In this document: positions 1 to 64,000 of the stretch, in pieces
How positions within the stretch are numbered: position 1 is the first letter of the stretch
Layout of the letters: each line of letters begins with the position of its first letter
Assembly (NCBI RefSeq): GCF_004366035.1
Contig: NZ_SOEE01000006.1
Coordinates: 62,001-126,000 of the forward strand
DNA from: Cytobacillus oceanisediminis
GTDB taxonomy: Bacteria > Bacillota > Bacilli > Bacillales > Cytobacillaceae
Length of the DNA: 64,000 bases
Reading direction: 5' to 3'
Translations under genes and position numbers: made by a program
The notes under the pieces: model-generated
The model's database searches: none
Seen by the model: only the letters and a program-made list of their open reading frames with translations
Told to the model about the DNA's origin: nothing

Positions 1-575
1 AGCTTGCCATTGAACGAATGCTCCACTGGTGGGCGCAGGCATCAGGAGCAAGGTTCGTGTCGCTCCGTTATTTTAATGCAGCAGGGGCAAAAGCTTCAGG
101 GGAAATTGGCGAAGACCATCAGAACGAGACACACCTGATCCCGATTATCCTGCAGGCGGCACTTGGAAAAAGAAAATCTGTCTCCATTTTTGGAGATGAC
201 TATCCAACAAAGGATGGTACCTGCATAAGGGACTATATTCATGTAGAGGATTTGGCTGAAGCCCATCTGCTGGCACTCCGCTACCTGGAAGATGGAGGGG
301 AAAGCAATGTCTTTAATCTGGGAGGCAGCAAAGGGATCTCTGTTAAAGAAGTGATTGAAACCGCAGCAGAGGTAACAAACAGATATTTTAAAGTTACGAT
401 TGCTCCCCGCAGGTCTGGGGACCCGGCAGAACTTGTTGCTTCATCAGAAAAAGCAAGGTCACTGCTGAAATGGAAGCCGCAAAAAACAAGTATCCGTCAG
501 ATCGTCGAGGATGCCTGGAGCTGGCACAGGTCCCATCCTGACGGATATCACAAATCAAAAGCGAGCTTGCTTTAA
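1..575 (+). CDS. galE: UDP-glucose 4-epimerase, C-terminal part (5' truncated by window edge)
   Basis: The reading frame is open from base 3 and enters the window already inside the protein, so the Rossmann nucleotide-binding motif and the catalytic YxxxK lie outside. What is visible is the typical GalE second half: RYFNAAGA, then an RDYIHVEDLAEAH segment, then a short C-terminal helical region. The enzyme interconverts UDP-glucose and UDP-galactose in the cytoplasm. The stop codon overlaps the end of the convergent galU by about 20 bases. Having both UDP-sugar genes beside a glycosylation locus suggests supply of sugar donors for the cell envelope. Confidence 0.93.
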   Translation, partial: LAIERMLHWWAQASGARFVSLRYFNAAGAKASGEIGEDHQNETHLIPIILQAALGKRKSVSIFGDDYPTKDGTCIRDYIHVEDLAEAHLLALRYLEDGGESNVFNLGGSKGISVKEVIETAAEVTNRYFKVTIAPRRSGDPAELVASSEKARSLLKWKPQKTSIRQIVEDAWSWHRSHPDGYHKSKASLL

Positions 576-1415
576 GTATAGTGAAAGCTTTTCCCTCAGC
601 TCAGGTCTTTGCAGGGCATAATCAATCGAGGCTTTAAGAAAGCCGAATTTATCTCCAATATCATAACGGCTGCCCTGAATCAGATACGAATAAATGTTTT
701 CCCGGCGAAGCAAAGCATGGAGGGCATCTGTCAGCTGCAGTTCGCCTTTGCTGTCGGGGCTTCCGTTTTCAAGCATATCAAAGATAGCCGGTGTTAAGAT
801 ATAGCGGCCAATAATGGCATGAGCTGAAGGCGCCTTCTCAGCAGGGGGTTTTTCAACGAGGTTATCCACTTTATATAATAGTCCTCTCTGTTCTGAATAG
901 CCGACAATTCCATATTTATTTACTTCGGACAGAGGAACTTCACTGCATCCGAGGATGCTGGCCCCCGTTTGGCTATACTGCTCAATCATTTGCAGCATGG
1001 CAGGAGGTTCCCCGTCAATGATATCATCGCCAAGGAGGACAGCAAACGGCTCCTTGCCAATGAATTTTCTGGCGCATAAAATGGCGTGCCCCAATCCGAG
1101 CGGCTCCTTTTGCCTGACATAATGGATATCAGCCAGATTGGTTATTTCGCGCACTTCCTCAAGCATTTCAAGCTTTCCGCTTTTCTGCAGCAGCAGCTCC
1201 ATTTCAACCGACTTATCAAAATGGTCTTCAATCGCCCGTTTGTTTCTCCCGGTTATAATGATGATATCTTCAATCCCGGAAGCGATGGCTTCCTCCACAA
1301 TGTATTGAATGGCGGGCTTGTCGACAATGGGGAGCATTTCCTTGGGCTGTGCCTTTGTGGCAGGCAGGAAACGGGTCCCGAGGCCTGCTGCAGGAATGAC
1401 CGCTTTTTTAATCAT
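555..1415 (-). CDS. galU: UTP--glucose-1-phosphate uridylyltransferase
   Basis: A 286-residue protein of normal family length. The N-terminus carries the nucleotidyltransferase signature AAGLGTRFLPATKAQPKEML, followed by the LGDDI metal site region near residue 130. It makes UDP-glucose from UTP and glucose-1-phosphate for teichoic acid, glycolipid and galactose metabolism. The open frame extends 70 codons further upstream, but the ATG at 1415 is preceded by a strong AAAGGGGGG ribosome site and begins with the conserved MIKKAVIPAAG, so I chose it. It is convergent with galE and divergent from the glycosylation operon. Confidence 0.95.
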   Translation of the reverse strand: MIKKAVIPAAGLGTRFLPATKAQPKEMLPIVDKPAIQYIVEEAIASGIEDIIIITGRNKRAIEDHFDKSVEMELLLQKSGKLEMLEEVREITNLADIHYVRQKEPLGLGHAILCARKFIGKEPFAVLLGDDIIDGEPPAMLQMIEQYSQTGASILGCSEVPLSEVNKYGIVGYSEQRGLLYKVDNLVEKPPAEKAPSAHAIIGRYILTPAIFDMLENGSPDSKGELQLTDALHALLRRENIYSYLIQGSRYDIGDKFGFLKASIDYALQRPELREKLSLYLKQARF

Positions 1416-1539
1416 AAAATTCCCCCCTTTCCACTCTATTTTTATGTCGGAGGAAGGTTGTATTATCCCTTCCTGAATATTTTGCTCCAGTACGTGAACC
1501 CTAAAATTGTAAATAATCTTGAACCCAGAGGTGTAGAGA

Positions 1540-3219
1540 TTGCTTTTGAAAAAAAATACAGCCGAGAAAAATCTCCTTATTCTGGCCATAATTGCACTGG
1601 CCCTTTTTGTATCCCCCCTGTACATATTAGGTGAAGACGCGCATATCCGCGTTCATGATAATCTTGACAGCAATCTGGCATGGTATAAAGTTCTTGCTGA
1701 AAGCGGACAGCTGACAGGACCGATTGACGCTGTCATTCCGCAAGTTATGAACGGAAATTTGTCCCGCAATGCGTTTGGCTCGGAATTTACATTAATTGTT
1801 TGGCTGTATGCCCTTTTTCCGCCGATGATTGCTTATGCACTCAGCCAGACGATCACAAGGGTGTTTGCTTTTATCGGTATGTATTTGCTTTTGAAAAAGC
1901 ACTTTCTTAAAGAAGAAAAATGGGCGCCCATTACGATTGGGACAGCCCTTGCTTTTGCTTTCACGCCATTCTGGCCTTCCGGTATGCTGAGCACGCTTGG
2001 GATGCCGCTTGCTCTGTGGGCCTTATTAAATATCAGGCAGGGGGAAAGGTCGTGGAAAAATGTCCTTGTATTAACCCTATTGCCTTTATATGCGAGCATT
2101 GTCCTTGGATTTTTCTTTTTTCTGAGTGCAATGGGGATCTTCTGGCTGACGGATGTCATCAGGAAAAAGGCATGGAATTGGCCATTTCTTTTATCGATTG
2201 TTTATATGACAGGGATTTTTTTCATCGTGGAATACAGACTCGTTTATTCCTTTCTTTTTGACGATGAGCCAAACAGCCGGGATGAGTACTTTCATGCGAG
2301 GCTCACTTTCTGGCATTGCGTCAGGCTGACATTCAAGAACTTTGCTCTGGGGCACCACCACGCAGCCTCGATGCATACTCTGGTCATTCTCCCGCTTATG
2401 TTTGTAGCCCTTTTTATGACGCTAAGGCAGAAAAAGGGGAAGAAGGACAAGGTGTTTTTGTTCCTGTTCTTTCTTAACTTTGCCCTATCAGCATGGTATG
2501 CCTTCTGGTTTTATAAAGGGTGGCTGCCGCTGACAGAGCGTTTTCATGTTCTTGATACTTTCAATTTTGCCAGGTATCACTTTTTAAGGCCGCTGGTTAT
2601 CTATGTGCTTTTCGCGCTGACCTTGAAAATCATTTGGTCTCATGGGCCGTTCTGGAGGCGGCTGGTTCCGATTTTTGTGCTGGCACAGGTCATGGCCGTT
2701 TCTTTTTTTAACGAGGAAATTCTTTTTCAGGATAAGCCAACGGTCAAGCAATTTTACGCAGAAGAGCAGTTCTCGGCTATTAAAGAATACATTGGGCTTC
2801 CGCAGGAGGATTACCGGGTGGCAAGCATCGGGCTTCATCCGGCCATTGCCCAGTATAATGGCTTCTACACGCTAGACTCGTATAATAATTTCTACCCCTT
2901 AACATACAAATATCAGTTTCGGAAAATCATTGAGAAAGAGCTGGAAAAAAATAAAACACTCCGCATTTATTTTGATGAATGGGGCGGAAGATGCTATCTC
3001 TTCACGGACGAGCTTGGCAAGCATTATATGTTCAAAAAGCGGACGAAAAAAAGGCTGAAGAATCTTGAGTTAAATACAGAAGCCTTTAAGGCCATGGGCG
3101 GTTCCTATCTTTTTTCATCCGTCCCGATCGACAATGCGGAAGATAATCTGCTTCGGCTGGAGAAGGTTTTTGTATCAAAAAGATCTGTGTGGAAAATCTA
3201 CCTTTATAAAGCCATATAA
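1540..3219 (+). CDS. DUF6044-family polytopic membrane protein (YkoS-like, probable GT-C type glycosyltransferase)
   Basis: A 559-residue protein with roughly ten to twelve hydrophobic segments and a soluble C-terminal tail of about 150 residues. I recognise the sequence style of the DUF6044 / B. subtilis YkoS group. An early loop contains EDAHIRVHDNLDSN, an acidic motif of the kind GT-C enzymes use. It starts at a TTG with a weak GAGGTG site. It is followed 16 bases later by a GT2 glycosyltransferase and then GtrA, the same three-part layout as the YfhO-CsbB-GtcA system that decorates teichoic acids. By that analogy this would be the enzyme that moves the lipid-linked sugar onto the polymer outside the membrane. 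The role is inferred. Confidence 0.7.
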   Translation: MLLKKNTAEKNLLILAIIALALFVSPLYILGEDAHIRVHDNLDSNLAWYKVLAESGQLTGPIDAVIPQVMNGNLSRNAFGSEFTLIVWLYALFPPMIAYALSQTITRVFAFIGMYLLLKKHFLKEEKWAPITIGTALAFAFTPFWPSGMLSTLGMPLALWALLNIRQGERSWKNVLVLTLLPLYASIVLGFFFFLSAMGIFWLTDVIRKKAWNWPFLLSIVYMTGIFFIVEYRLVYSFLFDDEPNSRDEYFHARLTFWHCVRLTFKNFALGHHHAASMHTLVILPLMFVALFMTLRQKKGKKDKVFLFLFFLNFALSAWYAFWFYKGWLPLTERFHVLDTFNFARYHFLRPLVIYVLFALTLKIIWSHGPFWRRLVPIFVLAQVMAVSFFNEEILFQDKPTVKQFYAEEQFSAIKEYIGLPQEDYRVASIGLHPAIAQYNGFYTLDSYNNFYPLTYKYQFRKIIEKELEKNKTLRIYFDEWGGRCYLFTDELGKHYMFKKRTKKRLKNLELNTEAFKAMGGSYLFSSVPIDNAEDNLLRLEKVFVSKRSVWKIYLYKAI

Positions 3220-3235
3220 GCAGGAGGAATTAAGA

Positions 3236-4273
3236 ATGACCAACCCAGTACTCACCATCGTAGTTCCTTGCTATAACGAAGAGGCGGTACTGCCGGATAC
3301 AATTCATCAGCTGAATGGGCTGCTTGAAGGAATGTTGGGTGATGATCTTGTTTCTGATAAAAGCAAAATTCTGTTTGTCGATGATGGAAGCAGGGACCGG
3401 ACCTGGCAGATCATTTATAAGCAGAGCCTGAATAATCCCAAAGTGCGGGGGCTGAAGCTTGCCAAAAATGCAGGACACCAGAATGCTCTGCTTGCAGGCT
3501 TAACAGCTGCAGGAAAGGTTTCGGATTGCACGGTGTCTATCGATGCCGATCTTCAGGATGATATTGCCGTGATCCGGGAGTTTATCCTGAAATTCCGCGA
3601 AGGATATGACATTGTCTATGGAGTAAGAAAAAAGAGGGACCGTGATACGTTTTTCAAAAGAAACACTGCACAGGGATTTTATAAAATAATGAAGAAAATG
3701 GGTGTCGATCTAATCTATAATCATGCAGATTTCCGCCTGATGAGCAAGCGTGCTTTGGAAGAACTGCAGCGCTATGAGGAAACCAATCTTTTTTTGCGCG
3801 GAATTGTGCCTTTGCTGGGCTTTAAAACGGCCAATGTTTATTATGACCGCAAAGAGCGTCTTGCCGGGGAAACAAAGTATCCGCTGAAAAAGATGCTGGC
3901 CTTTTCCTTTGAAGGCATTACTTCCTTTTCCGTTACGCCGATCCGAATGGTATTGGCATTGGGCATCGGCTCTTTTTGTATTAGCTTTTTATTTGGCCTC
4001 TACTTTCTTGGATTGCGCTATTTTGGTGAAACCGAAACCGGCTGGACCTCGTTGATCACTTCGATTTGGATGCTGGGGGGACTTCAGCTGACAGCCATTG
4101 GCCTGGTGGGGGAATATATCGGGAAGATCTATAAAGAAACAAAACGCAGACCTAAATTCTCAATTGAGATAGATGCGTTTAATCTGCCGATTTCCCGCCA
4201 TTTGATCACGGACGGAGACCTTGATGATGAGCACGCGGACATTCCTTTTGGAACATTATCTGAAACGAACTAA
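3236..4273 (+). CDS. GT2 glycosyltransferase, polyprenyl-phosphate sugar synthase (GtrB/CsbB-like)
   Basis: A 345-residue protein. The N-terminal GT-A domain has TIVVPCYNEEAVLP and the DDGSRDRT and DADLQDD acidic motifs that bind the nucleotide sugar and metal. Two C-terminal membrane helices lie at about residues 238-260 and 275-300. The family transfers a sugar from a UDP donor to undecaprenyl phosphate on the cytoplasmic face. An AGGAGG site sits just before the ATG at 3236; the frame is open further upstream but has no better start. The gene overlaps the following GtrA gene by about 50 bases, showing tight coupling. Confidence 0.88.
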   Translation: MTNPVLTIVVPCYNEEAVLPDTIHQLNGLLEGMLGDDLVSDKSKILFVDDGSRDRTWQIIYKQSLNNPKVRGLKLAKNAGHQNALLAGLTAAGKVSDCTVSIDADLQDDIAVIREFILKFREGYDIVYGVRKKRDRDTFFKRNTAQGFYKIMKKMGVDLIYNHADFRLMSKRALEELQRYEETNLFLRGIVPLLGFKTANVYYDRKERLAGETKYPLKKMLAFSFEGITSFSVTPIRMVLALGIGSFCISFLFGLYFLGLRYFGETETGWTSLITSIWMLGGLQLTAIGLVGEYIGKIYKETKRRPKFSIEIDAFNLPISRHLITDGDLDDEHADIPFGTLSETN

Positions 4274-4664
4274 TACCTTTATTCGATTTTTGCTTGTGGG
4301 AATAGGCAATACAATTGTTGGGCTTTCCATGATATTTATGCTGCTGGATTTGGCGGGGCTTCCGTATTGGACTGCTACATTTCTGGGAAACAGTATGGGG
4401 GCAGCGGTCAGTTATTTTCTGAACAGAACGTTCACCTTCAGGAGCAGGGCCAGCCTTCAAAGCAGTGCGGTGCGCTTTATTCTTATTCTGTTTCTGTGCT
4501 ATATTCTTTCTTATTCCATAAGCGGCATGGCTGCAGGGTATTTACAGACTTTTACTTTTTTTGGGCATAATGTTTCGCCGGAAGAAATGGCGGTTCTTTT
4601 AGGAGCAGGCATTTACACATCAACTAACTATATCGGGCAAAAATACCTCGTTTTTACTAAATAG
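4224..4664 (+). CDS. GtrA-family membrane protein (probable lipid-linked sugar flippase)
   Basis: A protein of about 146 residues with four predicted membrane helices and the family pattern FIRFLLVGIGNTIVGL near the N-terminus and NRTFTF in the middle. GtrA/GtcA proteins are thought to flip undecaprenyl-phosphate sugars outward. The start lies inside the preceding glycosyltransferase gene, with a GGAG site at about 4212. Alternative starts are the TTG at 4221 and the ATG at 4227. It closes the DUF6044-GT2-GtrA unit and is followed by a terminator hairpin. Confidence 0.88.
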   Translation: MMSTRTFLLEHYLKRTNTFIRFLLVGIGNTIVGLSMIFMLLDLAGLPYWTATFLGNSMGAAVSYFLNRTFTFRSRASLQSSAVRFILILFLCYILSYSISGMAAGYLQTFTFFGHNVSPEEMAVLLGAGIYTSTNYIGQKYLVFTK

Positions 4665-4721
4665 AGAAACTAAAATGAACTGCCAACAGAGCAGGTTTTT
4701 GAGGGGGGGCATTGGGAACCA

Positions 4722-4760
4722 AATTAGTCTCACTTATTAAAGGTGAGACTAATTTTATTT
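4722..4760 (+). terminator. Rho-independent terminator of the glycosylation operon
   Basis: A perfect 12-bp stem (AATTAGTCTCAC pairing with GTGAGACTAATT), a 9-base loop, then TTTTATTT. It lies between the GtrA gene and the convergent MEDS gene and could serve both. Confidence 0.8.
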
Positions 4761-4795
4761 ACAGTAAAGCCTGTCTGCATTTTTTGTTGCTTCAC

Positions 4796-5329
4796 TCATT
4801 CATTTATAAGAAAGTTATGGCAAAATAGAAGCCTTTCTTTTAATTCATGACTAACCCTTTCTGAATCATAGGCACAAACAGATAGAAGTTTTGTTTTGGC
4901 AACGATTAGATCAGCTTCTTTTTCAGATACCGATAATTTTTTACTTACTTCCGGTTCATCACGCCATTCGACATGAGCCCAGCTCCGGACAGCTAAATCC
5001 TGTTCTGAATAACCTTCAATTAAGTTCGGAAGATAATCGAAAATAGAATTAACTCTAAAGTCCCCCTTGGCATAATAGAAGTCATAATTATTGACGAACA
5101 TTACTTTTTCCAGGCAGTTATTATTCAACTTCTCTGTGAGACTTTTCTTAATCAATGGAGTCATTCGGTCATTTTCTATAATAATGGAGTATTCATTACG
5201 TTCTAAGCCGGAAAGAACAAATTCCATGACATTTGAAATATATTGATCCTGCTTCTTGGAAAAATATAATACATGTCCCTTAGTAAGGTCTTGAATTTCA
5301 TGGACTTCTTTTAAATGTATACTTTCCAA
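4796..5329 (-). CDS. MEDS-domain protein (DcmR-like sensory domain), stand-alone
   Basis: A 177-residue soluble protein whose start, HVLYFSKKQDQYISNVMEFVLSGLERNEYSIII, is the typical MEDS domain opening. In the family this domain is a sensory module (named from methanogen/methylotroph DcmR) often attached to histidine kinases or HTH domains. Here it stands alone with no DNA-binding or kinase domain. The start is a TTG preceded by GGGGTG. It is monocistronic, convergent with the glycosylation operon. Its ligand and partner are unknown. Confidence 0.72.
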   Translation of the reverse strand: MESIHLKEVHEIQDLTKGHVLYFSKKQDQYISNVMEFVLSGLERNEYSIIIENDRMTPLIKKSLTEKLNNNCLEKVMFVNNYDFYYAKGDFRVNSIFDYLPNLIEGYSEQDLAVRSWAHVEWRDEPEVSKKLSVSEKEADLIVAKTKLLSVCAYDSERVSHELKERLLFCHNFLINE

Positions 5330-5523
5330 ATTTGCACCCCAATGAATTTTGACATTTTATGCCTGCCATTTCAGTTTATCATACATTGATATTAAAAAGG
5401 GTTCACAAGCGAAAGGAGAAATTCTTAATTCTTAAGCTCTGTTGATTGATTGTAAATAGAATGCAATAGTGTTACCCTGAAACGACATAGTGTCTTTCCT
5501 ATGTAAAAAGGAGCGAATACACT

Positions 5524-5676
5524 ATGCTTAGTAAGGAAGAAAACTTACTATTCATTAGAGAACTTGGACGTTTACAGGCTGATTTATACAACTGTAGCGA
5601 TGATCAAGTACGCAACAGCATTCATCAGGATATTCTATTACTTCTTAAGGCACTATCAATGACTGCTATGAATTAG
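5524..5676 (+). CDS. Small hypothetical protein, 50 residues
   Basis: An ATG with an AAAAGGAG ribosome site 12 bases upstream opens a 50-codon frame, MLSKEENLLFIRELG... to ...TAMN. The protein is mostly amphipathic helix, without a membrane segment or a motif I recognise. Its last codons form the left arm of a terminator hairpin, so gene end and transcript end coincide. The good ribosome site and compact transcription unit argue that it is real. Confidence 0.55.
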   Translation: MLSKEENLLFIRELGRLQADLYNCSDDQVRNSIHQDILLLLKALSMTAMN

Positions 5677-5687
5677 CAGTTTTTTTA
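5662..5687 (+). terminator. Terminator overlapping the stop of the 50-residue gene
   Basis: A 7-bp stem ACTGCTA / TAGCAGT with a 5-base loop, followed by seven T residues. The stop codon TAG is part of the right arm. Confidence 0.65.
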
Positions 5688-5899
5688 TGTTATTTTCGGA
5701 GTTTGTGCATGCTCGAATGGAGAAATGATGTTTTTCTTTGTGTGTTTTCTTGCATATAATTCAGAAAAGTGTTAATCTAAATAAGAATTATTTTTGTTCG
5801 GTGTAAAGGATAGTTTGAGTATAACTTTACGTCTTGATGATCACTGAGAGCAAGGATAGTAACACAATGTGTGTTTATACGCACAAGGAGGCAACAAAA

Positions 5900-6100
5900 A
5901 TGGAAAATGGTAAAGTAAAATGGTTTAACAGTGAAAAAGGCTTCGGATTCATCGAACGCGAAGGTGGAGAAGACGTATTCGTTCATTTCTCAGCTATCCA
6001 AGGCGAAGGTTATAAATCTTTAGAAGAAGGTCAAGAAGTGACTTTCGATGTTGAGCAAGGTCAGCGTGGAGCTCAAGCAGCTAACGTGCGCAAAGCTTAA
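5900..6100 (+). CDS. Cold-shock protein, CspA/CspB family
   Basis: A 66-residue single cold-shock domain protein. It has the RNA-binding motifs KGFGFIE (RNP1) and VFVHF (RNP2), and a typical start, [19 protein letters not shown]. It binds single-stranded RNA and DNA and acts as an RNA chaperone. The ATG at 5900 follows an AAGGAGG site. The frame is open upstream, but that extension is not conserved in the family. A non-coding leader of about 200 bases precedes it, as often in csp genes, and could carry cold-responsive structure. Confidence 0.97.
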
Positions 6101-6115
6101 TTAAAAAACCTCAGG

Positions 6116-6142
6116 GCAGGCTCTTTATGGGCCTGCTTTTTT
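6116..6142 (+). terminator. Terminator of the cold-shock gene
   Basis: GCAGGC pairs with GCCTGC across a 9-base loop, followed by TTTTTT. Confidence 0.7.
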
Positions 6143-6348
6143 ATGTTTAGGAAAAATATATCGATGTGATATTCCTTTGGGAAAATGATCTGTTTCCAGG
6201 TCCAGCGCATAGCCCTTTGTTCTTGAAAATAAGGAACCCCGCTCACGGATGAGCAGGGCACATGTACACAGTAAATCAAATGGTAAACAAAGTGTATCAT
6301 ATTATTGCGAATTTTCCTAACATGCTTTGATAAAGAGCGGCAGAAATC

Positions 6349-7176
6349 CTATCCCCTGTCAACCTGCATCATAATTTTAGTGACGTAATGCTCCTTATTA
6401 TTATGTACAACGGTATCATAAATGTATTCTTCAAAAACATGCTCCCCTAAGGTTAAATGCAGCCTCTCCATCTCTGAGAAAAGCCGCTTATATGTATGGC
6501 TGATTGTTTTTTCGCTTCCAACATGATAGCCAATAAGGAAATCCCCTTTTACTGCCCGAAAATACGGATGTCCTTCCTTTGGGTTAGGCTGCTCGATATA
6601 CAAATAGCTGTAATTGGAGAATTCCCCTTTCAGGACCTGCTCCCTCTTCGTAATAGACCCAATGGGATACCCTGAATCAAGCTGTGATATCTGCAATTCA
6701 TTAATAAAATCCGAGATGACCTCCACAAATTCTTCATTAGATATATTTTGGATGTTCCTGCTCAGATAGAGGGTTGCTTCCGGCAATGGCTGAAGCGTAA
6801 TTCGATTAAAATCCAGCTGAGAAGCTTCTTCCATTAATCCGATTTTGGCCTCGATCATTTTCTCCTTCATTTCGATTTCCTGCCGTTTTTTCACAATCTC
6901 TTCTTTTTTCCGGTACATGATGGTTAAAAAGCTTTCGGGCGATTTATTTTGCATATACTGCTGAATATCGTTAAGCGACATGCCAAGATCCTTTAATAAA
7001 TCAATCACAAAAAATAACTCTAATTGGTGAATGGAATAATAGCGGTAGCCTTTTTCATTTTTCTTTACCGGGGACAAAATCCCGATTTGATCGTAATAAA
7101 AGATTGTCTGCTTGTTAACCTTGCAAAGCTTTGCGAATTCACCAGTCGTTAAATATTTGCCATCTTTTTTACTCAT
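6349..7176 (-). CDS. MerR-family multidrug-responsive regulator (BltR/BmrR-like)
   Basis: A 275-residue protein. The N-terminal MerR winged helix (about residues 8-78: TTGEFAKLCKVNKQTIFYYDQIGIL, GYRYYS) is followed by a dimerising helix at about 80-115 and a C-terminal GyrI-like effector domain. Length and layout match B. subtilis BltR and BmrR, which bind hydrophobic cationic drugs and activate a neighbouring efflux gene. It is divergent from an MFS pump. Between them lies a promoter with the 19-bp spacer and central dyad that MerR activators require. Confidence 0.88.
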   Translation of the reverse strand: MSKKDGKYLTTGEFAKLCKVNKQTIFYYDQIGILSPVKKNEKGYRYYSIHQLELFFVIDLLKDLGMSLNDIQQYMQNKSPESFLTIMYRKKEEIVKKRQEIEMKEKMIEAKIGLMEEASQLDFNRITLQPLPEATLYLSRNIQNISNEEFVEVISDFINELQISQLDSGYPIGSITKREQVLKGEFSNYSYLYIEQPNPKEGHPYFRAVKGDFLIGYHVGSEKTISHTYKRLFSEMERLHLTLGEHVFEEYIYDTVVHNNKEHYVTKIMMQVDRG

Positions 7177-7193
7177 TTTTTACATCACTGCCC

Positions 7194-7224
7194 TTGACTA
7201 TATAGTTACTATATACACTAGGAT
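7194..7224 (+). promoter_or_regulatory. MerR-type promoter/operator of the MFS efflux gene
   Basis: TTGACT (7194-7199) and TAGGAT (7219-7224) are separated by 19 bp. That spacing is too long for unassisted SigA RNA polymerase and is diagnostic of MerR-type activation. Centred in the spacer is a perfect inverted repeat, TATATAGT-T-ACTATATA (7199-7215), the likely binding site of the divergent regulator. Confidence 0.8.
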
Positions 7225-7275
7225 AAAACGTATAAATAAATCAAGTTTGACTGTTTTGTAAGGAGCATGATATAG

Positions 7276-8463
7276 ATGAAGACACAAAAAATCACTTTAG
7301 GGTTATTATTGACGAATTTATTCATAGCCTTTCTGGGAATTGGATTGGTCATTCCTGTCCTGCCTACATTGATGAATGAATTGGGCATAACGGGCACAAC
7401 AATCGGGTATTTAACAGCCGCATTTGCATTGGCCCAGCTTATTGTTTCCCCGTTTGCAGGGAGAGCAGCCGATAAATGGGGCAGGAAAATCATGATTGTT
7501 ACGGGCCTTTTTATTTTCGGTTTATCGGAGTTTTTATTCGGGATCGGCCAAGAGATCGAGCTGTTATTCGTTTCCCGGATCTTGGGCGGAATTAGTGCAG
7601 CCTTTATTATGCCGGCCGTGACAGCCTTTATCGCGGATATCACGACGACGGATACCCGGCCAAAGGCACTCGGGTATATGTCAGCAGCCATTAGTACGGG
7701 ATTTATTATCGGTCCCGGCATCGGCGGATTTTTAGCGGAATTTGGAACACGCGTCCCATTTTTCTTTGCAGGGGCACTGGGTGCACTGGCAGCTATGCTT
7801 TCGATGATTCTATTATCTGAGCCTGAACGCAGTGTAGAAGAGAATGAAGAAGGGGCTGCAGAGGGCAGAAGCGGCTTCCGACGCGTGATGGAGCCAAAAT
7901 ATCTCCTGGCCTTTATTTTGATTTTCATTGCCTCATTTGGACTGGCCGCTTTTGAATCATTCTTTAGCTTATTTGTGGATCACAAGTTTGCTTTTAAACC
8001 ATCAGATATCGCCATTGTGATCACGGGAGGAGCCATATTCGGAGCAATATCGCAAATCCTCCTGTTTGACCGCCTGACCCGGATTTGGGGCGAAATCAAA
8101 CTGATCCGCTACAGCTTAATACTATCCAGCCTGCTTGTGTTCTTAATGACTGTTGTTCATTCCTACTTCGCGATTTTACTTGTAACCTTCATTGTGTTTG
8201 TAGGATTCGACTTATTCCGTCCGGCTGTCACTTCCTATCTTTCCAATATCGCAGGTAATGAACAAGGCTTTGTGGGCGGCATGAACTCTATGTTTACAAG
8301 CCTGGCGAATATCAGCGGACCAATTATAGGAGGGATGATGTTTGATATCGATATTAACTACCCATACTATTTTGCAACCGTCATACTGGCATTGGGGATT
8401 GGGTTGACACTGGTATGGAAAAAACCTGCAGAGAAGGCAGCCAAAGTGGTAAAGGCTATATAG
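7276..8463 (+). CDS. MFS multidrug efflux transporter (Bmr/Blt/NorA-like, DHA1)
   Basis: A 395-residue protein with twelve predicted membrane helices. The loop 2-3 motif GRAADKWGRKIM (MFS motif A) and the helix 5 antiporter motif GFIIGPGIGGFLAEFG (motif C) are both visible. Length matches Bmr (389) and Blt (400). It would export hydrophobic cations using the proton gradient. AAGGAG precedes the ATG at 7276; an upstream ATG at 7267 runs into a stop at once. Regulation by the divergent MerR protein is supported by the promoter between them. Confidence 0.9.
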   Translation: MKTQKITLGLLLTNLFIAFLGIGLVIPVLPTLMNELGITGTTIGYLTAAFALAQLIVSPFAGRAADKWGRKIMIVTGLFIFGLSEFLFGIGQEIELLFVSRILGGISAAFIMPAVTAFIADITTTDTRPKALGYMSAAISTGFIIGPGIGGFLAEFGTRVPFFFAGALGALAAMLSMILLSEPERSVEENEEGAAEGRSGFRRVMEPKYLLAFILIFIASFGLAAFESFFSLFVDHKFAFKPSDIAIVITGGAIFGAISQILLFDRLTRIWGEIKLIRYSLILSSLLVFLMTVVHSYFAILLVTFIVFVGFDLFRPAVTSYLSNIAGNEQGFVGGMNSMFTSLANISGPIIGGMMFDIDINYPYYFATVILALGIGLTLVWKKPAEKAAKVVKAI

Positions 8464-8550
8464 AAGCCTAATTAAAGTATCATTTCAAATAAAAGAGTGC
8501 AGGTTATAATAAAAGAAGTATGAAATACCCTGAAAGAGAGTTGAGTTTTT

Positions 8551-8994
8551 GTGGATACTCAAATAACTGCTAAACTTAAAATAAATAAGCCAGCCAGTGA
8601 GGTGTTTGATGCCATAATAGACCCAGTTAAAATCGGTCATTTCTGGTTCTCATCAAGTTCCGAAAGATGGCAGCAAGGCAAGTCTATTACAGTGAAATAT
8701 GATGAATATAATGCAGAAGGCATTTTAAATGTATTAGAAATTGAGGAAAACAAGAAAATCGTGTTTTCATGGGGCGGAGAAACGAATGAAGAAACAGTTG
8801 TTGCCATTACACTGAATGAGCCGGATCATTTGAGTACAATCGTTGAGGTGTACGAATCCGGTCTTGACGAAAGTGACCCTGAAGCCGTAAGCAAAATGCT
8901 GGGGCAAAAAGAAGGCTGGATCTATATGCTGACTTGCCTCAAGGGCTATTTGGAACATGGCATTACTGATTTGAGAGCATCATTAATCCATTAA
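8551..8994 (+). CDS. SRPBCC (START/AHSA1-like) family protein
   Basis: A 147-residue protein with the AHSA1-type pattern: ITAKLKINKPASEVFDAIIDPVKIGHFWF at the start, an FSWGG strand in the middle, and a C-terminal helix GWIYMLTCLKGYLEHG. The fold is a hydrophobic pocket that binds lipophilic ligands; the ligand cannot be predicted. It starts at a GTG with AAAGAGAG upstream. It lies 87 bases after the MFS gene without an obvious terminator and may be co-transcribed with it. Confidence 0.8.
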   Translation: MDTQITAKLKINKPASEVFDAIIDPVKIGHFWFSSSSERWQQGKSITVKYDEYNAEGILNVLEIEENKKIVFSWGGETNEETVVAITLNEPDHLSTIVEVYESGLDESDPEAVSKMLGQKEGWIYMLTCLKGYLEHGITDLRASLIH

Positions 8995-9049
8995 TAAGAT
9001 TTCAATTCTGTTATCAACTGGTACCAGGCCTAATGATTGGAAGGCTCGT

Positions 9050-9090
9050 TTATAAAGCAAAAAGAGTGAATTAAAGTCTAATTCACTCTT
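9050..9090 (-). terminator. Terminator of the 49-residue minus-strand gene
   Basis: A perfect 12-bp inverted repeat AAGAGTGAATTA / TAATTCACTCTT with a 5-base loop. Read on the minus strand it ends in CTTTTTGCTTT. It could also end transcription of the SRPBCC gene from the other side. Confidence 0.7.
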
Positions 9091-9097
9091 ACCAGAA

Positions 9098-9247
9098 TTA
9101 ATTTTTAGCTCCATTATCAGGGTATGGCTGACCGTACCCTTCTACTTTCCCAGCACGTTCTCTTTCGTATTCTGAACCTGAACCTTGACGATTATCAACT
9201 GAGGATTTCGCTGCTTGCTTTTCTGACTTGCCGTTCTCACGTGACAA
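9098..9247 (-). CDS. Small hydrophilic protein, 49 residues
   Basis: A TTG start 5 bases after a perfect GGAGGTGA ribosome site opens a frame of 49 codons beginning MSRENGKSEKQAAKSSVDN and ending in a GQPYPDNGAKN tail. The product is highly charged, with no hydrophobic segment. Composition (Gln, Ser, Gly, Asn, Lys) is like small spore-associated proteins of Bacillaceae, but I cannot assign a family. A strong terminator follows directly, so it is an independent unit. Confidence 0.6.
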   Translation of the reverse strand: MSRENGKSEKQAAKSSVDNRQGSGSEYERERAGKVEGYGQPYPDNGAKN

Positions 9248-9373
9248 TATCTTCACCTCCCATACACAGTTTAGATTGCTTAATAATTGTGAAACTATTC
9301 AATAGGGATAAGGAAACGTGTAGCAAGAGCGATTTTTGAAAAGAGGGAGAGGACACCTGTCCCTTTTTTTCTG

Positions 9374-9546
9374 TTCGGACAATAGAAGGTGGTCCTTAGG
9401 ACAGGAATCTGAGAAAATCCGGGAGGAGTTCGAAGCTGGTTCTCCTTCGGACAGGTTAGGTGAAAATCCCAGGCGAATAGTCCGAAGTTAGCGGACCTTC
9501 GGACACGAGAAGGAAAAATCCGAGTAAGGAGTACGAACCCGGCACC
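9374..9546. repeat. Degenerate tandem repeat, about 50 bp, consensus starting TTCGGACA
   Basis: Three and a half imperfect copies: 9374-9395 (partial), 9396-9445, 9446-9497 and 9498-9546. Each begins TTCGGACA (TTAGGACA in the second), has AAAATCC about 20 bases in, a GAGTTCGAA / TAGTCCGAA / GAGTACGAA block near 32-40, and ends in GG..CC. Unit lengths are 50, 52 and 49. No convincing frame runs through it. It lies in the gene-poor stretch 9248-9924. Confidence 0.7.
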
Positions 9547-9568
9547 TAAATTCCAGCATGTGCAAAAC

Positions 9569-9602
9569 GCGTTCCTGTAAAAGCAGGAGCGCTTTTTTTT
9601 TT
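9569..9602 (+). terminator. Strong terminator downstream of the repeat block
   Basis: GCGTTCCTG pairs with CAGGAGCGC (one G-T pair), 6-base loop, followed by ten T residues. No protein gene lies immediately upstream on this strand, so it may end a non-coding transcript that covers the repeat block. Confidence 0.6.
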
Positions 9603-9798
9603 GCCGAAATCGTCTGAGATAAAAAGTAAAAATAATACAAAAAGGAGAAGTAATAGGGGAGAAGGATTGGTTTTTTTGCGGATTTACAAATGGTTGAATT
9701 TAATACTACACTCCTCGAAGGAATTCTCCGGGAGCCTGCCTATGATCCACAAGTCAACTGGCTTTTCAGGTGCATATATGCTATGTTGTAAATATATA

Positions 9799-9836
9799 GT
9801 AGACCTTTCTTTGTAAACGGGAAAGGTCTGCTTTTT
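9799..9836 (+). terminator. Hairpin with T tract upstream of the Gre-like gene
   Basis: AGACCTTTC pairs with GAAAGGTCT across an 11-base loop, followed by GCTTTTT. No recognised gene precedes it. It may be an attenuator or terminator in the leader of the next gene. Confidence 0.45.
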
Positions 9837-9860
9837 ATATATTCAAAAGAAGGATGGTGC

Positions 9861-9935
9861 ATGGAAATGACAGTAGAATTGAAGTTTTGCAAGGTGTTTG
9901 ATCCCAGCAGGGGGGTTATCTACTATGAACCATAG
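9861..9935 (+). CDS. Possible 24-residue leader peptide ahead of the Gre-like gene
   Basis: An ATG at 9861 after AAGGATGG opens 24 codons (MEMTVELKFCKVFDPSRGVI...) whose stop lies 8 bases inside the next gene. Overlap of this kind suggests translational coupling, but the peptide has no known relative to me and may be chance. Confidence 0.25.
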   Translation: MEMTVELKFCKVFDPSRGVIYYEP

Positions 9936-10374
9936 TCTTGAGGCACTTACAGAAAAAGAGTACTTTATTAAGCAGCTGACGTTTATTGATGAGAACTATC
10001 AGGATCTGAATAGCCTATATTTATCTTCCACTCCGCTCAAGGAGCGGAAAAAGGACTTCCTTAGTGTTTATGTAAATGAAGTGGAGCAATACATTGCACT
10101 TTGTAATCAAGCACCAGCAGAACCCCCTTTGCGAAAAGTATTGATTGGAACGAAAGTAACTGTGTTATTCGACGGGGAGGATGACCGGGAGGATTATCAT
10201 ATCTGCCTGCCCGACCAGTCTGACCCTGATAATGGCTGCATTTCATTCTTGTCCCCGGTTGGCCGGCAGCTTCTGTTAAAAAATATGGGTGAACAAACAT
10301 CCCTGATTATCCCAAGCGGCCAGCTGGATGTAGTTATCGAAAAAATATCGTACTGGGACAAGGAGACAGGCTAA
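9925..10374 (+). CDS. Protein with GreA/GreB-type C-terminal domain
   Basis: A 149-residue protein. Residues 70-145 read as the FKBP-like C-terminal domain of transcript-cleavage factors: IGTKVTVLFDGED, then DQSDPDNGCISFLSPVGRQLL, then SGQLDVVIEKI. The N-terminal 65 residues are helical but too short and different from the coiled-coil finger of GreA, and the conserved acidic tip is not evident. It probably binds RNA polymerase as a Gre-fold regulator rather than a classic GreA; the exact role is unknown. I chose the ATG at 9925, about 10 bases after AGGGGGG. A 24-codon frame overlaps its start. Confidence 0.7.
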   Translation: MNHSLEALTEKEYFIKQLTFIDENYQDLNSLYLSSTPLKERKKDFLSVYVNEVEQYIALCNQAPAEPPLRKVLIGTKVTVLFDGEDDREDYHICLPDQSDPDNGCISFLSPVGRQLLLKNMGEQTSLIIPSGQLDVVIEKISYWDKETG

Positions 10375-10446
10375 CGGATATTATTTGGAGCGGAGGGACA
10401 AATTCGTCCCTCTGTCCCTGGCAGAAAGAGCTTGCGATTCAAATAA

Positions 10447-10475
10447 TTGACTTCCTAAACTGTAACATATAACAT
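10447..10475 (+). promoter_or_regulatory. Candidate SigA promoter of the OYE-family gene, with dyads
   Basis: TTGACT (10447-10452), 17 bp, TAACAT (10470-10475). The -10 region sits in an inverted repeat CTGTAA...TTACAG (10460-10480). A second dyad, GTTTACG-ATG-CGTAAAC (10525-10541), follows in the leader. Confidence 0.4.
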
Positions 10476-10596
10476 TACAGTAATCTTTCGCTGCCCTCCT
10501 GCAGGGCAATGGTCATTTTGCGCAGTTTACGATGCGTAAACAGAAGGAATATATAACACACTAGGTTTGAAAGGTTATAAAAAGGAGTGTTTTTTT

Positions 10597-11718
10597 GTGA
10601 ATCCAAGCTATAAACCGCTATTAGAATCTCTTCAGTTAAAAAATAATGCGGAGTTAAAAAACAGAGTGGTCCTGGCTCCGATGACTAATTTCTCATCCCA
10701 CCCGGATGGAACGGTGTCAGATGCCGAGATCGATTATTACGTACGCCGCTCCAAAGGGGCAGGAATGGTGATTACGGCTTGTACAAATGTGACAGCCAAC
10801 GGAAAGGGATTTCATGGTGAATTCGGCGGCGATCACGATGGGATGATTCCAAGTCTTTCGAGGCTGGCAGCCAGCATTAAAGAGCAGGGTGCCAAAGCAG
10901 TACTCCAGATCTTTCATGGCGGGAGGGAATGCCCCCCAGAGCTCGTTCCAAATGGGGAAACAGTCAGTGCCAGTTCGGTTGCATCTGAAGGAAGCGGCAA
11001 CACGCCAAGAGCACTGACGGAAAAGGAAGTGGAGGACATCATTGCTGCTTTCGGCGAGACCACCCGCCGGGCCATCCAGGCAGGGTATGATGGCGTTGAA
11101 ATTCATGGAGCCAATGGCTATTTAATTCAGCAGTTCTTTTCTCCGCATTCGAATCACCGTGAGGACCGATTCGGAGGCAGCCTTGAAAAGCGCATGACAT
11201 TCCCTCTTGCTGTGGTAGACGCAGTCCAAAAAGCGGTAAAAGAACATGCGAAAGAGCCATTCATTGTCGGGTACCGTTTTTCTCCGGAAGAGCCTACTGA
11301 GCCAGGAATCACCATGGAAGATACTCTTCAATTGGTCGATGTGCTGTCAGATAAAGGGCTGGACTACCTTCATGTCTCCCTGATGGACTTCTGGTCCAAA
11401 CCGAGACGAGGGGCTGATGAATCTAAGCCCAGAATTCAGCATCTGTTAGAAAAAATGAATAACCGCCTGCCGCTTATCGGAGTAGGGTCAATCCATACTC
11501 CTGATGAAGCTGTAAATGCACTGGAAACGGGAGTGGCCATGGTCGCCCTTGGCCGGGAACTGATTATGGAGCCGGATTGGGTGCAGAAGGTGCAGGAAGG
11601 AAAAGAGTCTGAAATTGCCACCACTTTATCCAAGAAGGATCAGGAAAAGCTGGTCATCCCAGATCCGCTCTGGCAGGCAATTGTAAACACTCCGGGGTGG
11701 TTTCCGGTTGTAGATTAA
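10597..11718 (+). CDS. NADH:flavin oxidoreductase, Old Yellow Enzyme family (YqiG-like)
   Basis: A 373-residue FMN-binding TIM barrel enzyme. The OYE signature HGANGYLIQQFFSPHSN and EDRFGGS, the early VVLAPMTNF strand, and a late VGSIHTPDEA phosphate-binding region are visible. Such enzymes reduce activated C=C bonds with NAD(P)H; the natural substrate is not known. I chose the GTG at 10597, 11 bases after AAGGAG, rather than the upstream TTG. Length agrees with B. subtilis YqiG (372). The gene is monocistronic and ends at a strong terminator. Confidence 0.88.
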   Translation: MNPSYKPLLESLQLKNNAELKNRVVLAPMTNFSSHPDGTVSDAEIDYYVRRSKGAGMVITACTNVTANGKGFHGEFGGDHDGMIPSLSRLAASIKEQGAKAVLQIFHGGRECPPELVPNGETVSASSVASEGSGNTPRALTEKEVEDIIAAFGETTRRAIQAGYDGVEIHGANGYLIQQFFSPHSNHREDRFGGSLEKRMTFPLAVVDAVQKAVKEHAKEPFIVGYRFSPEEPTEPGITMEDTLQLVDVLSDKGLDYLHVSLMDFWSKPRRGADESKPRIQHLLEKMNNRLPLIGVGSIHTPDEAVNALETGVAMVALGRELIMEPDWVQKVQEGKESEIATTLSKKDQEKLVIPDPLWQAIVNTPGWFPVVD

Positions 11719-11755
11719 TTGATTGGATAGCAGTGCCTTTATAATTATTTTTAAA

Positions 11756-11796
11756 GGGCAGAAGTGACAGCCTTTACTGTCACTTCTGCCCTTTTG
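11756..11796 (+). terminator. Terminator between the OYE gene and the convergent lipoprotein gene
   Basis: A perfect 15-bp stem GGGCAGAAGTGACAG / CTGTCACTTCTGCCC, 6-base loop, then TTTTGTTTTC. Confidence 0.85.
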
Positions 11797-11819
11797 TTTT
11801 CATATTTATTCATCTTTCC

Positions 11820-12281
11820 TTAATGATGATGCCCCTGCACAGCTTCCTGCTTGCCTGTTCCTTCTTGCAGGAATTCCATGTCGCTTTTCGACAGCTCTCC
11901 CACAATAAACTGCTTTTGCGGCATAATCAGGCTGTCGCCTTGCTGGGCGTGTACTTTTACATAGTAAAGGCCATCCTTGTCAAAATCCTTGCTGATGCTG
12001 TAGACACCGCTGCCCTCATTGACTGCTTCCTCCATCCCATATTGGACAGTGCCGTCCAGCTTCCAAATTTCGAAATGAACAAAATCAGCATGAACAGCCG
12101 GTTTGCCGTCCTGTGTGAGAGTGGCTTTAATTGTTTCCCGTTCTCCAGCTGTAAAAGTGTCAGGTGTTTGTATTTCCAGTTTCAGCGGAGTTTCCTGTTT
12201 GTAAAGCTCTGCTGCATTCTTATCAAGTGAACATGCACTCAGGAAAGACAGCAGCAGGATCATAAAGATATATTTTTTCAC
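11820..12281 (-). CDS. FixH/YtkA-like lipoprotein
   Basis: A 153-residue exported protein. A signal peptide with lipobox LSAC at about residues 16-19 predicts lipid anchoring on the outer face of the membrane. The mature part has the immunoglobulin-like YtkA/FixH pattern (ETIKATLTQDGKPAVHADFVHFEIW..., DGLYYVKVHAQ). It ends in a GHHH tail that may bind metal. I use the GTG at 12281 after AAGGGAG. It starts 25 bases after the stop of the PepSY protein and is presumably co-transcribed; the pair is likely involved in metal or redox handling at the cell surface. Confidence 0.75.
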   Translation of the reverse strand: MKKYIFMILLLSFLSACSLDKNAAELYKQETPLKLEIQTPDTFTAGERETIKATLTQDGKPAVHADFVHFEIWKLDGTVQYGMEEAVNEGSGVYSISKDFDKDGLYYVKVHAQQGDSLIMPQKQFIVGELSKSDMEFLQEGTGKQEAVQGHHH

Positions 12282-12306
12282 GGCAATAGACTCCCTTATC
12301 CTAAAC

Positions 12307-13680
12307 TTACGCATTCAGAAACCTCTTTAACGCAGGGATTCTCCGGATCAAGGTTAAGTCAATCATCAAAACAGCGATGACCGATAAGCCGACTAATGGG
12401 AAGAGGACTCCCATGGCAATTAACAGAAGGAAGAATCCCTTTGTGCTGTTAAACCCAGCTGTTTTGGGTGCGCCCATATCTTTTTGGGGCTTGCGTTTGA
12501 GCCACAGATAATATCCGCCTACCGCCACAAGGATGATGCCGAGGCAGATGAATAAACTGATTAATTGGTTAATCAGACCAAATTGTGTCCCCTTATGAAG
12601 CGTAATTCCCCACGCTACCAATTTCCCGATCCACCCGTAATGGTCATAGCGGTAATCTGTTAAAACCGCACCAGTATACTGATCGACATGCATCGTAATT
12701 TCATCCTGCGCTTTTGGCGGGAAGGCTGAAATTGTATACACTCCCGTTTTATCCTGTGGAATATAAATTGAATAGCTAGGATGGACGCCTTCCCGTTCTG
12801 CAGCAGAAACCACATCATCAATCGAAAGAGGAATAAATCCCTGAAGGTCTGACGCAGGCACGTCCAGATTTTCGGCAGCCCATGGAACATCGGCAATGTC
12901 TTTTGTTTGGATGGTTGATTGTGGTCCGCTTCCAACCCAGACAGAAGGAGGATAACCTTGCCCGGTATTGGTTGCCATAGACTGAAAATTGGTGCCCCAG
13001 AATCCGGACCACGGAAGTCCAGTCATGATTAAAAAGAGCATCCCCGCTGTGACCCAAAAGGCAGGAACGGCATGTAAATCTCTTCTGAAAATCTTTTTCC
13101 CTCTATTCAGACGCGGAAAAAGGACGCCGCCCATGCCAGGCCTTTTCTTCGGAAACCATAAATACAGTCCCGTTACAATGAGCACGACTGCCCAGCAGGC
13201 CGCCAGCTCAACGATCCGATCTCCCAGCGTGCCGGCCATCAGTTCCCCATGAAACTCTTCGATTTTATCCATAATCCGGTCTTCGCTGTTTAATTCCCCG
13301 AGGGACTCACCTGTATAAGGATTGATAAAAATAGTAAGTGATTCATCGTTATTCGCAATTCCGACTTCACTGGAACGATTTGCGCTTTCCCCGGGACGGT
13401 ACACCGTCACTGCTGCATCCGGATAAAGCTTCTTCACTTCTTCAATTTGCTGGGAAGCGGGAATCTTTTCACCTTGAGGGGTCACATCGTAGTAGTCCTG
13501 ATAAAGGACTGCCTCGATTTGCGGCTTAAATAAATAGATTGCTCCGGTTACCGCCAGAATAAAGAGAAATGGCGCAAAAATAATGCCCGCATAAAAGTGC
13601 CATCTCCAAACCGTTCTGTAAAGAGATGTGTTAGTCTGCGGCGGTTTCTGTATATCAGTCGTTTCTTTAACCATTTCCAT
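12307..13680 (-). CDS. PepSY-associated membrane protein
   Basis: A protein of about 457 residues with four to five membrane helices. The first is in a RTVWRWHFYAGIIFAPFLF motif typical of PepSY_TM proteins; two PepSY-like extracytoplasmic regions follow at about residues 55-125 and 250-340. A late LHKGTQFG motif precedes helix 4. Members often function with iron or copper systems, some as siderophore reductases; the exact role here is open. The frame begins at 13716, but GAGGAG lies ahead of the ATG at 13680, so I prefer that start. First gene of a two-gene unit with the FixH-like lipoprotein. Confidence 0.8.
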   Translation of the reverse strand: MEMVKETTDIQKPPQTNTSLYRTVWRWHFYAGIIFAPFLFILAVTGAIYLFKPQIEAVLYQDYYDVTPQGEKIPASQQIEEVKKLYPDAAVTVYRPGESANRSSEVGIANNDESLTIFINPYTGESLGELNSEDRIMDKIEEFHGELMAGTLGDRIVELAACWAVVLIVTGLYLWFPKKRPGMGGVLFPRLNRGKKIFRRDLHAVPAFWVTAGMLFLIMTGLPWSGFWGTNFQSMATNTGQGYPPSVWVGSGPQSTIQTKDIADVPWAAENLDVPASDLQGFIPLSIDDVVSAAEREGVHPSYSIYIPQDKTGVYTISAFPPKAQDEITMHVDQYTGAVLTDYRYDHYGWIGKLVAWGITLHKGTQFGLINQLISLFICLGIILVAVGGYYLWLKRKPQKDMGAPKTAGFNSTKGFFLLLIAMGVLFPLVGLSVIAVLMIDLTLIRRIPALKRFLNA

Positions 13681-13869
13681 GTCATCAAAGCTCCTCTTCG
13701 TCCATCTTCTTTTCATATCTTAAAAGGGGAATGTGAGAAATGAATGAAGTTTTGAAAAAAGGTTTTGGCAAAAAGCTGTCATAACAGACAGAAACTTTCT
13801 TTTTTAGACAAGGATTTCTAAGTATAGTGTTGAATATTGTCATTAAAGAATAGACAAGGGAGATTTAAA

Positions 13870-14265
13870 ATGATCCATAAACAATTAAAATCACAAAAAA
13901 GCATAGAGATTCTGACAAAGATAAGGGAGATTGCCATTGGTTTTCCTGAAACCGCCGAGCATATAGATAAGTTTGGCCATACTTCATTTAGGATAAAAGA
14001 TAAGCCTTTTGTTATTTTGGGAGAAAACGAAGAGGGCATTCCGTCCATTGCTATGAAAACATCGAAAGAAACACAGGAATTTTTAGTGCAGGAAGGCAGC
14101 CGTTTTTTTAAGACACCCTATATTGGGCAGCATGGCTGGACCTCGATTCTAGGTGATCATAAATTAGATTGGGTTGAGGCAGAAGGCTTGATAAAAGAAG
14201 CTTATTTGCGGACAGTGCCTAAATCCATCCTGAAAAGCTTGAAAATAGGGGGGAGTCCATCCTAG
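13870..14265 (+). CDS. MmcQ/YjbR family protein
   Basis: A 131-residue protein with the double-wing (CyaY-like) pattern of the family: GFPETAEHIDKFGHTSFRIKDKPF in the first half and a closing HGWTSI...LDWVEAEGLIKEAYLRTVPK. Function is not established for most members. AAGGGAG precedes the ATG at 13870. The stop overlaps that of a small convergent gene by 3 bases. Confidence 0.82.
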   Translation: MIHKQLKSQKSIEILTKIREIAIGFPETAEHIDKFGHTSFRIKDKPFVILGENEEGIPSIAMKTSKETQEFLVQEGSRFFKTPYIGQHGWTSILGDHKLDWVEAEGLIKEAYLRTVPKSILKSLKIGGSPS

Positions 14266-14363
14266 AAAAGTGCAGTCAACCCGCCTATTAATAAAAGGAT
14301 GGTACTTGCTAGAATGGCGATTTTCCCTGTGCGGCCAGATTTATCAAAAAGTCTAATAAACAT
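14262..14363 (-). CDS. Small membrane protein, 33 residues
   Basis: An ATG closely behind GAGGTGCGGAGA opens a 33-codon frame (MFIRLFDKSGRTGKI...). An N-terminal basic segment is followed by one hydrophobic helix of about 18 residues (IAILASTILLLIGGLTALF). It is too short for default gene finders. The ribosome site and the helix make it plausible. It is convergent with the MmcQ gene and the stops overlap. Confidence 0.5.
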   Translation of the reverse strand: MFIRLFDKSGRTGKIAILASTILLLIGGLTALF

Positions 14364-14688
14364 TCTCCGCACCTCACTTTTTAGTTAGTTAAATTATAGT
14401 ACGATTTGGGATTGAAAAGGATTCATGACATGCGCAGAGAAATTTTCTCTGGGCATTTTTTTGTGGAATCGGGTTCCTTACCTTTTGATACAGGCAGCCG
14501 TCAGTGACTTTAAGGGCACCTGATTTTCGAGGGGGGGGGAATCCTTTCTTATTATGGAGGATGGGGTCTTTTTTGAAAAAAAATCCCCTTTGACATTCTC
14601 CTGACACATTGGGCCTTTAAAGTATGACTTGTAAGGCAAACGAAAACTATTTCAAATTCAAAATAGATAAGAAGGAAGTGTTTTAATC
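14364..14688. other. Intergenic leader of the htrA operon
   Basis: No gene seen in 325 bases. It holds a hairpin around CAGAGAAATTTTCTCTG (about 14436-14455) followed by GGGCATTTTTTT, a run of nine G (14530-14539), and a weak promoter-like pair CTGACA-16-TATGAC (14601-14628) about 60 bases ahead of the HtrA start. Confidence 0.4.
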
Positions 14689-15888
14689 ATGACAGAGTTT
14701 AACGAAGAAAGCAGAACGGAAAATCGGACGGCGAAAAAACCGGTATGGAAAGGGTTCCTGTCAACAGTGGCGGCTGGTGTGCTAGGTTCGGCGCTTACGC
14801 TGACAGCCGTTCCGTATTTCCAGGATGATACGCCGCAGGCAAAAGTTCCAGAAGAAGCTGGACAAGCTGAAAGCTCATCCAATCTCGATGTGACGCCAGT
14901 ATCCTCCTCATCCAATTCCCTGGCGGATACCATTGAGCAGGCATCGAAAGCGATTGTCGGCGTTGTGAATATGCAGCAGCAAAACAATAATCCGTTCAGC
15001 CAGTCGAGTGAAGCTTCAGAAAGCGGCACGGGTTCGGGGGTTATTTTTAAAAAGACTGATGATGCGGCGTACATTGTGACCAATAACCATGTGATTGAAA
15101 GTGCGAGTGAGATTCAGGTGACATTGCATGATGGGGAGAAGGCAACTGCAGAATTGATTGGAACCGATGCCCTGACAGACATTGCGGTGCTGAAAATCAA
15201 AGGGGAAGTAGACGCTGCAGCCATGACGTTTGGCGATTCTTCCAAGCTGAGAGCCGGCGATCAGGTGCTGGCGATCGGCAATCCGCTTGGCCTGGATTTA
15301 TCGAGAACGGTGACACAGGGTATTGTGAGTGCAGTGGACCGCTCGATTGAAGTGAGCACTTCTGCAGGGGAATGGAACTTGAATGTTATTCAAACCGATG
15401 CAGCGATTAACCCGGGCAACAGCGGCGGCGCATTGATGAATACAGCCGGCCAGCTGGTCGGGATCAACAGTCTGAAAATCGCGGATAGCGGAGTGGAAGG
15501 CCTTGGGTTTGCAATCCCAAGCAACGAAGTCAAAACACTGATTGATCAGCTGATTAAAAATGGACAAGTGATCCGACCGTATCTTGGCGTTGGATTGGCA
15601 AGCTTTGATGAAGTGCCGCCTCAATATTTGCGCAATCTTCCTGATGGGGTGACTAGCGGAGCGATTGTGGCGAATGTGGATCCGGATTCGGCCGCTGCCA
15701 AAGCCGGACTTCAGGTAGAGGACATTCTGGTCAGCATTGGCGGAAAGCAAATTACGAATTCCGGAGATTTGCGCAAGCATTTATACAGCGGTTTTTCGAT
15801 TGGCGATAAGGTGAAAATCGAATTTTACCGCGGGGGCGAATTGAAAACGGCGGAAGTCACGCTGACAAGCAATCAGAAAGCGAATTAG
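14689..15888 (+). CDS. HtrA/DegP-type membrane-anchored serine protease
   Basis: A 399-residue protein. A membrane anchor at about residues 22-45 is followed by a low-complexity linker and a trypsin-like domain with the catalytic triad visible: His in TNNHVIE, Asp in TDIAVLKI, Ser in GNSGGAL. A single PDZ domain covers the last 95 residues (PYLGVG..., [14 protein letters not shown]). It degrades misfolded exported proteins outside the membrane. Length is near B. subtilis YyxA (400). It heads an operon with a parvulin foldase 14 bases later and an ABC exporter, which suggests an envelope protein-quality module. Confidence 0.92.
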
Positions 15889-15902
15889 GAGATGGGAATA
15901 GG

Positions 15903-16781
15903 ATGAAGAATAAGAAAGTTTTCTATTGGATTTTAGGCAGTGTATTAACAATCGGAGCAGCGGCAGCCATCTTTTTTACAATAAAGGAGGATGATGCTGC
16001 TGCGACCGTAAACGGGGAAGAAATCAGCAGGGATGAGCTGCATGAGCGTCTCGTTGACCAGTACGGGCAGGAGCTTCTCGATTCGCTGATCACCGAGAAA
16101 GTGATTGATCAGGAAGCGAAGAAGGAAAATGTGAAAGTGACACAGGAAGAAATAGATGAGGAAAAGGCTGTATATGCAGAGTCATACGGTGGGGAGGATG
16201 CTTTAAAGCAGACGCTCGAATCAAACGGCCTCTCGATGGCTGATTTTGAGGAGGATATCGAATCCTACCTCGCAACGAAGAAGCTTCTGGAACCAAGGAT
16301 TAAGATTTCAGAAGAAGATATGAAAACCTATTTTGACGAAAACAAAGAAAGCTTTGCCCAGGAGGAACAAGTATCAGCGAGCCATATTTTAGTAGAGGAT
16401 GAGGAAACAGCAAAGGAAGTCATCGGGAAACTGGATGATGGCGGCGATTTTGCAGAGCTGGCGGCTGAATACTCGACCGATGAAAGCAACAAAGATGCTG
16501 GCGGAGACCTCGGCTTTTTCGGGAGGGGAGACATGGTCGAAGAATTTGAGGAAGTTGCCTTCGCACTCGAGCCTGGCAAAATCAGTAAACCCGTTAAAAC
16601 GGAATATGGCTATCATGTCATCAGGGTAGCAGAAAAGCAGGAAGCCAAAGAAGCAGTTTATGAAGATGTGAAAGAAGAGGTTAGAAATACATTATTTGAA
16701 ACAGAGATGCAGACTGAATACACAGCATGGCTGGAAGAGAAATTTGAAGAGTATGAGATTAGGAATTATTTAGAGGGCTGA
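15903..16781 (+). CDS. Membrane-anchored parvulin-type peptidyl-prolyl isomerase (PrsA/YacD-like)
   Basis: A 292-residue protein with an uncleaved N-terminal helix (about residues 7-27, no lipobox Cys), a SurA-like helical chaperone region (residues 34-130) and a PpiC domain at about 158-250 ([42 protein letters not shown]). It would help fold exported proteins on the outer face. Unlike PrsA it is anchored by a helix rather than a lipid, as in YacD. It starts 14 bases after the protease gene. Confidence 0.88.
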
Positions 16782-16794
16782 GGGGAATTTTAAG

Positions 16795-18255
16795 ATGAAT
16801 TTTTTAAAACGAGCGTTTTTAAGCGTGAAGGCCAGAAAAGGGAAAAGCATTCTGCAGATCTTCGTATTTACCCTGATTTGTGTATTAGTGCTGGCTGGAC
16901 TATCGATCCAGACAGCCGCCGAAAAGTCGGGAGATCTTGCTCGCCAGAAGCTGGGGGCGGATGTCACCCTGCAGGCAGATATGGAAAAACTGAGAGAACA
17001 GGCGATGTCCGAGCAGGGAAGCGGAGGGGAGCGGGTACGTTTCCAGTCAGTGCCTGTCCCGCTTGATGCTGCAGAGGAACTGGCTTCTTATGACCAGATA
17101 AAAGGCTATAATTTCTACTCATCCACCACTGGGCTTGCCTCCGGTTTTGATCCGATTGAAAGTGACTCGGCTGCCTCTGACACATCTGAGGAAAGCAGTG
17201 AAGGGCAGGAGCCTGGGAGAGGCATGCCGGGCGGAATGATGCAGGGGGATGTGAGCCTGCAGGGGGTTGCATTTACAGACTCGGTTGCGGAGTTTATGGA
17301 TGGAACCTCCTCGATTGTTGAAGGAACCGGAATCACAGAGGAGCATATCGGTAAAAATGTCACGCTGATTGAACAGACATTGGCGGAAGAAAACGAGCTG
17401 GGAGTTGGCGATAAGATTACCGTCACGAACCCGCGTGATGAAACGGCTGAAATGGAGCTTGAAGTGATCGGAATCTATCAAACAGGTTCTGCCGGATCTG
17501 ATCAGGCGATGGATTTTACAGCACTGAACCCTTATAACAAGCTGTACGTTCCATACACTGCTGCTGCAGCACTAAAGGGATCTGACTATGAAAATACAAT
17601 CGATAGCGCCATCTACTACATAGATGATCCTGCCGATATGCAGAGCTTTATCGATCAGGCAAAAGCAGAGAGCAGCATCGATTTCGAAACGTTCAAGCTT
17701 GATGCCGATGACCAGATTTATCAGCAGATGGTCGGCCCGATTGAGAATGTAGCCGGATTTTCGAAAAATATTGTGTACTTGGTGACCATTGCCGGAGCGG
17801 TCATATTGGGTCTGATCGTTATGATGTCGATCCGTGAGCGGAAGTATGAAATGGGCGTCCTGCTGGCGATCGGGGAAAAAAGGTGGAAGCTCGCAGGCCA
17901 GTTTATAGCGGAAATTTTAGTCGTGGCTGTTTTATCGCTCGGCATAGCCACAGCGAGCGGCAATGTGGTGGCGAGCCAGCTTGGCGACCAGCTCCTGGAT
18001 CAGGAATTGGCATCAGCAGAACAGACGAATACACCGGAATCCTTCAGAGGAAGGGGCATGGGCGGCTTTGGACCGGAAATGATGCAGGCTCAGGAATCAG
18101 TGGAGAGGGTAGATGAAATGAATGTCCAGGTGACGGGGGAAGATCTTGGATTCCTTGCGCTAATAGGCCTCGTGATTGCGGCATTGTCGGCATTATTGCC
18201 TTCCTTATCCGTATTGCGCCTTCAGCCAAAAGCCATTCTAAGCAAGCAGGATTAA
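16795..18255 (+). CDS. ABC transporter permease, FtsX/MacB type
   Basis: A 486-residue protein with one N-terminal helix, a large extracytoplasmic domain (about residues 45-310) and three C-terminal helices with the FtsX core (VIMMSIRERKYEMGVLLAIGEKRWK). This layout (type VII ABC) belongs to mechanotransmission or lipoprotein/peptide export systems rather than solute uptake. It starts 13 bases after the parvulin gene and is followed by its ATPase after 14 bases. It lacks any substrate clue beyond sharing an operon with HtrA and PpiC. Confidence 0.87.
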   Translation: MNFLKRAFLSVKARKGKSILQIFVFTLICVLVLAGLSIQTAAEKSGDLARQKLGADVTLQADMEKLREQAMSEQGSGGERVRFQSVPVPLDAAEELASYDQIKGYNFYSSTTGLASGFDPIESDSAASDTSEESSEGQEPGRGMPGGMMQGDVSLQGVAFTDSVAEFMDGTSSIVEGTGITEEHIGKNVTLIEQTLAEENELGVGDKITVTNPRDETAEMELEVIGIYQTGSAGSDQAMDFTALNPYNKLYVPYTAAAALKGSDYENTIDSAIYYIDDPADMQSFIDQAKAESSIDFETFKLDADDQIYQQMVGPIENVAGFSKNIVYLVTIAGAVILGLIVMMSIRERKYEMGVLLAIGEKRWKLAGQFIAEILVVAVLSLGIATASGNVVASQLGDQLLDQELASAEQTNTPESFRGRGMGGFGPEMMQAQESVERVDEMNVQVTGEDLGFLALIGLVIAALSALLPSLSVLRLQPKAILSKQD

Positions 18256-18269
18256 AAGGAGATGGAAAA

Positions 18270-18968
18270 ATGAATTCATTGCTGGAATTTAAAGATATCA
18301 GCTACTGGTATAAACACGAAAATAAAAAACACGATATCTTGAAAAATATAAATGTGAGTTTCGAAAAAGGGAATTTTTACAGTATAATCGGGCCGTCCGG
18401 ATCCGGGAAAACGACATTTCTTGCTCTGGCCAGTGCCCTGGATGTTCCGAAAGGAGGAGAAGTTCTTTACGAAGGAAAGGATATCCGAAAAATCGGGCTT
18501 ACGCGGTTCCGGAACAAATATGTCTCGATTGTTTTTCAATCTTATAATCTGCTTCCGTATATGACGGCTCTTCAGAATGTATTAACGGCGATGGAAATTA
18601 CAGGTTCTACTGCGAAAAATAAAAAGGCGGTTGCTGTGGAGATGCTGAAGCGGGTCGGGATTTCTGAAATCCAGGCCCGGCAAAAAGTGCTTACTTTAAG
18701 CGGCGGCCAGCAGCAGCGTGTGTCCATTGCCCGGGCTTTGTGCTGTGACGCCGAGCTCATTGTGGCGGACGAACCGACCGGCAACCTGGACGAAGAGACG
18801 GCCTTGGAGATTGTCGGGCTTTTACGGGCACTGGCCCACGAAGAAGGGAAATGCGTGATCGTTGTTACGCACGATCCCGACATTGCGGGAGATTCGGATG
18901 TGGTTGTGAAGCTTTCGAAAGGGAGTATTACGGTAACAGCGAATGAACCTGAGCTTGTTTCGAATTGA
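18270..18968 (+). CDS. ABC transporter ATP-binding protein, MacB/LolD type
   Basis: A 232-residue ATPase with Walker A GPSGSGKTTF, Q-loop FQSYNLLP, signature [15 protein letters not shown], Walker B LIVADEPTGNLD and H-loop VVTHD. It powers the FtsX-type permease directly upstream. It is the last gene of the four-gene operon and a terminator follows its stop. Confidence 0.92.
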   Translation: MNSLLEFKDISYWYKHENKKHDILKNINVSFEKGNFYSIIGPSGSGKTTFLALASALDVPKGGEVLYEGKDIRKIGLTRFRNKYVSIVFQSYNLLPYMTALQNVLTAMEITGSTAKNKKAVAVEMLKRVGISEIQARQKVLTLSGGQQQRVSIARALCCDAELIVADEPTGNLDEETALEIVGLLRALAHEEGKCVIVVTHDPDIAGDSDVVVKLSKGSITVTANEPELVSN

Positions 18969-18973
18969 AAAAA

Positions 18974-19008
18974 GATGCCTTTTCCTGACGGAGAAGGCAC
19001 CTTTTTTG
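18974..19008 (+). terminator. Terminator of the htrA-ppiC-ABC operon
   Basis: GCCTTTTC pairs with GAGAAGGC (one wobble), 6-base loop, followed by CTTTTTT. Confidence 0.7.
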
Positions 19009-19111
19009 ACTTTAAAAAAGACACTGGAATGGAAGTGGCCCCTATAATCGAAGAGTGGCAATTAAATAAAGCAAAGTTGGATCGTAAAATGAAAAAGTGG
19101 CACATGATTCT

Positions 19112-19729
19112 TTATTCGTACAGCCCGCCCGTATACATGCTCGTCAGATTCACAATCACGTCATCCATCTGATACTTCTCCTCATTCATCACCAGCTCCC
19201 ACATGAACATCTCATTCGAATAAAACCAGCATCTCGCGGTGAGGGCCGGATCGAGGTGCTCTTTGGCGAGCTTTTGCGCCTGGGCATAGCGGATATCGAC
19301 TGAAATCCGCTCGATGAAGCGTTCGCGGATTCTATACCATTTACCCTCTATCTCAGGTGAGACGCCGATTGCCTCTTTTACGACCTTCATCATGTCCCGC
19401 TCGTCCAAAGCCAGCTGCAGGAACAGCCTGACCTGATTCTTAATATTTTCATAGGCCTCTTCTTTGGCCTGCGGCTTAAAGGGCATCTCTGCCACTTCGT
19501 AAAATTGGTTCATGAGATCTTCCATTAAGGTAATGAAAAGCTCATCCTTATTTTTAAAATAGACGTACGCCGTTCCGTAGCCAGTTTTTGCTTTTTTGAT
19601 TACTTGGGAGATGGTTGCTTTCTGGAAGCCGCTTTCGAGAAAAACTTCTTTTCCGGCCTGGAGAAGCCTTTGGCGTGTTTTCAGGGCCTGCTGCTGCCTT
19701 GCCGGCAAATGATCTATCGGGTTCTTCAT
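19112..19729 (-). CDS. TetR/AcrR-family repressor, probable regulator of the kyn operon
   Basis: A 205-residue protein. The N-terminal HTH (about residues 17-63) has the TetR pattern RQRLLQAGKEVFLESGFQKATISQVIKKAKTGYGTAYVYFKNKDELF. The C-terminal helical ligand domain is unassigned. It is divergent from kynU, and a 17-bp palindrome lies over the kyn promoter, so it very likely represses tryptophan breakdown and responds to tryptophan, kynurenine or a related compound. AAAGGAATG precedes the ATG at 19729. Confidence 0.87.
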   Translation of the reverse strand: MKNPIDHLPARQQQALKTRQRLLQAGKEVFLESGFQKATISQVIKKAKTGYGTAYVYFKNKDELFITLMEDLMNQFYEVAEMPFKPQAKEEAYENIKNQVRLFLQLALDERDMMKVVKEAIGVSPEIEGKWYRIRERFIERISVDIRYAQAQKLAKEHLDPALTARCWFYSNEMFMWELVMNEEKYQMDDVIVNLTSMYTGGLYE

Positions 19730-19778
19730 TTATTTCATTCCTTTGTTCATTTTCTGGCAACTATACTGACATTATATC

Positions 19779-19808
19779 ATTGACATAGTGTCAATCAAAC
19801 AATATAAT
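19779..19808 (+). promoter_or_regulatory. Consensus SigA promoter of the kyn operon with overlapping TetR operator
   Basis: TTGACA (19780-19785), 17 bp, TATAAT (19803-19808): both hexamers are perfect consensus. The palindrome ATTGACA-TAG-TGTCAAT (19779-19795) covers the -35 box, so a bound repressor would exclude RNA polymerase. Confidence 0.85.
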
Positions 19809-19846
19809 TTTCGTAAATAATAAATATTCTGAAAGGTTGGAAATCT

Positions 19847-21115
19847 ATGGATTTTACAAGAGAGTATGCAATCGGACTGGATACTGGCAGTGACCTGTCC
19901 TACCGGGAAGAGTTTTATATAAAAGAAGACGGAATTTATCTGGATGGCAATTCACTTGGACTGCTTTCAAAGCGTGCGGAAAAGTCACTCCTTGATCTGC
20001 TGGATTCCTGGAAGCACCATGCTATTGACGGCTGGACAGAAGGGGACAATCCCTGGTTCTATCTATCTGAAAAACTAGGAAAAGAATTGGCGCCAATCGT
20101 GGGAGCAAATCCGAGAGAAGTGATTGTAAGCGGTTCCACTACCGTTAACCTGCACCAGCTTGTCTCGACCTTTTATAAGCCGGAAGGAAAAAGAACGAAG
20201 ATACTGGCTGATGAATTGAATTTTCCAAGCGATATTTATGCGCTGCAAAGCCAAGTCAAGCTGAAGGGCTATGATCCTGATGATCATCTAGTCCAGGTGA
20301 AAAGCGCGGATGGCCATACGCTGAGGGAAGAAGACATTGTCGCGGCGATGACAGACGAAATCGCGCTGATTGTCCTGCCGGGTGTTTTATACCGAAGCGG
20401 CCAGGTCCTGGATATGGAGTATCTGACTGCAGAAGCACATAAGCGCGGGATTGAGATCGGCTTTGACCTATGTCATTCGGTTGGATCCGTCCCGCATTCT
20501 CTGAGTGATTGGGATGTGGATTTCGCGTTCTGGTGCAACTATAAGCATCTGAATGGAGGACCAGGATCAACAGGCGGATTATTTGTGAACAAGCGCCATT
20601 TTGGCCAGGTCCCGGGACTTGCCGGCTGGTTCAGCTCCCGCAAGGATAAGCAGTTCGATATGGAACATGTGCTGACAGCAGCAGAGGATGCAGGCGCATA
20701 TCAGATTGGAACACCGAATATCTTTAGCATGGCACCAATTATTGGATCACTCAGCATATTTAATGAAGCTGGCCTTGAAAGAATCCGTGAAAAATCTCTT
20801 AAACTGACTGGCTATATGATTGAACTAATTCAGCATGAGCTTGACGGACACGGATTTATCCTGCGCAACCCGCTTGATGAAAAGAAGCGAGGCGGCCATA
20901 TTTATCTCGAGCACCAGGAAGCAGCAAGGATCTGCAAGGCGCTGAAGGCAGAAGGAGTTATCCCGGATTTCCGTGCCCCAAACGGAATCCGTCTGGCACC
21001 GGTGGCGCTGTACAATACGTTTGAAGATGTCTGGAAAACAGTTCAAATCCTTAAAGGCATTATGGAAGAAGAAAAATACAAGCAATTCGAAAATAAACGG
21101 GGAGTCGTAGCATGA
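19847..21115 (+). CDS. kynU: Kynureninase
   Basis: A 422-residue PLP enzyme that cleaves kynurenine to anthranilate and alanine. The cofactor lysine is in [17 protein letters not shown], and the early DGNSLGLLS and [10 protein letters not shown] segments are typical kynureninase. It is the first gene of kynU-kynB-kynA; its stop overlaps the start of kynB by 4 bases. With no kynurenine 3-monooxygenase nearby, the pathway stops at anthranilate. It starts at the ATG at 19847 after AAAGGTTGG. Confidence 0.95.
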
Positions 21116-21741
21116 TGAAAAAAGGTTGGATCGATATTTCACAGCCGCTGACTAATAGCATTGCCCACTGGCCAGGAGATACGCCATTCAGTTATGAAAC
21201 AGCTTTTACAAAAGAACAAACCGGCTCTGTCAATATTGGCAGGATTACGACCAGCCTGCATACCGGCACACATGTCGATGCGCCATTCCATTTTAATGAC
21301 GAGGGCGAAAAGATCTTAGACCTGGACATCGAGCTGTATATCGGGCCGGCGCGTGTGATTGATGTATCTGCCTATGAAACGGTTGATTCGGAAGTTCTGA
21401 ACCGATTTGATCTCGAAGGCGTGGCACGTGTCCTGCTCAGGACCGCGCTTCCGAATAATTCGGAAGTGTTTCCGAATCGGATCCCTGAACTGACCGTGGA
21501 TATGGCGGACTACCTCGGCAGTAAAGGTGTGCGTCTGCTCGGAGTAGATGTCCCATCCGTCGATGCGCTCGACAGCAAAGAGATGGAAACACACCATGCT
21601 TTATATCGAAATGGCATTCATATTCTGGAAAATATCATGCTGGATGAGGTGGAAGAAGGAAATTACGAGCTAATTGCCTTGCCGCTTCCAATAAAAGAAG
21701 GAGACGGCAGCCCGGTGCGGGCGGTTATTCGGCCGATTTAA
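21112..21741 (+). CDS. kynB: Kynurenine formamidase
   Basis: A 209-residue metal-dependent cyclase-fold enzyme that hydrolyses N-formylkynurenine to kynurenine. The metal motif [11 protein letters not shown] and the later GVDVPSVD are both present. It is translationally coupled to kynU through an ATGA overlap. Unusually, the 3' end of the gene (TTATTCGGCCGATT, encoding the last residues) already fits the phase of the repeat array that fills the gap before kynA. Confidence 0.94.
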
Positions 21742-22146
21742 AGCTGGATAACGGCCAAAACATTCGAATTTATCGGCCAATATGGATGACTTATCGGTCA
21801 AACTAGCCTATTTAACGGCCAAACGGTCAGGTTTACCGGCCAACGCTAAATTTCAGCCCTGCTGGAATCGCAGCAGCCAGCAGAACTAGCCTTTACCGGC
21901 CGTTTTGAAGGAAATAACGGCCAAAACAGTATAAATTCCAGCCAATTTTATTAAAATACAGGCCAAACTGCAGGATTTACCGGCCAAATAAAGATCGACT
22001 GCAACCCGCAGCAGGTTTATCGGCCAAAAAAGTAACATATCGGTCAAAGTTTTTTTATATCGGTCAATCACATAACAATATCAGTCAGATTTTCTAATAT
22101 ATCGGTCACTTTCCAGATATATCGGTCAGTCGCTGATGTACCGGGC
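21742..22146. repeat. Phased short-repeat array 1, core TATCGGYCA every 20-21 bp
   Basis: About 18 copies of a core (T[AT][TAC]CGG[CT]CA) lie in the kynB-kynA gap. Taking the last A of the core, copies fall at 21757, 21779, 21800, 21821, 21842, then degenerate ones, 21902, 21923, 21944, 21965, 21986, then 22026, 22046, 22066, 22087, 22108 and 22128, giving steps of 20-22 bp. The first half uses CGGCCA, the second half CGGTCA. Spacers are AT-rich and unconserved. The last copy runs into CAGTCGCTGATG, shared with array 2. Confidence 0.85.
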
Positions 22147-22201
22147 CTCAGAACCAGCCCGAATCAGGAACGACAAGAACCAATTCCAAGGAGGAATCCA
22201 C

Positions 22202-23056
22202 ATGAGCAACGAAAAACACCAGGACGTAAACGCGACAACCGCTGAAAAGAGCATACATACAGATTTCACCAACAACATGACATATGGAGAATACCTGCAG
22301 CTCGACAAAATCCTATCCGCACAAAATAGGCTTTCCGGACATCATGATGAGATGCTGTTCATCGTCATCCACCAGGTGAGCGAGCTGTGGATGAAGCTGA
22401 TTCTTCATGAAATGGGTGCAGCCATCGAATCGATTGAAAACAATGATTTATCCACAGCACAGAAGCGATTAGCGCGCGTTTCGAAGACGCAATCGCAGAT
22501 TATTCAGGCATGGGATGTGCTGTCCACATTAACGCCGTCCGAGTATATGGAGTTCCGCGATTCACTCGGCCAGGCATCTGGCTTCCAATCCTACCAGTAT
22601 CGTATGGTAGAATTTGCGTTAGGCTATAAAACCGAACATGTACTGAAAATCTACCAAAAAGATCCGGATCTGCATGCGAAGTTAACGGAAGCGTTCGAAA
22701 AGCCAGGCCTATACGATGTAGCCATCCGCGCGCTTCACAAAGCAGGCCTGCCGGTTGATGAAGACATTCTGAACAGAGATGTAACCAGAACATACAAAGA
22801 AAATGATTCAGTCCGTGCAGCCTGGATGACGGTGTATAAAAATCCTGAAACGTACTGGGAGTTATACGAGCTTGCGGAAAAACTTGTGGATATCGAAGAT
22901 TGGCTGCAGCAGTGGCGCTTCCGCCATATGAAAACGGTGGAACGGATCATCGGCTTTAAAATGGGAACAGGCGGTTCATCCGGCGTCGGCTATTTGAAAA
23001 AAGTATTGGATCAGCGCTTCTTCCCTGAACTTTGGGATATTCGCACGGAGCTGTAA
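22202..23056 (+). CDS. kynA: Tryptophan 2,3-dioxygenase
   Basis: A 284-residue haem enzyme that opens the indole ring of tryptophan to N-formylkynurenine, the first step of the pathway. The family segments [32 protein letters not shown] and the haem-histidine region [21 protein letters not shown] are seen. AAGGAGG precedes the ATG at 22202. It lies 460 bases after kynB, with the repeat array between. No terminator is evident in the gap, so it is probably in the same transcript. Confidence 0.95.
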
Positions 23057-23138
23057 TCTAGGATTTAAATGGGGAATCGGGGTCCGAAAGTCTTCCTGAA
23101 TCGGGCCTTTACATAAAAAAAGAAAACAGGGGGGTACT

Positions 23139-24482
23139 ATGAGTACAAATCGAGAACAATGGTCTTCTAAATTCGGCTTTATCATGTCTTCTGCCGGTGC
23201 TGCGATTGGCCTGGGGGCGATCTGGAAGTTCCCGTATGTAGCCGGAACGAGCGGCGGGGGCGCCTTTTTGCTGATGTTTATCGCATTTACGATTTTGATT
23301 GGTCTTCCGATGCTCATTTCAGAATTTATTATCGGGCGCGGGGCACAGAAAGAAGCGGTGTCTGCCTATTATAAACTGGCGCCCAACAGTCCGTGGACCG
23401 TTACCGGCAAGCTTGGCGTTGTTGGCTGCTTCCTGCTGCTTAGTTTTTATTCGGTTGTTGGGGGCTGGGTGCTGATTTATACAGTCCTGTCGATTGGCGG
23501 CCAAATCATCACGCCTGGTGCAGCCTATCCGGAACTGTTTGGCATGATCACATCCACGCCAAGCTGGACTCTTATAGGGCTGGCAGTTTTTCTGCTTATT
23601 AACATTGTGGTCATCACATTCGGAATCCAAAATGGGATAGAAGCTGCAAGCAAATATATGATGCCGCTATTATTTATCTTTTTTATTGTGCTTGTGGTGC
23701 GCGCACTGACACTGGATGGAGCGATGGAAGGAGTCAAGTTCTTCCTGAATCCGGACTTCAGCAAAATCACAGCGGAATCGGCCCTTTATGCATTGGGACA
23801 GTCATTCTTTGCACTGGCTGTCGGCTTCTCATGTATGGTCACTTACAGCTCGTATCTGGACAAAAAAGTCAGCATCCCAAATTCAGCGGGCTCTGTTGTC
23901 ATCATGAACATTATTATCTCTGTTTTGGCCGGATTGGCGATTTTCCCGGTTGTGTTTGCATTCGGATTTGAACCGGCGGAAGGCCCGGGTCTGCTGTTCA
24001 TGGTCCTGCCGGCCGTCTTTTCACAGATCCCATTAGGGGAAGTGTTCCTGGCGATCTTCCTGCTGCTTTTCTTATTTGCCACCTTGACGTCATCGTTCAG
24101 CATGCTGGAAATCATCGTCTCTGCATTCATCGAAAACGGAAAGCATTCCCGGAAAAAAATCTCCTGGATCTCCGGCATTGTCATGTTCGCCGCCGGGATT
24201 CCTGCTGCTCTGTCGTTCAGCCTGCTGGGGGATTTCACCATTTTCGGGAAAAATATATTTGATGCAACCGACTACCTTGTCAGCAACATCCTGCTTCCAC
24301 TAGGCTGCCTGCTGATTGCCCTGTTTATTTCTTTAAGAATGGATAAAGAGCTTGTAAAAGAGGAATTTATGCTCGGCAGCAATGTTTCGCCAGCCATGTA
24401 CACAGCCTGGAGCATCCTGATGAAAGTATTGGTTCCTGCTACGATTGTTGTTGTGTTTATAAGTATATCGGGAATTTTTTGA
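23139..24482 (+). CDS. Sodium-dependent amino-acid transporter, NSS (SNF/LeuT) family
   Basis: A 447-residue protein with about eleven membrane helices. Helix 1 has the NSS signature SAGAAIGLGAIWKFPYVAGTSGGGAF, where the unwound part binds substrate and sodium. Bacterial members carry Leu, Ala, Tyr or Trp. Its place 83 bases behind kynA and before the operon terminator makes tryptophan or kynurenine the likely substrate; that is inference. An AGGGGGG site precedes the ATG at 23139. Confidence 0.88.
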   Translation: MSTNREQWSSKFGFIMSSAGAAIGLGAIWKFPYVAGTSGGGAFLLMFIAFTILIGLPMLISEFIIGRGAQKEAVSAYYKLAPNSPWTVTGKLGVVGCFLLLSFYSVVGGWVLIYTVLSIGGQIITPGAAYPELFGMITSTPSWTLIGLAVFLLINIVVITFGIQNGIEAASKYMMPLLFIFFIVLVVRALTLDGAMEGVKFFLNPDFSKITAESALYALGQSFFALAVGFSCMVTYSSYLDKKVSIPNSAGSVVIMNIIISVLAGLAIFPVVFAFGFEPAEGPGLLFMVLPAVFSQIPLGEVFLAIFLLLFLFATLTSSFSMLEIIVSAFIENGKHSRKKISWISGIVMFAAGIPAALSFSLLGDFTIFGKNIFDATDYLVSNILLPLGCLLIALFISLRMDKELVKEEFMLGSNVSPAMYTAWSILMKVLVPATIVVVFISISGIF

Positions 24483-24508
24483 AAAAAGCGCCATCCCGGC
24501 GCTTTTTT
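24482..24508 (+). terminator. Terminator of the kyn operon
   Basis: An 11-bp perfect stem AAAAAAGCGCC / GGCGCTTTTTT around a 5-base loop. Confidence 0.85.
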
Positions 24509-24550
24509 ACTTGTTAGAGCACAGGGTTCACTAAAAAAATCAAATTCGAG

Positions 24551-24576
24551 GTTTATGGGCAAAATAGAAAGGGTAT
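24551..24576 (+). promoter_or_regulatory. Candidate SigB general-stress promoter
   Basis: GTTTAT (24551-24556), 14 bp, GGGTAT (24571-24576). This fits the SigB pattern GTTTNN-N12-14-GGGWAW and lies about 120 bases ahead of the RsbR paralogue. Confidence 0.55.
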
Positions 24577-24695
24577 TAAGTGATAGGGGTTCGGAAGGAT
24601 GAGGATGATATCTTCAATATTTAAGTTCAAGAGAAGGATTTTTCGTGATAGAAACGAAAGTGTATAATATATAAACCAAGGGGCGGGTGCTTAAA

Positions 24696-25532
24696 ATGGA
24701 AGCAGCTTACAAAGAAACCAAGGATATAGCAGGATTTATTGTCGCAAATCGTGAGAATTTTCAGCGAAAATTATTATCCGAGGCTGTGAATGTGGCCTCC
24801 AAGATCAATGAAATCCTCCAAAGAGGTAATATCGATCTTTTAAAAAATGCCGAGATATTGGCTTTATATGTGGCTGAAAACAAAGAAGAAGAGCTGATTG
24901 CTTTTGCCAGACAGGAAGGCGTTGCCTGGGCGGAGCATTCCCTGACGCTTTCATTTAAGCTGGAATGGGTACAGGCCATCCGACGCACTCTGTGGTACTT
25001 TTTATACCAGTTTGACAAAGTCAAAGGGCAGCAGACCGTAGGTGATGAATTTTATAATATGGAAAAGGAAGTCAATGATCATGTTGACCAATTTTTGAAT
25101 AACTTCTTCATCAGCTATTCTGATTATAAAGATGAAATGCTTAAATCACAGCGCAAACTGGTTGAGCATTTGTCGGTGCCGATTATTCCGATCAGCACTT
25201 CTGTCGCTGTACTGCCGCTGATTGGCATGATTGATTCTTACCGAATTCAGACGATTGAAGAGAAAGTTCTGATGGATATCTCATCCATTAAAATCCAAAC
25301 TTTAATTATGGACCTTTCCGGAATAGCCGATATGGAAATTGACGTTATTGTTCACTTTAAAAAGATCCTGAGCGGCATCAAAATGATGGGATGCGATGCA
25401 GTCCTTACAGGCCTGCGTGCTGAACTTGTCCGTAAAATGATCCACGCCGGTGTAACATTCGAGAGCCAGGCAGAAACAAAGGGAACATTGCAGCAGACCT
25501 TACGGGAATATTTAGTGATCGAACCGAATTAA
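24696..25532 (+). CDS. RsbR-family stressosome protein (N-terminal globin-like domain, C-terminal STAS)
   Basis: A protein of about 278 residues. Residues 1-145 are helical like the non-haem globin domain of RsbR co-antagonists. After a short linker helix, residues 155-275 are a STAS domain beginning LVEHLSVPIIPISTSVAVLPLIGMIDS. In B. subtilis, RsbR paralogues form the stressosome with RsbS and RsbT and switch on SigB. The position equivalent to RsbRA Thr205 is Ile in the segment DLSGIADMEI, so that phosphorylation cannot occur. The Thr171-equivalent appears as Ser in MIDS. The ATG at 24696 is favoured over the GTG at 24687. Confidence 0.85.
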   Translation: MEAAYKETKDIAGFIVANRENFQRKLLSEAVNVASKINEILQRGNIDLLKNAEILALYVAENKEEELIAFARQEGVAWAEHSLTLSFKLEWVQAIRRTLWYFLYQFDKVKGQQTVGDEFYNMEKEVNDHVDQFLNNFFISYSDYKDEMLKSQRKLVEHLSVPIIPISTSVAVLPLIGMIDSYRIQTIEEKVLMDISSIKIQTLIMDLSGIADMEIDVIVHFKKILSGIKMMGCDAVLTGLRAELVRKMIHAGVTFESQAETKGTLQQTLREYLVIEPN

Positions 25533-25548
25533 GAACAGATATTTACGT

Positions 25549-25588
25549 GCCTGTCGCTGTCCTTTTTGGATGGTGGCAGGCCTTTTTT
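25549..25588 (+). terminator. Terminator of the RsbR paralogue
   Basis: A 14-bp stem GCCTGTCGCTGTCC / GGATGGTGGCAGGC with four G-T wobbles, TTTTT loop, then a CTTTTTT tract. Confidence 0.7.
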
Positions 25589-25605
25589 CAGCAAAGGAGA
25601 TCAGC

Positions 25606-26193
25606 ATGAAAAATTTTGATGAAATGCTCAACATTCATACAAACGGTGACCAAAAAGGTTTCCATAAATCATTCCATTACCACCGCTACGAGCCCACTCC
25701 ATATCAGGGCCTGGAAAAACTGTTCAGCGAATACGGGCTAAGAAGCAGTGATCGCCTGGTGGATTTCGGCTGCGGCAAAGGCCGGCTGCCATTTTATATT
25801 CACTATACATTTCGGGCATCTGCTGCCGGCGTCGAGATGAGTGAAACCTTTTACCGTGAGGCACTGGAAAATCTGCAGACTTACCAAGGGGAAAAAGACA
25901 GAATCAGCTTTCAGTGCATCCTGGCTCAGGAGTATGAAATAACACCGCAGGACAGCCATTTTTACTTTTTCAATCCGTTTTCGGTGCAGATTTTTATAAA
26001 AGTCGTCAACAGCATCCTGCTCTCAGCGGAAGAGAACCCGCGCAAAATGGACATCATCTTATATTACCCTTCAGAAGATTATATTTTTTATCTGGAAAAC
26101 AGTACCCCATTTGAGCTGATAAAAGAGGTGGTCCTCCAGGGCAACGAAAGTGAGCGTTTTTTGGTCTATCGGTTTAATCAAACGTTTGATTGA
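25606..26193 (+). CDS. Class I SAM-dependent methyltransferase
   Basis: A 195-residue protein. Motif I VDFGCGKGRLPFY binds SAM; the acidic motif II position is in AGVEMSE. The remainder, including DSHFYFFNPFSVQIF, resembles small Bacillus methyltransferases of unknown substrate. AAAGGAG precedes the ATG at 25606. It stands alone between a terminator and the convergent DUF378 gene. Confidence 0.8.
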   Translation: MKNFDEMLNIHTNGDQKGFHKSFHYHRYEPTPYQGLEKLFSEYGLRSSDRLVDFGCGKGRLPFYIHYTFRASAAGVEMSETFYREALENLQTYQGEKDRISFQCILAQEYEITPQDSHFYFFNPFSVQIFIKVVNSILLSAEENPRKMDIILYYPSEDYIFYLENSTPFELIKEVVLQGNESERFLVYRFNQTFD

Positions 26194-26227
26194 AACCCCT
26201 CCAGCCATATTGTGTGGGGCATTCCTT

Positions 26228-26467
26228 TTACCGAACAGGCCTTGATTCCGGTTCTCTTTCATATTCACGGCTCGCTTTAAAGAGGAGACCTAGATTGATC
26301 AATCCGGCAATTCCCACTAAACCATAGACTACTCTTGATAAAACTGCATCCTGTCCTCCGAATAAGCTGGCAACTAAATCAAATTGGAAAAACCCAATCA
26401 GCCCCCAATTGATGGCTCCAATGATTGTCAGTACAAGTGCAATGCGCTGGAAACCGTTCATGTTCAT
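26228..26467 (-). CDS. DUF378 small membrane protein (YuzA-like)
   Basis: A 79-residue protein with two membrane helices. It has the DUF378 pattern ALVLTIIGAINWGLIGFFQFDLVASLFGG then VYGLVGIAGLINL. Function is unknown; B. subtilis YuzA is the same type. GAGGAGAGG lies just ahead of the start. A small GGGAC-AAACC-GTCCC hairpin sits in its upstream region (26509-26523). Confidence 0.88.
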   Translation of the reverse strand: MNMNGFQRIALVLTIIGAINWGLIGFFQFDLVASLFGGQDAVLSRVVYGLVGIAGLINLGLLFKASREYEREPESRPVR

Positions 26468-26621
26468 ATCCTCTCCTCGTGTTAATTAATTTACCAGGGT
26501 GCTGCATCGGGACAAACCGTCCCAGCCATAGTACCGATGCTTTTCCTGCTGTCTATTAGAAGATTACCCGGATATTGGGGGGGCAAACAATTTTCAGAGA
26601 GTTGGAGATGAAAAAAATATG

Positions 26622-26651
26622 AAAAGGGTGCCCATTTCAGGGCACCCTTTT
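26622..26651 (-). terminator. Terminator of htpX
   Basis: A perfect 12-bp stem AAAAGGGTGCCC / GGGCACCCTTTT with a 6-base loop. On the minus strand it is followed by TTTTCATATTTTTTT. It lies downstream of a short interspersed element. Confidence 0.8.
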
Positions 26652-26654
26652 ACA

Positions 26655-26717
26655 TGTCTAGCTCCGGGGCCTCCCCTCTCGGAGGTGTCGGGGATGGACA
26701 GGAGCTTGCGCTTTTCT
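26655..26717. repeat. Short copy of a Bacillus-type interspersed repeat (TGTCTAGCTCC ... GCGCTTTTCT)
   Basis: It begins TGTCTAGCTCCGGGGCCTCC and ends GGAGCTTGCGCTTTTCT. The same two ends bound the longer copy at 40829-41059. Here only about 63 bases remain, wedged between the htpX stop codon and its terminator. The inner part forms GGCCTCCCC / GGAGG-type pairing. Confidence 0.65.
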
Positions 26718-26719
26718 GC

Positions 26720-27601
26720 TTACTTCGCACTCAAACGTCTAATACGCTCATCCAAATCAGGATGGGTCGAGAACAGCGAAGCTTTGCTTCTGTTATTAAT
26801 TTTTAAAGTGGAGATTGCTGTCTGTTCTTCACCCTTAATGCGGCTGGAGTAGGCCTTCAGCATCTGCAGGGCATGTGTCATTTTGTCCTTGCCTGCCAGA
26901 TCTGCACCTCCGCGGTCGGCGTGGAACTCGCGGTGGCGGGAGTAGGCGAAGACCACAAGGCTTCCAAGGATTGAAAAGGCGATTTGGAACACGATTACAG
27001 CTATAAAGTGTACTATCGGCGCCATTTCTTCTCTGACAAATCGGGATGCCACCCAGGCTGCAATTCGTGCAAGGAAGACAACGAATGTGTTGACAACCCC
27101 CTGAAGAAGGGTCATGGTGACCATGTCTCCGTTCGCGATGTGTGCCACTTCATGGGCGATGACGCCTTCAATGGCATCGTCATCCATTTCCTGCAGCAAT
27201 CCAGTTGAAACCGCCACAAGAGAGCGTTTCTTCGAAGGACCGGTTGCAAAAGCGTTCACTTCAGGGGAATGGTAGATTCCCACTTCAGGCATATGTGTTA
27301 AACCTGCTGCTCTTGATAGGCGATGAACTTTTTCCACGATGTCACGTTCGGCTGCTGAAAGGGAACTATTTGGATCCAGCACCTGGACATTCATCATTCT
27401 CTTGGCCATCCAGCGGGACATCCAAAGGGAAATGAAGGAGCCAGTGAAACCAATCACGGCACTGACCACAAGCAATGAGCCAAAATTAATACCGCCTTGG
27501 GCATTGATGTAATTACCTCCGCCAATCAGCGAGAAAATAATGCTGATCGTCAATAGAACCAGCACGTTCGTCAATAAAAAGTAAAATATACGTTTACCCA
27601 T
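26720..27601 (-). CDS. htpX: HtpX membrane zinc metalloprotease
   Basis: A 293-residue M48 peptidase. Two N-terminal helices, then the zinc motif HEVAH (in [16 protein letters not shown]), two more helices, and the third zinc ligand in the [13 protein letters not shown] segment. It degrades damaged membrane proteins. GGGTGAGG precedes the ATG. It is monocistronic. Its 3' untranslated region contains a short interspersed repeat. Confidence 0.95.
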
Positions 27602-27776
27602 TTCCTCACCCTTTAATCTATTTTGAGTTCATATGAACTTGTCATCTGACTATATAATATAATTTTTCAATTGAAATGACAAGTAAAAACTAGACGGTAA
27701 GGAAATAGACGTTGACTGTTATCCTTGAAACTATTAGGATGAAAGCATCGAAAAGAGAACGCAGGGGCTGATTATC

Positions 27777-28508
27777 TTGGAATTATTCCAGCTATCGAGG
27801 AAAAGCATGGCTGATTTCCTTCTGTCGCTGAAGGGGGAAGGGGGGCATTCGCCCAAACAAATCCTTCAGCAGGCATGGGCGGCCGCTCATGAAAAGAAAG
27901 GAATATCAACGGAAGCTTTTCTGGATACCAAAATGCCGGCTATATTTGAAAAATTGCTGCGGGCAGATTTGCAGAAAATCGGCTTTTCCATCAATGAAAT
28001 CGTCGCACTGGGAAACCAGATCGAATTTACCCATCTATCTTCGACTGCCGTGCAAAATTGGGTAAAGCGGGATGTGAAGGACCTGATTGGCAGTCCGCAG
28101 CTCGGCAAGAAATATTCGGCCGACCAGGCTGCCATGCTTTTTATCGTGGAGGATCTGAAAGCGACGCTTGATTTCAATTCGATCCGTAAAATTCTTGCTC
28201 TCCTTTTTAATGATCTGGATGACCGCTCAGACGACCTGATTGAGCCGATCCCTTTTTATGCTGCATACGCGGCCATTTTTGAAAAAGCCCATCATCACAA
28301 TAGTACCGAAAAAAGCATGTACGATCAGACAGAACAATGCATTAAAAAAGAGGCATTGAAAACATTGGAGAGTTTTCAGGATTTTACTGATCAGCAGAAA
28401 GACATCGTTTCCAATATTCTTGTAACGGCTTCACTGACTGTTTTATCGGCCTATTACAAGTCGCTGACAAAGAAATATGTAACAGCTACCTTATTTTTAA
28501 ATGGGTAA
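27777..28508 (+). CDS. DUF1836 domain protein
   Basis: A 243-residue soluble protein. Residues 85-145 carry the DUF1836 pattern (LSSTAVQNWVKRDVKDLIGSPQLGKKYSADQAAMLFIVEDLKATLDFNSI), which looks like an HTH-type arrangement, and helices follow. Members are thought to be regulators, but no target is known. It starts at a TTG after AGGGG; no better ATG is nearby. A single gene ending at a terminator. Confidence 0.75.
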   Translation: MELFQLSRKSMADFLLSLKGEGGHSPKQILQQAWAAAHEKKGISTEAFLDTKMPAIFEKLLRADLQKIGFSINEIVALGNQIEFTHLSSTAVQNWVKRDVKDLIGSPQLGKKYSADQAAMLFIVEDLKATLDFNSIRKILALLFNDLDDRSDDLIEPIPFYAAYAAIFEKAHHHNSTEKSMYDQTEQCIKKEALKTLESFQDFTDQQKDIVSNILVTASLTVLSAYYKSLTKKYVTATLFLNG

Positions 28509-28518
28509 TCCAGGAAAG

Positions 28519-28547
28519 CATCGCCACTAGAAGGCGATGTTTTTTTA
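28519..28547 (+). terminator. Terminator of the DUF1836 gene
   Basis: CATCGCC / GGCGATG stem, 7-base loop, then eight T residues. Confidence 0.75.
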
Positions 28548-28566
28548 TGCTCTTGTTTTATACAGT

Positions 28567-28585
28567 GATAATGATTATCATTGTT
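28567..28585. promoter_or_regulatory. Fur box
   Basis: GATAATGATTATCATTGTT matches the 19-bp Fur consensus GATAATGATTATCATTATC at 17 of 19 positions. It lies 26 bases ahead of the truncated AraC-type gene, so iron-dependent repression is expected. Confidence 0.85.
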
Positions 28586-28611
28586 GATAGGATGAAACAG
28601 GATTGTTAGAG

Positions 28612-29001
28612 ATGAATACAGATTGCTTTGGATTAGAAGACCTGATATTCAGGCTGAGAAAAATAGAATACATAAAAGAAGAAATGCAGTGGCAGCTGGA
28701 GCATCAGTTTACCAATCAGCATATTTTGCTTTCCGTTGTGAACGGAACGGGAGATTTAACGATTGAAAAGGACCGCTTTCGGATTAAGGAGAATAAGGGA
28801 TATTGGATTCCGCCGGAGTTCACTTTTGAAATGACAGCAGATTCTCCGCGAGCCCTTGAACTGTATATATTCCGTTTCGATATCTTCCTCGACAGCGGTA
28901 CAGGCGGGCTTAAAATCGAGAAGAATGCCTTCCCTTCTAAAAAGGAAATCCCTTTTTATCCATCAGGAAAGCTGATCTCAATCTATGACCGCATGCATTG
29001 A
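28612..29001 (+). pseudogene. Truncated AraC-family regulator (N-terminal ligand domain only), Btr-like
   Basis: A 129-residue product that reads like the cupin-type N-terminal domain of AraC activators (HQFTNQHILLSVVNGTGDLTIEKDRF..., GYWIPPEFTF). It stops just where such proteins continue into two HTH motifs; no HTH sequence follows in any frame before the terminator at 29031. With a near-perfect Fur box upstream, the parent was probably a siderophore-uptake activator like B. subtilis Btr. I call it a remnant, though a stand-alone ligand-binding protein cannot be excluded. AGGA lies 10 bases before the ATG. Confidence 0.6.
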
Positions 29002-29030
29002 GATTTGTGCTGAACCCATAATGACCAGGA

Positions 29031-29062
29031 GCCTTAACGGAAAATGCCTTTAAGGCTTTTTT
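29031..29062 (+). terminator. Terminator after the AraC remnant
   Basis: GCCTTAA / TTAAGGC stem, 12-base loop, then TTTTTT. Confidence 0.65.
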
Positions 29063-29084
29063 CATGTACACTGAAAATAACACA

Positions 29085-29116
29085 TTGACCGTGTGGTGCA
29101 CCCCACAGTTTAAGAT
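29085..29116 (+). promoter_or_regulatory. MerR-type promoter of the MerR-SRPBCC pair
   Basis: TTGACC (29085-29090), 20 bp, TAAGAT (29111-29116). The long spacer holds a GC-rich imperfect dyad, GTGTGGTGCACCCCACAG, suggesting autoregulation by the MerR protein. Confidence 0.6.
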
Positions 29117-29131
29117 ATAAGGGAGGAAGCG

Positions 29132-29476
29132 ATGTACAAGATTAGCGAGTTTGCGGAAATGACCGGGTTAACGAAGGAAACATTGCGTTACTACGCGGAA
29201 GTGAAGCTGCTGGAGCCCGCTTTTATTGACCCTGCTAATCATTACCGGTATTACGATGACGGCAGCTACTTTTTGGCTATCCTTTTACTAAAGCTAAGAA
29301 GATTAGGCTTCACCATTCAGGAAATGATTTCCGTGATGGAGGATGAATCATTCGCCAATCTGGAAGGATTGCTGATGCAAAAAAGAAAGCTGATCAAGAA
29401 GCAGGTGGAGGAGCTTCAAGGTCAAATGGAAGAAATCGATGCCTTTTTGGAATCGGGGAAGGAGGAAGAATCGTGA
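29132..29476 (+). CDS. MerR-family transcriptional regulator
   Basis: A 114-residue protein: winged helix at residues 1-70 (YKISEFAEMTGLTKETLRYYAEVKLLEPAF, HYRYY) and a dimerisation helix to the end, with no separate effector domain. GGGAGG precedes the ATG. Its stop overlaps the GTG start of the next gene (GTGA), so the two are coupled. Confidence 0.87.
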   Translation: MYKISEFAEMTGLTKETLRYYAEVKLLEPAFIDPANHYRYYDDGSYFLAILLLKLRRLGFTIQEMISVMEDESFANLEGLLMQKRKLIKKQVEELQGQMEEIDAFLESGKEEES

Positions 29477-29925
29477 TTCAATGGAAAGAAGAAATCATGA
29501 TTGAAAGGAATATTGAAAAGGTGTGGAGCTTGTTTTCCGACCAGCACATAAAGAAAATCATGCCTAAGGTCGAAGGGCATACCCTGATTGAAAAAAGAGA
29601 AAATGAAACAGGGGCAAAGCACAGGCAAACCTACAGAGAAGGCAAGCGCCTGGAGACCTATATTGTCGAAACACTGGCTTATGAGGATTCAGAGGTTAAA
29701 AAGCATAAGCAGATCCATTTTGTATTGGGAAAGGCCTTTGAAATCACCCTCGCATTTACGCTGATTAAAATCGATGACTCCCTCACCAGGTTTATTTATG
29801 AAGGGGAAAATAAAGGGGTCAACTTCGTTGGAAGGGCCATGCTGAAGCTTGGCGGCGACAAAAACAACCTGAAAGTGGTTGAGGAATTTTTGCAGAAGGT
29901 TCGCGAAGAAGCATTCAAGCTATAA
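29473..29925 (+). CDS. SRPBCC-family protein coupled to MerR regulator
   Basis: A 150-residue protein with the polyketide-cyclase/START-like pattern: an opening WKEEIMIERNIEKVWSLFSDQHIKKIMPKVEG, then antiparallel strands, and a long C-terminal helix (NLKVVEEFLQKVREEAFKL). It probably binds a hydrophobic ligand. Overlap with the short MerR gene suggests it might supply ligand sensing or act on the inducer; this is inference. Confidence 0.78.
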   Translation: MIQWKEEIMIERNIEKVWSLFSDQHIKKIMPKVEGHTLIEKRENETGAKHRQTYREGKRLETYIVETLAYEDSEVKKHKQIHFVLGKAFEITLAFTLIKIDDSLTRFIYEGENKGVNFVGRAMLKLGGDKNNLKVVEEFLQKVREEAFKL

Positions 29926-29929
29926 TAAA

Positions 29930-29960
29930 AAACATCGTTGGTTATACCAGCGATGTTTTA
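29930..29960. terminator. Bidirectional terminator between SRPBCC gene and ABC permease
   Basis: ACATCGTTGG / CCAGCGATGT stem, 5-base loop, flanked by an A run on the left and TTTT on the right. Confidence 0.75.
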
Positions 29961-29964
29961 TCTA

Positions 29965-31302
29965 TTAAACTTCCCGCCTCATCGCCTTCAGCACATCGAC
30001 TTGTGTGGCTCTCTTGGCCGGACGCCAGCCGGAGAAGATGGTGACAGTCAGACAAATCGCCACACTGATCAGAGTAAGGGACCATGGAATATAGGAAAGC
30101 ATGAGGCCCTCAGGCGGGGCTTCCTCAAATACCCTTTCCAGCACGAGCGGAAGGGCCAGGTTGACCGCATAGCTTATTCCATAAGCAACAATCGTGCCAA
30201 ACAGGGCTCCAAGCAGTCCGATATAGCTGCTTTCAAGGACAAAGATCCGCTTAATCGTTTTCGGATGGGCACCGATCGCTTTCATGATGCCGATATCAGG
30301 GGCGCGCTCCGTAACAGCCATCGTCATCGTATTATAAATGCCGATGGAGGCAATGATCAAAGCAATGGTTCCTATGAAGAGAAGGCCGATTTTTAGAATC
30401 GTAAAAACCATATTGATCTGCTTCATCTCGTTCACGATAGAATAAACCATATAATTGCCGTCTTTCAATTGGTCATTGATGCCTGTGACAGCCTCAACAT
30501 CTTTAGCGTAAAGGCTGACCCTATCGTAAATTCGGCCGGTATCCCCGGAAGCTCCTTCCACTTGCTCCGGACTGCCGCCAGGTGTACCGGTGAATGCTTC
30601 CACTTCCTTAAAGATATCTTCGGAAATGAAGACCGTGCGGATCTGCATCCATTCTTTAGAAGGCTTTTTCGTAACCCCGGTTATGGTCAGGGGAATGGAC
30701 TTCTTGATCTCTTTGCCATCCTCCATTTTGATAACTTCCATTTCAATTGTCTTTCCGACTAACTCACCCTTGTAGGCGTATTCTTCTTTTATTGAACCAT
30801 CTTCATTAAAGGCGTTTTCTCCTTCTTTCGGCTCCAGAGACAGACCATCCGCAAAGGAGGAGCCAACCACCACTTCATTCTCTTTTTCTGGGAGTCTTCC
30901 TTCAGACAGCTCGAATCCTGCTTTCACTTCTTCCGGAAAATAGGCTGAAACGGCTTCTGATTGAGCGGTATAATCCTCAGTTTTAAAGATCGGGCTTTGC
31001 TGCAAAGATTGCCTGCGGGTGACTGCTTTTACCCCTGTGATTTCTCGAAAATGTTGGATATCTTCATCTTTGATGCCCTGGAAATTCCCTTCACCCGCTT
31101 CTTTGCCGTGAACCTGGATTTCCGTTACGAGGCTGTCTTCCATTACATCCTGGATGATCGATTTATGAAGCCCGAATCCGACTGATGCCAGCACAATCAG
31201 AAAGGTACATCCAATCGCTGTGGCTAAAATCGTCATAAACAGCCTTGTTTTATTCTTTTTCATATTTTGCCTTACAAATCTGAATTGATCTTTTAAATTC
31301 AT
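29965..31302 (-). CDS. ABC transporter permease, FtsX/MacB type
   Basis: A 445-residue protein. An N-terminal helix (about 18-40) is followed by a periplasmic-type MacB domain to about residue 285 and three C-terminal helices with the core APDIGIMKAIGAHPKTIKRIFVLES and the closing PAKRATQVDVLKAMR. Substrate unknown; the type exports peptides, drugs or lipoproteins or acts mechanically. Overlaps its ATPase gene by 4 bases. Confidence 0.88.
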   Translation of the reverse strand: MNLKDQFRFVRQNMKKNKTRLFMTILATAIGCTFLIVLASVGFGLHKSIIQDVMEDSLVTEIQVHGKEAGEGNFQGIKDEDIQHFREITGVKAVTRRQSLQQSPIFKTEDYTAQSEAVSAYFPEEVKAGFELSEGRLPEKENEVVVGSSFADGLSLEPKEGENAFNEDGSIKEEYAYKGELVGKTIEMEVIKMEDGKEIKKSIPLTITGVTKKPSKEWMQIRTVFISEDIFKEVEAFTGTPGGSPEQVEGASGDTGRIYDRVSLYAKDVEAVTGINDQLKDGNYMVYSIVNEMKQINMVFTILKIGLLFIGTIALIIASIGIYNTMTMAVTERAPDIGIMKAIGAHPKTIKRIFVLESSYIGLLGALFGTIVAYGISYAVNLALPLVLERVFEEAPPEGLMLSYIPWSLTLISVAICLTVTIFSGWRPAKRATQVDVLKAMRREV

Positions 31303-31988
31303 GCCAATACACCCTCCATAACCCTTCCATCTGTGATTTCAATTGTCTTATGGCCGATTGCTGCCACTTTTTCGTCGTGCGTAATAATCAGAAACGTAAT
31401 GCCCAGATCACGGTTCAGCTCTTGAATAAACTGCAGCAGCTCGTTTTCTGTTTCGCTGTCCAGGCTTCCTGTCGGTTCATCAGCGAGAATGAGGGGAGGA
31501 TTCACGACAAGCGCCCGGGCGATGCTGACGCGCTGCTGCTGTCCGCCGGAAAGCTCACTTGGATAATGATCTTTATATTCGATAAGGCCTACCCGCTTTA
31601 ACGTCTCTTCCGTCTTCTGCTGTCTTTCCTTTTCAGTCATCCCTTTGAGAATGAGAGGGAGCTCAACATTTTGGTAAGCTGTCATGCTTGGAATCAGCTG
31701 AAAACTCTGGAAAATGAATCCGAGATACGCCAGGCGGAAATCAGCGAATTTGCCTTCGTTATAGTCACTGACCTTTTCACCATGAATCCAGACCTCTCCA
31801 TGCTTTGGCTTAATAAAACCGCTGATGATATTCAAAAGCGTTGACTTCCCGGATCCGCTCCTGCCCACAATCGTGACAATCTCGCCTTTTTCCACCGAAA
31901 AAGAAACATCCACCAATACAGGAATAACCGTCTTCTTTTCTTTTTTGCCAATCTCAAAAGCATGGCTTAATTCTCTAACTTCAATCAC
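31299..31988 (-). CDS. ABC transporter ATP-binding protein, MacB/LolD type
   Basis: A 229-residue ATPase: Walker [14 protein letters not shown]-loop FQSFQLIP, signature [15 protein letters not shown], Walker [14 protein letters not shown]-loop IITHD. GTG start at 31988 after GAAGGAAGG. First gene of a two-gene unit with the permease. This is the second FtsX-type ABC system of the window; the two ATPases are clearly related but not identical. Confidence 0.92.
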
Positions 31989-32074
31989 ACAATAACCTTC
32001 CTTCTAAAAAAGTGTCTGCAATCTAGACGTACGAAACAGCACTTTCGGCTTCAAAAAAATATAAAATAATTTTT

Positions 32075-32103
32075 GGTGACAGGCGCCGCCCAATTTGTCG
32101 AAT
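32075..32103. repeat. Interspersed 29-bp element, copy 1 (GGTGACAGGCGCC...)
   Basis: GGTGACAGGCGCCGCCC followed by AATTTGTCGAAT. A second copy at 50076-50106 differs at about six positions. It lies in the leader of the DUF819 gene. Confidence 0.55.
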
Positions 32104-32192
32104 CATTTTCGTGTGGTTTGAATATTTTGAATTTTAAAAGAGATAGGGCTAATATGAGTAGTAGTGACACTGTAAAAAAGGAGGAAATGCTA

Positions 32193-33419
32193 TTGGAGCA
32201 GACACTTATTAAAGCCGATGATTATGTAACACTATGGGGAATTATTGTGGTGTGGGCATCGGCAAGCATCTATCTGGAGCAGCGATACAGCTGGGCAGCA
32301 AAAATTTCAGGGGCGATTGTTGCCCTGATTGGCGCCATTATTCTATCCAATACCGGCATTATTCCGACAGCATCGCCTGTATATGATGCAGTCTGGACTT
32401 TTATCATTCCGCTTGCGATCCCATTGCTTCTTTTCCATGTGAAGATTAAAAGAATCTGGCAGGAAAGCGGCCGGCTGCTGATTATCTTTCTGATCAGCTC
32501 CATCGGGACAGTGGCAGGGGTAATCATCAGCTTCTTCTTGCTGAAAGATCATATACCTGTCCTTGATAAACTGGGCGCGATGCTCACCGCGTCCTATATT
32601 GGCGGCGGGGTAAACTTCGCGGCCATGGCGGCAAAGTTCGAGACGCCAGGAGAAATGGTATCAGCAGCAGTTGTCGCCGATAATTTAATGATGGCCATTT
32701 ACTTCGTCGCTCTGATGACGGTACCGGCCATTGGCTTTTTTCGGCGCCAGTTTAAAACGCCGCATGTTGATCAGGTGGAAAGCGGTAGTATAGGAGAAGA
32801 GGGGAAGACACTTGCGGAGAGCTTTTGGAAGCGAAAGGACATCTCCTTAAAGGATATCGCGTTATCCGTCGGAACAGCCTTTTTGCTGGTGGTAGTTTCG
32901 TTTAAAGTCGCTGAATTCCTGGACGCAGCCATTCCTTCAGGGGATGACGTTTCTTTTTTTATCAATCTCGTAAACGGGCTGTTTGGAGACAAGTATTTGA
33001 TGCTGACCACTCTGACGTTCCTGGTTTTGGCCATGTTTCCGAGATACTTCGAGTCTATTAACGGAAGCCAGGAAATCGGCACATTCCTGATATACCTGTT
33101 CTTTGTCGTAATCGGCATCCCCGCATCGATCCCGCTGATTATCGAAAATGCCCCTCTGCTGCTGGTGTTTGTGTTCATTATCGTCGTAGTGAACCTGACC
33201 GTATCTTTAACAGCAGGCAAACTATTAAAATATGACCTCGAAGAAATCCTTTTGGCAAGCAATGCCAATGTCGGCGGCCCGACCACCGCTGCCGCCATGG
33301 CCATCGCCAAAGGCTGGAAGGATCTGATCGGGCCGATACTCGTTGTCGGAACACTAGGCTATATCATCGGGAACTACGTCGGAACCGCGCTAGGACTGTG
33401 GTTTTCCGGGTTTATGTAA
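32193..33419 (+). CDS. DUF819-family integral membrane protein (YjcL-like)
   Basis: A protein of about 408 residues with some ten membrane helices. The family segments ASYIGGGVNFAAMAAKFETP and the mirrored SNANVGGPTTAAAMAIAKGW near the C-terminus are characteristic and suggest an inverted-repeat transporter; the substrate is unknown. The frame is open far upstream. The TTG at 32193 sits 8 bases behind AAGGAGG, while the ATG at 32187 is only 2 bases away, so I prefer the TTG. Confidence 0.83.
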   Translation: MEQTLIKADDYVTLWGIIVVWASASIYLEQRYSWAAKISGAIVALIGAIILSNTGIIPTASPVYDAVWTFIIPLAIPLLLFHVKIKRIWQESGRLLIIFLISSIGTVAGVIISFFLLKDHIPVLDKLGAMLTASYIGGGVNFAAMAAKFETPGEMVSAAVVADNLMMAIYFVALMTVPAIGFFRRQFKTPHVDQVESGSIGEEGKTLAESFWKRKDISLKDIALSVGTAFLLVVVSFKVAEFLDAAIPSGDDVSFFINLVNGLFGDKYLMLTTLTFLVLAMFPRYFESINGSQEIGTFLIYLFFVVIGIPASIPLIIENAPLLLVFVFIIVVVNLTVSLTAGKLLKYDLEEILLASNANVGGPTTAAAMAIAKGWKDLIGPILVVGTLGYIIGNYVGTALGLWFSGFM

Positions 33420-33431
33420 ACGTGGAGCTGC

Positions 33432-33465
33432 GCCCGCAATGGATTTTTTGCGGGCTTGTCCTTTT
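33432..33465 (+). terminator. Terminator of the DUF819 gene
   Basis: GCCCGCAA / TTGCGGGC stem, 8-base loop, followed by TTGTCCTTTT. Confidence 0.6.
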
Positions 33466-33477
33466 GCATGCCCTTCA

Positions 33478-33584
33478 CATCGGTTAACATCTCTAGTATA
33501 TCGGTCAATTAAAAATTAAAATCGGTCATAATTTCACTTTTATCGTCAGCTTCTTATTATATCGGTCAGCCGCTGATATTCCAG
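33478..33584. repeat. Phased short-repeat array 2, core TATCGGTCA
   Basis: Five cores, with the last A of each at 33486, 33507, 33528, 33548 and 33568: steps of 21, 21, 20 and 20. One copy lacks a G (TATCGTCA). The final copy continues as GCCGCTGATATTCC, nearly identical to the end of array 1 (GTCGCTGATGTACC). It lies between the DUF819 terminator and the NCS2 gene; nothing else is seen in 33466-33716. Confidence 0.85.
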
Positions 33585-33716
33585 ACTCCAGCTCCTCTTT
33601 CTCCCAAATTCCATCCTTCTTCAAGAAAAATCCAAAGATATTTTTCATGATTTGTACTATAATAATAGCTGGTTTATTTTTAGAGAAACGAAATAATAGA
33701 AAGCGGTGTTGATACC

Positions 33717-35024
33717 TTGGATAAACGGTTTGGTACCGTAACGATATTTTCTTCTGTTCAATGGCTATTTTTTATTTTTGCAAATACTGTGATGGTCCCG
33801 ATATCGGTTGGAACAGTCTTCGGGCTGCCGGGAGAAACGATTGCGATGATGCTGAGAGCCTCGCTTATCTTTACGGGGCTGGCAACCATTTTTCAAGGCT
33901 GGAAAGGGCATCGCTATCCGCTCATGGAAGGCCATTCCGGCTTGCTGTGGGGAGTCATCCTAAACCTTGGCCTGTCGGCATCGTCCCTTGGCATGAGCTA
34001 TACGGAAATCGGGGGCGGAATTGCGACAGGCGTCCTGCTCGCTTCGGCTGTTACCCTAATTCTAGCAGCCTTCAACGGCATCTCACTGCTAAAATCGATA
34101 TTCAGCCCTATGGTGATGTCCGTTTACCTGTTCCTATTAACCTTCCAGCTGATTTTTATCTTTTTTAAAGGCATGATGAAGGTTAGTGAACAGGGCACCA
34201 TTGATGTTCCCATCACCCTTTATTCCTTTGCACTCGTCATTTTTGTGAGTTTATTAAAATTAAAAGGGAACGCCGTCATCAGCAATTTTTCTATTTTAAT
34301 AGGGTTGCTGGCAGGATGGATCGGCTATGATCTCCTGTTTGCCGGTCAAGCAATGCAGGGGACAGCGTCCGGAGAGTTAAGCTTTACGCTGTTTCCGCTG
34401 GGACAGCCTAACCTCGAAATCGGAATTGTAGCCGTCGCCTTTTTTGCCAGTCTGATGAACCTGAGCAACACAGTCGCTTCCATCAGCTCCAGTGACCGCT
34501 TATTTAAAAAAGAATCCGGGAAACGCGAGTACCGCGGATCGATTTTTATCACCGCAGTATTTACAGTGATGGGAAGCGGGTTTGGCCTCGTGCCGTATAC
34601 TCCATTCACCTCATCGATCGGATTTCTGCAAAGCACGAGGATATTGATGAGAACACCATTCTTCATTGGAGGCGCGCTCCTGACGGTCATTGGCCTGATC
34701 CCGCACCTGGGTTCATGGCTGGCCGGCATGCCGGTAACAGTCGGAAACGCCGTGCTGTTTGTCGCGTACCTGCAGCTGTTCGGGACTGCTTTCAACAGCT
34801 TAAGCGGAAAAGTGTTCAACTCAGACACAATCTTCCGTTTAGCCGCACCCGTTCTAATCGGCATCAGTTTAATGAATACACCTGCTGCGGTATTCGCGGA
34901 ATTGCCGGTTTTGATTCAGCCATTCCTATCCAACGGGCTTTTGATGGGCGTCCTGATCTCCATTCTTCTTGAAAAAATGGTGAACTGGTCTGCGTTCGAA
35001 CAGCTGGAGTTAAAGAATAATTAG
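33717..35024 (+). CDS. NCS2-family nucleobase permease (uracil/xanthine type, YwdJ-like)
   Basis: A 435-residue protein with twelve to fourteen membrane helices. Family marks are the FANTVMVPISVG segment in helix 1, the HSGLLWG loop and the late GMPVTVGNAVLFVAYLQLFGTAF. NCS2 proteins take up purines or pyrimidines with protons. It starts at a TTG with only a weak GGTG site. Monocistronic. Confidence 0.82.
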   Translation: MDKRFGTVTIFSSVQWLFFIFANTVMVPISVGTVFGLPGETIAMMLRASLIFTGLATIFQGWKGHRYPLMEGHSGLLWGVILNLGLSASSLGMSYTEIGGGIATGVLLASAVTLILAAFNGISLLKSIFSPMVMSVYLFLLTFQLIFIFFKGMMKVSEQGTIDVPITLYSFALVIFVSLLKLKGNAVISNFSILIGLLAGWIGYDLLFAGQAMQGTASGELSFTLFPLGQPNLEIGIVAVAFFASLMNLSNTVASISSSDRLFKKESGKREYRGSIFITAVFTVMGSGFGLVPYTPFTSSIGFLQSTRILMRTPFFIGGALLTVIGLIPHLGSWLAGMPVTVGNAVLFVAYLQLFGTAFNSLSGKVFNSDTIFRLAAPVLIGISLMNTPAAVFAELPVLIQPFLSNGLLMGVLISILLEKMVNWSAFEQLELKNN

Positions 35025-35025
35025 A

Positions 35026-35051
35026 AAAATCCCCTGTGAAGGGGATTTTTT
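35026..35051. terminator. Bidirectional terminator between NCS2 permease and aadK
   Basis: AAAATCCCC / GGGGATTTT stem, 6-base loop, A run on the left and T run on the right. Confidence 0.8.
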
Positions 35052-35928
35052 AATAGATGGATGATGCATCGGCAGGCAGGGTTCGGACATGCTTTAAAAA
35101 TGCAGTTACACGCTTATCATCTTCAAATGGGTACTCGAAGCCAAGTTTTTCTGCGACCTCGACGGCTGTATTTCTGAAAAGGGAGCACATTGTGAAGAGG
35201 GCTTCCCATATGTGATTAAAATCGGCGTCTGAATAGGTGGATTTGAACTGCTCCCATACCTTGGCAGGAAGAAAATCGGGCAGATACTTGCCTGCTTTGC
35301 CTGAGCTTTTTGTAAAATCGTCTGTGATGCCGACCTTCCATTCCAGCATTGTAATCATCACATGGCGGTTAATCTGCTCATGCATAAACATTGCGTAAGT
35401 AAGCTCCCTGCGCCAAATCCCTTTGCTGATATTCATCGTGATCCACCAAAATTCATTACAGAGATCCGCAAATTCCTGCGCACTCGGTTTCTTGATAAGA
35501 TAATCCCGATCACTGGCTGGCGGCAGGTACCCAATCAGCCCATCCTTATCAAGAAGCAGCACACTCAGACTGTCGGGCTCCAGCAGTTCATCTATCTTTT
35601 CAGCCGGAATCAAAGTCAGATCAATCCGGTTCCCGTCCATAAACTGCATCAGATAAGGGAAGCGTCCATGCCCATCGGCAGGCGGCAGCACCTTCTCCTC
35701 CGGCATCTGCATCATAACCCGCTCACCAAATACATTCACCCAGCTATGATCACAGGTAAAGGACTCCATTTCCCTAACTACGTACACAATATCGTAATCC
35801 TGAAAAATATCCTTCCTCACATTCGGATTCGCGCGCGAACCACTCAGAATAACTGCGCGCACCCGCTCATCTTCCCGGGCTGTTGATACAATCAGATTCA
35901 TCATCTCGGTTTCGGTTCTTGACTTCAT
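35050..35928 (-). CDS. aadK: Aminoglycoside 6-adenylyltransferase
   Basis: A 292-residue protein of the ANT(6) family. The nucleotidyltransferase motif GSRANPN...QDYDIVY carries the metal-binding acids, and FMDGNRIDLTLIP supplies the third. The C-terminal helical domain resembles AadK. In the family it adenylates streptomycin; chromosomal copies are common in Bacillus and often weakly active. AGGAGG is placed 5 bases before the ATG. Confidence 0.88.
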   Translation of the reverse strand: MKSRTETEMMNLIVSTAREDERVRAVILSGSRANPNVRKDIFQDYDIVYVVREMESFTCDHSWVNVFGERVMMQMPEEKVLPPADGHGRFPYLMQFMDGNRIDLTLIPAEKIDELLEPDSLSVLLLDKDGLIGYLPPASDRDYLIKKPSAQEFADLCNEFWWITMNISKGIWRRELTYAMFMHEQINRHVMITMLEWKVGITDDFTKSSGKAGKYLPDFLPAKVWEQFKSTYSDADFNHIWEALFTMCSLFRNTAVEVAEKLGFEYPFEDDKRVTAFLKHVRTLPADASSIY

Positions 35929-36246
35929 GTGGCCTCCTGGATTGTTTGGTTATACTATTAAGATACTTTTTTTAGGGGGGAATTCCTGTTATTTTTATTA
36001 TAAACCCGAAAAAGGGCAACTGAGTTGGAGGGAAGTGCTTTAATATTTCTGCTGTATCCCTTATTTGGTCGTTAATAGCACGGATTACCGATTATTCTTT
36101 AAGAATGGATCTCCCTTTTCGTTGTTATACCTTGAGATTAAATAATTTGAAGCCTTCATGAAGCCGAAAAAGAAACCAGAGCCAGAAAAGCGGTCGCTAT
36201 AAAACCTCCATAAACAAAAAGAACCAGGCGCCTTTCCCCCTTCCAA
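35929..36246. other. Intergenic region between aadK and the acyl-CoA ligase gene
   Basis: 318 bases without a convincing gene. It must hold the aadK promoter and the end of the ligase transcript, but only a weak AGGCGCCT hairpin with a minus-strand T-rich stretch (about 36210-36232) is visible. Confidence 0.35.
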
Positions 36247-37731
36247 TTAAGAATGCACCAACTTTACCTGCTGCTTCAAAATCTTCCCGCTTGCATTCCG
36301 CGGCAGTTCATCCACAAAGGAATAAATCCGCGGACATTTAAACTCAGCCAGATGTTCAGCGGCAAATGCGCGCAATTCCTCCTCTGAAGCATCTCCCTTA
36401 AGCACGACAACAGCCTTAACGGTTTCGCCCCAATCTTCATGCGGCACACCGACCACACAGGATTCCAAAACCGCGTCATGCTTTGCGAGTACTTCTTCGA
36501 CTTCACGCGGATAAATGTTGACGCCGCCCGAAATGATGACATCCTTTTTGCGGTCGACGATGTAAAAGTAGCCATCCTCATCCCGATAGGCAATGTCGCC
36601 AGTATAGAGCCAGCCATCCTTTATCGCGGCATTCGTTTCTTCCAGGTTATTGTCATACTCCAGCATGAGGCTGTCACCTGTCAGGAGAATCTCGCCATAT
36701 TCATTCGGATCCGTATCAGTGCCATCCGGCCGGACGACCCGGATTTCCATATTAACAGTCGGATTTTTGCCGATGCTTCCGGCCTTGTCCAGATGCTCCT
36801 CCGGATATAGCAAAATTCCATTCGGGCCCGCTTCCGTCAGCCCGTAAACCTGATAGAAATTTTCATTCTGGAATGCTTTTTTCACATGGTGATAGGAGGC
36901 CAGTGCCAGCGGACCGCCGCCATACGCAAAAACACGCATGCTCGATAAATCATAAGAAGCTAAATCCGGATCCTTGGCCGCAAGCAAATAGGCGACTGGT
37001 GCCGCAAATGAGAAGGTCGTCTTTTCCTGCTGAATCCAGTTCAGGAATCCTTTTGGTGTAAAGTCGCTGATCACATGGGTTGCTCCGCAATAAAATCCGC
37101 TCATGAAAAATGTATTCAGTGGAGCAGAGTGGGAGAGCGGCATCAGGGTAAGCATGGAATCTCGATGGGTCAAGCTGAAATTAACCGAAACCGCGGCGGC
37201 AATCGCAAGAATGCGTTCATGGTTAAACACAACTCCCTTTGGCATACCGGTTGTTCCGGATGTAAAAAGAATCTCGCAGACATCCCGCGAATCAATCGGC
37301 ACATGTAGATTGCCTTCAGAAAAATGAGCTGAAGCCCCAACAACATCCTGAATCGAAAAATAGTAATTCAAATTTTCTTTTAACGAGGTCACCGTTTCAG
37401 CAAGCTCATCCTCATACAGAATCCCTGCAGCGCTCGCATTTTGAAAAATAGCCCCCAATTCCTTCGGTGTCAGACGGATATTTATCGGCATCGGAATGGC
37501 GCCGATCTTCATGCAGGCAAAAAAAGCAAAAAAGAAGTGTTCATTATTGCGCGACATCACTGCAATCCGGTCGCCGTGTCGGACCCCTTCATCCTGAAGA
37601 TATCTTGCGAGCCTGTTGCATGTGCGGTTCATGTCACCGTATGTAAGGCGGTTCGACGCCGTAATAAAGGCGTCCTTTTCAGGAAACTTCCTTGCGTTTC
37701 TCTCCAATACTCCGTGAATCGTTGTTCCCAC
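36247..37731 (-). CDS. AMP-dependent acyl-CoA synthetase (fatty/short-chain acid--CoA ligase)
   Basis: A 494-residue ANL-superfamily enzyme. The P-loop-like motif ILFTSGTTGMPKG, the YGLTEAGP motif A5, GWLYTGDIAYRDEDGY, DRKKDVIISGGVNIYP and the final PRNASGKILK lysine motif are all intact. It activates a carboxylic acid as acyl-CoA; the acid cannot be named. It follows a MerR gene by 28 bases on the same strand and faces an acyl-CoA dehydrogenase across the divergent promoter, so an acyl-CoA catabolic locus is likely. Confidence 0.9.
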   Translation of the reverse strand: MGTTIHGVLERNARKFPEKDAFITASNRLTYGDMNRTCNRLARYLQDEGVRHGDRIAVMSRNNEHFFFAFFACMKIGAIPMPINIRLTPKELGAIFQNASAAGILYEDELAETVTSLKENLNYYFSIQDVVGASAHFSEGNLHVPIDSRDVCEILFTSGTTGMPKGVVFNHERILAIAAAVSVNFSLTHRDSMLTLMPLSHSAPLNTFFMSGFYCGATHVISDFTPKGFLNWIQQEKTTFSFAAPVAYLLAAKDPDLASYDLSSMRVFAYGGGPLALASYHHVKKAFQNENFYQVYGLTEAGPNGILLYPEEHLDKAGSIGKNPTVNMEIRVVRPDGTDTDPNEYGEILLTGDSLMLEYDNNLEETNAAIKDGWLYTGDIAYRDEDGYFYIVDRKKDVIISGGVNIYPREVEEVLAKHDAVLESCVVGVPHEDWGETVKAVVVLKGDASEEELRAFAAEHLAEFKCPRIYSFVDELPRNASGKILKQQVKLVHS

Positions 37732-37758
37732 TTAGCTCAGCCCCTTTTAAAATGAATT

Positions 37759-38148
37759 TTATGTTTTCACCCGGCTGTTTTCATACTTTTCTTTGTAAGT
37801 CAGAATGTCTTCCCGCAGCATTTGCAGCTGCATGATCTGCTCTTCAATTTCCTTTAGCTTGCTGTCAGCGAAGGCAATAATCCTGCTTTTTTCCGCTTCA
37901 CCTTCCGGATTTGATTCATAAAGACCAATCATCTCCTTGATTTCCTGAAGGCTGAAGCCGAGCTTTTTTCCGCGCAGAATCATCTTAAGGCGGCGGCGCT
38001 CACGATTCGTATAGGTGCGCTGCTTGGTCAGGCTGTCCCGATTTTCCGAAAACAGCATTCCAATTTCCTCGTAATAGCGGATCGTCCTGGAGCTGATGTC
38101 AAACATCGTCGCGAGCTCGCTGATGGTAAAAACTTTTTCTTCTGTCAT
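37759..38148 (-). CDS. MerR-family regulator of acyl-CoA catabolism (LiuR-like)
   Basis: A 129-residue protein: MerR winged helix (FTISELATMFDISSRTIRYYEEIGML, RTYTNRERRRLKMILRGKKLGFSLQEIKEMI) plus one C-terminal coiled coil. This is the short MerR type found with branched-chain and fatty acid degradation genes in many bacteria. AGGAGG precedes the ATG. It is divergent from the acyl-CoA dehydrogenase, with an ACGT-AA-ACGT dyad between. Confidence 0.82.
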   Translation of the reverse strand: MTEEKVFTISELATMFDISSRTIRYYEEIGMLFSENRDSLTKQRTYTNRERRRLKMILRGKKLGFSLQEIKEMIGLYESNPEGEAEKSRIIAFADSKLKEIEEQIMQLQMLREDILTYKEKYENSRVKT

Positions 38149-38162
38149 TATGCATCCTCCTA

Positions 38163-38193
38163 GTTGACGTAAACGTTAACCTAGTTTTATAAT
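38163..38193 (+). promoter_or_regulatory. Promoter/operator of the acyl-CoA dehydrogenase gene
   Basis: TTGACG (38164-38169), 18 bp, TATAAT (38188-38193). The dyad GTTGACGT-AA-ACGTTAAC (38163-38180, 7 of 8 paired) covers the -35 box and the first part of the spacer and is the likely site for the divergent MerR protein. Confidence 0.65.
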
Positions 38194-38241
38194 AATTCTG
38201 AAAATTAGTATTTGTCAATTAAAAAAAGGAGTGATTTTTCC

Positions 38242-39855
38242 ATGACGATAACTTCCCAGGACCAAAAGGTAAGAGGAAAGAATTCATACACATTTGATGA
38301 GTTTTTAGAGAAGCGCAGCAGTCTGGATTGGTATAAGAATGATCCAATTTTGCAAAAGGCCTTAAAGAAATATGCAGGCGCGAAATATGAACAGATACAT
38401 AATGAACTGCAGCATTTTTCTTCTGCTGTTTCTTCCAGATGGAACCCCCTTGCAGAAAGAGCGGCAAGGCCGGAAGCCCGTCCGTCTATGCTTCATTTTG
38501 ATGCCTTCAATCACCGCATTGACCGTGTCGTCCGTCCAATGGAAACGCATCAGCTGGAAAAAGAAGTGTTCGGTGCAGGTCTCTTTTCAAGCAAAATGCC
38601 AGCCTGGGAAAGTTTTGCAAAGCGGATGCTGATTCATCAGCTGGGGGAAGCAGGTGTCGCCTGCCCGCTGACATGCACGATTGGATTAATTGCACTCCTT
38701 GAACAATATCCGAATGAAGATATTCCAGAGCTGGAGCAAATTTTACAGCATACGAAAGAGGGGCTGGAGGGGGACTTTGCGATTGGTGCCCAATTCATGA
38801 CAGAAATCCAGGGAGGATCGGATTTGCCGGCCAATGTGCTTGAAGCTGTTCCAGATGGAAAATACTATCGCCTCTTCGGCAATAAATTTTTCTGTTCGGT
38901 TGCCCATGCCGACTATTCGGTGGTCACGGCGAAAATTTCAGGCACTGATAAAGTATCGACATTCATCGTTCCTTCCTGGCTTTCGGGAGATAAAGATAAA
39001 GAAAAGCGCAATGGGTATGAAATCAACCGGATCAAGTGGAAAATGGGCACGGCCGAGCTGCCGACAGGGGAATTTCAGTATAATGGGGCTCTTGCTTACC
39101 CGGTTGGGCCGGCAGGAAAAGGGGTGGCCATTGCAGCCGGCATCGTCCTAACACTATCCCGCCTTGAAATTGGCATTGCCTGCGCAGGATTCATGCTCCG
39201 AGCAGCACGTGAAGCCAGTCTCTATGGCAATTTCCGGACTGTTTTTGGCAAAAAGGTAAAAGATTACCCGCTATCAGTGAGAACACTGAAGAAAATTGAA
39301 GATGCCGCACACCGCACAACGGCAGGAGCTTTTAAAATCTATCATCAATTCCTGTTTCTTGATCAGCCGCTGAATGCGGGTATTCCGGTTGATCAGCCAA
39401 TTGAACTGAGAAAGCAGCTGTTTAACCTTAGGGAGCTTGTGCTTCTGCAGAAAATCTGTGCAACAAACGAGGGAGCAGAGGTGCTGCGCGATGCCATCTC
39501 CGTCTTTGCTGGCCATGGTGTCATGGAGGAATTCTCTTCACTGCCGCGCATTTTCCGCGATATTGTCGTCAATGAACAGTGGGAAGGCCCGCGCAATCTG
39601 CTGCTGACGCAAATATACCGCGATATTCAGAGAGTGACAGACTGGTATCCGTCAGCTGATTTTGTAGCGAATGTGCTTGAAGGAGCTTCACAGGAAACGA
39701 TTGATCGATTTGCCGAGCAGCTGACAGATCTGCTGCAGCGCCCGGTGTGCGGGGAAGTCAGCGAAGCCTCCATGGAAGCGGCTGAAGAGTGGGATGTGTT
39801 TTGTGATTCCTTTTTTAAAGCGTATCAGAAAATTGCGCTGGAAGAATTGCAGTAA
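38242..39855 (+). CDS. Acyl-CoA dehydrogenase, AidB-like
   Basis: A 537-residue flavoprotein, longer than ordinary acyl-CoA dehydrogenases and in the range of AidB types. Visible are the FAD/substrate loop MTEIQGGSDLPANV, the RIKWKMGTAELPTGEFQYNGA strand region and the C-terminal helical bundle with VFAGHGVMEEFSSLPRIFRDIV. It probably oxidises an acyl-CoA, though AidB members can have other roles. AAGGAG precedes the ATG at 38242. Controlled by the divergent MerR gene. Confidence 0.87.
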   Translation: MTITSQDQKVRGKNSYTFDEFLEKRSSLDWYKNDPILQKALKKYAGAKYEQIHNELQHFSSAVSSRWNPLAERAARPEARPSMLHFDAFNHRIDRVVRPMETHQLEKEVFGAGLFSSKMPAWESFAKRMLIHQLGEAGVACPLTCTIGLIALLEQYPNEDIPELEQILQHTKEGLEGDFAIGAQFMTEIQGGSDLPANVLEAVPDGKYYRLFGNKFFCSVAHADYSVVTAKISGTDKVSTFIVPSWLSGDKDKEKRNGYEINRIKWKMGTAELPTGEFQYNGALAYPVGPAGKGVAIAAGIVLTLSRLEIGIACAGFMLRAAREASLYGNFRTVFGKKVKDYPLSVRTLKKIEDAAHRTTAGAFKIYHQFLFLDQPLNAGIPVDQPIELRKQLFNLRELVLLQKICATNEGAEVLRDAISVFAGHGVMEEFSSLPRIFRDIVVNEQWEGPRNLLLTQIYRDIQRVTDWYPSADFVANVLEGASQETIDRFAEQLTDLLQRPVCGEVSEASMEAAEEWDVFCDSFFKAYQKIALEELQ

Positions 39856-39863
39856 AAAGAGAT

Positions 39864-39892
39864 GCCTGGCGGAAGCACGCCAGGCTATTTTA
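39864..39892 (+). terminator. Terminator of the acyl-CoA dehydrogenase gene
   Basis: GCCTGGCG / CGCCAGGC stem, 6-base loop, followed by TATTTT. Confidence 0.7.
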
Positions 39893-39983
39893 ATCACAGA
39901 ACCGCGAAGATTTACAAAAAAAATAAATATATCCTTTAAAAATCTCAATATAACTTCGAAATTTAACTTTTCCGTGAAACCGG

Positions 39984-40241
39984 TTAATGCTTAATCCGAT
40001 AGATAATCGATGCCAGGAAATTAGCCAGAAAAAAGACAGGGTTTCCCTGAATGTTCTCATGTAGAACCAGCTCGCCTGCTCTCATATTGTCATACATTTT
40101 TCCATGTGTTTTCCCCTTTGCTTTATTTTGGGCTTCTTCTTTTTTTAAAGCGATTAAAAAGCGGTATTGCATCGGCAGGATCAGGAGAGATAGTAATACA
40201 TATAGTCCGAGTATTCCCCAAAAAATGTTTAAAAGCATCAT
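39984..40241 (-). CDS. Small membrane protein, DUF3949-like
   Basis: An 85-residue protein with one clear N-terminal helix (IFWGILGLYVLLSLLILPM), a charged middle and a hydrophobic C-terminal segment (VFFLANFLASIIYRI). It resembles short Bacillus proteins grouped as DUF3949, an assignment I hold loosely. AGAGGGGAC lies directly upstream of an ATGATG pair. Confidence 0.6.
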   Translation of the reverse strand: MMLLNIFWGILGLYVLLSLLILPMQYRFLIALKKEEAQNKAKGKTHGKMYDNMRAGELVLHENIQGNPVFFLANFLASIIYRIKH

Positions 40242-40375
40242 GTCCCCTCTTAGTTAATTCCATTTTATACCAAATCATTGGTGTTTGAATTAGAACATAC
40301 GTTCTTTAATGATGCATAAAACCGCAGCTTCCAAAATAAGATGAAGTATCATCCAAGAAAAGAGGCGATCCACAC

Positions 40376-40747
40376 ATGATTACAAAAGAGATGCTGGTCC
40401 GTTTTGATGAGCTGAACCGCAGGAAAAAGGATTTGGAAGCCGAACTCGATAAACTCAAAGACATGTTCCACCAGTATTTCGATACAGCAGTGGGACAGAA
40501 TGAAAAAGGAGAAGTGAAGATTGACAGCTACAAATTGCAGAGGCAGATTAGAAGGACAGAAAAATTCGACCCCGCTCCGACTGTCAGCAAACTGGAGGAG
40601 CTGAATCTTCTCGACCTGATTCAAAAGCGGCCTGACGAAGGGAAAATAAAATCTGCTGTGGATCTGGGATTGATTAAGGAGGCGGATCTGGAAGGATGCA
40701 GAATTTCCAAGACAACCGCAGCTCTCCTGATTAAAAAGCTGGATTAA
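40376..40747 (+). CDS. Hypothetical coiled-coil protein, 123 residues
   Basis: I do not recognise the family. Residues 1-40 are a charged amphipathic helix likely to form a coiled coil (FDELNRRKKDLEAELDKLKDMF). A basic middle part follows (KLQRQIRRTEKFDPAPTVSKLEEL) and a C-terminal helical part (RPDEGKIKSAVDLGLIKEADLEG). Soluble and without cysteines except one. GAGGCG is the only ribosome-site candidate. It stands alone; the next gene has its own promoter. Confidence 0.6.
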   Translation: MITKEMLVRFDELNRRKKDLEAELDKLKDMFHQYFDTAVGQNEKGEVKIDSYKLQRQIRRTEKFDPAPTVSKLEELNLLDLIQKRPDEGKIKSAVDLGLIKEADLEGCRISKTTAALLIKKLD

Positions 40748-40765
40748 TTTTTTTATCAAAAGTGT

Positions 40766-40796
40766 TTGACCTTCACGCTGCGTAAAGGTGTATCGT
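40766..40796 (+). promoter_or_regulatory. MerR/TipA-type promoter and operator of the Mta-like gene
   Basis: TTGACC (40766-40771), exactly 19 bp, TATCGT (40791-40796). The spacer carries ACCTTCACG-CTG-CGTAAAGGT, an 8-of-9 dyad of the kind bound by TipA/Mta-type MerR proteins. The controlled gene starts 280 bases downstream, beyond an interspersed repeat. Confidence 0.75.
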
Positions 40797-40828
40797 AATA
40801 AACAGAAAGTACTTTCTAGATTTTTCAA

Positions 40829-41059
40829 TGTCTAGCTGCAGCGCCTAGCCCCTCGGGGTCATAAGCCAAATCACTCCAGAAATCAGGAAAGGAAAGCTTC
40901 GGCAGCGATCATCGCCCGACCAAAGCTTGCTTTGGGAGGTTTCCTGCGTGATTCGTCTTATGCCTGTCGGGCTTGCACAGGATGTGCTGACTTCAACGTT
41001 CGCCACAGGACGTGGCGGTTTTTAGTTGAAGTTCATCTGGAGGCGCTTCCGCTTTTCTT
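40829..41059. repeat. Long copy of a Bacillus-type interspersed repeat (TGTCTAGCTGCAGCGCC ... GCTTTTCTT)
   Basis: About 231 bases bounded by TGTCTAGCTGCAGCGCCTAG on the left and GGAGGCGCTTCCGCTTTTCT on the right. It includes the internal blocks CCCCTCGGGGTC, GCACAGGATGTGCTGACTTC and CGTTCGCCACAGGACGTGGC. I recall closely similar non-coding elements scattered through Bacillus genomes. It has no credible frame. It sits between the promoter and ribosome site of the Mta-like gene, so it is transcribed as part of that leader. Confidence 0.75.
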
Positions 41060-41076
41060 GAAAGGAGGCCTATCGC

Positions 41077-41838
41077 ATGGAATACACAGTGCAGAAGCTT
41101 GCGCAGCTGGCTGGGGTCAGCTCGAGAACCCTCAGGTATTATGATGAAATTGGCATTCTTAAGCCGGCAAGAACCAATTCGTCAGGATACCGGATTTATG
41201 GTCAGCAGGAAGTTGACAGTCTGCAGCAGATTCTGTTTTACAGAGAACTTGGCATCTGCCTTGATCAAATTAAGGAAATTATCACAGCACCCGCTTTCGA
41301 TGCTGCGGACGCACTGAAGGAGCACCGCGAGAAACTCCTTGAGAAAAGAAAGCAGCTCGATCTGCTTATTACGAATGTTGAAAAAACCATAGCGTCAGCT
41401 GAAGGGAGAACGACCATGTCAGACAAAGAGAAGTTTGAAGGATTCAAAAAGAAAATGATTGAAGATAATGAAAAACAATACGGAAAAGAAATCCGTGAGA
41501 AATATGGCGATGAAACGGTTGAAAAATCTAATGCCAAACTCATGAACATGACCCAGGAGGAGCATGAGGCCGTAACAAAACTGGCTGAAGAGGTGAACAC
41601 CACTCTAGCCGAAGCCATGCAAACTGGCGATCCGGCAGGTGAGCTTGCACAAAAAGCAGCCGACCTGCACAAGCAGTGGATCACTTTCTATTGGAGTGAA
41701 TACAGCCAAGAGGCCCACGCCGGCCTGGCAGAAATGTATGTGGCAGATGAAAGGTTTAAAGCGTATTATGATAAAATCCGCCCAGGTGCGGCCGAGTTTT
41801 TAAGAGATGCGATTAACATTTATACTGGACAGAAATAG
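41077..41838 (+). CDS. MerR-family regulator with TipAS domain (Mta-like)
   Basis: A 253-residue protein. N-terminal MerR domain (YTVQKLAQLAGVSSRTLRYYDEIGIL, SGYRIYG), dimer helix at about 75-110, and a TipAS antibiotic-recognition domain (EKFEGFKKKMIEDNEKQYGKEIREKYGD..., ending AAEFLRDAINIY). Length and layout match B. subtilis Mta (257), which activates multidrug transporter genes and itself. AAAGGAGG precedes the ATG. The MerR-type operator upstream implies autoregulation. Confidence 0.88.
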   Translation: MEYTVQKLAQLAGVSSRTLRYYDEIGILKPARTNSSGYRIYGQQEVDSLQQILFYRELGICLDQIKEIITAPAFDAADALKEHREKLLEKRKQLDLLITNVEKTIASAEGRTTMSDKEKFEGFKKKMIEDNEKQYGKEIREKYGDETVEKSNAKLMNMTQEEHEAVTKLAEEVNTTLAEAMQTGDPAGELAQKAADLHKQWITFYWSEYSQEAHAGLAEMYVADERFKAYYDKIRPGAAEFLRDAINIYTGQK

Positions 41839-41880
41839 GAATGAAAGCGGCTGGCTCTGCCAGCTGCTTTTTTGTGTGAA

Positions 41881-42090
41881 AACTTTATGCGCCGCTGCTG
41901 CTGCTGATTGCGTTGTTTTGGTGGATCATTGTGCTGTTCTGCATCATGATTGCGCCGTTCGCCTATAAAATGGGTTAACAACACCTGTAAATGCGCCATC
42001 AAACCAAATATACGCCATTTCAATCAACAATTGCGCCATCCCCACCATAATTGTGCCCACCAGCAGAATATTTGTGCAATCCCGCCACCC
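41881..42090. repeat. Phased short-repeat array 4, core TTGCGCCAT every 19-21 bp
   Basis: About ten degenerate copies of ATTGCGCC or ATTGTGCC. The second C of the GCC (or its equivalent) falls at 41893, 41914, 41935, 41956, 41976, 41997, 42016, 42037, 42057 and 42077: steps of 21, 21, 21, 20, 21, 19, 21, 20 and 20. The spacers are unconserved. The period equals that of the TATCGGTCA arrays but the core differs. It starts 43 bases after the stop of the Mta-like gene; the rest of 41839-42187 shows nothing else. Confidence 0.8.
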
Positions 42091-42187
42091 CCCAATATTT
42101 CACTAGAACCATCGGCTTACTGTATGTAACTCATCGCATGGGGAAAGATGAATAACATGATACCAACTCGGGCAGGCAGGTGATGAG

Positions 42188-42742
42188 ATGAGCCGTATTC
42201 CTTCATTTACAGATGAGCAAAACCTTAGGGAAAAGTTAAGAGATGTTTCACTTGAACATTGGCTGAAGGAGGATTTGTTCAGCTTTAATTGGTGGCTGCT
42301 GCTGGCTGCCAGCATTTTGCCGTTTTTTATTTGGTGGAGGCTGGTGGATAAGGGGCGGCTCTTTGAGATACTTGCTTTCGGGCTGCTATGTGCGATCTTC
42401 GCCTGTTTTCTTGATGTTGTGGGATTAAACTTTCTTTTGTGGGGATATCCGGATAAGCTGTTCTACTTTATTCCGCCGTTAGTGCCTGCAGATTTTGTGG
42501 TGATACCCATTTCGGGAATGCTTATTTATCAGTATTTTAACACGTGGAAAAGCTATGCAGCTGCAGCGGTAGGCCTTGGAATCCTGTTTGCTTTTATCTT
42601 TGAACCGTTATTCAGCTTTTTGAATATGTTTGTCCTTATTAACTGGAAACACACCTATTCCTTTATCGGTTTTATCATCTTTTTTCTTGGCGTACGCCTT
42701 TTAATGCAGTCCTTAAAGCGTACGGCTGAAAAAATAAAATAA
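42188..42742 (+). CDS. CBO0543-family integral membrane protein
   Basis: A 184-residue protein with five predicted membrane helices. An N-terminal soluble stretch leads into FNWWLLLAASILPFFIWWRLVDKGRLFEILAFG, and GLNFLLWGYPDKLFYFIPPLVPADFVVIPI follows, which I associate with the CBO0543 group in spore-formers. Function unknown. Its stop codon overlaps the stem of the following terminator. Confidence 0.75.
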   Translation: MSRIPSFTDEQNLREKLRDVSLEHWLKEDLFSFNWWLLLAASILPFFIWWRLVDKGRLFEILAFGLLCAIFACFLDVVGLNFLLWGYPDKLFYFIPPLVPADFVVIPISGMLIYQYFNTWKSYAAAAVGLGILFAFIFEPLFSFLNMFVLINWKHTYSFIGFIIFFLGVRLLMQSLKRTAEKIK

Positions 42743-42770
42743 GCGGTCAGCAAAGCTGGCCGCTGTTTTA
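42742..42770. terminator. Terminator between the CBO0543 gene and the Cys-rich gene
   Basis: AGCGGTCAGC / GCTGGCCGCT stem (one wobble), AAA loop, then TTTT. The A-rich left flank makes it usable from both sides. Confidence 0.65.
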
Positions 42771-42775
42771 CTGGA

Positions 42776-43036
42776 TTAATAGTCAGAGCTATGGGAACAT
42801 TTTTTACAGCAGCAAAAATGTCGGTGTTCGAATGAGCATTTCTTGCAAGGGCAATGATGAATTTCCGGTGAGCATTTTTTGCAGGAACATCTTTTATGCT
42901 CATCAGAGCATTTTTTACAGGAACAGTGAGGTTTAAAATCACTCGTGCATTTCCTGCAGCCGTGATGTTCATGTTTGTCCTTCTTTTTGCAGCAGACTTT
43001 CTTGTAGTAATATTCTTCAACACAATATTGGCACAT
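42776..43036 (-). CDS. Cys/His-rich repeat protein, probable metal-binding or spore-coat type
   Basis: An 86-residue protein with 19 Cys and 10 His. From about residue 38 a 12-residue unit repeats: CSCKKCSDEHKR, CSCKKCSPEIHH, CPCKKCSFEHRH, then a CCCKKC variant. The N-terminal part has CQYC and CC pairs. I know no named family for it. The pattern suggests metal binding or disulfide cross-linking, as in spore coat proteins. AAAGGAG lies 8 bases before the ATG at 43036; the GTG at 43045 is too close to it. Monocistronic. Confidence 0.7.
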   Translation of the reverse strand: MCQYCVEEYYYKKVCCKKKDKHEHHGCRKCTSDFKPHCSCKKCSDEHKRCSCKKCSPEIHHCPCKKCSFEHRHFCCCKKCSHSSDY

Positions 43037-43118
43037 GGGATTCACTCCTTTCTCTCCTACTAATATATGAAGGAAAAAACAGAAGGAAAGAGCCCTTGTC
43101 CATAGTGCTTGAAAATCC

Positions 43119-43147
43119 GCAAAAGCCCCCTCGGTTTTTGAGAGGGC
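43119..43147 (-). terminator. Terminator of the RND transporter gene
   Basis: On the minus strand GCCCTCTC pairs with GAGGGGGC (one G-T wobble) across a short loop and is followed by TTTTGCGG. Confidence 0.65.
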
Positions 43148-43156
43148 GGAACTATG

Positions 43157-46100
43157 TTACTTAACCGTCTCCGGAATCACTTTAGCATCACTGCTTTTCT
43201 TTTTTTGCTTTTTCTTCATCCAGCCAAAACGGAGGCTGGATGTGGTGAACAATCGGTAAACTGCCGGGATCAGCAGCAGTGTGATAAAGGTCGCAAACAG
43301 CAGGCCAGAAATTATGACCATTGCCATCGGCGCCTGATAGTTGCCGGAAGTTCCCGATGCCAGGGCAAGGGGCAGCATTCCGCCAACCGTAGTAAGAGTA
43401 GTCATGAATATCGGCCGGATCCGGTTTTTGCCTGCTTCCAGAAGTGCCTCTTCAACAGAGAATCCTTCCAGGCGGAGCTGATTCGTACGGTCAATCAGCA
43501 GAATGGCATTATTGAGCACAATCCCTATCAGCATGACAATTCCCATTCCTGACATTACACTAAGCTCCATCTGCGTGAGGAACAAACCGAGAATGACGCC
43601 GATGATGGTCATCGGTATGACAGACATGACGATCAGCGGATGGCCAAGGTGGTTAAATTGGACCGCCATCACCAAATACACAAGGAAAATCGCAATCGCT
43701 AAAACAAACACCATATCCATGATTAATTCCTGCTGCTGTTCAAGATCCCCGGCAGCTGCCACACTATAGCCAGCAGGGGCTTCAAAATCATTGATCAGCT
43801 TTTGGACATCCCGGTTTACGGCACCAAGGTCCTTGCCTTCAATATCAGCCGAAATGGAGATGAAGCGCTCCCCGTCATGATGGGAAATATCATTAGGTGA
43901 ATCTACACTCTTGAATTCAATGAAGGAAGATAATGCTTTCTCGCCCTGGGCAGTTGGAACTTTTAAATCCAGCAGATCTGACCTGGAATCAGTTTTCTCA
44001 GCCCATTTCAAGGCAAGCGGTACATTTTCTTCATTCATGGCCATTTCCCCGACAGGCATTTCCATGAATGTCTGCTCAATAAACTGCCTGATTTGCAGCT
44101 GGGTTAAGCCTGCCGTTTCAATTGCTTCTTCTTTTAAAACAACAACCTGCTCCTCTGAAGTGCGCTCCATCGTGTTGGTCACACCGACGATGCCGTCAAT
44201 CTTTTCGAGCTCCTCAGAAAAATCACCGGTAAGCTTCTGCAGATCTGCGAAATCTTCGCCTGTAATATTCACCTGGACCGGTGATCCGCTGCCAGCCGAC
44301 ATTGCACTCTGGACATTTTTAACCGGGAGGGAATCCGATAGGCTTCGAAGCTGTTTCATTATATCTTCATTGACATCTTTTTGCTCTCTTGTTATGTCAT
44401 CTCCTTTTGTCATATTGATGATCGCATAGAACATTCCGCCGGTGTCCATGACATAATTGGATTCTACATCTTCAATTGATTGAAGTTTCTGATTAATCCC
44501 CTGAGCGATGTCTTCTTTATCTTCAATCGAAATACCTGTTTCCAGGTCAACCATCAGCTCTGTGTAGCGGTTAAACATATCGGGCATAATTGTCATTGGA
44601 ATTTTCGTCACAAGTGTTAATGAGCCGGCAAACATCAGGAAGAAAATCGCTATGACCGCAAAACTGTAACGCTTTTTCCGGATGGTCCAGGCCACAATCC
44701 GGCTATAAAGGTGCATAATCGGCCCTTCTTTGCGCTCCTTCTTCGGCTTGCGCAGCTTCAGCAATTTTTCTGAAAGCGAAGGGATTAAAGTAAATGAGAC
44801 AATAACCGAACTTATGAGTGTAATGGCTACAACAGCAGACAGCATGATCATGAATGTGCCCACATCGCCGCCAATAAGGCCGATTGGCAGGAATACCACG
44901 ATTGTAGTGAGCATCGAAGCAATAACTGCTGATGAAACCTCTTTCGTTCCTTCCAAAACGGACTCAAGCTTGCCAAGTCCCTGTTCTTTCTTTCGATAGA
45001 TGGATTCAATGATAACAATCGAAGAATCCACCATCATCCCGATCCCAAGGCCAAGCCCAATCAGGGTCAGGATATTAAAGCTGTAATCAAAAACCCACAT
45101 CGCCGTAAACGTCAGCAGGATGGAAGTGGGGATTGACAGGCCGATGATAAAGGTGGCCCTTACATTCCTTAAAAATAACAGCAGAATGGCAATGGCAATG
45201 ACGCCGCCGATTAAAATGTTGCCGGTCACACCTTCAATTGATTCCTGTACATAATCTGCCTGTGCCACCATTTCGTTCAGTTCAAAGCCTTTCACCAGTC
45301 CGTCTTCGCGGATGTTTTTCACTTCATCGCGGACCGCAGCTGCCATGTCAATTTGTGTGGCACCTGCAGCACGGCCAACCTGGACAAAAATAAAATCCTT
45401 CGTGCCATTCTTCCAGACGAACGATGAACTTTTAATCGGCTGAAATTGAACATCTGCAACATCTTTCAAATCAACAAATCCATTTTGTGATGGGATTTTA
45501 ATATTCTGTACATCCTCCACATTTTCAAGCTTCGTATTCCAGCGGAGGGAAGGAGAATTGGCATCACTGCTGAGTTCTCCCAGTGTGGCTTCGCTGTTAA
45601 CCTGCTGAATCGCACCCATCACAGCTGCAGAATCCACCCCTTTTTCTGCCAATTTGCTGCGGTCCAATTCAATGATTACCTCGTGCTCCTGAACCCCTGC
45701 AAGCGATACGTCGCGGACTTCCGGCAATGCTTCCAGGCGCGGTTCAAGGACCTTTTTGGCAAAAGTGGTCATCTCCTCCATACTGCCGCCGGATACATCC
45801 ATATAGAATTCATAGCTTTGCGTGGTCCCATACTGCCCAGACGTGACATCCGTGATCGCGGCATTCTCGCCTTTAGCGGCGTTTGCAGCCGTTTCTACTT
45901 CTTTAAAAAGTTCATCGCCCCGGCCCTGTTCAAACGTAATTTGAAGTGAGCTCCGTCCAATTGCGGATGTGGAGACAACCGAGTCCACTCCCTCAATCCC
46001 CCTGATTTGCTGCTCCAGGGGGTTGGTGATCGATCGTTCCACTTCAATAGCTGCCATTTCACCGGCACTGACCTCAACATAAGCACCATCCATCGTTACC

Positions 46101-46216
46101 GGCGGCATCAGCTCCTTATCTAATTCGATAATGGAAAAGCTGCCGATGGCCAAAATCAGCACCGTCATAAGGGCGACCAAAATCTTTCTCTGCACAATCA
46201 TTTTTAGTAATTTCAT
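43157..46216 (-). CDS. RND-family efflux transporter (AcrB/SwrC type)
   Basis: A protein of about 1019 residues with the RND layout: one helix, a large external loop, a six-helix block, a second loop, and the remaining helices. Helix 4 carries GLGLGIGMMVDSSIVIIESIYRKKE, with the proton-relay acid region, and the second half has the mirrored GIVLNNAILLIDRTNQLR. Gram-positive members such as SwrC export surfactin or lipid-like compounds without an outer-membrane partner. No adaptor (membrane fusion) gene adjoins it. The ATG at 46216 is better spaced from AAGGAG than the one at 46222. Confidence 0.92.
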   Translation of the reverse strand: MKLLKMIVQRKILVALMTVLILAIGSFSIIELDKELMPPVTMDGAYVEVSAGEMAAIEVERSITNPLEQQIRGIEGVDSVVSTSAIGRSSLQITFEQGRGDELFKEVETAANAAKGENAAITDVTSGQYGTTQSYEFYMDVSGGSMEEMTTFAKKVLEPRLEALPEVRDVSLAGVQEHEVIIELDRSKLAEKGVDSAAVMGAIQQVNSEATLGELSSDANSPSLRWNTKLENVEDVQNIKIPSQNGFVDLKDVADVQFQPIKSSSFVWKNGTKDFIFVQVGRAAGATQIDMAAAVRDEVKNIREDGLVKGFELNEMVAQADYVQESIEGVTGNILIGGVIAIAILLLFLRNVRATFIIGLSIPTSILLTFTAMWVFDYSFNILTLIGLGLGIGMMVDSSIVIIESIYRKKEQGLGKLESVLEGTKEVSSAVIASMLTTIVVFLPIGLIGGDVGTFMIMLSAVVAITLISSVIVSFTLIPSLSEKLLKLRKPKKERKEGPIMHLYSRIVAWTIRKKRYSFAVIAIFFLMFAGSLTLVTKIPMTIMPDMFNRYTELMVDLETGISIEDKEDIAQGINQKLQSIEDVESNYVMDTGGMFYAIINMTKGDDITREQKDVNEDIMKQLRSLSDSLPVKNVQSAMSAGSGSPVQVNITGEDFADLQKLTGDFSEELEKIDGIVGVTNTMERTSEEQVVVLKEEAIETAGLTQLQIRQFIEQTFMEMPVGEMAMNEENVPLALKWAEKTDSRSDLLDLKVPTAQGEKALSSFIEFKSVDSPNDISHHDGERFISISADIEGKDLGAVNRDVQKLINDFEAPAGYSVAAAGDLEQQQELIMDMVFVLAIAIFLVYLVMAVQFNHLGHPLIVMSVIPMTIIGVILGLFLTQMELSVMSGMGIVMLIGIVLNNAILLIDRTNQLRLEGFSVEEALLEAGKNRIRPIFMTTLTTVGGMLPLALASGTSGNYQAPMAMVIISGLLFATFITLLLIPAVYRLFTTSSLRFGWMKKKQKKKSSDAKVIPETVK

Positions 46217-46611
46217 AAACATTCTCCTTGCTCCCTAATAATGGAAATTTGCACCCAAGACCTAATTATACAGAGGGAATTAGGTACAAATAACTAATTT
46301 TTAAATAATTTTCCAATAATTCATCCGACCTAATTCGCCAAAATATGATCTTGTTTACAGGTAAAACTTAACAATTCTTACAGATTCTATCTTAACCGGG
46401 ATTAACAAGAGCCATAACGAGCCAGAGACATATCTTGGTATCAGTCTTAAGGCTTAGAGAGAGGGGATGGAAATTAAAGACGAAAAGTGGGGGGAAGAGA
46501 GAAAATGGCAGTTAATCGTCCAAAATAATGACAAAAAAGATTCATATAGAAACTGCAGTTATTCCTCCAGCAAACAAAAAAACTTCAACCATTGCCCATA
46601 ACCCTTCCAAA
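46217..46611. other. Upstream region of the RND gene with ACCTAATT motifs
   Basis: No gene found in this AT-rich stretch. ACCTAATT (46260-46267) is mirrored by AATTAGGT (46278-46285), and ACCTAATT recurs at about 46329. TTAGGTA-CAAA-TAACTAA (46280-46297) is a 6-of-7 dyad of MarR-operator style. These may control the RND gene. Confidence 0.4.
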
Positions 46612-46639
46612 ATGACAACCCCAATCAGTATGTTATACT
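46612..46639 (+). promoter_or_regulatory. Candidate SigA promoter of the B12/STAS cassette
   Basis: ATGACA (46612-46617), 16 bp, TATACT (46634-46639), about 40 bases ahead of the first gene of the cassette. Confidence 0.5.
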
Positions 46640-46677
46640 GAAAAAAACAGAAAACTCCCAAGATTGGAGGAGAGTTC

Positions 46678-46983
46678 ATGTATACAGTCTTTTCAACATT
46701 TGACGTACCCGATGAAAAGTCGGAGGAAGTCATTAGCATATATAAAAATCGCTCGCGGTCGGTCGATCAGGCGGAGGGGTTTATCGATTTTCTGCTGCTG
46801 CAGAATGATAAGCGCCCTGGCGAATTGACGGTGCAGCTCATCTTTGATACAAAAGAAAACTATTTAAATTGGGTTCGCAGTGAGGATTTTAAGAGAATCC
46901 ATGATTTAGAGAAAAAGTATCCTGATCAGGAACTGGCTGCAGTGGTTCCAAAGGTTTCGCAATACAAGGTGGTGGCTAAGTGA
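46678..46983 (+). CDS. Antibiotic-biosynthesis-monooxygenase (ABM) domain protein
   Basis: A 101-residue ferredoxin-like protein with the ABM pattern (YTVFSTFDVPDEKSEEVISIYKNRSRSVDQAEGFIDFLLLQN, then LIFDTKENYLNWVRSEDFKRIHD). Relatives include haem-degrading IsdG/HmoB enzymes and small cofactor-independent monooxygenases; the active-site residues needed to choose are not certain. It opens a four-gene unit and overlaps the next gene by 4 bases. GGAGGAGAG precedes the ATG. Confidence 0.75.
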   Translation: MYTVFSTFDVPDEKSEEVISIYKNRSRSVDQAEGFIDFLLLQNDKRPGELTVQLIFDTKENYLNWVRSEDFKRIHDLEKKYPDQELAAVVPKVSQYKVVAK

Positions 46984-47345
46984 ATTTTGAAAAGATCGTA
47001 AACCGTGTTACCGAAGTAATCTATGAACGCGAGCCATTCCTGCTGGAGCGGTTTGGCGAACAAGGAAAAGAGAAGTGCCGCGAAGATAACCATCATCATA
47101 TGAAGCATCTCGAGACAGCGTATGAGCTGAACCAATCTGCTTTTTTCACTGATTATGCCGTTTGGCTTGCTGGCATTTTAAATAAGCACGGGATGAAGAC
47201 CCAGCATCTGATCGACAATTTCGAAATCATTCAGGCTGTGCTGGCTGATGATACAGATACTGCTGAAAAGACAGAGAAATTTAATCTTTATCTTGCAGAA
47301 TCCATTGCTGTTTTGAAAGGTGAACCAGTGAAGGGAGGAGTGTAA
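46980..47345 (+). CDS. Helical histidine-rich protein of the B12 cassette, unknown family
   Basis: A 121-residue all-helical protein. Prominent is the segment EKCREDNHHHMKHLETAYELN (four His in a short span), then FFTDYAVWLAGILNKHGMKTQHLIDNF. I cannot place it with certainty. It could be a haem- or tetrapyrrole-binding helical bundle, or a detached N-terminal domain of the B12 protein encoded 1 base after its stop. It overlaps the ABM gene (ATGA-type) and contains the ribosome site of the next gene (GGGAGGAG). Confidence 0.6.
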   Translation: MNFEKIVNRVTEVIYEREPFLLERFGEQGKEKCREDNHHHMKHLETAYELNQSAFFTDYAVWLAGILNKHGMKTQHLIDNFEIIQAVLADDTDTAEKTEKFNLYLAESIAVLKGEPVKGGV

Positions 47346-47346
47346 G

Positions 47347-47991
47347 ATGAAACAGGCTGAAACACTCGCTTCACTGCTGCTGGAAGGCAATTCTGCGAAA
47401 GTTTGGGAGAACATTCAAAAGCATCCGCAGCTATCGCGCCTTGAAGTTTTTCAAAATCTGATTACACCTGCGATGCAGCACATTGGCCACCTATGGGAGA
47501 CAAATCAGATCACAGTCGCAGACGAACATTTGGCAACAGCTACCTGTGATTTTGTGCTGTCAAAACTCACTTACCAGCGGGAAAAAAGACAATCAAGCCA
47601 AAAAGCCATGTTTCTCTGCCTGGATGGGGAACAGCATTATATTGGCCTGAAAATGGTCAACAGCCTTTTTGAAGAGCACGGCTGGGAGACGAAGTATTTT
47701 GGCCCGAGCCTGCCTTTGGAATATGCGCTGAAAACGGCAAAAGACTGGAAGCCGAGTGTAATCGGTCTATCGGTCAGCATTGTCTATCATCTGCCGAAGC
47801 TGAAGGAATACGCCGAAGCATTTGCCAAACTGCCGCATAAGCCGGCTGTTCTTCTTGGCGGGCGTTTAGCAGGGAAGTATGACCTGCTTCCTTATTGCTC
47901 CGATCATACAGTCATTCTAAGGGATTTGCCGGAAACAAAGGAATGGCTGCAAAACTATGAAGCGGGAGGACAGCAAAATGCAATATTTTGA
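47347..47991 (+). CDS. Stand-alone cobalamin-binding protein with CarH/AerR-type photosensor signature
   Basis: A 214-residue protein. Residues 1-80 form the four-helix B12-binding cap and contain W50-x9-E60-H61 (LWETNQITVADEH), the motif that marks adenosylcobalamin photoreceptors such as CarH. Residues 85-200 are the Rossmann-like B12 domain with EQHYIG (His97 as lower axial ligand), LSVSIV and LLGGRL. The 37-residue distance from E60 to H97 matches the CarH arrangement. The residue after W50 is Glu; CarH has its light-state upper-ligand His there. There is no DNA-binding domain, as in AerR. Located between the helical and STAS genes of a tightly coupled unit. Confidence 0.85.
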   Translation: MKQAETLASLLLEGNSAKVWENIQKHPQLSRLEVFQNLITPAMQHIGHLWETNQITVADEHLATATCDFVLSKLTYQREKRQSSQKAMFLCLDGEQHYIGLKMVNSLFEEHGWETKYFGPSLPLEYALKTAKDWKPSVIGLSVSIVYHLPKLKEYAEAFAKLPHKPAVLLGGRLAGKYDLLPYCSDHTVILRDLPETKEWLQNYEAGGQQNAIF

Positions 47992-48763
47992 TCAGCCGCT
48001 TCCGCTTGCGTTTTTAAAAGCTGACAGGAACGGAAAACTAGTAAGCTACTCCACCTTAGCATGGGAACACTTTGACCTGAGCGAGGAGCATTTAAAAGGA
48101 ATCATTGATGAGGAAAGCATTGAAAAGCTGATTCAATACAGCTGGGATCCCAGATTGGATCCTGTAAAACTGGAACTGAATATGAAGACCAGGGAAACAT
48201 CGCTATCTTTATTTGAGGTCCATATTCAATGGGACAGCGAGGATTTTGCCAATATGCTATTTCTGCCAAAAGACAGCTCTAATGAAGGATTGATGGATAA
48301 GCTGATGCAGCTGCAGCAGCGCCTGTCCTCTACCGACTTTGAACTTCTGGAGAAAAAAGAAGAGCTTGAGCAGGTGCTCATCCGCTTGAATCAGCTGTCC
48401 GGGCCGTTTATTCCGCTGTCGGAAACGCTGTGCATGATTCCTTTATTTGGGGATATAACAGCAGATAAAATAAACGTTATTTCCGAAAGCTGTCTGAAAG
48501 CCGTTTTTGCCGGCGAATTTGAAGAAATTCTCTTTGATCTGACAGCGGTTGGGGAAATTGAAGGAAAAGGAATTGAGAAATTCACCCAGCTGATTAAAAC
48601 GCTGAACTTCATGACCGGCAGCATCATCAAATTGATTGGCATTAAGCCAAACCTGGCAAAAATGCTGAATAACTATAAGCTGGATGAATGGGTGCAGATC
48701 GATCAATCCCTGAAGCAAGTATTAAATGTCTACTTTAATCGGAATGAGTTAGGGGCCTCTTAG
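47978..48763 (+). CDS. PAS-like / coiled-coil / RsbR-type STAS protein
   Basis: A 261-residue protein. Residues 1-95 look PAS-like (PLPLAFLKADRNGKLVSYSTLAWEHFDLSEE), 105-140 are a coiled coil, and 142-258 a STAS domain opening LSGPFIPLSETLCMIPLFGDITADK, as in RsbR proteins. The Thr171-like Thr is kept (GDIT) but the Thr205 position is Gly in DLTAVGEIEG. The ATG at 47978 follows GGGAGGAC inside the B12 gene, overlapping it by 14 bases. It is the probable output of the cassette toward a stressosome-like complex. Its own terminator stem overlaps the stop. Confidence 0.8.
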   Translation: MQYFDQPLPLAFLKADRNGKLVSYSTLAWEHFDLSEEHLKGIIDEESIEKLIQYSWDPRLDPVKLELNMKTRETSLSLFEVHIQWDSEDFANMLFLPKDSSNEGLMDKLMQLQQRLSSTDFELLEKKEELEQVLIRLNQLSGPFIPLSETLCMIPLFGDITADKINVISESCLKAVFAGEFEEILFDLTAVGEIEGKGIEKFTQLIKTLNFMTGSIIKLIGIKPNLAKMLNNYKLDEWVQIDQSLKQVLNVYFNRNELGAS

Positions 48764-48777
48764 GAGGTCTTTTTTTG
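48754..48777 (+). terminator. Terminator of the B12/STAS cassette
   Basis: GGCCTC / GAGGTC stem (one G-T), 4-base loop that holds the stop codon, followed by TTTTTTT. Confidence 0.65.
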
Positions 48778-48867
48778 TCAAAACTTCCGAATGCGAAATA
48801 GTTTGACAATTAACTCATTTAAAATCATGATAGTAAGTAAAATAATCGGAATTCGGGGGCAGGAAAA

Positions 48868-50073
48868 ATGGGTTTGCCGAAGGAAAGGCATAGCGGATAC
48901 AGTCAAGAAGTACAGAAGGGTTCGTTTATAAAGGATCTGACAGCAGAAAACATTTCATCTGGAATCATTGCAAGCACACTGGTTATGACGGGGCCGGCTC
49001 TGATCATTTTACAGGCTGCCTCAGCAGGGGGATTTACTGATCAGCAGACGATTAACTGGATGTTTGCGGTTTATTTTTTCGGGGGTGTATACAGCATCCT
49101 CTTGCCGCTTCTATATAGGATTCCCATCACAGGAGGGCATTCGATTACTGGAGCGGCCTTTTTGGCGACTGTGACTGCGCAATATTCGTATCCGGAACTG
49201 ATCGGCGGTTATGTGATGTCAGGGCTACTGATTTTTCTGGTCGGCATTTCAGGGCTGTTTACAAAAATCATTGGCTGGGTGCCGAAAGAAGTCATCGCCT
49301 CCATGCTTGGCGGATTGGTTGCCGGCTATGTCGTGAAGCTCGTACCGGCCATCCAGGAAATGCCTGTTGTCGGAGGAGCGGCTTTAATCAGTTTTCTGCT
49401 TTTTACGAGATATGTGAAGAAGTTCCCGCCCGTGCTCGCGGCCGTCGCAATTGCCTTTGCGATATTGTATTTGACAGCTGATTTAAATCCGGCTAAAGAG
49501 ATTGCTTATTTCCTGCCATCTATTCAAGTGCCGGAATTCAGCTGGATGGGTCTTGTGACGATTGCCCTGCCGCTCGCGATGCTGATACTGAGCAATGACG
49601 CTGCACCGGGAATCGGGGCCCTTGAAAGTGAGGATTTCAAGCCGCCTATCCGTAAAATTGTCTCATCAAGCGGCTTCTTCTCCGTAATCACCAGCTTCTT
49701 TGGCGGCCAGTGTGCCAATATCGCCGGCATGATGAGCGCCATCTGTGCCGGACCGGATTCAGGGCCTAAGGAAAAGCGGTATATGGGAGCTGTTGTTTCA
49801 GGCGCGATTACGATCGTCTTCGGCATTTTTGCCTGGAAAATCGTGCCCTTTATCCAGTCGCTTCCGCAGGCATTCATTTCATTGCTGGCTGGGTTCGCCC
49901 TGATCGGCGTCCTGCATTCCAGCCTGCAAATGGGCTTCTCCGAAAACCGCTACCGGCTAAGCGCGCTCGCTGCCTTCATTGTCACCTTATCAGGCGTGAG
50001 CTTTCTCCATATCAGCGCACCCGTTTGGGGACTCCTTGCCGGGGCGGTATTTGCCCGGACAATAGAAAGATAA
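48868..50073 (+). CDS. BenE-family (benzoate/H+ symporter-like) transporter
   Basis: A 401-residue protein with about twelve helices. BenE marks are SSGIIASTLVMTGPALIILQAA, the PITGGHSITGAAFLA loop, and late SFFGGQCANIAGMMSAICAGP. In proteobacteria BenE imports benzoate, but the family is broader and no aromatic pathway lies nearby, so the substrate is open. GGGGGCAGGA precedes the ATG. A MazG-like gene follows 56 bases later. Confidence 0.84.
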   Translation: MGLPKERHSGYSQEVQKGSFIKDLTAENISSGIIASTLVMTGPALIILQAASAGGFTDQQTINWMFAVYFFGGVYSILLPLLYRIPITGGHSITGAAFLATVTAQYSYPELIGGYVMSGLLIFLVGISGLFTKIIGWVPKEVIASMLGGLVAGYVVKLVPAIQEMPVVGGAALISFLLFTRYVKKFPPVLAAVAIAFAILYLTADLNPAKEIAYFLPSIQVPEFSWMGLVTIALPLAMLILSNDAAPGIGALESEDFKPPIRKIVSSSGFFSVITSFFGGQCANIAGMMSAICAGPDSGPKEKRYMGAVVSGAITIVFGIFAWKIVPFIQSLPQAFISLLAGFALIGVLHSSLQMGFSENRYRLSALAAFIVTLSGVSFLHISAPVWGLLAGAVFARTIER

Positions 50074-50075
50074 AT

Positions 50076-50106
50076 GGTGACTGGCACCACCCGGAATTTC
50101 TCGAAT
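50076..50106. repeat. Interspersed 29-31-bp element, copy 2 (GGTGACTGGCACC...)
   Basis: GGTGACTGGCACCACCC followed by GGAATTTCTCGAAT, 2 bases after the BenE stop and 8 bases ahead of the ribosome site of the next gene. Copy 1 is at 32075-32103. The left part can fold as GGTG...CACC. Confidence 0.55.
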
Positions 50107-50129
50107 ATATCAGAAGAGGTGTTAATAGA

Positions 50130-50513
50130 TTGAATGAATTGCAATGCTTTATGAGAAAGTATCAAAAAGAGATGGGCTGGGAAATCAGCGGTGAGAATTA
50201 TGCCAGGAGCCGCGATTCCCTTTTAAATAACTATATGCTGCTGACAACCGAAGTTGCAGAGGTTGCTGAAGAGCTGCGCAAGGCCTTTAACCTTGTCAGC
50301 GATTATACAAAAGAAGGAATGGATGAAGAACTGGCCTTTCAATTAGCTAGTGATCAGGTAAAAGAAGAGCTTGGCAAAGAACTCGCAGACTGCCTGGCCT
50401 ATCTGATTAAATTCTATAACTTCTTTGGTATTGACCTGGAGGATAGTTTTTACGGGAAAATGGATGAAGTCAGGAAAAGAAGGAATAAGGGTGGGAGTTT
50501 CGCAGAAAAATAG
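50130..50513 (+). CDS. MazG-like nucleotide pyrophosphohydrolase
   Basis: A 127-residue all-alpha protein with the MazG metal pattern: EVAEVAEELRKAF in helix 1 and KEELGKELADCLAYLIKF, where the ExxE and ExxD acids would bind magnesium. Such enzymes hydrolyse (d)NTPs to monophosphates for housecleaning. I chose the TTG at 50130, 8 bases after AGAGGTG; the longer frame upstream overlaps BenE and is not protein-like. Confidence 0.8.
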   Translation: MNELQCFMRKYQKEMGWEISGENYARSRDSLLNNYMLLTTEVAEVAEELRKAFNLVSDYTKEGMDEELAFQLASDQVKEELGKELADCLAYLIKFYNFFGIDLEDSFYGKMDEVRKRRNKGGSFAEK

Positions 50514-50592
50514 ATAATTTGCAGCAATAAGAGATTGTAATGACTTTGAGAACTTCACCAAGCTGGAAGCCTCATTAGAAAGGAGAGCAGCC

Positions 50593-52179
50593 ATGACCAT
50601 CATGCAGGACAAAATCTCAAGCCTTCTGGAAATAAATCGCAGTTTAACCCAGTCTCTTGAACTGGAGGAGATTCTGAAGCGGCTCGTACAAGCTGCCTTT
50701 GATTTAGTAGACCATGCTGATACGACCATTCTTTACACGTTAAAGGAAAATGGATTATTACATTTTTCCAGCGGGGTTGGGGTGGAGACAGGCTTTATGA
50801 GCCAGGTGAAGTTTGAGCCTGGTGAATCCTTGACGGGACAGGTATTTCTGACTAAAAAGGGCGTCATTGCGTCAGGACATGAGTTCAGGGAGCATATGAG
50901 CCGTATGTCTGAGATAAATTATATGCATTTTTTTAATGGAGTCTATCGGCGTGAAGTGAAGAGCGGCATCGTTGTCCCATTGGTTTATAAGGAGAATTGC
51001 ATCGGTGTACTTGTGGTGGATAACTTCGACAAGGATGTACAGTTTACTGAAGCTGACTTTCAAGTGCTGGAGGTGGTGGCAGACCAGGCGGCTATTGCCA
51101 TCATGAACTCGAAGCTTTACGAAGAAGTAAGGCGAAAAAATGAGGAACTGAGCCAATCACTTGATATCCACCGGAAATTCACGAAGATTCTGCTGGAGGG
51201 AAGGGGGACTTCGTATATCCTGGAGACCATCAGTCACATTTTGGGCTTCCCAGTCATCTTTGCAGAGTCACCAATAAATCCATCCAGTTCTTTTCCGATC
51301 ATAAACTCCAACGAACTTTTCGGATATTTCCTTCTGGATGAGCCAGTTGAACGTTTGACGAATATCCAGAAGGCCGCTCTTGAGCATGCTTCAACGGCTT
51401 TGTCACTGGAGTTTGTCAGGCAGAATACGCTTTTTGAAAAAGAGATGTATCTAAGGGAAGAGGCCTTTCATGATTTGATCAATGGCGGACGTCTGGATCC
51501 AAGGATTCTGGAAAAGTTCCGCTTGAATGAGAAAAGCAGCATCGCCTGTATGATGGTGGACTGCAAGTCTGGTTTTCTATGGGATGAAGCCTCCATCCTT
51601 CAAAAAGAAAAACTCATCCGAGCGATCGAGCAGATCACCATGAAATACTGTGAAACTCCGATTGTTTTTGCGAAATCAAACCAAATCATAGCACTCATGA
51701 TGAATGGACGGAAAAAGTATGACCATTGTCTAGCTGATGATATTCAGAGAAAAGTGAACAGAGCTGTCATTGGTTTGGGCAGAGAGGTTGCTTTAACAGA
51801 TATGACAGATACCTACCAGGAAGCTGCCGAAGCCTTATCATTTGCAAAAAGCCATCAGCACAAAACCTTTATCACTTATTCTGAGCTTGGTGCTGAAAGA
51901 CTGTGGCTCAACACCGATCGCAGCTTGCTGAACAAATTTGTCTCCGATAAATTAGGTTCTCTTTTAAAAATGGAGCCTGAATACCTAAAAACGATGCAAG
52001 CCTTTCTGGAACATAATCAAAGTCATAAACAAACAGCAGAAGTGATGCATATTCATCCCAATACCCTTGCCTACCGGCTGAAAAAAATCGAGAGCGAGCT
52101 GCAGCTGGATTTTTCCCGGAATGAAGATTGGATCACAGTGGTCCTTGCATTCCAGGTCTTTGACTTTTTAAACCCCTAA
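50593..52179 (+). CDS. GAF-domain PucR-family transcriptional regulator
   Basis: A 528-residue protein. An N-terminal GAF domain spans about residues 10-180 (LEEILKRLVQAAFDLVDHADTTILYTL..., GVLVVDNFDKDVQFTEADFQVLEVVADQAAIAI). A GGDEF-like middle is followed by a C-terminal PucR HTH (FLEHNQSHKQTAEVMHIHPNTLAYRLKKIE). PucR/CdaR proteins activate purine, glycolate or glycerate use. It lies directly ahead of the catabolic genes, so it is the likely activator. AAAGGAGAG precedes the ATG. Confidence 0.87.
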   Translation: MTIMQDKISSLLEINRSLTQSLELEEILKRLVQAAFDLVDHADTTILYTLKENGLLHFSSGVGVETGFMSQVKFEPGESLTGQVFLTKKGVIASGHEFREHMSRMSEINYMHFFNGVYRREVKSGIVVPLVYKENCIGVLVVDNFDKDVQFTEADFQVLEVVADQAAIAIMNSKLYEEVRRKNEELSQSLDIHRKFTKILLEGRGTSYILETISHILGFPVIFAESPINPSSSFPIINSNELFGYFLLDEPVERLTNIQKAALEHASTALSLEFVRQNTLFEKEMYLREEAFHDLINGGRLDPRILEKFRLNEKSSIACMMVDCKSGFLWDEASILQKEKLIRAIEQITMKYCETPIVFAKSNQIIALMMNGRKKYDHCLADDIQRKVNRAVIGLGREVALTDMTDTYQEAAEALSFAKSHQHKTFITYSELGAERLWLNTDRSLLNKFVSDKLGSLLKMEPEYLKTMQAFLEHNQSHKQTAEVMHIHPNTLAYRLKKIESELQLDFSRNEDWITVVLAFQVFDFLNP

Positions 52180-52226
52180 TTGGTGCTAGTCACAAAGAAA
52201 GGAAGAGTTATTTGGCTGTTGGCACA

Positions 52227-52255
52227 TGTACATAGAATATTCTAAATATTATAAT
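52227..52255 (+). promoter_or_regulatory. Candidate promoter of the aldehyde dehydrogenase operon
   Basis: TGTACA (52227-52232), 17 bp, TATAAT (52250-52255). The spacer begins with a perfect 12-bp palindrome, TAGAATATTCTA (52233-52244), a possible regulator site. Confidence 0.5.
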
Positions 52256-52287
52256 AACCTAAACTTGATATGATAAGGAGAGATTAG

Positions 52288-53784
52288 ATGAGTACAGAGG
52301 TTAATAGCCAGAAAACTGAGGTCGTCAATGCTGGTGCAGAAACTTTTTACAATTATATTGGCGGGGAATGGGTTCCTTCTGTGACAGGGGAGACGTATCC
52401 GAGTGTGAATCCAGCCAATACAGATGGGGTACTGGGTTACTTTCAGAAGTCGAATGAGATTGATGTGCAAAAAGCAATCGAGAGTGCAAAGAGGGCTTTT
52501 CCCAAATGGAAAAATACATCTCCAATCAGCCGTGGGGACATCCTTTTTAAACTGATCTTTCTCATCCAGCAGGAAAAAGAGGAATTAGCAGAAATCATTA
52601 CGAAGGAAGTCGGCAAAACGATCGAGGCAGCCCGAAAGGAAGTGGAGGCTACGGTTCAGGCTCTGAAGCACTTCAGCGGAGAGGCTAACCGGATCTCAGG
52701 CGAAACCGTTCCTGCGATTGACCCTAAAACCTTTGCCTGCACGATTCAGGAGCCGCTGGGAGTGGTGGCTGTCGTTACGCCATTCAATTTTCCGCTCGGA
52801 ATTGCCATTTATAAAATTGCGCCTTCCATGCTGGCGGGAAATACGATCATCTATAAGGCTGCAAGTGACACGTCTCTAATCGCAGTGAAGGTAGTAGAGC
52901 TGTTTGAAAAGGCTGGAATGCCAGCTGGCGTGCTGAATATGATCACGGGCCCGGGCTCTGTTGTGGGAGAAGAGCTTGGAACCAATCCGGAAATTAAGGC
53001 CGTCTCGTTTACAGGCTCCTCTGATGTGGGCATCCATTTTGGCAAGCTTGTGACAGCCCATGGCGGAAAAATGCAGGCTGAAATGGGCGGAAAGAATGCG
53101 ACGATCATTCTGGAGGACGCCAATCTGGAAGAGGCTGTCCAGAGTGTGGTCATCAGCGGATTTTATAATAACGGCCAAAGCTGTACGGGAACCAGCCGTG
53201 TGATTGTGCCCCGGTCTATTTCCCGAAAGGTCATTGAGCTGCTAGTTGAAAAAGCGAAGCAAGTAAAGGTCGGCAATGGGGTTAAGGAAGGATATGACAA
53301 CGGTGCGGTTGCAAATAAGCATCAATTGAATACGTATCTCCATTATGTAAATAGCGCCATCGAGGAAGGAGCGGTGCTTGAATATGGAGGAAAGCAGCTG
53401 ACAGATGGCGATATGGCGAATGGCTATTTCGTCGCTCCGACTGTTTTCAGTAAAGTTACGAAGGAATTTACAATCGCCCAAGAAGAGATTTTCGGGCCGG
53501 TTGTGGCAGTGATGGAAGTGGATTCTTACGAAGAGGCGATTGAGCTTGCAAATGATACGGAATTTGGCTTGTCATCCGCCATTTTTACGAATGACCTTCA
53601 GAAGGCATTCGATTTTGTCCGGAAAATTGAAACAGGCGTCACGCACGTGAATATCCCATCCAACCATTATGAAAACCAGCTCCCGTTTGGCGGCAAAAAA
53701 ACATCCAGCATCGGGCCGCGTGAACAGGGCAGCACGGCATTGGATTTCTGGCTGGATACTAAGACCGTTTATATTAAACCTTAA
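52288..53784 (+). CDS. Aldehyde dehydrogenase family enzyme (ketoglutaric-semialdehyde-dehydrogenase-like)
   Basis: A 498-residue NAD(P)-dependent enzyme. VVTPFNFPLGI, the glycine motif FTGSSDVG, the general-base Glu in AEMGGKNAT and the catalytic Cys in NNGQSCTGTSR are all intact. The sequence resembles the 2,5-dioxovalerate / semialdehyde group (B. subtilis YcbD type). It oxidises a semialdehyde to an acid. AAGGAG precedes the ATG. It starts a unit with a hydroxyacid dehydrogenase 11 bases later. Confidence 0.88.
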   Translation: MSTEVNSQKTEVVNAGAETFYNYIGGEWVPSVTGETYPSVNPANTDGVLGYFQKSNEIDVQKAIESAKRAFPKWKNTSPISRGDILFKLIFLIQQEKEELAEIITKEVGKTIEAARKEVEATVQALKHFSGEANRISGETVPAIDPKTFACTIQEPLGVVAVVTPFNFPLGIAIYKIAPSMLAGNTIIYKAASDTSLIAVKVVELFEKAGMPAGVLNMITGPGSVVGEELGTNPEIKAVSFTGSSDVGIHFGKLVTAHGGKMQAEMGGKNATIILEDANLEEAVQSVVISGFYNNGQSCTGTSRVIVPRSISRKVIELLVEKAKQVKVGNGVKEGYDNGAVANKHQLNTYLHYVNSAIEEGAVLEYGGKQLTDGDMANGYFVAPTVFSKVTKEFTIAQEEIFGPVVAVMEVDSYEEAIELANDTEFGLSSAIFTNDLQKAFDFVRKIETGVTHVNIPSNHYENQLPFGGKKTSSIGPREQGSTALDFWLDTKTVYIKP

Positions 53785-53795
53785 GGAGGGAGAGG

Positions 53796-54656
53796 ATGAA
53801 AAACATAGGCGTAATTGGCTGCGGGGCCATGGGAAAGGGCCTTGTGAAAAATTTAATCAATAACGGGTATAAGGTGTATGCTTATGATCCAAGTCAGGAT
53901 GCACTGGCGATATGCGAGGCGCTGGGGGCCATTCCCCAGCCTTCTCCATTTGAGGCAGCAAGACAGGCGGATCTAGTCATTTCTTCATTGCCTGGACCAA
54001 GTATTGTGAGAGATGTTATGATGGGTGGAAGCGGAGTCTTTTCTGCTTTAAAGCCTCATAGTTTTGTGCTGGATATGAGCACTATTGACCCAAAAACAGC
54101 CCAGGAATTGAATCAGGCTGCAAAGGAGCAAGGCATCCATTTTTATGACTGCCCGTTAAGCGGGGGACCAAAGGGTGCTGATGCCGGTACGCTGACCATA
54201 ATGGTTGGGGGAGACGATAGATATTTGCCGGACATTCGCCCGGTCCTGGAGAGCATAGGAAAGGATATCTTTCTGCTCGGTCCTTCAGGATCAGGCCAGG
54301 TGGCAAAGCTGTGCCATAATATGCTGGTTGCTTTAACGACTGCAGGCCTGGGAGAGGTCCTTGCAGTGGGGGAGAAAGCAGGTGTCAGCCGATCTCAGCT
54401 GTCAGAAGTCATTCAAAGCGGGTCTGCGCATAATCGCGTCCTGACCGTATTCGGTGAAAATATCCTTCAGCATACATACGAGAATGTGCTGTTCAGCCTG
54501 GAGCACATGAATAAGGATATTCACTTATACAAAGAAACAGCTGAATTTTATAGCGAAGATTCTCCTTTGGGTCAGCTGGTGTGCGATATCTATGAAAAGG
54601 CAATGGAGCAAGGGAAGGGCAAGCTTGATTCTTCCGCCGTGTGCGGATCTATCTAG
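53796..54656 (+). CDS. 3-hydroxyisobutyrate / tartronate-semialdehyde-type dehydrogenase
   Basis: A 286-residue NAD(P)-binding beta-hydroxyacid dehydrogenase. Rossmann motif GCGAMGKGLVKNLINNGY, substrate motif DCPLSGGPKGADAGTLTIMVGG, catalytic Lys in GSGQVAKLCHNML. It reduces a semialdehyde or oxidises a beta-hydroxy acid; the exact substrate cannot be read. Its neighbours (semialdehyde dehydrogenase before, glycolate oxidase later) favour C3-C5 hydroxy acid metabolism. Confidence 0.87.
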   Translation: MKNIGVIGCGAMGKGLVKNLINNGYKVYAYDPSQDALAICEALGAIPQPSPFEAARQADLVISSLPGPSIVRDVMMGGSGVFSALKPHSFVLDMSTIDPKTAQELNQAAKEQGIHFYDCPLSGGPKGADAGTLTIMVGGDDRYLPDIRPVLESIGKDIFLLGPSGSGQVAKLCHNMLVALTTAGLGEVLAVGEKAGVSRSQLSEVIQSGSAHNRVLTVFGENILQHTYENVLFSLEHMNKDIHLYKETAEFYSEDSPLGQLVCDIYEKAMEQGKGKLDSSAVCGSI

Positions 54657-54682
54657 TAATCTTTTAATCTAGGGGGGGAAAC

Positions 54683-55504
54683 ATGAAAAACGAAAAGACA
54701 GAAATTTTAAAAGATTGGCGCTTGCATGCCGTTGTGCTAGTTCTGGTTGCGGCCACAGAAGCGATTGGACAGATCAGCTTTAAAGTAGGCGCAGGGGTGA
54801 TTCTGCTGCTGCCTATGCTTTATGCTTTTTTCCTGGGGCTCGGTCTTTACTTCACTCCGCTTATTAAGGAGAAACAGGCTAAAAATGCAGAGCCCCTCAT
54901 CGTGCTCGGGGTTACTCTATTAATTGCGAAAATTGGCGTAACGATTGGGCCGCAAATCGAGGCAATCATTGCGGCGGGGCCATCATTATTGCTGCAGGAA
55001 CTTGGTAACTTGGGTACGATCTTATTAGCACTGCCAGTGGCCATTTTTCTTGGCTTTAAAAGAGAAGCCATTGGCATGACCCACTCGATTGGCCGGGAGC
55101 CGAACGTCGGGCTGATTATGAATAAATACGGATTTGATTCGCCAGAAGGAAGAGGAGTAATGGCTATTTATATTTTCGGTACTGTGTTTGGTGCTGCCTT
55201 CCTGGGATTGATTTCCGGATTCCTGGCCACCATTACTCCGCTCCATCCGCTATCTTTTGCGATGGCATCAGGGGTAGGAAGCGGCAGCATGATGGCGGCT
55301 GCCAGCGGATCGCTTGTCGCTGCCTTCCCTGAAATGGAAGCGCAGATTGTTGCCTTCGCAGGCGCCAGTAACCTGCTTTCTCTTTCAACAGGTCTGTATG
55401 CCAGTATTTTCATTGGATTGCCTCTCACTGAAAAGCTGTACAGCATCATGATGAAACGCAAAGAGAAAAAGGCTGCGGACAAAGGGGGAGATATCCATGC
55501 TTAA
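54683..55504 (+). CDS. DUF3100 integral membrane protein
   Basis: A 273-residue protein with about eight helices. It has the DUF3100 pattern with IGPQIEAIIAAGPSLLLQELGNLGTI, REPNVGLIMNKYGFDSPEGRG and the small-residue-rich ASGVGSGSMMAAASGSL. Function is unknown; the inverted-repeat look suggests a transporter. A GGGGGG site precedes the ATG. It overlaps the next small membrane gene by 8 bases, so the two probably form one complex. Confidence 0.75.
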   Translation: MKNEKTEILKDWRLHAVVLVLVAATEAIGQISFKVGAGVILLLPMLYAFFLGLGLYFTPLIKEKQAKNAEPLIVLGVTLLIAKIGVTIGPQIEAIIAAGPSLLLQELGNLGTILLALPVAIFLGFKREAIGMTHSIGREPNVGLIMNKYGFDSPEGRGVMAIYIFGTVFGAAFLGLISGFLATITPLHPLSFAMASGVGSGSMMAAASGSLVAAFPEMEAQIVAFAGASNLLSLSTGLYASIFIGLPLTEKLYSIMMKRKEKKAADKGGDIHA

Positions 55505-55949
55505 AAATATAACAGAGTGGTTCCTGATTTTAGGTATATTCGGACTTTCAGCGCTGATCGGCAACTGGGTAGGCTACGATATCCTGCCGTCTGCAGCCAT
55601 TCCGGGCATGCTTGTTTTAATTGTCATCAGTGTGCTGGGTCTGGTTCTTGAAAAAGTGCTGCCTGGCAATATCCCGAGCGTCGGATATATCGGTATTATC
55701 GGAATCATCGTTTCCATTCCAGGAGTACCGGGATCTGAATATGTTGTCGAATGGACCACTCAGGTCAATATTTTGGCTCTTGCTACCCCAATTCTGGCTT
55801 ATGCGGGCATCTCAATCGGAAAGAACTGGGCTGACTTTTCCAAGCTGGGATGGAGAAGCATTATTGTTGCAGTCTTTGTGTTCTTCGGTACTTTCATCGG
55901 ATCTGCAGTAATTGCTGAGATTATTTTACGTATGCAGGGGATTATTTGA
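55497..55949 (+). CDS. Small membrane partner of the DUF3100 protein
   Basis: A 150-residue protein with four to five helices (WFLILGIFGLSALIGNWVGYDI, then AIPGMLVLIVISVLGLVLEKVLP, VGYIGIIGIIVSIPGV, and a C-terminal pair). I do not recognise a named family. The overlap with the DUF3100 gene and matching hydrophobic design suggest a two-part transporter importing the substrate of this catabolic region. Confidence 0.65.
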   Translation: MLKNITEWFLILGIFGLSALIGNWVGYDILPSAAIPGMLVLIVISVLGLVLEKVLPGNIPSVGYIGIIGIIVSIPGVPGSEYVVEWTTQVNILALATPILAYAGISIGKNWADFSKLGWRSIIVAVFVFFGTFIGSAVIAEIILRMQGII

Positions 55950-55957
55950 TGTTTTTG

Positions 55958-55988
55958 GCCTGGCAGGTGGATATCTGCCGGGCTTTTT
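55958..55988 (+). terminator. Terminator after the DUF3100 pair
   Basis: GCCTGGCAG / CTGCCGGGC stem (one wobble), 8-base loop, then TTTTT. Confidence 0.7.
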
Positions 55989-56021
55989 GCTCTGCATCAG
56001 TTATTTTTTAGTACTGCCTCA

Positions 56022-56138
56022 AAATATATCGCCACTTTTACAGGTTTATCGGTCAGATTTGACATTTATCGGTTACTTTTTTGATATATCGGTCAAAAAT
56101 GCCACTTTATCGGTCAGATTTCCGATATATCGGTCACT
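56022..56138. repeat. Phased short-repeat array 3, core TATCGGTCA every 20-21 bp
   Basis: Six cores; the ATC of each begins at 56028, 56048, 56068, 56088, 56109 and 56129: steps of 20, 20, 20, 21 and 20. The sequence alternates between TTTATCGGT and GATATATCGGTCA flavours. It lies between the terminator of the DUF3100 pair and the M20 hydrolase gene. Confidence 0.85.
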
Positions 56139-56202
56139 TCGCGTTCCATCAGCAATCTATTAATCTCACAGAGAAAAAAACAAATTAGAAAGAGTGAAAA
56201 CC

Positions 56203-57489
56203 ATGAACCTTTATCAACAGTTAATAAAAGATTATAATCAGGAACTGACCCACTCAGGTGTAAACGGCGAAAGATTGGCCTCAAGACTTGAAGAGCTTTC
56301 AGTGATAGGCCTCATGGTTAGCGGCGGGGTGACTCGCCCGGGTTATTCTGCCGAAGAGAAAGAAGCGAAAGAGCTAGTAATCAAGTGGATGAAAAACGCT
56401 GGTCTTACCGTGACATCAGATGGAGCAGGAAATGTTTTTGGACGACTCGCAGGAAAAACAGAAGGACCTTCAATCGCTTCCGGTTCACATGTTGACAGTG
56501 TTCCAAATGGGGGGCACTTCGATGGGCCGTTAGGGGTTCTCTCAGCATTGGAAGTTGCAGAGTCATGGAAAGAAACAGGTTACATACCGGAGAAGCCGTA
56601 TGAGGTTGTGATATTTTCAGATGAAGAGGGTTCGAGATTCAAGAGCAGCTTAACAGGCAGCCGGGCATTTATGGGTCAGCTGAGGCCGGAAGAATTAGAT
56701 AGCCTGCGGGATGAAAATGGCAAGTCGTTTCGCGATGTATTGAATGAATATGGCAGCAGTGCGGAAGAGTGCTTAAAGGCAGGAGAAAATAGACCTGAAA
56801 TCGAAACCTTTGTGGAAGTCCATATTGAGCAGGGGAAGGTGCTGGAAAGAGAGAATCAGCCAGTTGGAGTGGTAAAAGGCATTGCAGGGCCAGCCTCGCT
56901 GGAGGTTACCTTTACAGGAGAAGCTGGACATGCAGGAAATACACCGATGGCTGGTCGAAAAGATCCGCTTGTGGCTGCCTCATTGTTTGTAGCTGCCATT
57001 GAGAATTTCCCAAAGCAGGTCAGTGATACAGCTGTTGCCACTGTCGGCAAACTGAACGTGCATCCAAATGGCTTCAACGTCATTGCCCAGAAAGTAATAC
57101 TAACCGTTGATATCAGGGATATTTTTGAAGAATCCCGGGATCAGCTGCTTGATCAAATTAAAACCAATGCGGTGAAAATAGCAGAGGAGCGAAGTATCGG
57201 TGTGCAAATGAAGCTGAATGCCAAAATTAAACCTCTGCCAATTAATGAAAGCCTGCAGGCTGGTATTGCAGAATCCCTTGGGAAGTTCAATATTAATCCT
57301 GTTTACATCCCGAGCGGAGCCGGCCATGACACGATGATCGTCGGAACGGAAATGCCAGCAGCCATGCTGTTTGTCCGCAGCAGGGATGGCATCAGCCACA
57401 ATCCGCAGGAATGGACGTCATTAAATGACTGTGTATATGGTGTACATGTTTTAAAGGATTTTGTTGAAGGGCTTATGAAAAAACAATAA
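56203..57489 (+). CDS. M20-family Zn-dependent amidohydrolase (allantoate / N-carbamoyl-amino-acid hydrolase type)
   Basis: A protein of about 428 residues. Metal-site motifs are SGSHVDSVPNGGHFDGPLGVL, FSDEEGSRF and VEVHIEQG; the dimerisation domain sits in the middle (GEAGHAGNTPMAGRKDP). This is the AllC / hydantoin-utilisation / beta-ureidopropionase layout, hydrolysing carbamoyl or ureido bonds. A PucR-type regulator upstream would fit purine or allantoin breakdown. ATG at 56203 chosen; the GTG at 56194 is an alternative. Confidence 0.88.
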   Translation: MNLYQQLIKDYNQELTHSGVNGERLASRLEELSVIGLMVSGGVTRPGYSAEEKEAKELVIKWMKNAGLTVTSDGAGNVFGRLAGKTEGPSIASGSHVDSVPNGGHFDGPLGVLSALEVAESWKETGYIPEKPYEVVIFSDEEGSRFKSSLTGSRAFMGQLRPEELDSLRDENGKSFRDVLNEYGSSAEECLKAGENRPEIETFVEVHIEQGKVLERENQPVGVVKGIAGPASLEVTFTGEAGHAGNTPMAGRKDPLVAASLFVAAIENFPKQVSDTAVATVGKLNVHPNGFNVIAQKVILTVDIRDIFEESRDQLLDQIKTNAVKIAEERSIGVQMKLNAKIKPLPINESLQAGIAESLGKFNINPVYIPSGAGHDTMIVGTEMPAAMLFVRSRDGISHNPQEWTSLNDCVYGVHVLKDFVEGLMKKQ

Positions 57490-57504
57490 AAAGGAGAAAT
57501 CCTC

Positions 57505-58002
57505 ATGATCATCCGCCACTTAAAACCAGCAGACGCCGAGGCCCTGGCCAACCTGATCACACAAACAGAAAACGAATCAGACTACATGCTTTTCGAGCCA
57601 GGTGAAAGAAAGACGTCAGCCGAGGCACAAAGAAAAAGAATTGAAGCCATTGAAAAAGAAGATCATTCGACCATCATCACAGCGGAAAAAGATAACCGAT
57701 TGATCGGCTTTGTAATGGCCATTGGCGGTGCGGCAAGGAGGAATAAGCACTCAGCCTATCTCGTTGCAGGAATCCTCAGCGAACACAGAGGCCAGGGGAT
57801 TGGCACGAAGCTCTTTGAAGAGCTTGACCGCTGGGCGCGTAAACACGATATCCACAGGCTGGAACTTACAGTTGTTATCCGTAATCAGGCAGGTGTCTCC
57901 CTTTATCAAAAGGCGGGATTCCAGATTGAAGGCACTAAAAAACATTCGCTTTTGATAAACGGTGAATTTGTCGATGAATACTATATGGGTAAGCTGTTAT
58001 AA
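57505..58002 (+). CDS. GNAT-family N-acetyltransferase
   Basis: A 165-residue protein with the acetyl-CoA motif AGILSEHRGQGIGTKLFEELDRWARKH and the C-terminal NQAGVSLYQKAGFQIEGTKKHSLLINGEFVDEYYMGKL, the pattern of Bacillus GNATs that act on amino acids or small amines. AAAAGGAG precedes the ATG, 15 bases after the hydrolase stop, so it is co-transcribed. Target unknown. Confidence 0.88.
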   Translation: MIIRHLKPADAEALANLITQTENESDYMLFEPGERKTSAEAQRKRIEAIEKEDHSTIITAEKDNRLIGFVMAIGGAARRNKHSAYLVAGILSEHRGQGIGTKLFEELDRWARKHDIHRLELTVVIRNQAGVSLYQKAGFQIEGTKKHSLLINGEFVDEYYMGKLL

Positions 58003-58003
58003 A

Positions 58004-58047
58004 AGAAAGGCCATTTTCTCTGTGCAGAAAATGGCCTTTCTTTATTT
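58004..58047 (+). terminator. Terminator after the M20-GNAT unit
   Basis: A perfect 16-bp stem AGAAAGGCCATTTTCT / AGAAAATGGCCTTTCT, 6-base loop, then TTATTT. Confidence 0.85.
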
Positions 58048-58168
58048 GTAACACTGCCAGGTAAAATCTCCTATTTTATCAAATGAAAATCCCGCTATAT
58101 CATGGGGTGAGGCTATACTATTTCACGAAATAAAACAAAAAATCAGAATTTTAATTGAATTCAAAACC

Positions 58169-58213
58169 TATAATCTTGTATACTTGTAATACAAGTTTTG
58201 AAAAGCGCTTACA
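58169..58213 (+). promoter_or_regulatory. Control region of the TAXI-TRAP operon: -10 box, GntR-type dyad, cre-like site
   Basis: TATAAT (58169-58174) without a clear -35. Just downstream is ACTTGTA-A-TACAAGT (58182-58196), which fits the FadR/GntR pattern TNGTNNNACNA, and a catabolite-response-like GAAAAGCGCTTACA (58200-58213). Repression by the GntR protein encoded at 61246, and by CcpA, is a reasonable reading. Confidence 0.5.
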
Positions 58214-58237
58214 TTCTTATTGGAAAGGGAGGATATT

Positions 58238-59254
58238 ATGATTCGAAAAAAGTGGAAGATTATCATATCGGTCCTGACACTAGTCTTTATTGCCATTGTT
58301 GGCGTGCGGACAGCGGCCGAGAACAAGGATAAAAAATTCGTATCTGTCGCCACCGCTTCAACAGGAGGTACATATTACCCGATTGGGGTTGGAATGGCCA
58401 ATGTATGGAGCAGCCATTTAAAGGGTGAGAAAATCCAGGCAAGCGGCCAGTCCTCTGCCGGATCCATTGAAAATATTGAACTTCTGCGTGAAGGGGAAGC
58501 GCAGCTTGCCATTCTTCAGGGGTTAATTTCGTCCCAGGCCTATGCCGGAGATGGTTCCTTTAAAGGGAAACGCTATGAGGATCTCCGCACAATCTCCATG
58601 CTCTGGCCGAATGTAGAGCATTTCGTGCTGATGAACAGCAAGATTGAAAGCGGAACCATCGATGATATTAAAGGAACGCAATTTTCTGTTGGGCCGCAGG
58701 CAAGCGGTACGGAGCAATCCACGGTCGTGATGATGGATGGCCTTGGTCTAACGAAAAAGGATATTTCTCCTGAGTATCTTGGCTACAGTGACACGGTTTC
58801 GGCGATGCGTGACGGTAGATTGGATGGAGGCTCGCTTCCGGCAGGAATCCCGATTTCCGCTGTAACAGATATGTATGCAAGTAATGTCAAAGCGTCGATT
58901 TTGGAAGTAACTGATGAGCAGCTGGATGCCATTAATGGAGTATCTGACAGCTGGTACCGCTATGTGATTCCTGGAGGGACCTATCCCCGCATTGACAAAG
59001 ATATCAACACCATTGCCCAGCCGAACCTTTTATCCACAACAAAAGAAATGGATGAAGAAACCATCTATATTTTAACCAAAACACTCTATGAAAATCTGGA
59101 TGAAATGTATGAGGTTCATAGCTCTGCAAAGGAAATGACACTGGAAACGGCACTCGATGGCGTATCTGTTCCATTGCATGCCGGAGCCTATAGATATTTT
59201 AAAGAAGCAGGTCTTGATATACCTGAAAATCTAATTCCGCCGGAAGCGAAGTAA
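58238..59254 (+). CDS. TAXI-family TRAP transporter solute-binding protein
   Basis: A 338-residue protein with an N-terminal membrane anchor/signal (IIISVLTLVFIAIVGV) and no lipobox Cys. The mature part has the TAXI signature VATASTGGTYYPIGVGMANVWSSH and GSIENIELLREGEAQLAILQG. It captures a dicarboxylate- or hydroxy-acid-like ligand outside and delivers it to the fused permease encoded 13 bases later. GGGAGG precedes the ATG at 58238. Confidence 0.9.
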   Translation: MIRKKWKIIISVLTLVFIAIVGVRTAAENKDKKFVSVATASTGGTYYPIGVGMANVWSSHLKGEKIQASGQSSAGSIENIELLREGEAQLAILQGLISSQAYAGDGSFKGKRYEDLRTISMLWPNVEHFVLMNSKIESGTIDDIKGTQFSVGPQASGTEQSTVVMMDGLGLTKKDISPEYLGYSDTVSAMRDGRLDGGSLPAGIPISAVTDMYASNVKASILEVTDEQLDAINGVSDSWYRYVIPGGTYPRIDKDINTIAQPNLLSTTKEMDEETIYILTKTLYENLDEMYEVHSSAKEMTLETALDGVSVPLHAGAYRYFKEAGLDIPENLIPPEAK

Positions 59255-59267
59255 AGGAGGGAAAACG

Positions 59268-61232
59268 ATGACAAAATCAACAAGCGAACCAATTGTACAG
59301 TCAGCCGATCTGGATAAAGAAGCAGGGGGCGGCATACGTCTGCTGGAGGGTCCATACAAAAAAGCGGCTGCCATTATCGCAGTATTGTTTTCTGTTTTTG
59401 CCATTTATTCCAATGGATTATCCAATATTCAAGAGATTTATAGAAACCTGATTTTCCTGGGCATCCTTTTGGTTATGACTTTTTTCTATTATCCGGCCGG
59501 AAAATCTTCTAATCAAAAAAGGTTTACAGCCCCTGATTATATATTTGCGGCACTTGCCATTGCAGGTCTTGGCTACCTGCTCCTGAATTACACAACGATT
59601 CATGTGGATCGGGGCTCCCAGCCGATTATGATTGACTATGTCTTTGGAGCCATTACGATCATCGTCCTCCTCGAAGCTTCGAGACGGGCTGTTGGGATCT
59701 TTATCCCAATCCTTTGTGGAGGAGCTATTGTATATGCTCTGTTTGGCACATACTTCCCTTGGATTTTCGGACATGCCGGCTTTTCACTGGAACGCCTTCT
59801 ATACCGTCTTTATATGACGACTGAGGGTGTGCTGGGATTAACGCTTTCGACGGCATCCACGTTCATCGTCATGTTCGTCCTCTTTGGTGCCTTCCTGTCT
59901 GTGAGCGGTGCCACCCAGCTTTTCAATGATCTGGCTTTGGCCATTGCAGGCAGAAAGCGAGGGGGCCCTGCACAAGTAGCGGTCATCTCCAGCGCGCTGA
60001 CAGGATCTTTGAGCGGAAGTGCAGTGGCCAATGTTGCGACAACAGGAGCTTTTACGATTCCATTGATGAAATCCATTGGCCTTAAGCCAAAGTTTGCCGG
60101 TGCAGTAGAAGCGGCTGCTTCAACAGGCGGAATGATTATGCCGCCGATTATGGGTGCTGCGGCCTTCATTATGGCCGGTTTCCTTGGAATCTCTTATACG
60201 ACGGTCATCCTGGCAGCGATCATTCCAAGTTTTCTCTATTATATCGCATTGATTTTTGCCATTGATATTGAAGCGAAAAAACAAGGCCTGAAAGGCATCA
60301 GTAAAGAAAATATTCCGGATGTCGTCCAAATTCTGAAGGAACGCGGCGTCCTGCTTATTCCGATCATTGTTGTCATTACCACGCTATTAATGGGAAAGAC
60401 AGCTTTATTTGCCGGATTTGCCGGAATTGGTGCAGTCATTGTGGCGAGCTGGCTGGCAAAGGATAAATCTTCAAGAATCACAATCTCTAAAACAATTGAG
60501 GCTTTCATTGAAGGCGGAAGAGGGACAATTCAAGTCGGGATTGCCTGCGCAGCCATCGGAATCATCATCTGCGTTGTCACCATGACGGGAATTGGATCTA
60601 CATTAGCTTATAATATTGTCGAATTAACGGGCGGCCAGCTTTGGCTGATTTTAATCGTCGTCATGCTCACTTGCATCGTTTTAAGTATGGGGCTTCCATC
60701 CACAGCTCTTTACATCGTTGTTGCGGTTACCGCAGCTCCTGCACTTGTGGAAGCTGGCGTTAATCCAATCGCTGCACATTTCTTTGTGTTCTGGTTTGGT
60801 GCATTGTCCAACATTACGCCGCCAGTGGCTCTGGCATCATATACCGCAGCGGGACTGGCTGGCGCCAATGCGATGCAGACATCATGGGAGGCGCTTAGAA
60901 TTTCACTTCCGGGCTTTATAATCCCGTTCATGATTGCTTATAACCCTATTATTCTGCTTCAGGCAGCAGAGGGAGAAACGATATCCATTTTATCAGTAGC
61001 ACTTGTGGTCATCACAAGCACGCTGGGCATTTACGCCCTGGCAAGTTCACTTGGAAACTACCTGAATGCCAAGCTGACGATTGTTGAAAGAGTCTTAATG
61101 TTTGCCGGAGCTTTAATGCTGATTAAGCCAGGCATGATAACGGATATTGCCGGATTCGGACTTTGTGTGTTTGCGATTTTCTTCCATATCATCAGAGTTA
61201 AGAAAAGCAGTTCAGTCGAAATCACCATATAA
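59268..61232 (+). CDS. TRAP transporter permease, fused 4TM/12TM (DctQM-type)
   Basis: A 654-residue protein with some sixteen helices. A short N-terminal DctQ-like part is followed by the DctM core, with SGSAVANVATTGAFTIPLMKSIG, AAASTGGMIMPPIMGAAAFIMA and ALSNITPPVALASYTAAGLAG. It is a sodium-driven importer working with the TAXI protein. No separate DctQ gene is present, as usual for TAXI systems. GGAGGG lies 6 bases before the ATG. The GntR gene follows 13 bases later. Confidence 0.9.
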   Translation: MTKSTSEPIVQSADLDKEAGGGIRLLEGPYKKAAAIIAVLFSVFAIYSNGLSNIQEIYRNLIFLGILLVMTFFYYPAGKSSNQKRFTAPDYIFAALAIAGLGYLLLNYTTIHVDRGSQPIMIDYVFGAITIIVLLEASRRAVGIFIPILCGGAIVYALFGTYFPWIFGHAGFSLERLLYRLYMTTEGVLGLTLSTASTFIVMFVLFGAFLSVSGATQLFNDLALAIAGRKRGGPAQVAVISSALTGSLSGSAVANVATTGAFTIPLMKSIGLKPKFAGAVEAAASTGGMIMPPIMGAAAFIMAGFLGISYTTVILAAIIPSFLYYIALIFAIDIEAKKQGLKGISKENIPDVVQILKERGVLLIPIIVVITTLLMGKTALFAGFAGIGAVIVASWLAKDKSSRITISKTIEAFIEGGRGTIQVGIACAAIGIIICVVTMTGIGSTLAYNIVELTGGQLWLILIVVMLTCIVLSMGLPSTALYIVVAVTAAPALVEAGVNPIAAHFFVFWFGALSNITPPVALASYTAAGLAGANAMQTSWEALRISLPGFIIPFMIAYNPIILLQAAEGETISILSVALVVITSTLGIYALASSLGNYLNAKLTIVERVLMFAGALMLIKPGMITDIAGFGLCVFAIFFHIIRVKKSSSVEITI

Positions 61233-61245
61233 GGAGTTAACATCC

Positions 61246-61965
61246 ATGAAAATCGAACGGAAAAAAATCTCGGCCCAGGTGCTGGATCAGCTCAAGGAAA
61301 TGATAAAGGAAGGCAAGTTCCCGCTAAATGAGCCGATGCCATCCGAAAATGAACTGGCCAAACTGTTCGGCGTCAGCCGTGCGCCTGTTCGAGAAGCATT
61401 GAGCGTATTATCTGCCAGCGGGATCATTGAATCCAGGCAAGGCGGCAGAAGCTTCGTCAAAGAAGTTAATATGGCAGACATGCTTGGTGCTTTAGCGATT
61501 GAATACATTCCTGTGGAACAGGTTTTTGAGCTATTGGAAATGCGGATGGTTATGGAGACACAGGCAGCAGCGATTGCTGCCTTGCGTCGTGAAGAGGCCG
61601 ACCTTGAAAAAATGAAGATGGCCCTCGATCAATTTGAAATCACACTGACGAATCCCGAAGCAGTAGGCGATCTGGCAGATGTTAATTTTCATAAACATCT
61701 TATCGAAGCAACGAAAAATCGATTCATGATACAGGTAATGGAAAATATCGATGATCTGTACCGAAAAGCAATAGCCTTTTCCCTTAAGAAGAATGTGGGT
61801 CTTCCAGAAAAGCGCGAACAGGTATATCAGGAGCATATGAGTATTTTTTCAGCTATTAAAGAACAGGACGAAGAAAGAGCGGCAAAGGCAATGCGGGTGC
61901 ATCTTGAGAATGTGACAAAGAAATTGAAGGTGAACGAAGGGGAAGGAAAGAAGGTGCCGTTGTGA
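61246..61965 (+). CDS. GntR/FadR-family transcriptional regulator
   Basis: A 239-residue protein. N-terminal winged helix (SENELAKLFGVSRAPVREALSVLSASGIIESRQGGRSFV) and a C-terminal FCD helical domain whose metal ligands would be the acids and His in DVNFHKHLIEA and the later His in EHMSIF. Likely local repressor of the TRAP-glcDF operon, responding to its substrate. AAGGAG precedes the ATG at 61246; the longer frame upstream overlaps the permease gene. It overlaps glcD by 4 bases. Confidence 0.88.
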   Translation: MKIERKKISAQVLDQLKEMIKEGKFPLNEPMPSENELAKLFGVSRAPVREALSVLSASGIIESRQGGRSFVKEVNMADMLGALAIEYIPVEQVFELLEMRMVMETQAAAIAALRREEADLEKMKMALDQFEITLTNPEAVGDLADVNFHKHLIEATKNRFMIQVMENIDDLYRKAIAFSLKKNVGLPEKREQVYQEHMSIFSAIKEQDEERAAKAMRVHLENVTKKLKVNEGEGKKVPL

Positions 61966-63377
61966 TCACCGAACAGATTGTTGAGCGGCTTAAAAGCATC
62001 ATGGGATCAGAAAAGCGCATTCTGCTTGAAAAAGCAGACCTGGTTTCTTATTCATACGATGGCTCGTTTGGAGCCTATAATCCCGAGATCATCCTGCAGC
62101 CAGTTTCAACTGAGGAAGTGGCAGGCATTGTAAAGCTAGCCAATGACATGAAAATTCCAGTCTATCCAAGAGGCAGGGGAACGAGTCTGAGCGGAGGCCC
62201 GCTCCCTGTCCACGGCGGGATGGTCCTTGATTTTTCCAGGTGGACCCAGAAGCTGATCATCGACCCGGAAGATACCGTTGCGATTGTATCTCCAGGTGTC
62301 ATTACAGCTGATATTGACCGTGAAGCACAGCGGCATGGGCTGTTGTATCCGCCAGACCCAAGCAGTTCCCATGTTTCCACAATTGGAGGGAACCTCGCTG
62401 AAAATGCCGGCGGCCCGCGCGGCTTAAAGTACGGGGTAACAAAAGATTATGTGCTGGGTCTGGAGATCGTCACGCCAGAAGGGGACATCATCCGGACAGG
62501 CGGACGGACGGTCAAAAACGTCACAGGCTATGACCTGACGAAGCTGATTGTTGGCTCGGAGGGGACGCTGGGCATCATCACAGAGGCCACCCTTCAGCTG
62601 ATTCCAAGACCTCAGGCCACCCAGACGATGATGGTCATATTTGATGACATTATTGATGCCGGAAAAGCAATATCGGCTGTGCTCACATCAGGTATCCTGC
62701 CTTCGAAAATGGAAATCATGGACCAGGCTTCAATCCAGGCGGTGGAAGAATTTCAGCCGATAGGACTCCCGATAGATGTAGATGCCATTATCCTGATTGA
62801 GCTTGATGGCCATCCAATCGCCATCAGGGATGAAAGCGAGCAGGTGAAGCAGGTGTGCCTGGAAGTTGGAGCAAGGGAAGCTATCATTGCAAGGGATGAG
62901 GAATCTGCCGAGAACCTATGGAAAGCGAGAAAACTCGTTTCGCCGGCCATCGTCAGAAAAAAGCCAACGAAAATTTCCGAGGATGCCACAATTCCAAGAA
63001 GCAAGATTCCTGAAATGTTCAGAAGGCTTCAGGAAATCAAAGCAAAATATGAAATTGACTTAGTCGTATTCGGTCATGCGGGTGATGGAAATCTGCATCC
63101 GAATATCATTACCGATAAGCAGGATAAAGAAGAGATGAAACGTGTGGAAAAAGCCGTAGAGGAGATTTTTACAGCAGCGATTGAATTGGGAGGAACTCTA
63201 TCAGGCGAGCATGGAATCGGGACCATGAAGGCGCCGTTTATGGAGATGGAGCTTGGGGAAGCGGGACTGGAAATGATGATACGAATGAAAAAAGCGTGGG
63301 ATCCGAACAACATAATGAATCCGGGCAAGATTTTTCCCGAGACAAAAGGGCAGAGGCTGGTGTTAGTCCATGACTAG
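61962..63377 (+). CDS. glcD: Glycolate oxidase-type FAD-linked subunit
   Basis: A 471-residue protein with the FAD-binding PCMH domain (PVYPRGRGTSLSGGPLPVHGGMVL, PSSSHVSTIGGNLAENAGGPRGLKYG) and the FAD-oxidase C-terminal domain ending GTLSGEHGIGTMKAPFM. It oxidises a 2-hydroxy acid such as glycolate or D-lactate together with an Fe-S subunit. GTG start overlapping the GntR stop; the following glcF overlaps its end by 8 bases. Confidence 0.9.
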   Translation: MITEQIVERLKSIMGSEKRILLEKADLVSYSYDGSFGAYNPEIILQPVSTEEVAGIVKLANDMKIPVYPRGRGTSLSGGPLPVHGGMVLDFSRWTQKLIIDPEDTVAIVSPGVITADIDREAQRHGLLYPPDPSSSHVSTIGGNLAENAGGPRGLKYGVTKDYVLGLEIVTPEGDIIRTGGRTVKNVTGYDLTKLIVGSEGTLGIITEATLQLIPRPQATQTMMVIFDDIIDAGKAISAVLTSGILPSKMEIMDQASIQAVEEFQPIGLPIDVDAIILIELDGHPIAIRDESEQVKQVCLEVGAREAIIARDEESAENLWKARKLVSPAIVRKKPTKISEDATIPRSKIPEMFRRLQEIKAKYEIDLVVFGHAGDGNLHPNIITDKQDKEEMKRVEKAVEEIFTAAIELGGTLSGEHGIGTMKAPFMEMELGEAGLEMMIRMKKAWDPNNIMNPGKIFPETKGQRLVLVHD

Positions 63378-64000
63378 CCAGCTCGCCTATAAAGAAACGT
63401 TTGACTGTGTCCAATGCGGCTATTGTCTTCCTGCCTGCCCCACATATGCCAGCATGGGGAAAGAAAGACATTCTCCACGGGGCCGGATCAATCTTGTGCA
63501 AATGGCGGCTGAAGGGAAAATAACCATCGAAGAAATTACAGAATCAATGGAGCTCTGCCTCGGCTGCCGCGCCTGTGAGACGGCGTGCCCAACGAATGTA
63601 CAATATGGAAAAATTCTCGAATCATTTAAGGGAGTAAAGGCTGCCGAAGCACCAGCTCCATTCATGGAGAACATGGCTCTGCAGAAGGTCTTGCCGAATA
63701 AGAAACTGCTGGCAGCCATGAGAGCTTCACTTCGGGCCTATCAAAAAACGGGTATGGACTCGCTTGCCCGCAAAAGCAAGGCGCTAAGCATTTTTCCCGA
63801 ACAGCTTCGGGCATTTGAAGAGATAGCACCTTATATTGAGATGCCAAATAAACAGCTAAGAACAGGCATCCTTCTGCCAGAGCGCGAGCCGAAAGCACGC
63901 GTCGCTTTTTTTACAGGGTGCATTATGGATGTGTTTTTTGCCAAGATCAATGACCTCAGCATCAAGCTGCTTCAGCATGCTGGCTGCGAAGTCACCGTAA
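63370..64000 (+). CDS. glcF: Glycolate oxidase iron-sulfur subunit (3' end outside the window)
   Basis: The first 210 codons are in the window and the frame is still open at the end. Two 4Fe-4S motifs are visible: CVQCGYCLPACPTY (residues 13-26) and CLGCRACETACPTN (about 63-76). The start of the cysteine-rich CCG-type domain follows (FFTGCIMD). It passes electrons from GlcD to the membrane. ATG at 63370 lies within the end of glcD. Confidence 0.9.
   Translation, partial: MTSQLAYKETFDCVQCGYCLPACPTYASMGKERHSPRGRINLVQMAAEGKITIEEITESMELCLGCRACETACPTNVQYGKILESFKGVKAAEAPAPFMENMALQKVLPNKKLLAAMRASLRAYQKTGMDSLARKSKALSIFPEQLRAFEEIAPYIEMPNKQLRTGILLPEREPKARVAFFTGCIMDVFFAKINDLSIKLLQHAGCEVTV

Follow-up and report, generated by a model that had tools for sequence, protein, structure and literature searches.

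A candidate split photocobilin encoded with an ABM-family protein and a PAS-STAS protein in a conserved Bacillales operon

A four-gene operon in the 5.84-Mb genome of Cytobacillus oceanisediminis probably encodes a split photocobilin that passes its light state to a co-encoded PAS-STAS protein. The genes for an ABM-family protein, a 121-aa globin, a B12-binding protein and a STAS protein all lie on the + strand of the 64,000-nucleotide stretch analysed here (the window, with positions counted from its first letter). The original prediction was a B12 photosensor feeding a STAS protein. The shared operon with a STAS gene, the conserved gene order and the sigB operon of the genome agree with this, but the operon seems to encode a split photocobilin and not a B12-only sensor, because the 121-aa protein is a predicted photoglobin to whose gene the ABM gene is bound. 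The 121-residue protein had been placed correctly in the operon as a helical protein, while its phycobiliprotein-like photoglobin nature and its tie to ABM were missed. The features are as follows.

46612..46639, + strand: promoter-like site ATGACA-16-TATACT with an extended -10, 10/12 in the consensus scan, ending 38 bases 5' of the ABM gene
46678..46983, + strand: ABM gene, 101 aa, PF03992 at 49.3 bits
46980..47345, + strand: gene of the predicted 121-aa photoglobin, GTG start, 4-base overlap (GTGA) with the ABM gene
47076..47078, + strand: Cys33 codon of the globin, at the position of the bilin-attachment Cys of phycocyanin, C-x-x-D
47085..47087, + strand: Asp36 codon of the globin, equivalent to SasPcob Asp270 by profile alignment
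47163..47165, + strand: Trp62 codon of the globin, equivalent to SasPcob Trp296 by profile alignment
47347..47991, + strand: B12 gene, 214 aa, PF02607 and PF02310, 1-base gap from the globin gene
47494..47529, + strand: W50-x9-E60-H61 motif of the B12 protein, adenosyl pocket
47629..47637, + strand: E95-Q-H97 of the B12 protein, with H97 predicted as lower axial ligand (equivalent to SasPcob His108)
47978..48763, + strand: STAS gene, 261 aa, ATG at 47978, 14-base overlap with the B12 gene
48461..48463, + strand: Ala162 codon of the STAS protein, replacing the first phosphorylatable Thr of RsbR
48563..48565, + strand: Gly196 codon of the STAS protein, replacing the second phosphorylatable Thr of RsbR
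48751..48772, + strand: terminator-like hairpin, 9-pair stem and T run

The coordinates confirm how closely the four genes follow one another (overlap of 4 bases, gap of 1 base, overlap of 14 bases), and the predicted ABM and STAS assignments also stand, with the PF03992 match and a PF01740 match of 33 bits both passing the Pfam cut-offs. The ORF list contains an alternative in-frame ATG of the STAS gene upstream, at 47957; we prefer 47978 because the relatives, whose start codons were picked by script, align from that Met and a GGGAGG stretch lies 5' of the ATG. Promoter-like sites number seven in the region compared with 5.1 (sd 2.1) in shuffled sequences, a weak signal when taken alone, and terminator-like sites number four compared with 2.3 (sd 1.9). 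Beyond the hairpin, at 48868-52179, a BenE-type transporter, a MazG-like protein and a GAF-PucR-type regulator apparently form separate units. The Rfam scan of the window gave a single match, the Bacillaceae-1 RNA (RF01690, 40974-41041 on the - strand, 64.2 bits), outside the operon.

The order ABM, globin, B12, STAS is kept far beyond chance and widely in Bacillales. The four genes are contiguous in 36 of 50 loci from genomes of the same family (193 searched, 55 with a match, 50 loci analysed) and in 33 of 47 loci with organism names, a set whose genomes overlap with the former and in which 48 loci were found and one (L104) was dropped for its weak globin match. The named loci include Cytobacillus, Metabacillus, Mesobacillus, Bhargavaea and Pseudalkalibacillus, and the closest named relatives are mostly Cytobacillus. 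A set of 20 regions, partly picked as odd cases and hence not giving a rate, holds the full order in six. Three loci (L063, L066, L085) filed as Paenibacillus, Pseudomonas and Chryseobacterium resemble those of Cytobacillus/Mesobacillus and probably come from mislabelled strains.

Among 299 genomes of the order, taken as one common sample for the three presence counts because the genome identifiers among the entries listed agree, 124 carry the globin, 114 the operon-type ABM and 136 the B12 protein. Wherever the operon-type ABM is present, the globin and B12 genes are both present (114/114 genomes), and in 113 of these 114 genomes the ABM gene immediately precedes the globin gene and reads in the same direction; no genome of the sample breaks the dependence of ABM on the globin. 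The sampled genomes are related, so that Fisher p-values for co-occurrence are neither independent evidence nor usable as probabilities. The ABM of the operon forms a discrete subfamily, because the weakest of the matches listed (2.9e-29) is far below the limit of 1e-12. The converse is looser: the operon-type ABM is absent from 10 of the 124 globin genomes, which include one with a broken copy (G085) and two with a divergent ABM beside the globin (G279 and G270, 43 and 41 bits), and the globin is absent from 19 of the 136 B12 genomes. Some loci hold an ABM-globin pair with no adjoining B12 or STAS gene, and in three (L150, L152, L153) a B12-STAS pair lies distant from any globin gene.

The counts over distinct sequences given below use score floors of 120 bits for ABM, 200 for B12, 115 for globin and 150 for STAS, which excluded the divergent globins of L108-L113 and L122, the broken copies of L047, L055, L056, L105 and L106, and the divergent ABM of L123 and of L151, the latter a locus added later. 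The divergent globins score 74-95 bits, and ABM and B12 are absent from the stretches fetched around them. In L055, L056, L105 and L106, probably two genomes seen twice, the globin copy is broken into parts on opposite strands, and the adjoining STAS gene is intact in one of the genomes but divided between two frames in its counterpart.

The 121-aa protein is, by its predicted structure, a phycobiliprotein-like photoglobin. The VIA-align comparison places the photocobilins at the top of the fold matches of its model, tied with the phycobiliproteins, with the caution that mostly helical models can give a high best Z; all predicted structures are single chains. Foldseek returned no match to the globin model at E 0.001 or better, and neither Pfam nor NCBIfam matched the protein. 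Seventeen family members gave nothing firm in Pfam: MetOD1 in four (best E 0.00056), Phycobilisome in two (best 0.0017), and the remaining 16 weakly matched families in one or two members each. The globin profile matches bilin globin sequences weakly, at E 0.008-0.03. The two named biliverdin contacts of SasPcob, Asp270 and Trp296, have their equivalents in Asp36 and Trp62, each invariant in 84 of 84 distinct sequences; at position 33, 67 of these sequences have Cys and 17 have Thr. The window globin reads C-R-E-D, of the form C-x-E-D, compared with the CXQD reported for photoglobins and the RGMC of BBAG-2 in the accessible parts of their descriptions.

Sequence assigns the B12 protein to the photocobilin type. 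Its best PDB match is the photocobilin SasPcob (8j2w, E 4.6e-13), compared with 1.3e-6 for CarH (5c8a), and Pfam at E up to 1 found only B12-binding_2 and B12-binding and no DNA-binding domain, in agreement with the W-x9-EH plus ExHxxG signature and missing DNA-binding domain noted earlier. The protein carries the W-x9-EH and E/DxH motifs of photocobilins, and the four light-signature motifs named in the accessible part of PMC11796333 are all readable in it. W50, E60, H61 and H97 align with Trp61, Glu71, His72 and His108 of SasPcob; the first three are each present in 73/73 distinct sequences (one gap), and E95 and H97 each in 74/74, with E95-x-H97-x-x-G100 in the window protein. The position of SasPcob His137, which forms a salt bridge with biliverdin according to the available text, differs in being mostly Tyr in the operon family (Tyr 58, His 10 of 74). 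CarH has the same B12-binding core and adenosine-pocket motifs, but the operon protein lacks the DNA-binding domain and the upper-ligand His, matches CarH less well than the photocobilin, and reaches 49.3 bits in the NCBIfam CarH model against a cut-off of 400. The CarH label was rejected because the N-terminal DNA-binding domain is absent.

Earlier publications already describe photocobilins and photoglobins, as well as bilin globins that are linked to B12 and accompanied by heme oxygenase (PMC10979010, PMC10151467, PMC11796333, PMC11908464), and the first of these, as far as it is available, also proposes a photocobilin-STAS/SpoIIE link from interaction networks in Saccharothrix. In the photoglobin and BBAG-2 systems of PMC10151467, the bilin globin likewise has a B12-binding partner and, among Myxococcales, a heme oxygenase too; the operon differs in its occurrence in Bacillales, in an ABM-type protein that stands beside the globin in place of a canonical heme oxygenase, and in its STAS gene. 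The photocobilins SasPcob and AbDPcob (PDB 8J2W, 8J2X, 8J2Y) are the closest known systems, by sequence for the B12 domain and by fold, tied with phycobiliproteins, for the globin, and the operon has equivalents of all six SasPcob residues Trp61, Glu71, His72, His108, Asp270 and Trp296. However, the known photocobilins are single chains whereas the operon encodes globin and B12 protein in separate genes, so that the fused polypeptide of that class is absent; the operon also adds the ABM and PAS-STAS genes, and most globins of its family have Cys at the attachment position of phycobiliproteins. In all ten matching loci outside the order (L136-L140, L142-L146; Bacillota), globin and B12 domain are fused, globin first, in 359-373 codons, and the fused photocobilins of L136-L140, from the same class, have Thr at the Cys33 position. 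The operon thus appears to be a split relative of the photocobilins that would work like them. The titles and abstract beginnings among the literature matches listed contain no description of the four-gene operon; Schneider 2022, which reportedly covers photoglobins or bilin globins with B12-binding partner genes, may contain it.

The ABM protein has five NCBIfam matches, all heme-degrading enzymes and all below cut-off (the best, HmuQ, at 43.6 bits versus 130). It shares the fold family and the conserved His with IsdG, HmoB and HmuQ, and the Trp in most members: H75 is invariant in 71/71 distinct sequences, and position 65 holds Trp in 56 of them and Tyr in the other 15. The triad of IsdG-type heme oxygenases is Asn-Trp-His. 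The operon ABM instead has Ser6, Trp65 and His75, with Ser in 68/70 sequences (one gap) at what we take to be the site of the IsdG catalytic Asn. The gene linkage indicates that ABM likely supplies or handles the pigment of the globin, and we assign it no reaction. Covalent attachment as the general function of ABM was rejected, since ABM also accompanies globins with Thr33.

For the STAS protein, a PAS-coiled-coil-STAS architecture of the RsbR kind had been predicted, and this holds in part. In the sequence search, the nearest relatives of the STAS domain are RsbR chains, which match over the STAS part only. Pfam found no PAS in the protein, and the model (mean pLDDT 72.5, moderate confidence) suggests a PAS-like N-terminal part, where RsbR has a non-heme globin domain, followed by a helical linker and the STAS domain. 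In the alignment, Ala162 and Gly196 occupy the positions at which the RsbR of this genome and its paralogues carry Thr, presumably the two phosphorylatable Thr of RsbR, so that both are absent here. The top Foldseek match is YtvA (E 6.4e-11, TM 0.37), the LOV-STAS blue-light input of the stressosome (PDB 2MWG), which likewise combines a PAS-class domain with STAS; PpsR PAS domains stand lower in the list. The low TM makes this a match domain by domain and not overall. The NCBIfam YtvA model gives 52.4 bits against a cut-off of 250, over the linker and STAS part only, and is not specific, because the RsbR of the genome scores higher (82 bits). LOV photochemistry relies on a flavin-binding motif with a photoactive Cys. 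Unlike YtvA, the operon protein has no Cys in its PAS-like part and hence no LOV photochemistry, and light sensing would come in trans; the YtvA label was rejected for the missing Cys and the score below cut-off. The genome has an rsbRSTUVW-sigB-rsbX-like operon, in which SigB and RsbW pass the NCBIfam cut-offs, RsbV scores above the cut-off for the anti-anti-sigma superfamily, and the assignment of RsbR, RsbS, RsbT, RsbU and RsbX was made by eye, on the basis of size, gene order and sequence.

In the proposed mechanism, the globin would hold biliverdin or a related linear tetrapyrrole from heme breakdown, which ABM would supply from heme or hand over. The globin would dock in trans on the AdoCbl-binding protein, as the globin domain does within one-chain photocobilins. 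AdoCbl would absorb green light, or the bilin would absorb red light and couple it to AdoCbl, and either route would cleave the Co-C bond; the loss of adenosine would alter the W50/E60/H61 pocket and the dimer interface, the altered B12 protein would bind the PAS-like domain of the STAS protein differently, and the STAS protein would tune the RsbT/SigB stress branch. Against a split photocobilin we counted the separate chains of globin and B12 domain, the weak globin-profile matches and missing Foldseek match, the Ser for Asn and occasional Tyr for Trp65 in ABM, the STAS protein without the RsbR phospho-Thr, the unspecific YtvA match, the ABM-globin loci without B12 or STAS, the B12 genomes without globin and globin genomes without ABM, and the poor biliverdin binding of which a photocobilin globin is capable, as in AbDPcob (PMC10979010, accessible part). 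The full version is speculative and, taken whole, unlikely: a multi-part photocobilin of Bacillales, in which a phycobiliprotein-like globin, often with a Cys for covalent attachment, receives its bilin from a dedicated ABM-family enzyme that takes the place of canonical heme oxygenase, joins the AdoCbl photosensor in trans, and brings green and red light into the SigB network via a non-phosphorylatable PAS-STAS subunit. If the proposal is true, a broad-spectrum sensor for green and red light, made from vitamin B12 and bilin and linked to a stress-type STAS protein, would exist in many ordinary soil Bacillaceae in addition to the known flavin LOV input; the operon-type ABM subfamily would gain a biological role, optogenetics a photocobilin in separable parts, and heterotrophic Firmicutes phycobiliprotein-related bilin globins as signalling parts.

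The origin of the bilin bears on the role of ABM. A profile search of the genome for the PF01126 heme oxygenase found none, and the genome carries five PF03992 genes; that of L128, which we assume to be HmoB-like, keeps Asn, Trp and His, and two further ones have NCBIfam heme-degradation matches of varied strength, heme-oxygenase similarity being seen in L128 and L130. The operon ABM therefore need not be the bilin source. A split photocobilin in which ABM is a bilin or heme chaperone, a Cys33 attachment helper or a pigment modifier, with the bilin made by another ABM-type heme oxygenase, has a little less than an even chance. Such a role would suit the Ser at the catalytic Asn site and an ABM that is still strictly tied to the globin while L128 has the intact triad elsewhere, but the invariant H75 and the five heme-degrading matches, though below cut-off, argue for the production of bilin, and the Thr33 globins argue against an attachment helper in general. 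The B12 protein, for its part, might sense the form of cobalamin, redox or oxygen instead of light, and the globin might then sense a tetrapyrrole or heme. The residue following W50 is Glu in 65, Gln in 7 and Leu in 1 of 73 sequences and never His, and the Glu had been read earlier as a possible sign of redox or cobalamin-state sensing. This reading of the Glu did not survive the comparison with SasPcob, which has Gln there in the sequence alignment and yet is light-responsive, with a water/hydroxide and not a bis-His light state (PMC10979010, in the part available), so that the Glu is no argument against light sensing. With the W, E and H of the adenosine pocket invariant and both named biliverdin contacts retained in the globin, we consider non-light sensing improbable. 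Far less probable still is a role of the B12 protein as a plain corrinoid carrier in methyl transfer: NCBIfam gave weak matches to MetH and methyltransferase corrinoid proteins, but the operon has no methyltransferase, and this role is disfavoured by the photocobilin as best solved relative, the invariant W-x9-EH motif and the photoglobin fusion in relatives.

The output of the putative split photocobilin may also lie off SigB. It is quite conceivable, though we lean slightly the other way, that the sensor is as described and the STAS protein acts apart from SigB, in another circuit based on partner switching or protein-protein contacts. The STAS protein lacks the two phosphorylatable Thr of RsbR, and some relatives have, beside a CheB-CheR-PAS-kinase protein, a protein that matches the STAS-protein profile in its N-terminal part only; against this stand the stressosome RsbR chains as nearest relatives of the STAS domain, YtvA as best fold match, and the sigB operon of the genome. 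Varied neighbours, of which five proteins were scanned against Pfam and the others judged by eye, fit a sensor re-used with several outputs. In L048, L050 and L101, globin and B12 genes lie near a CheB-CheR-PAS-histidine kinase protein of ~1180-1200 aa (by Pfam in L048, by eye in L050 and L101), and all three loci encode the protein with the N-terminal match; in L048 and L050 the globin and B12 genes are divergent and ABM is absent nearby. In L087 and L126, the ABM-globin pair lies near a histidine kinase (by Pfam in L087, by eye in L126) and near what looks by eye like a response regulator. A further neighbour in L087 is a 637-aa HD-domain protein, in which Pfam found HD only and the B12 profile gave a weak C-terminal match (37 bits).
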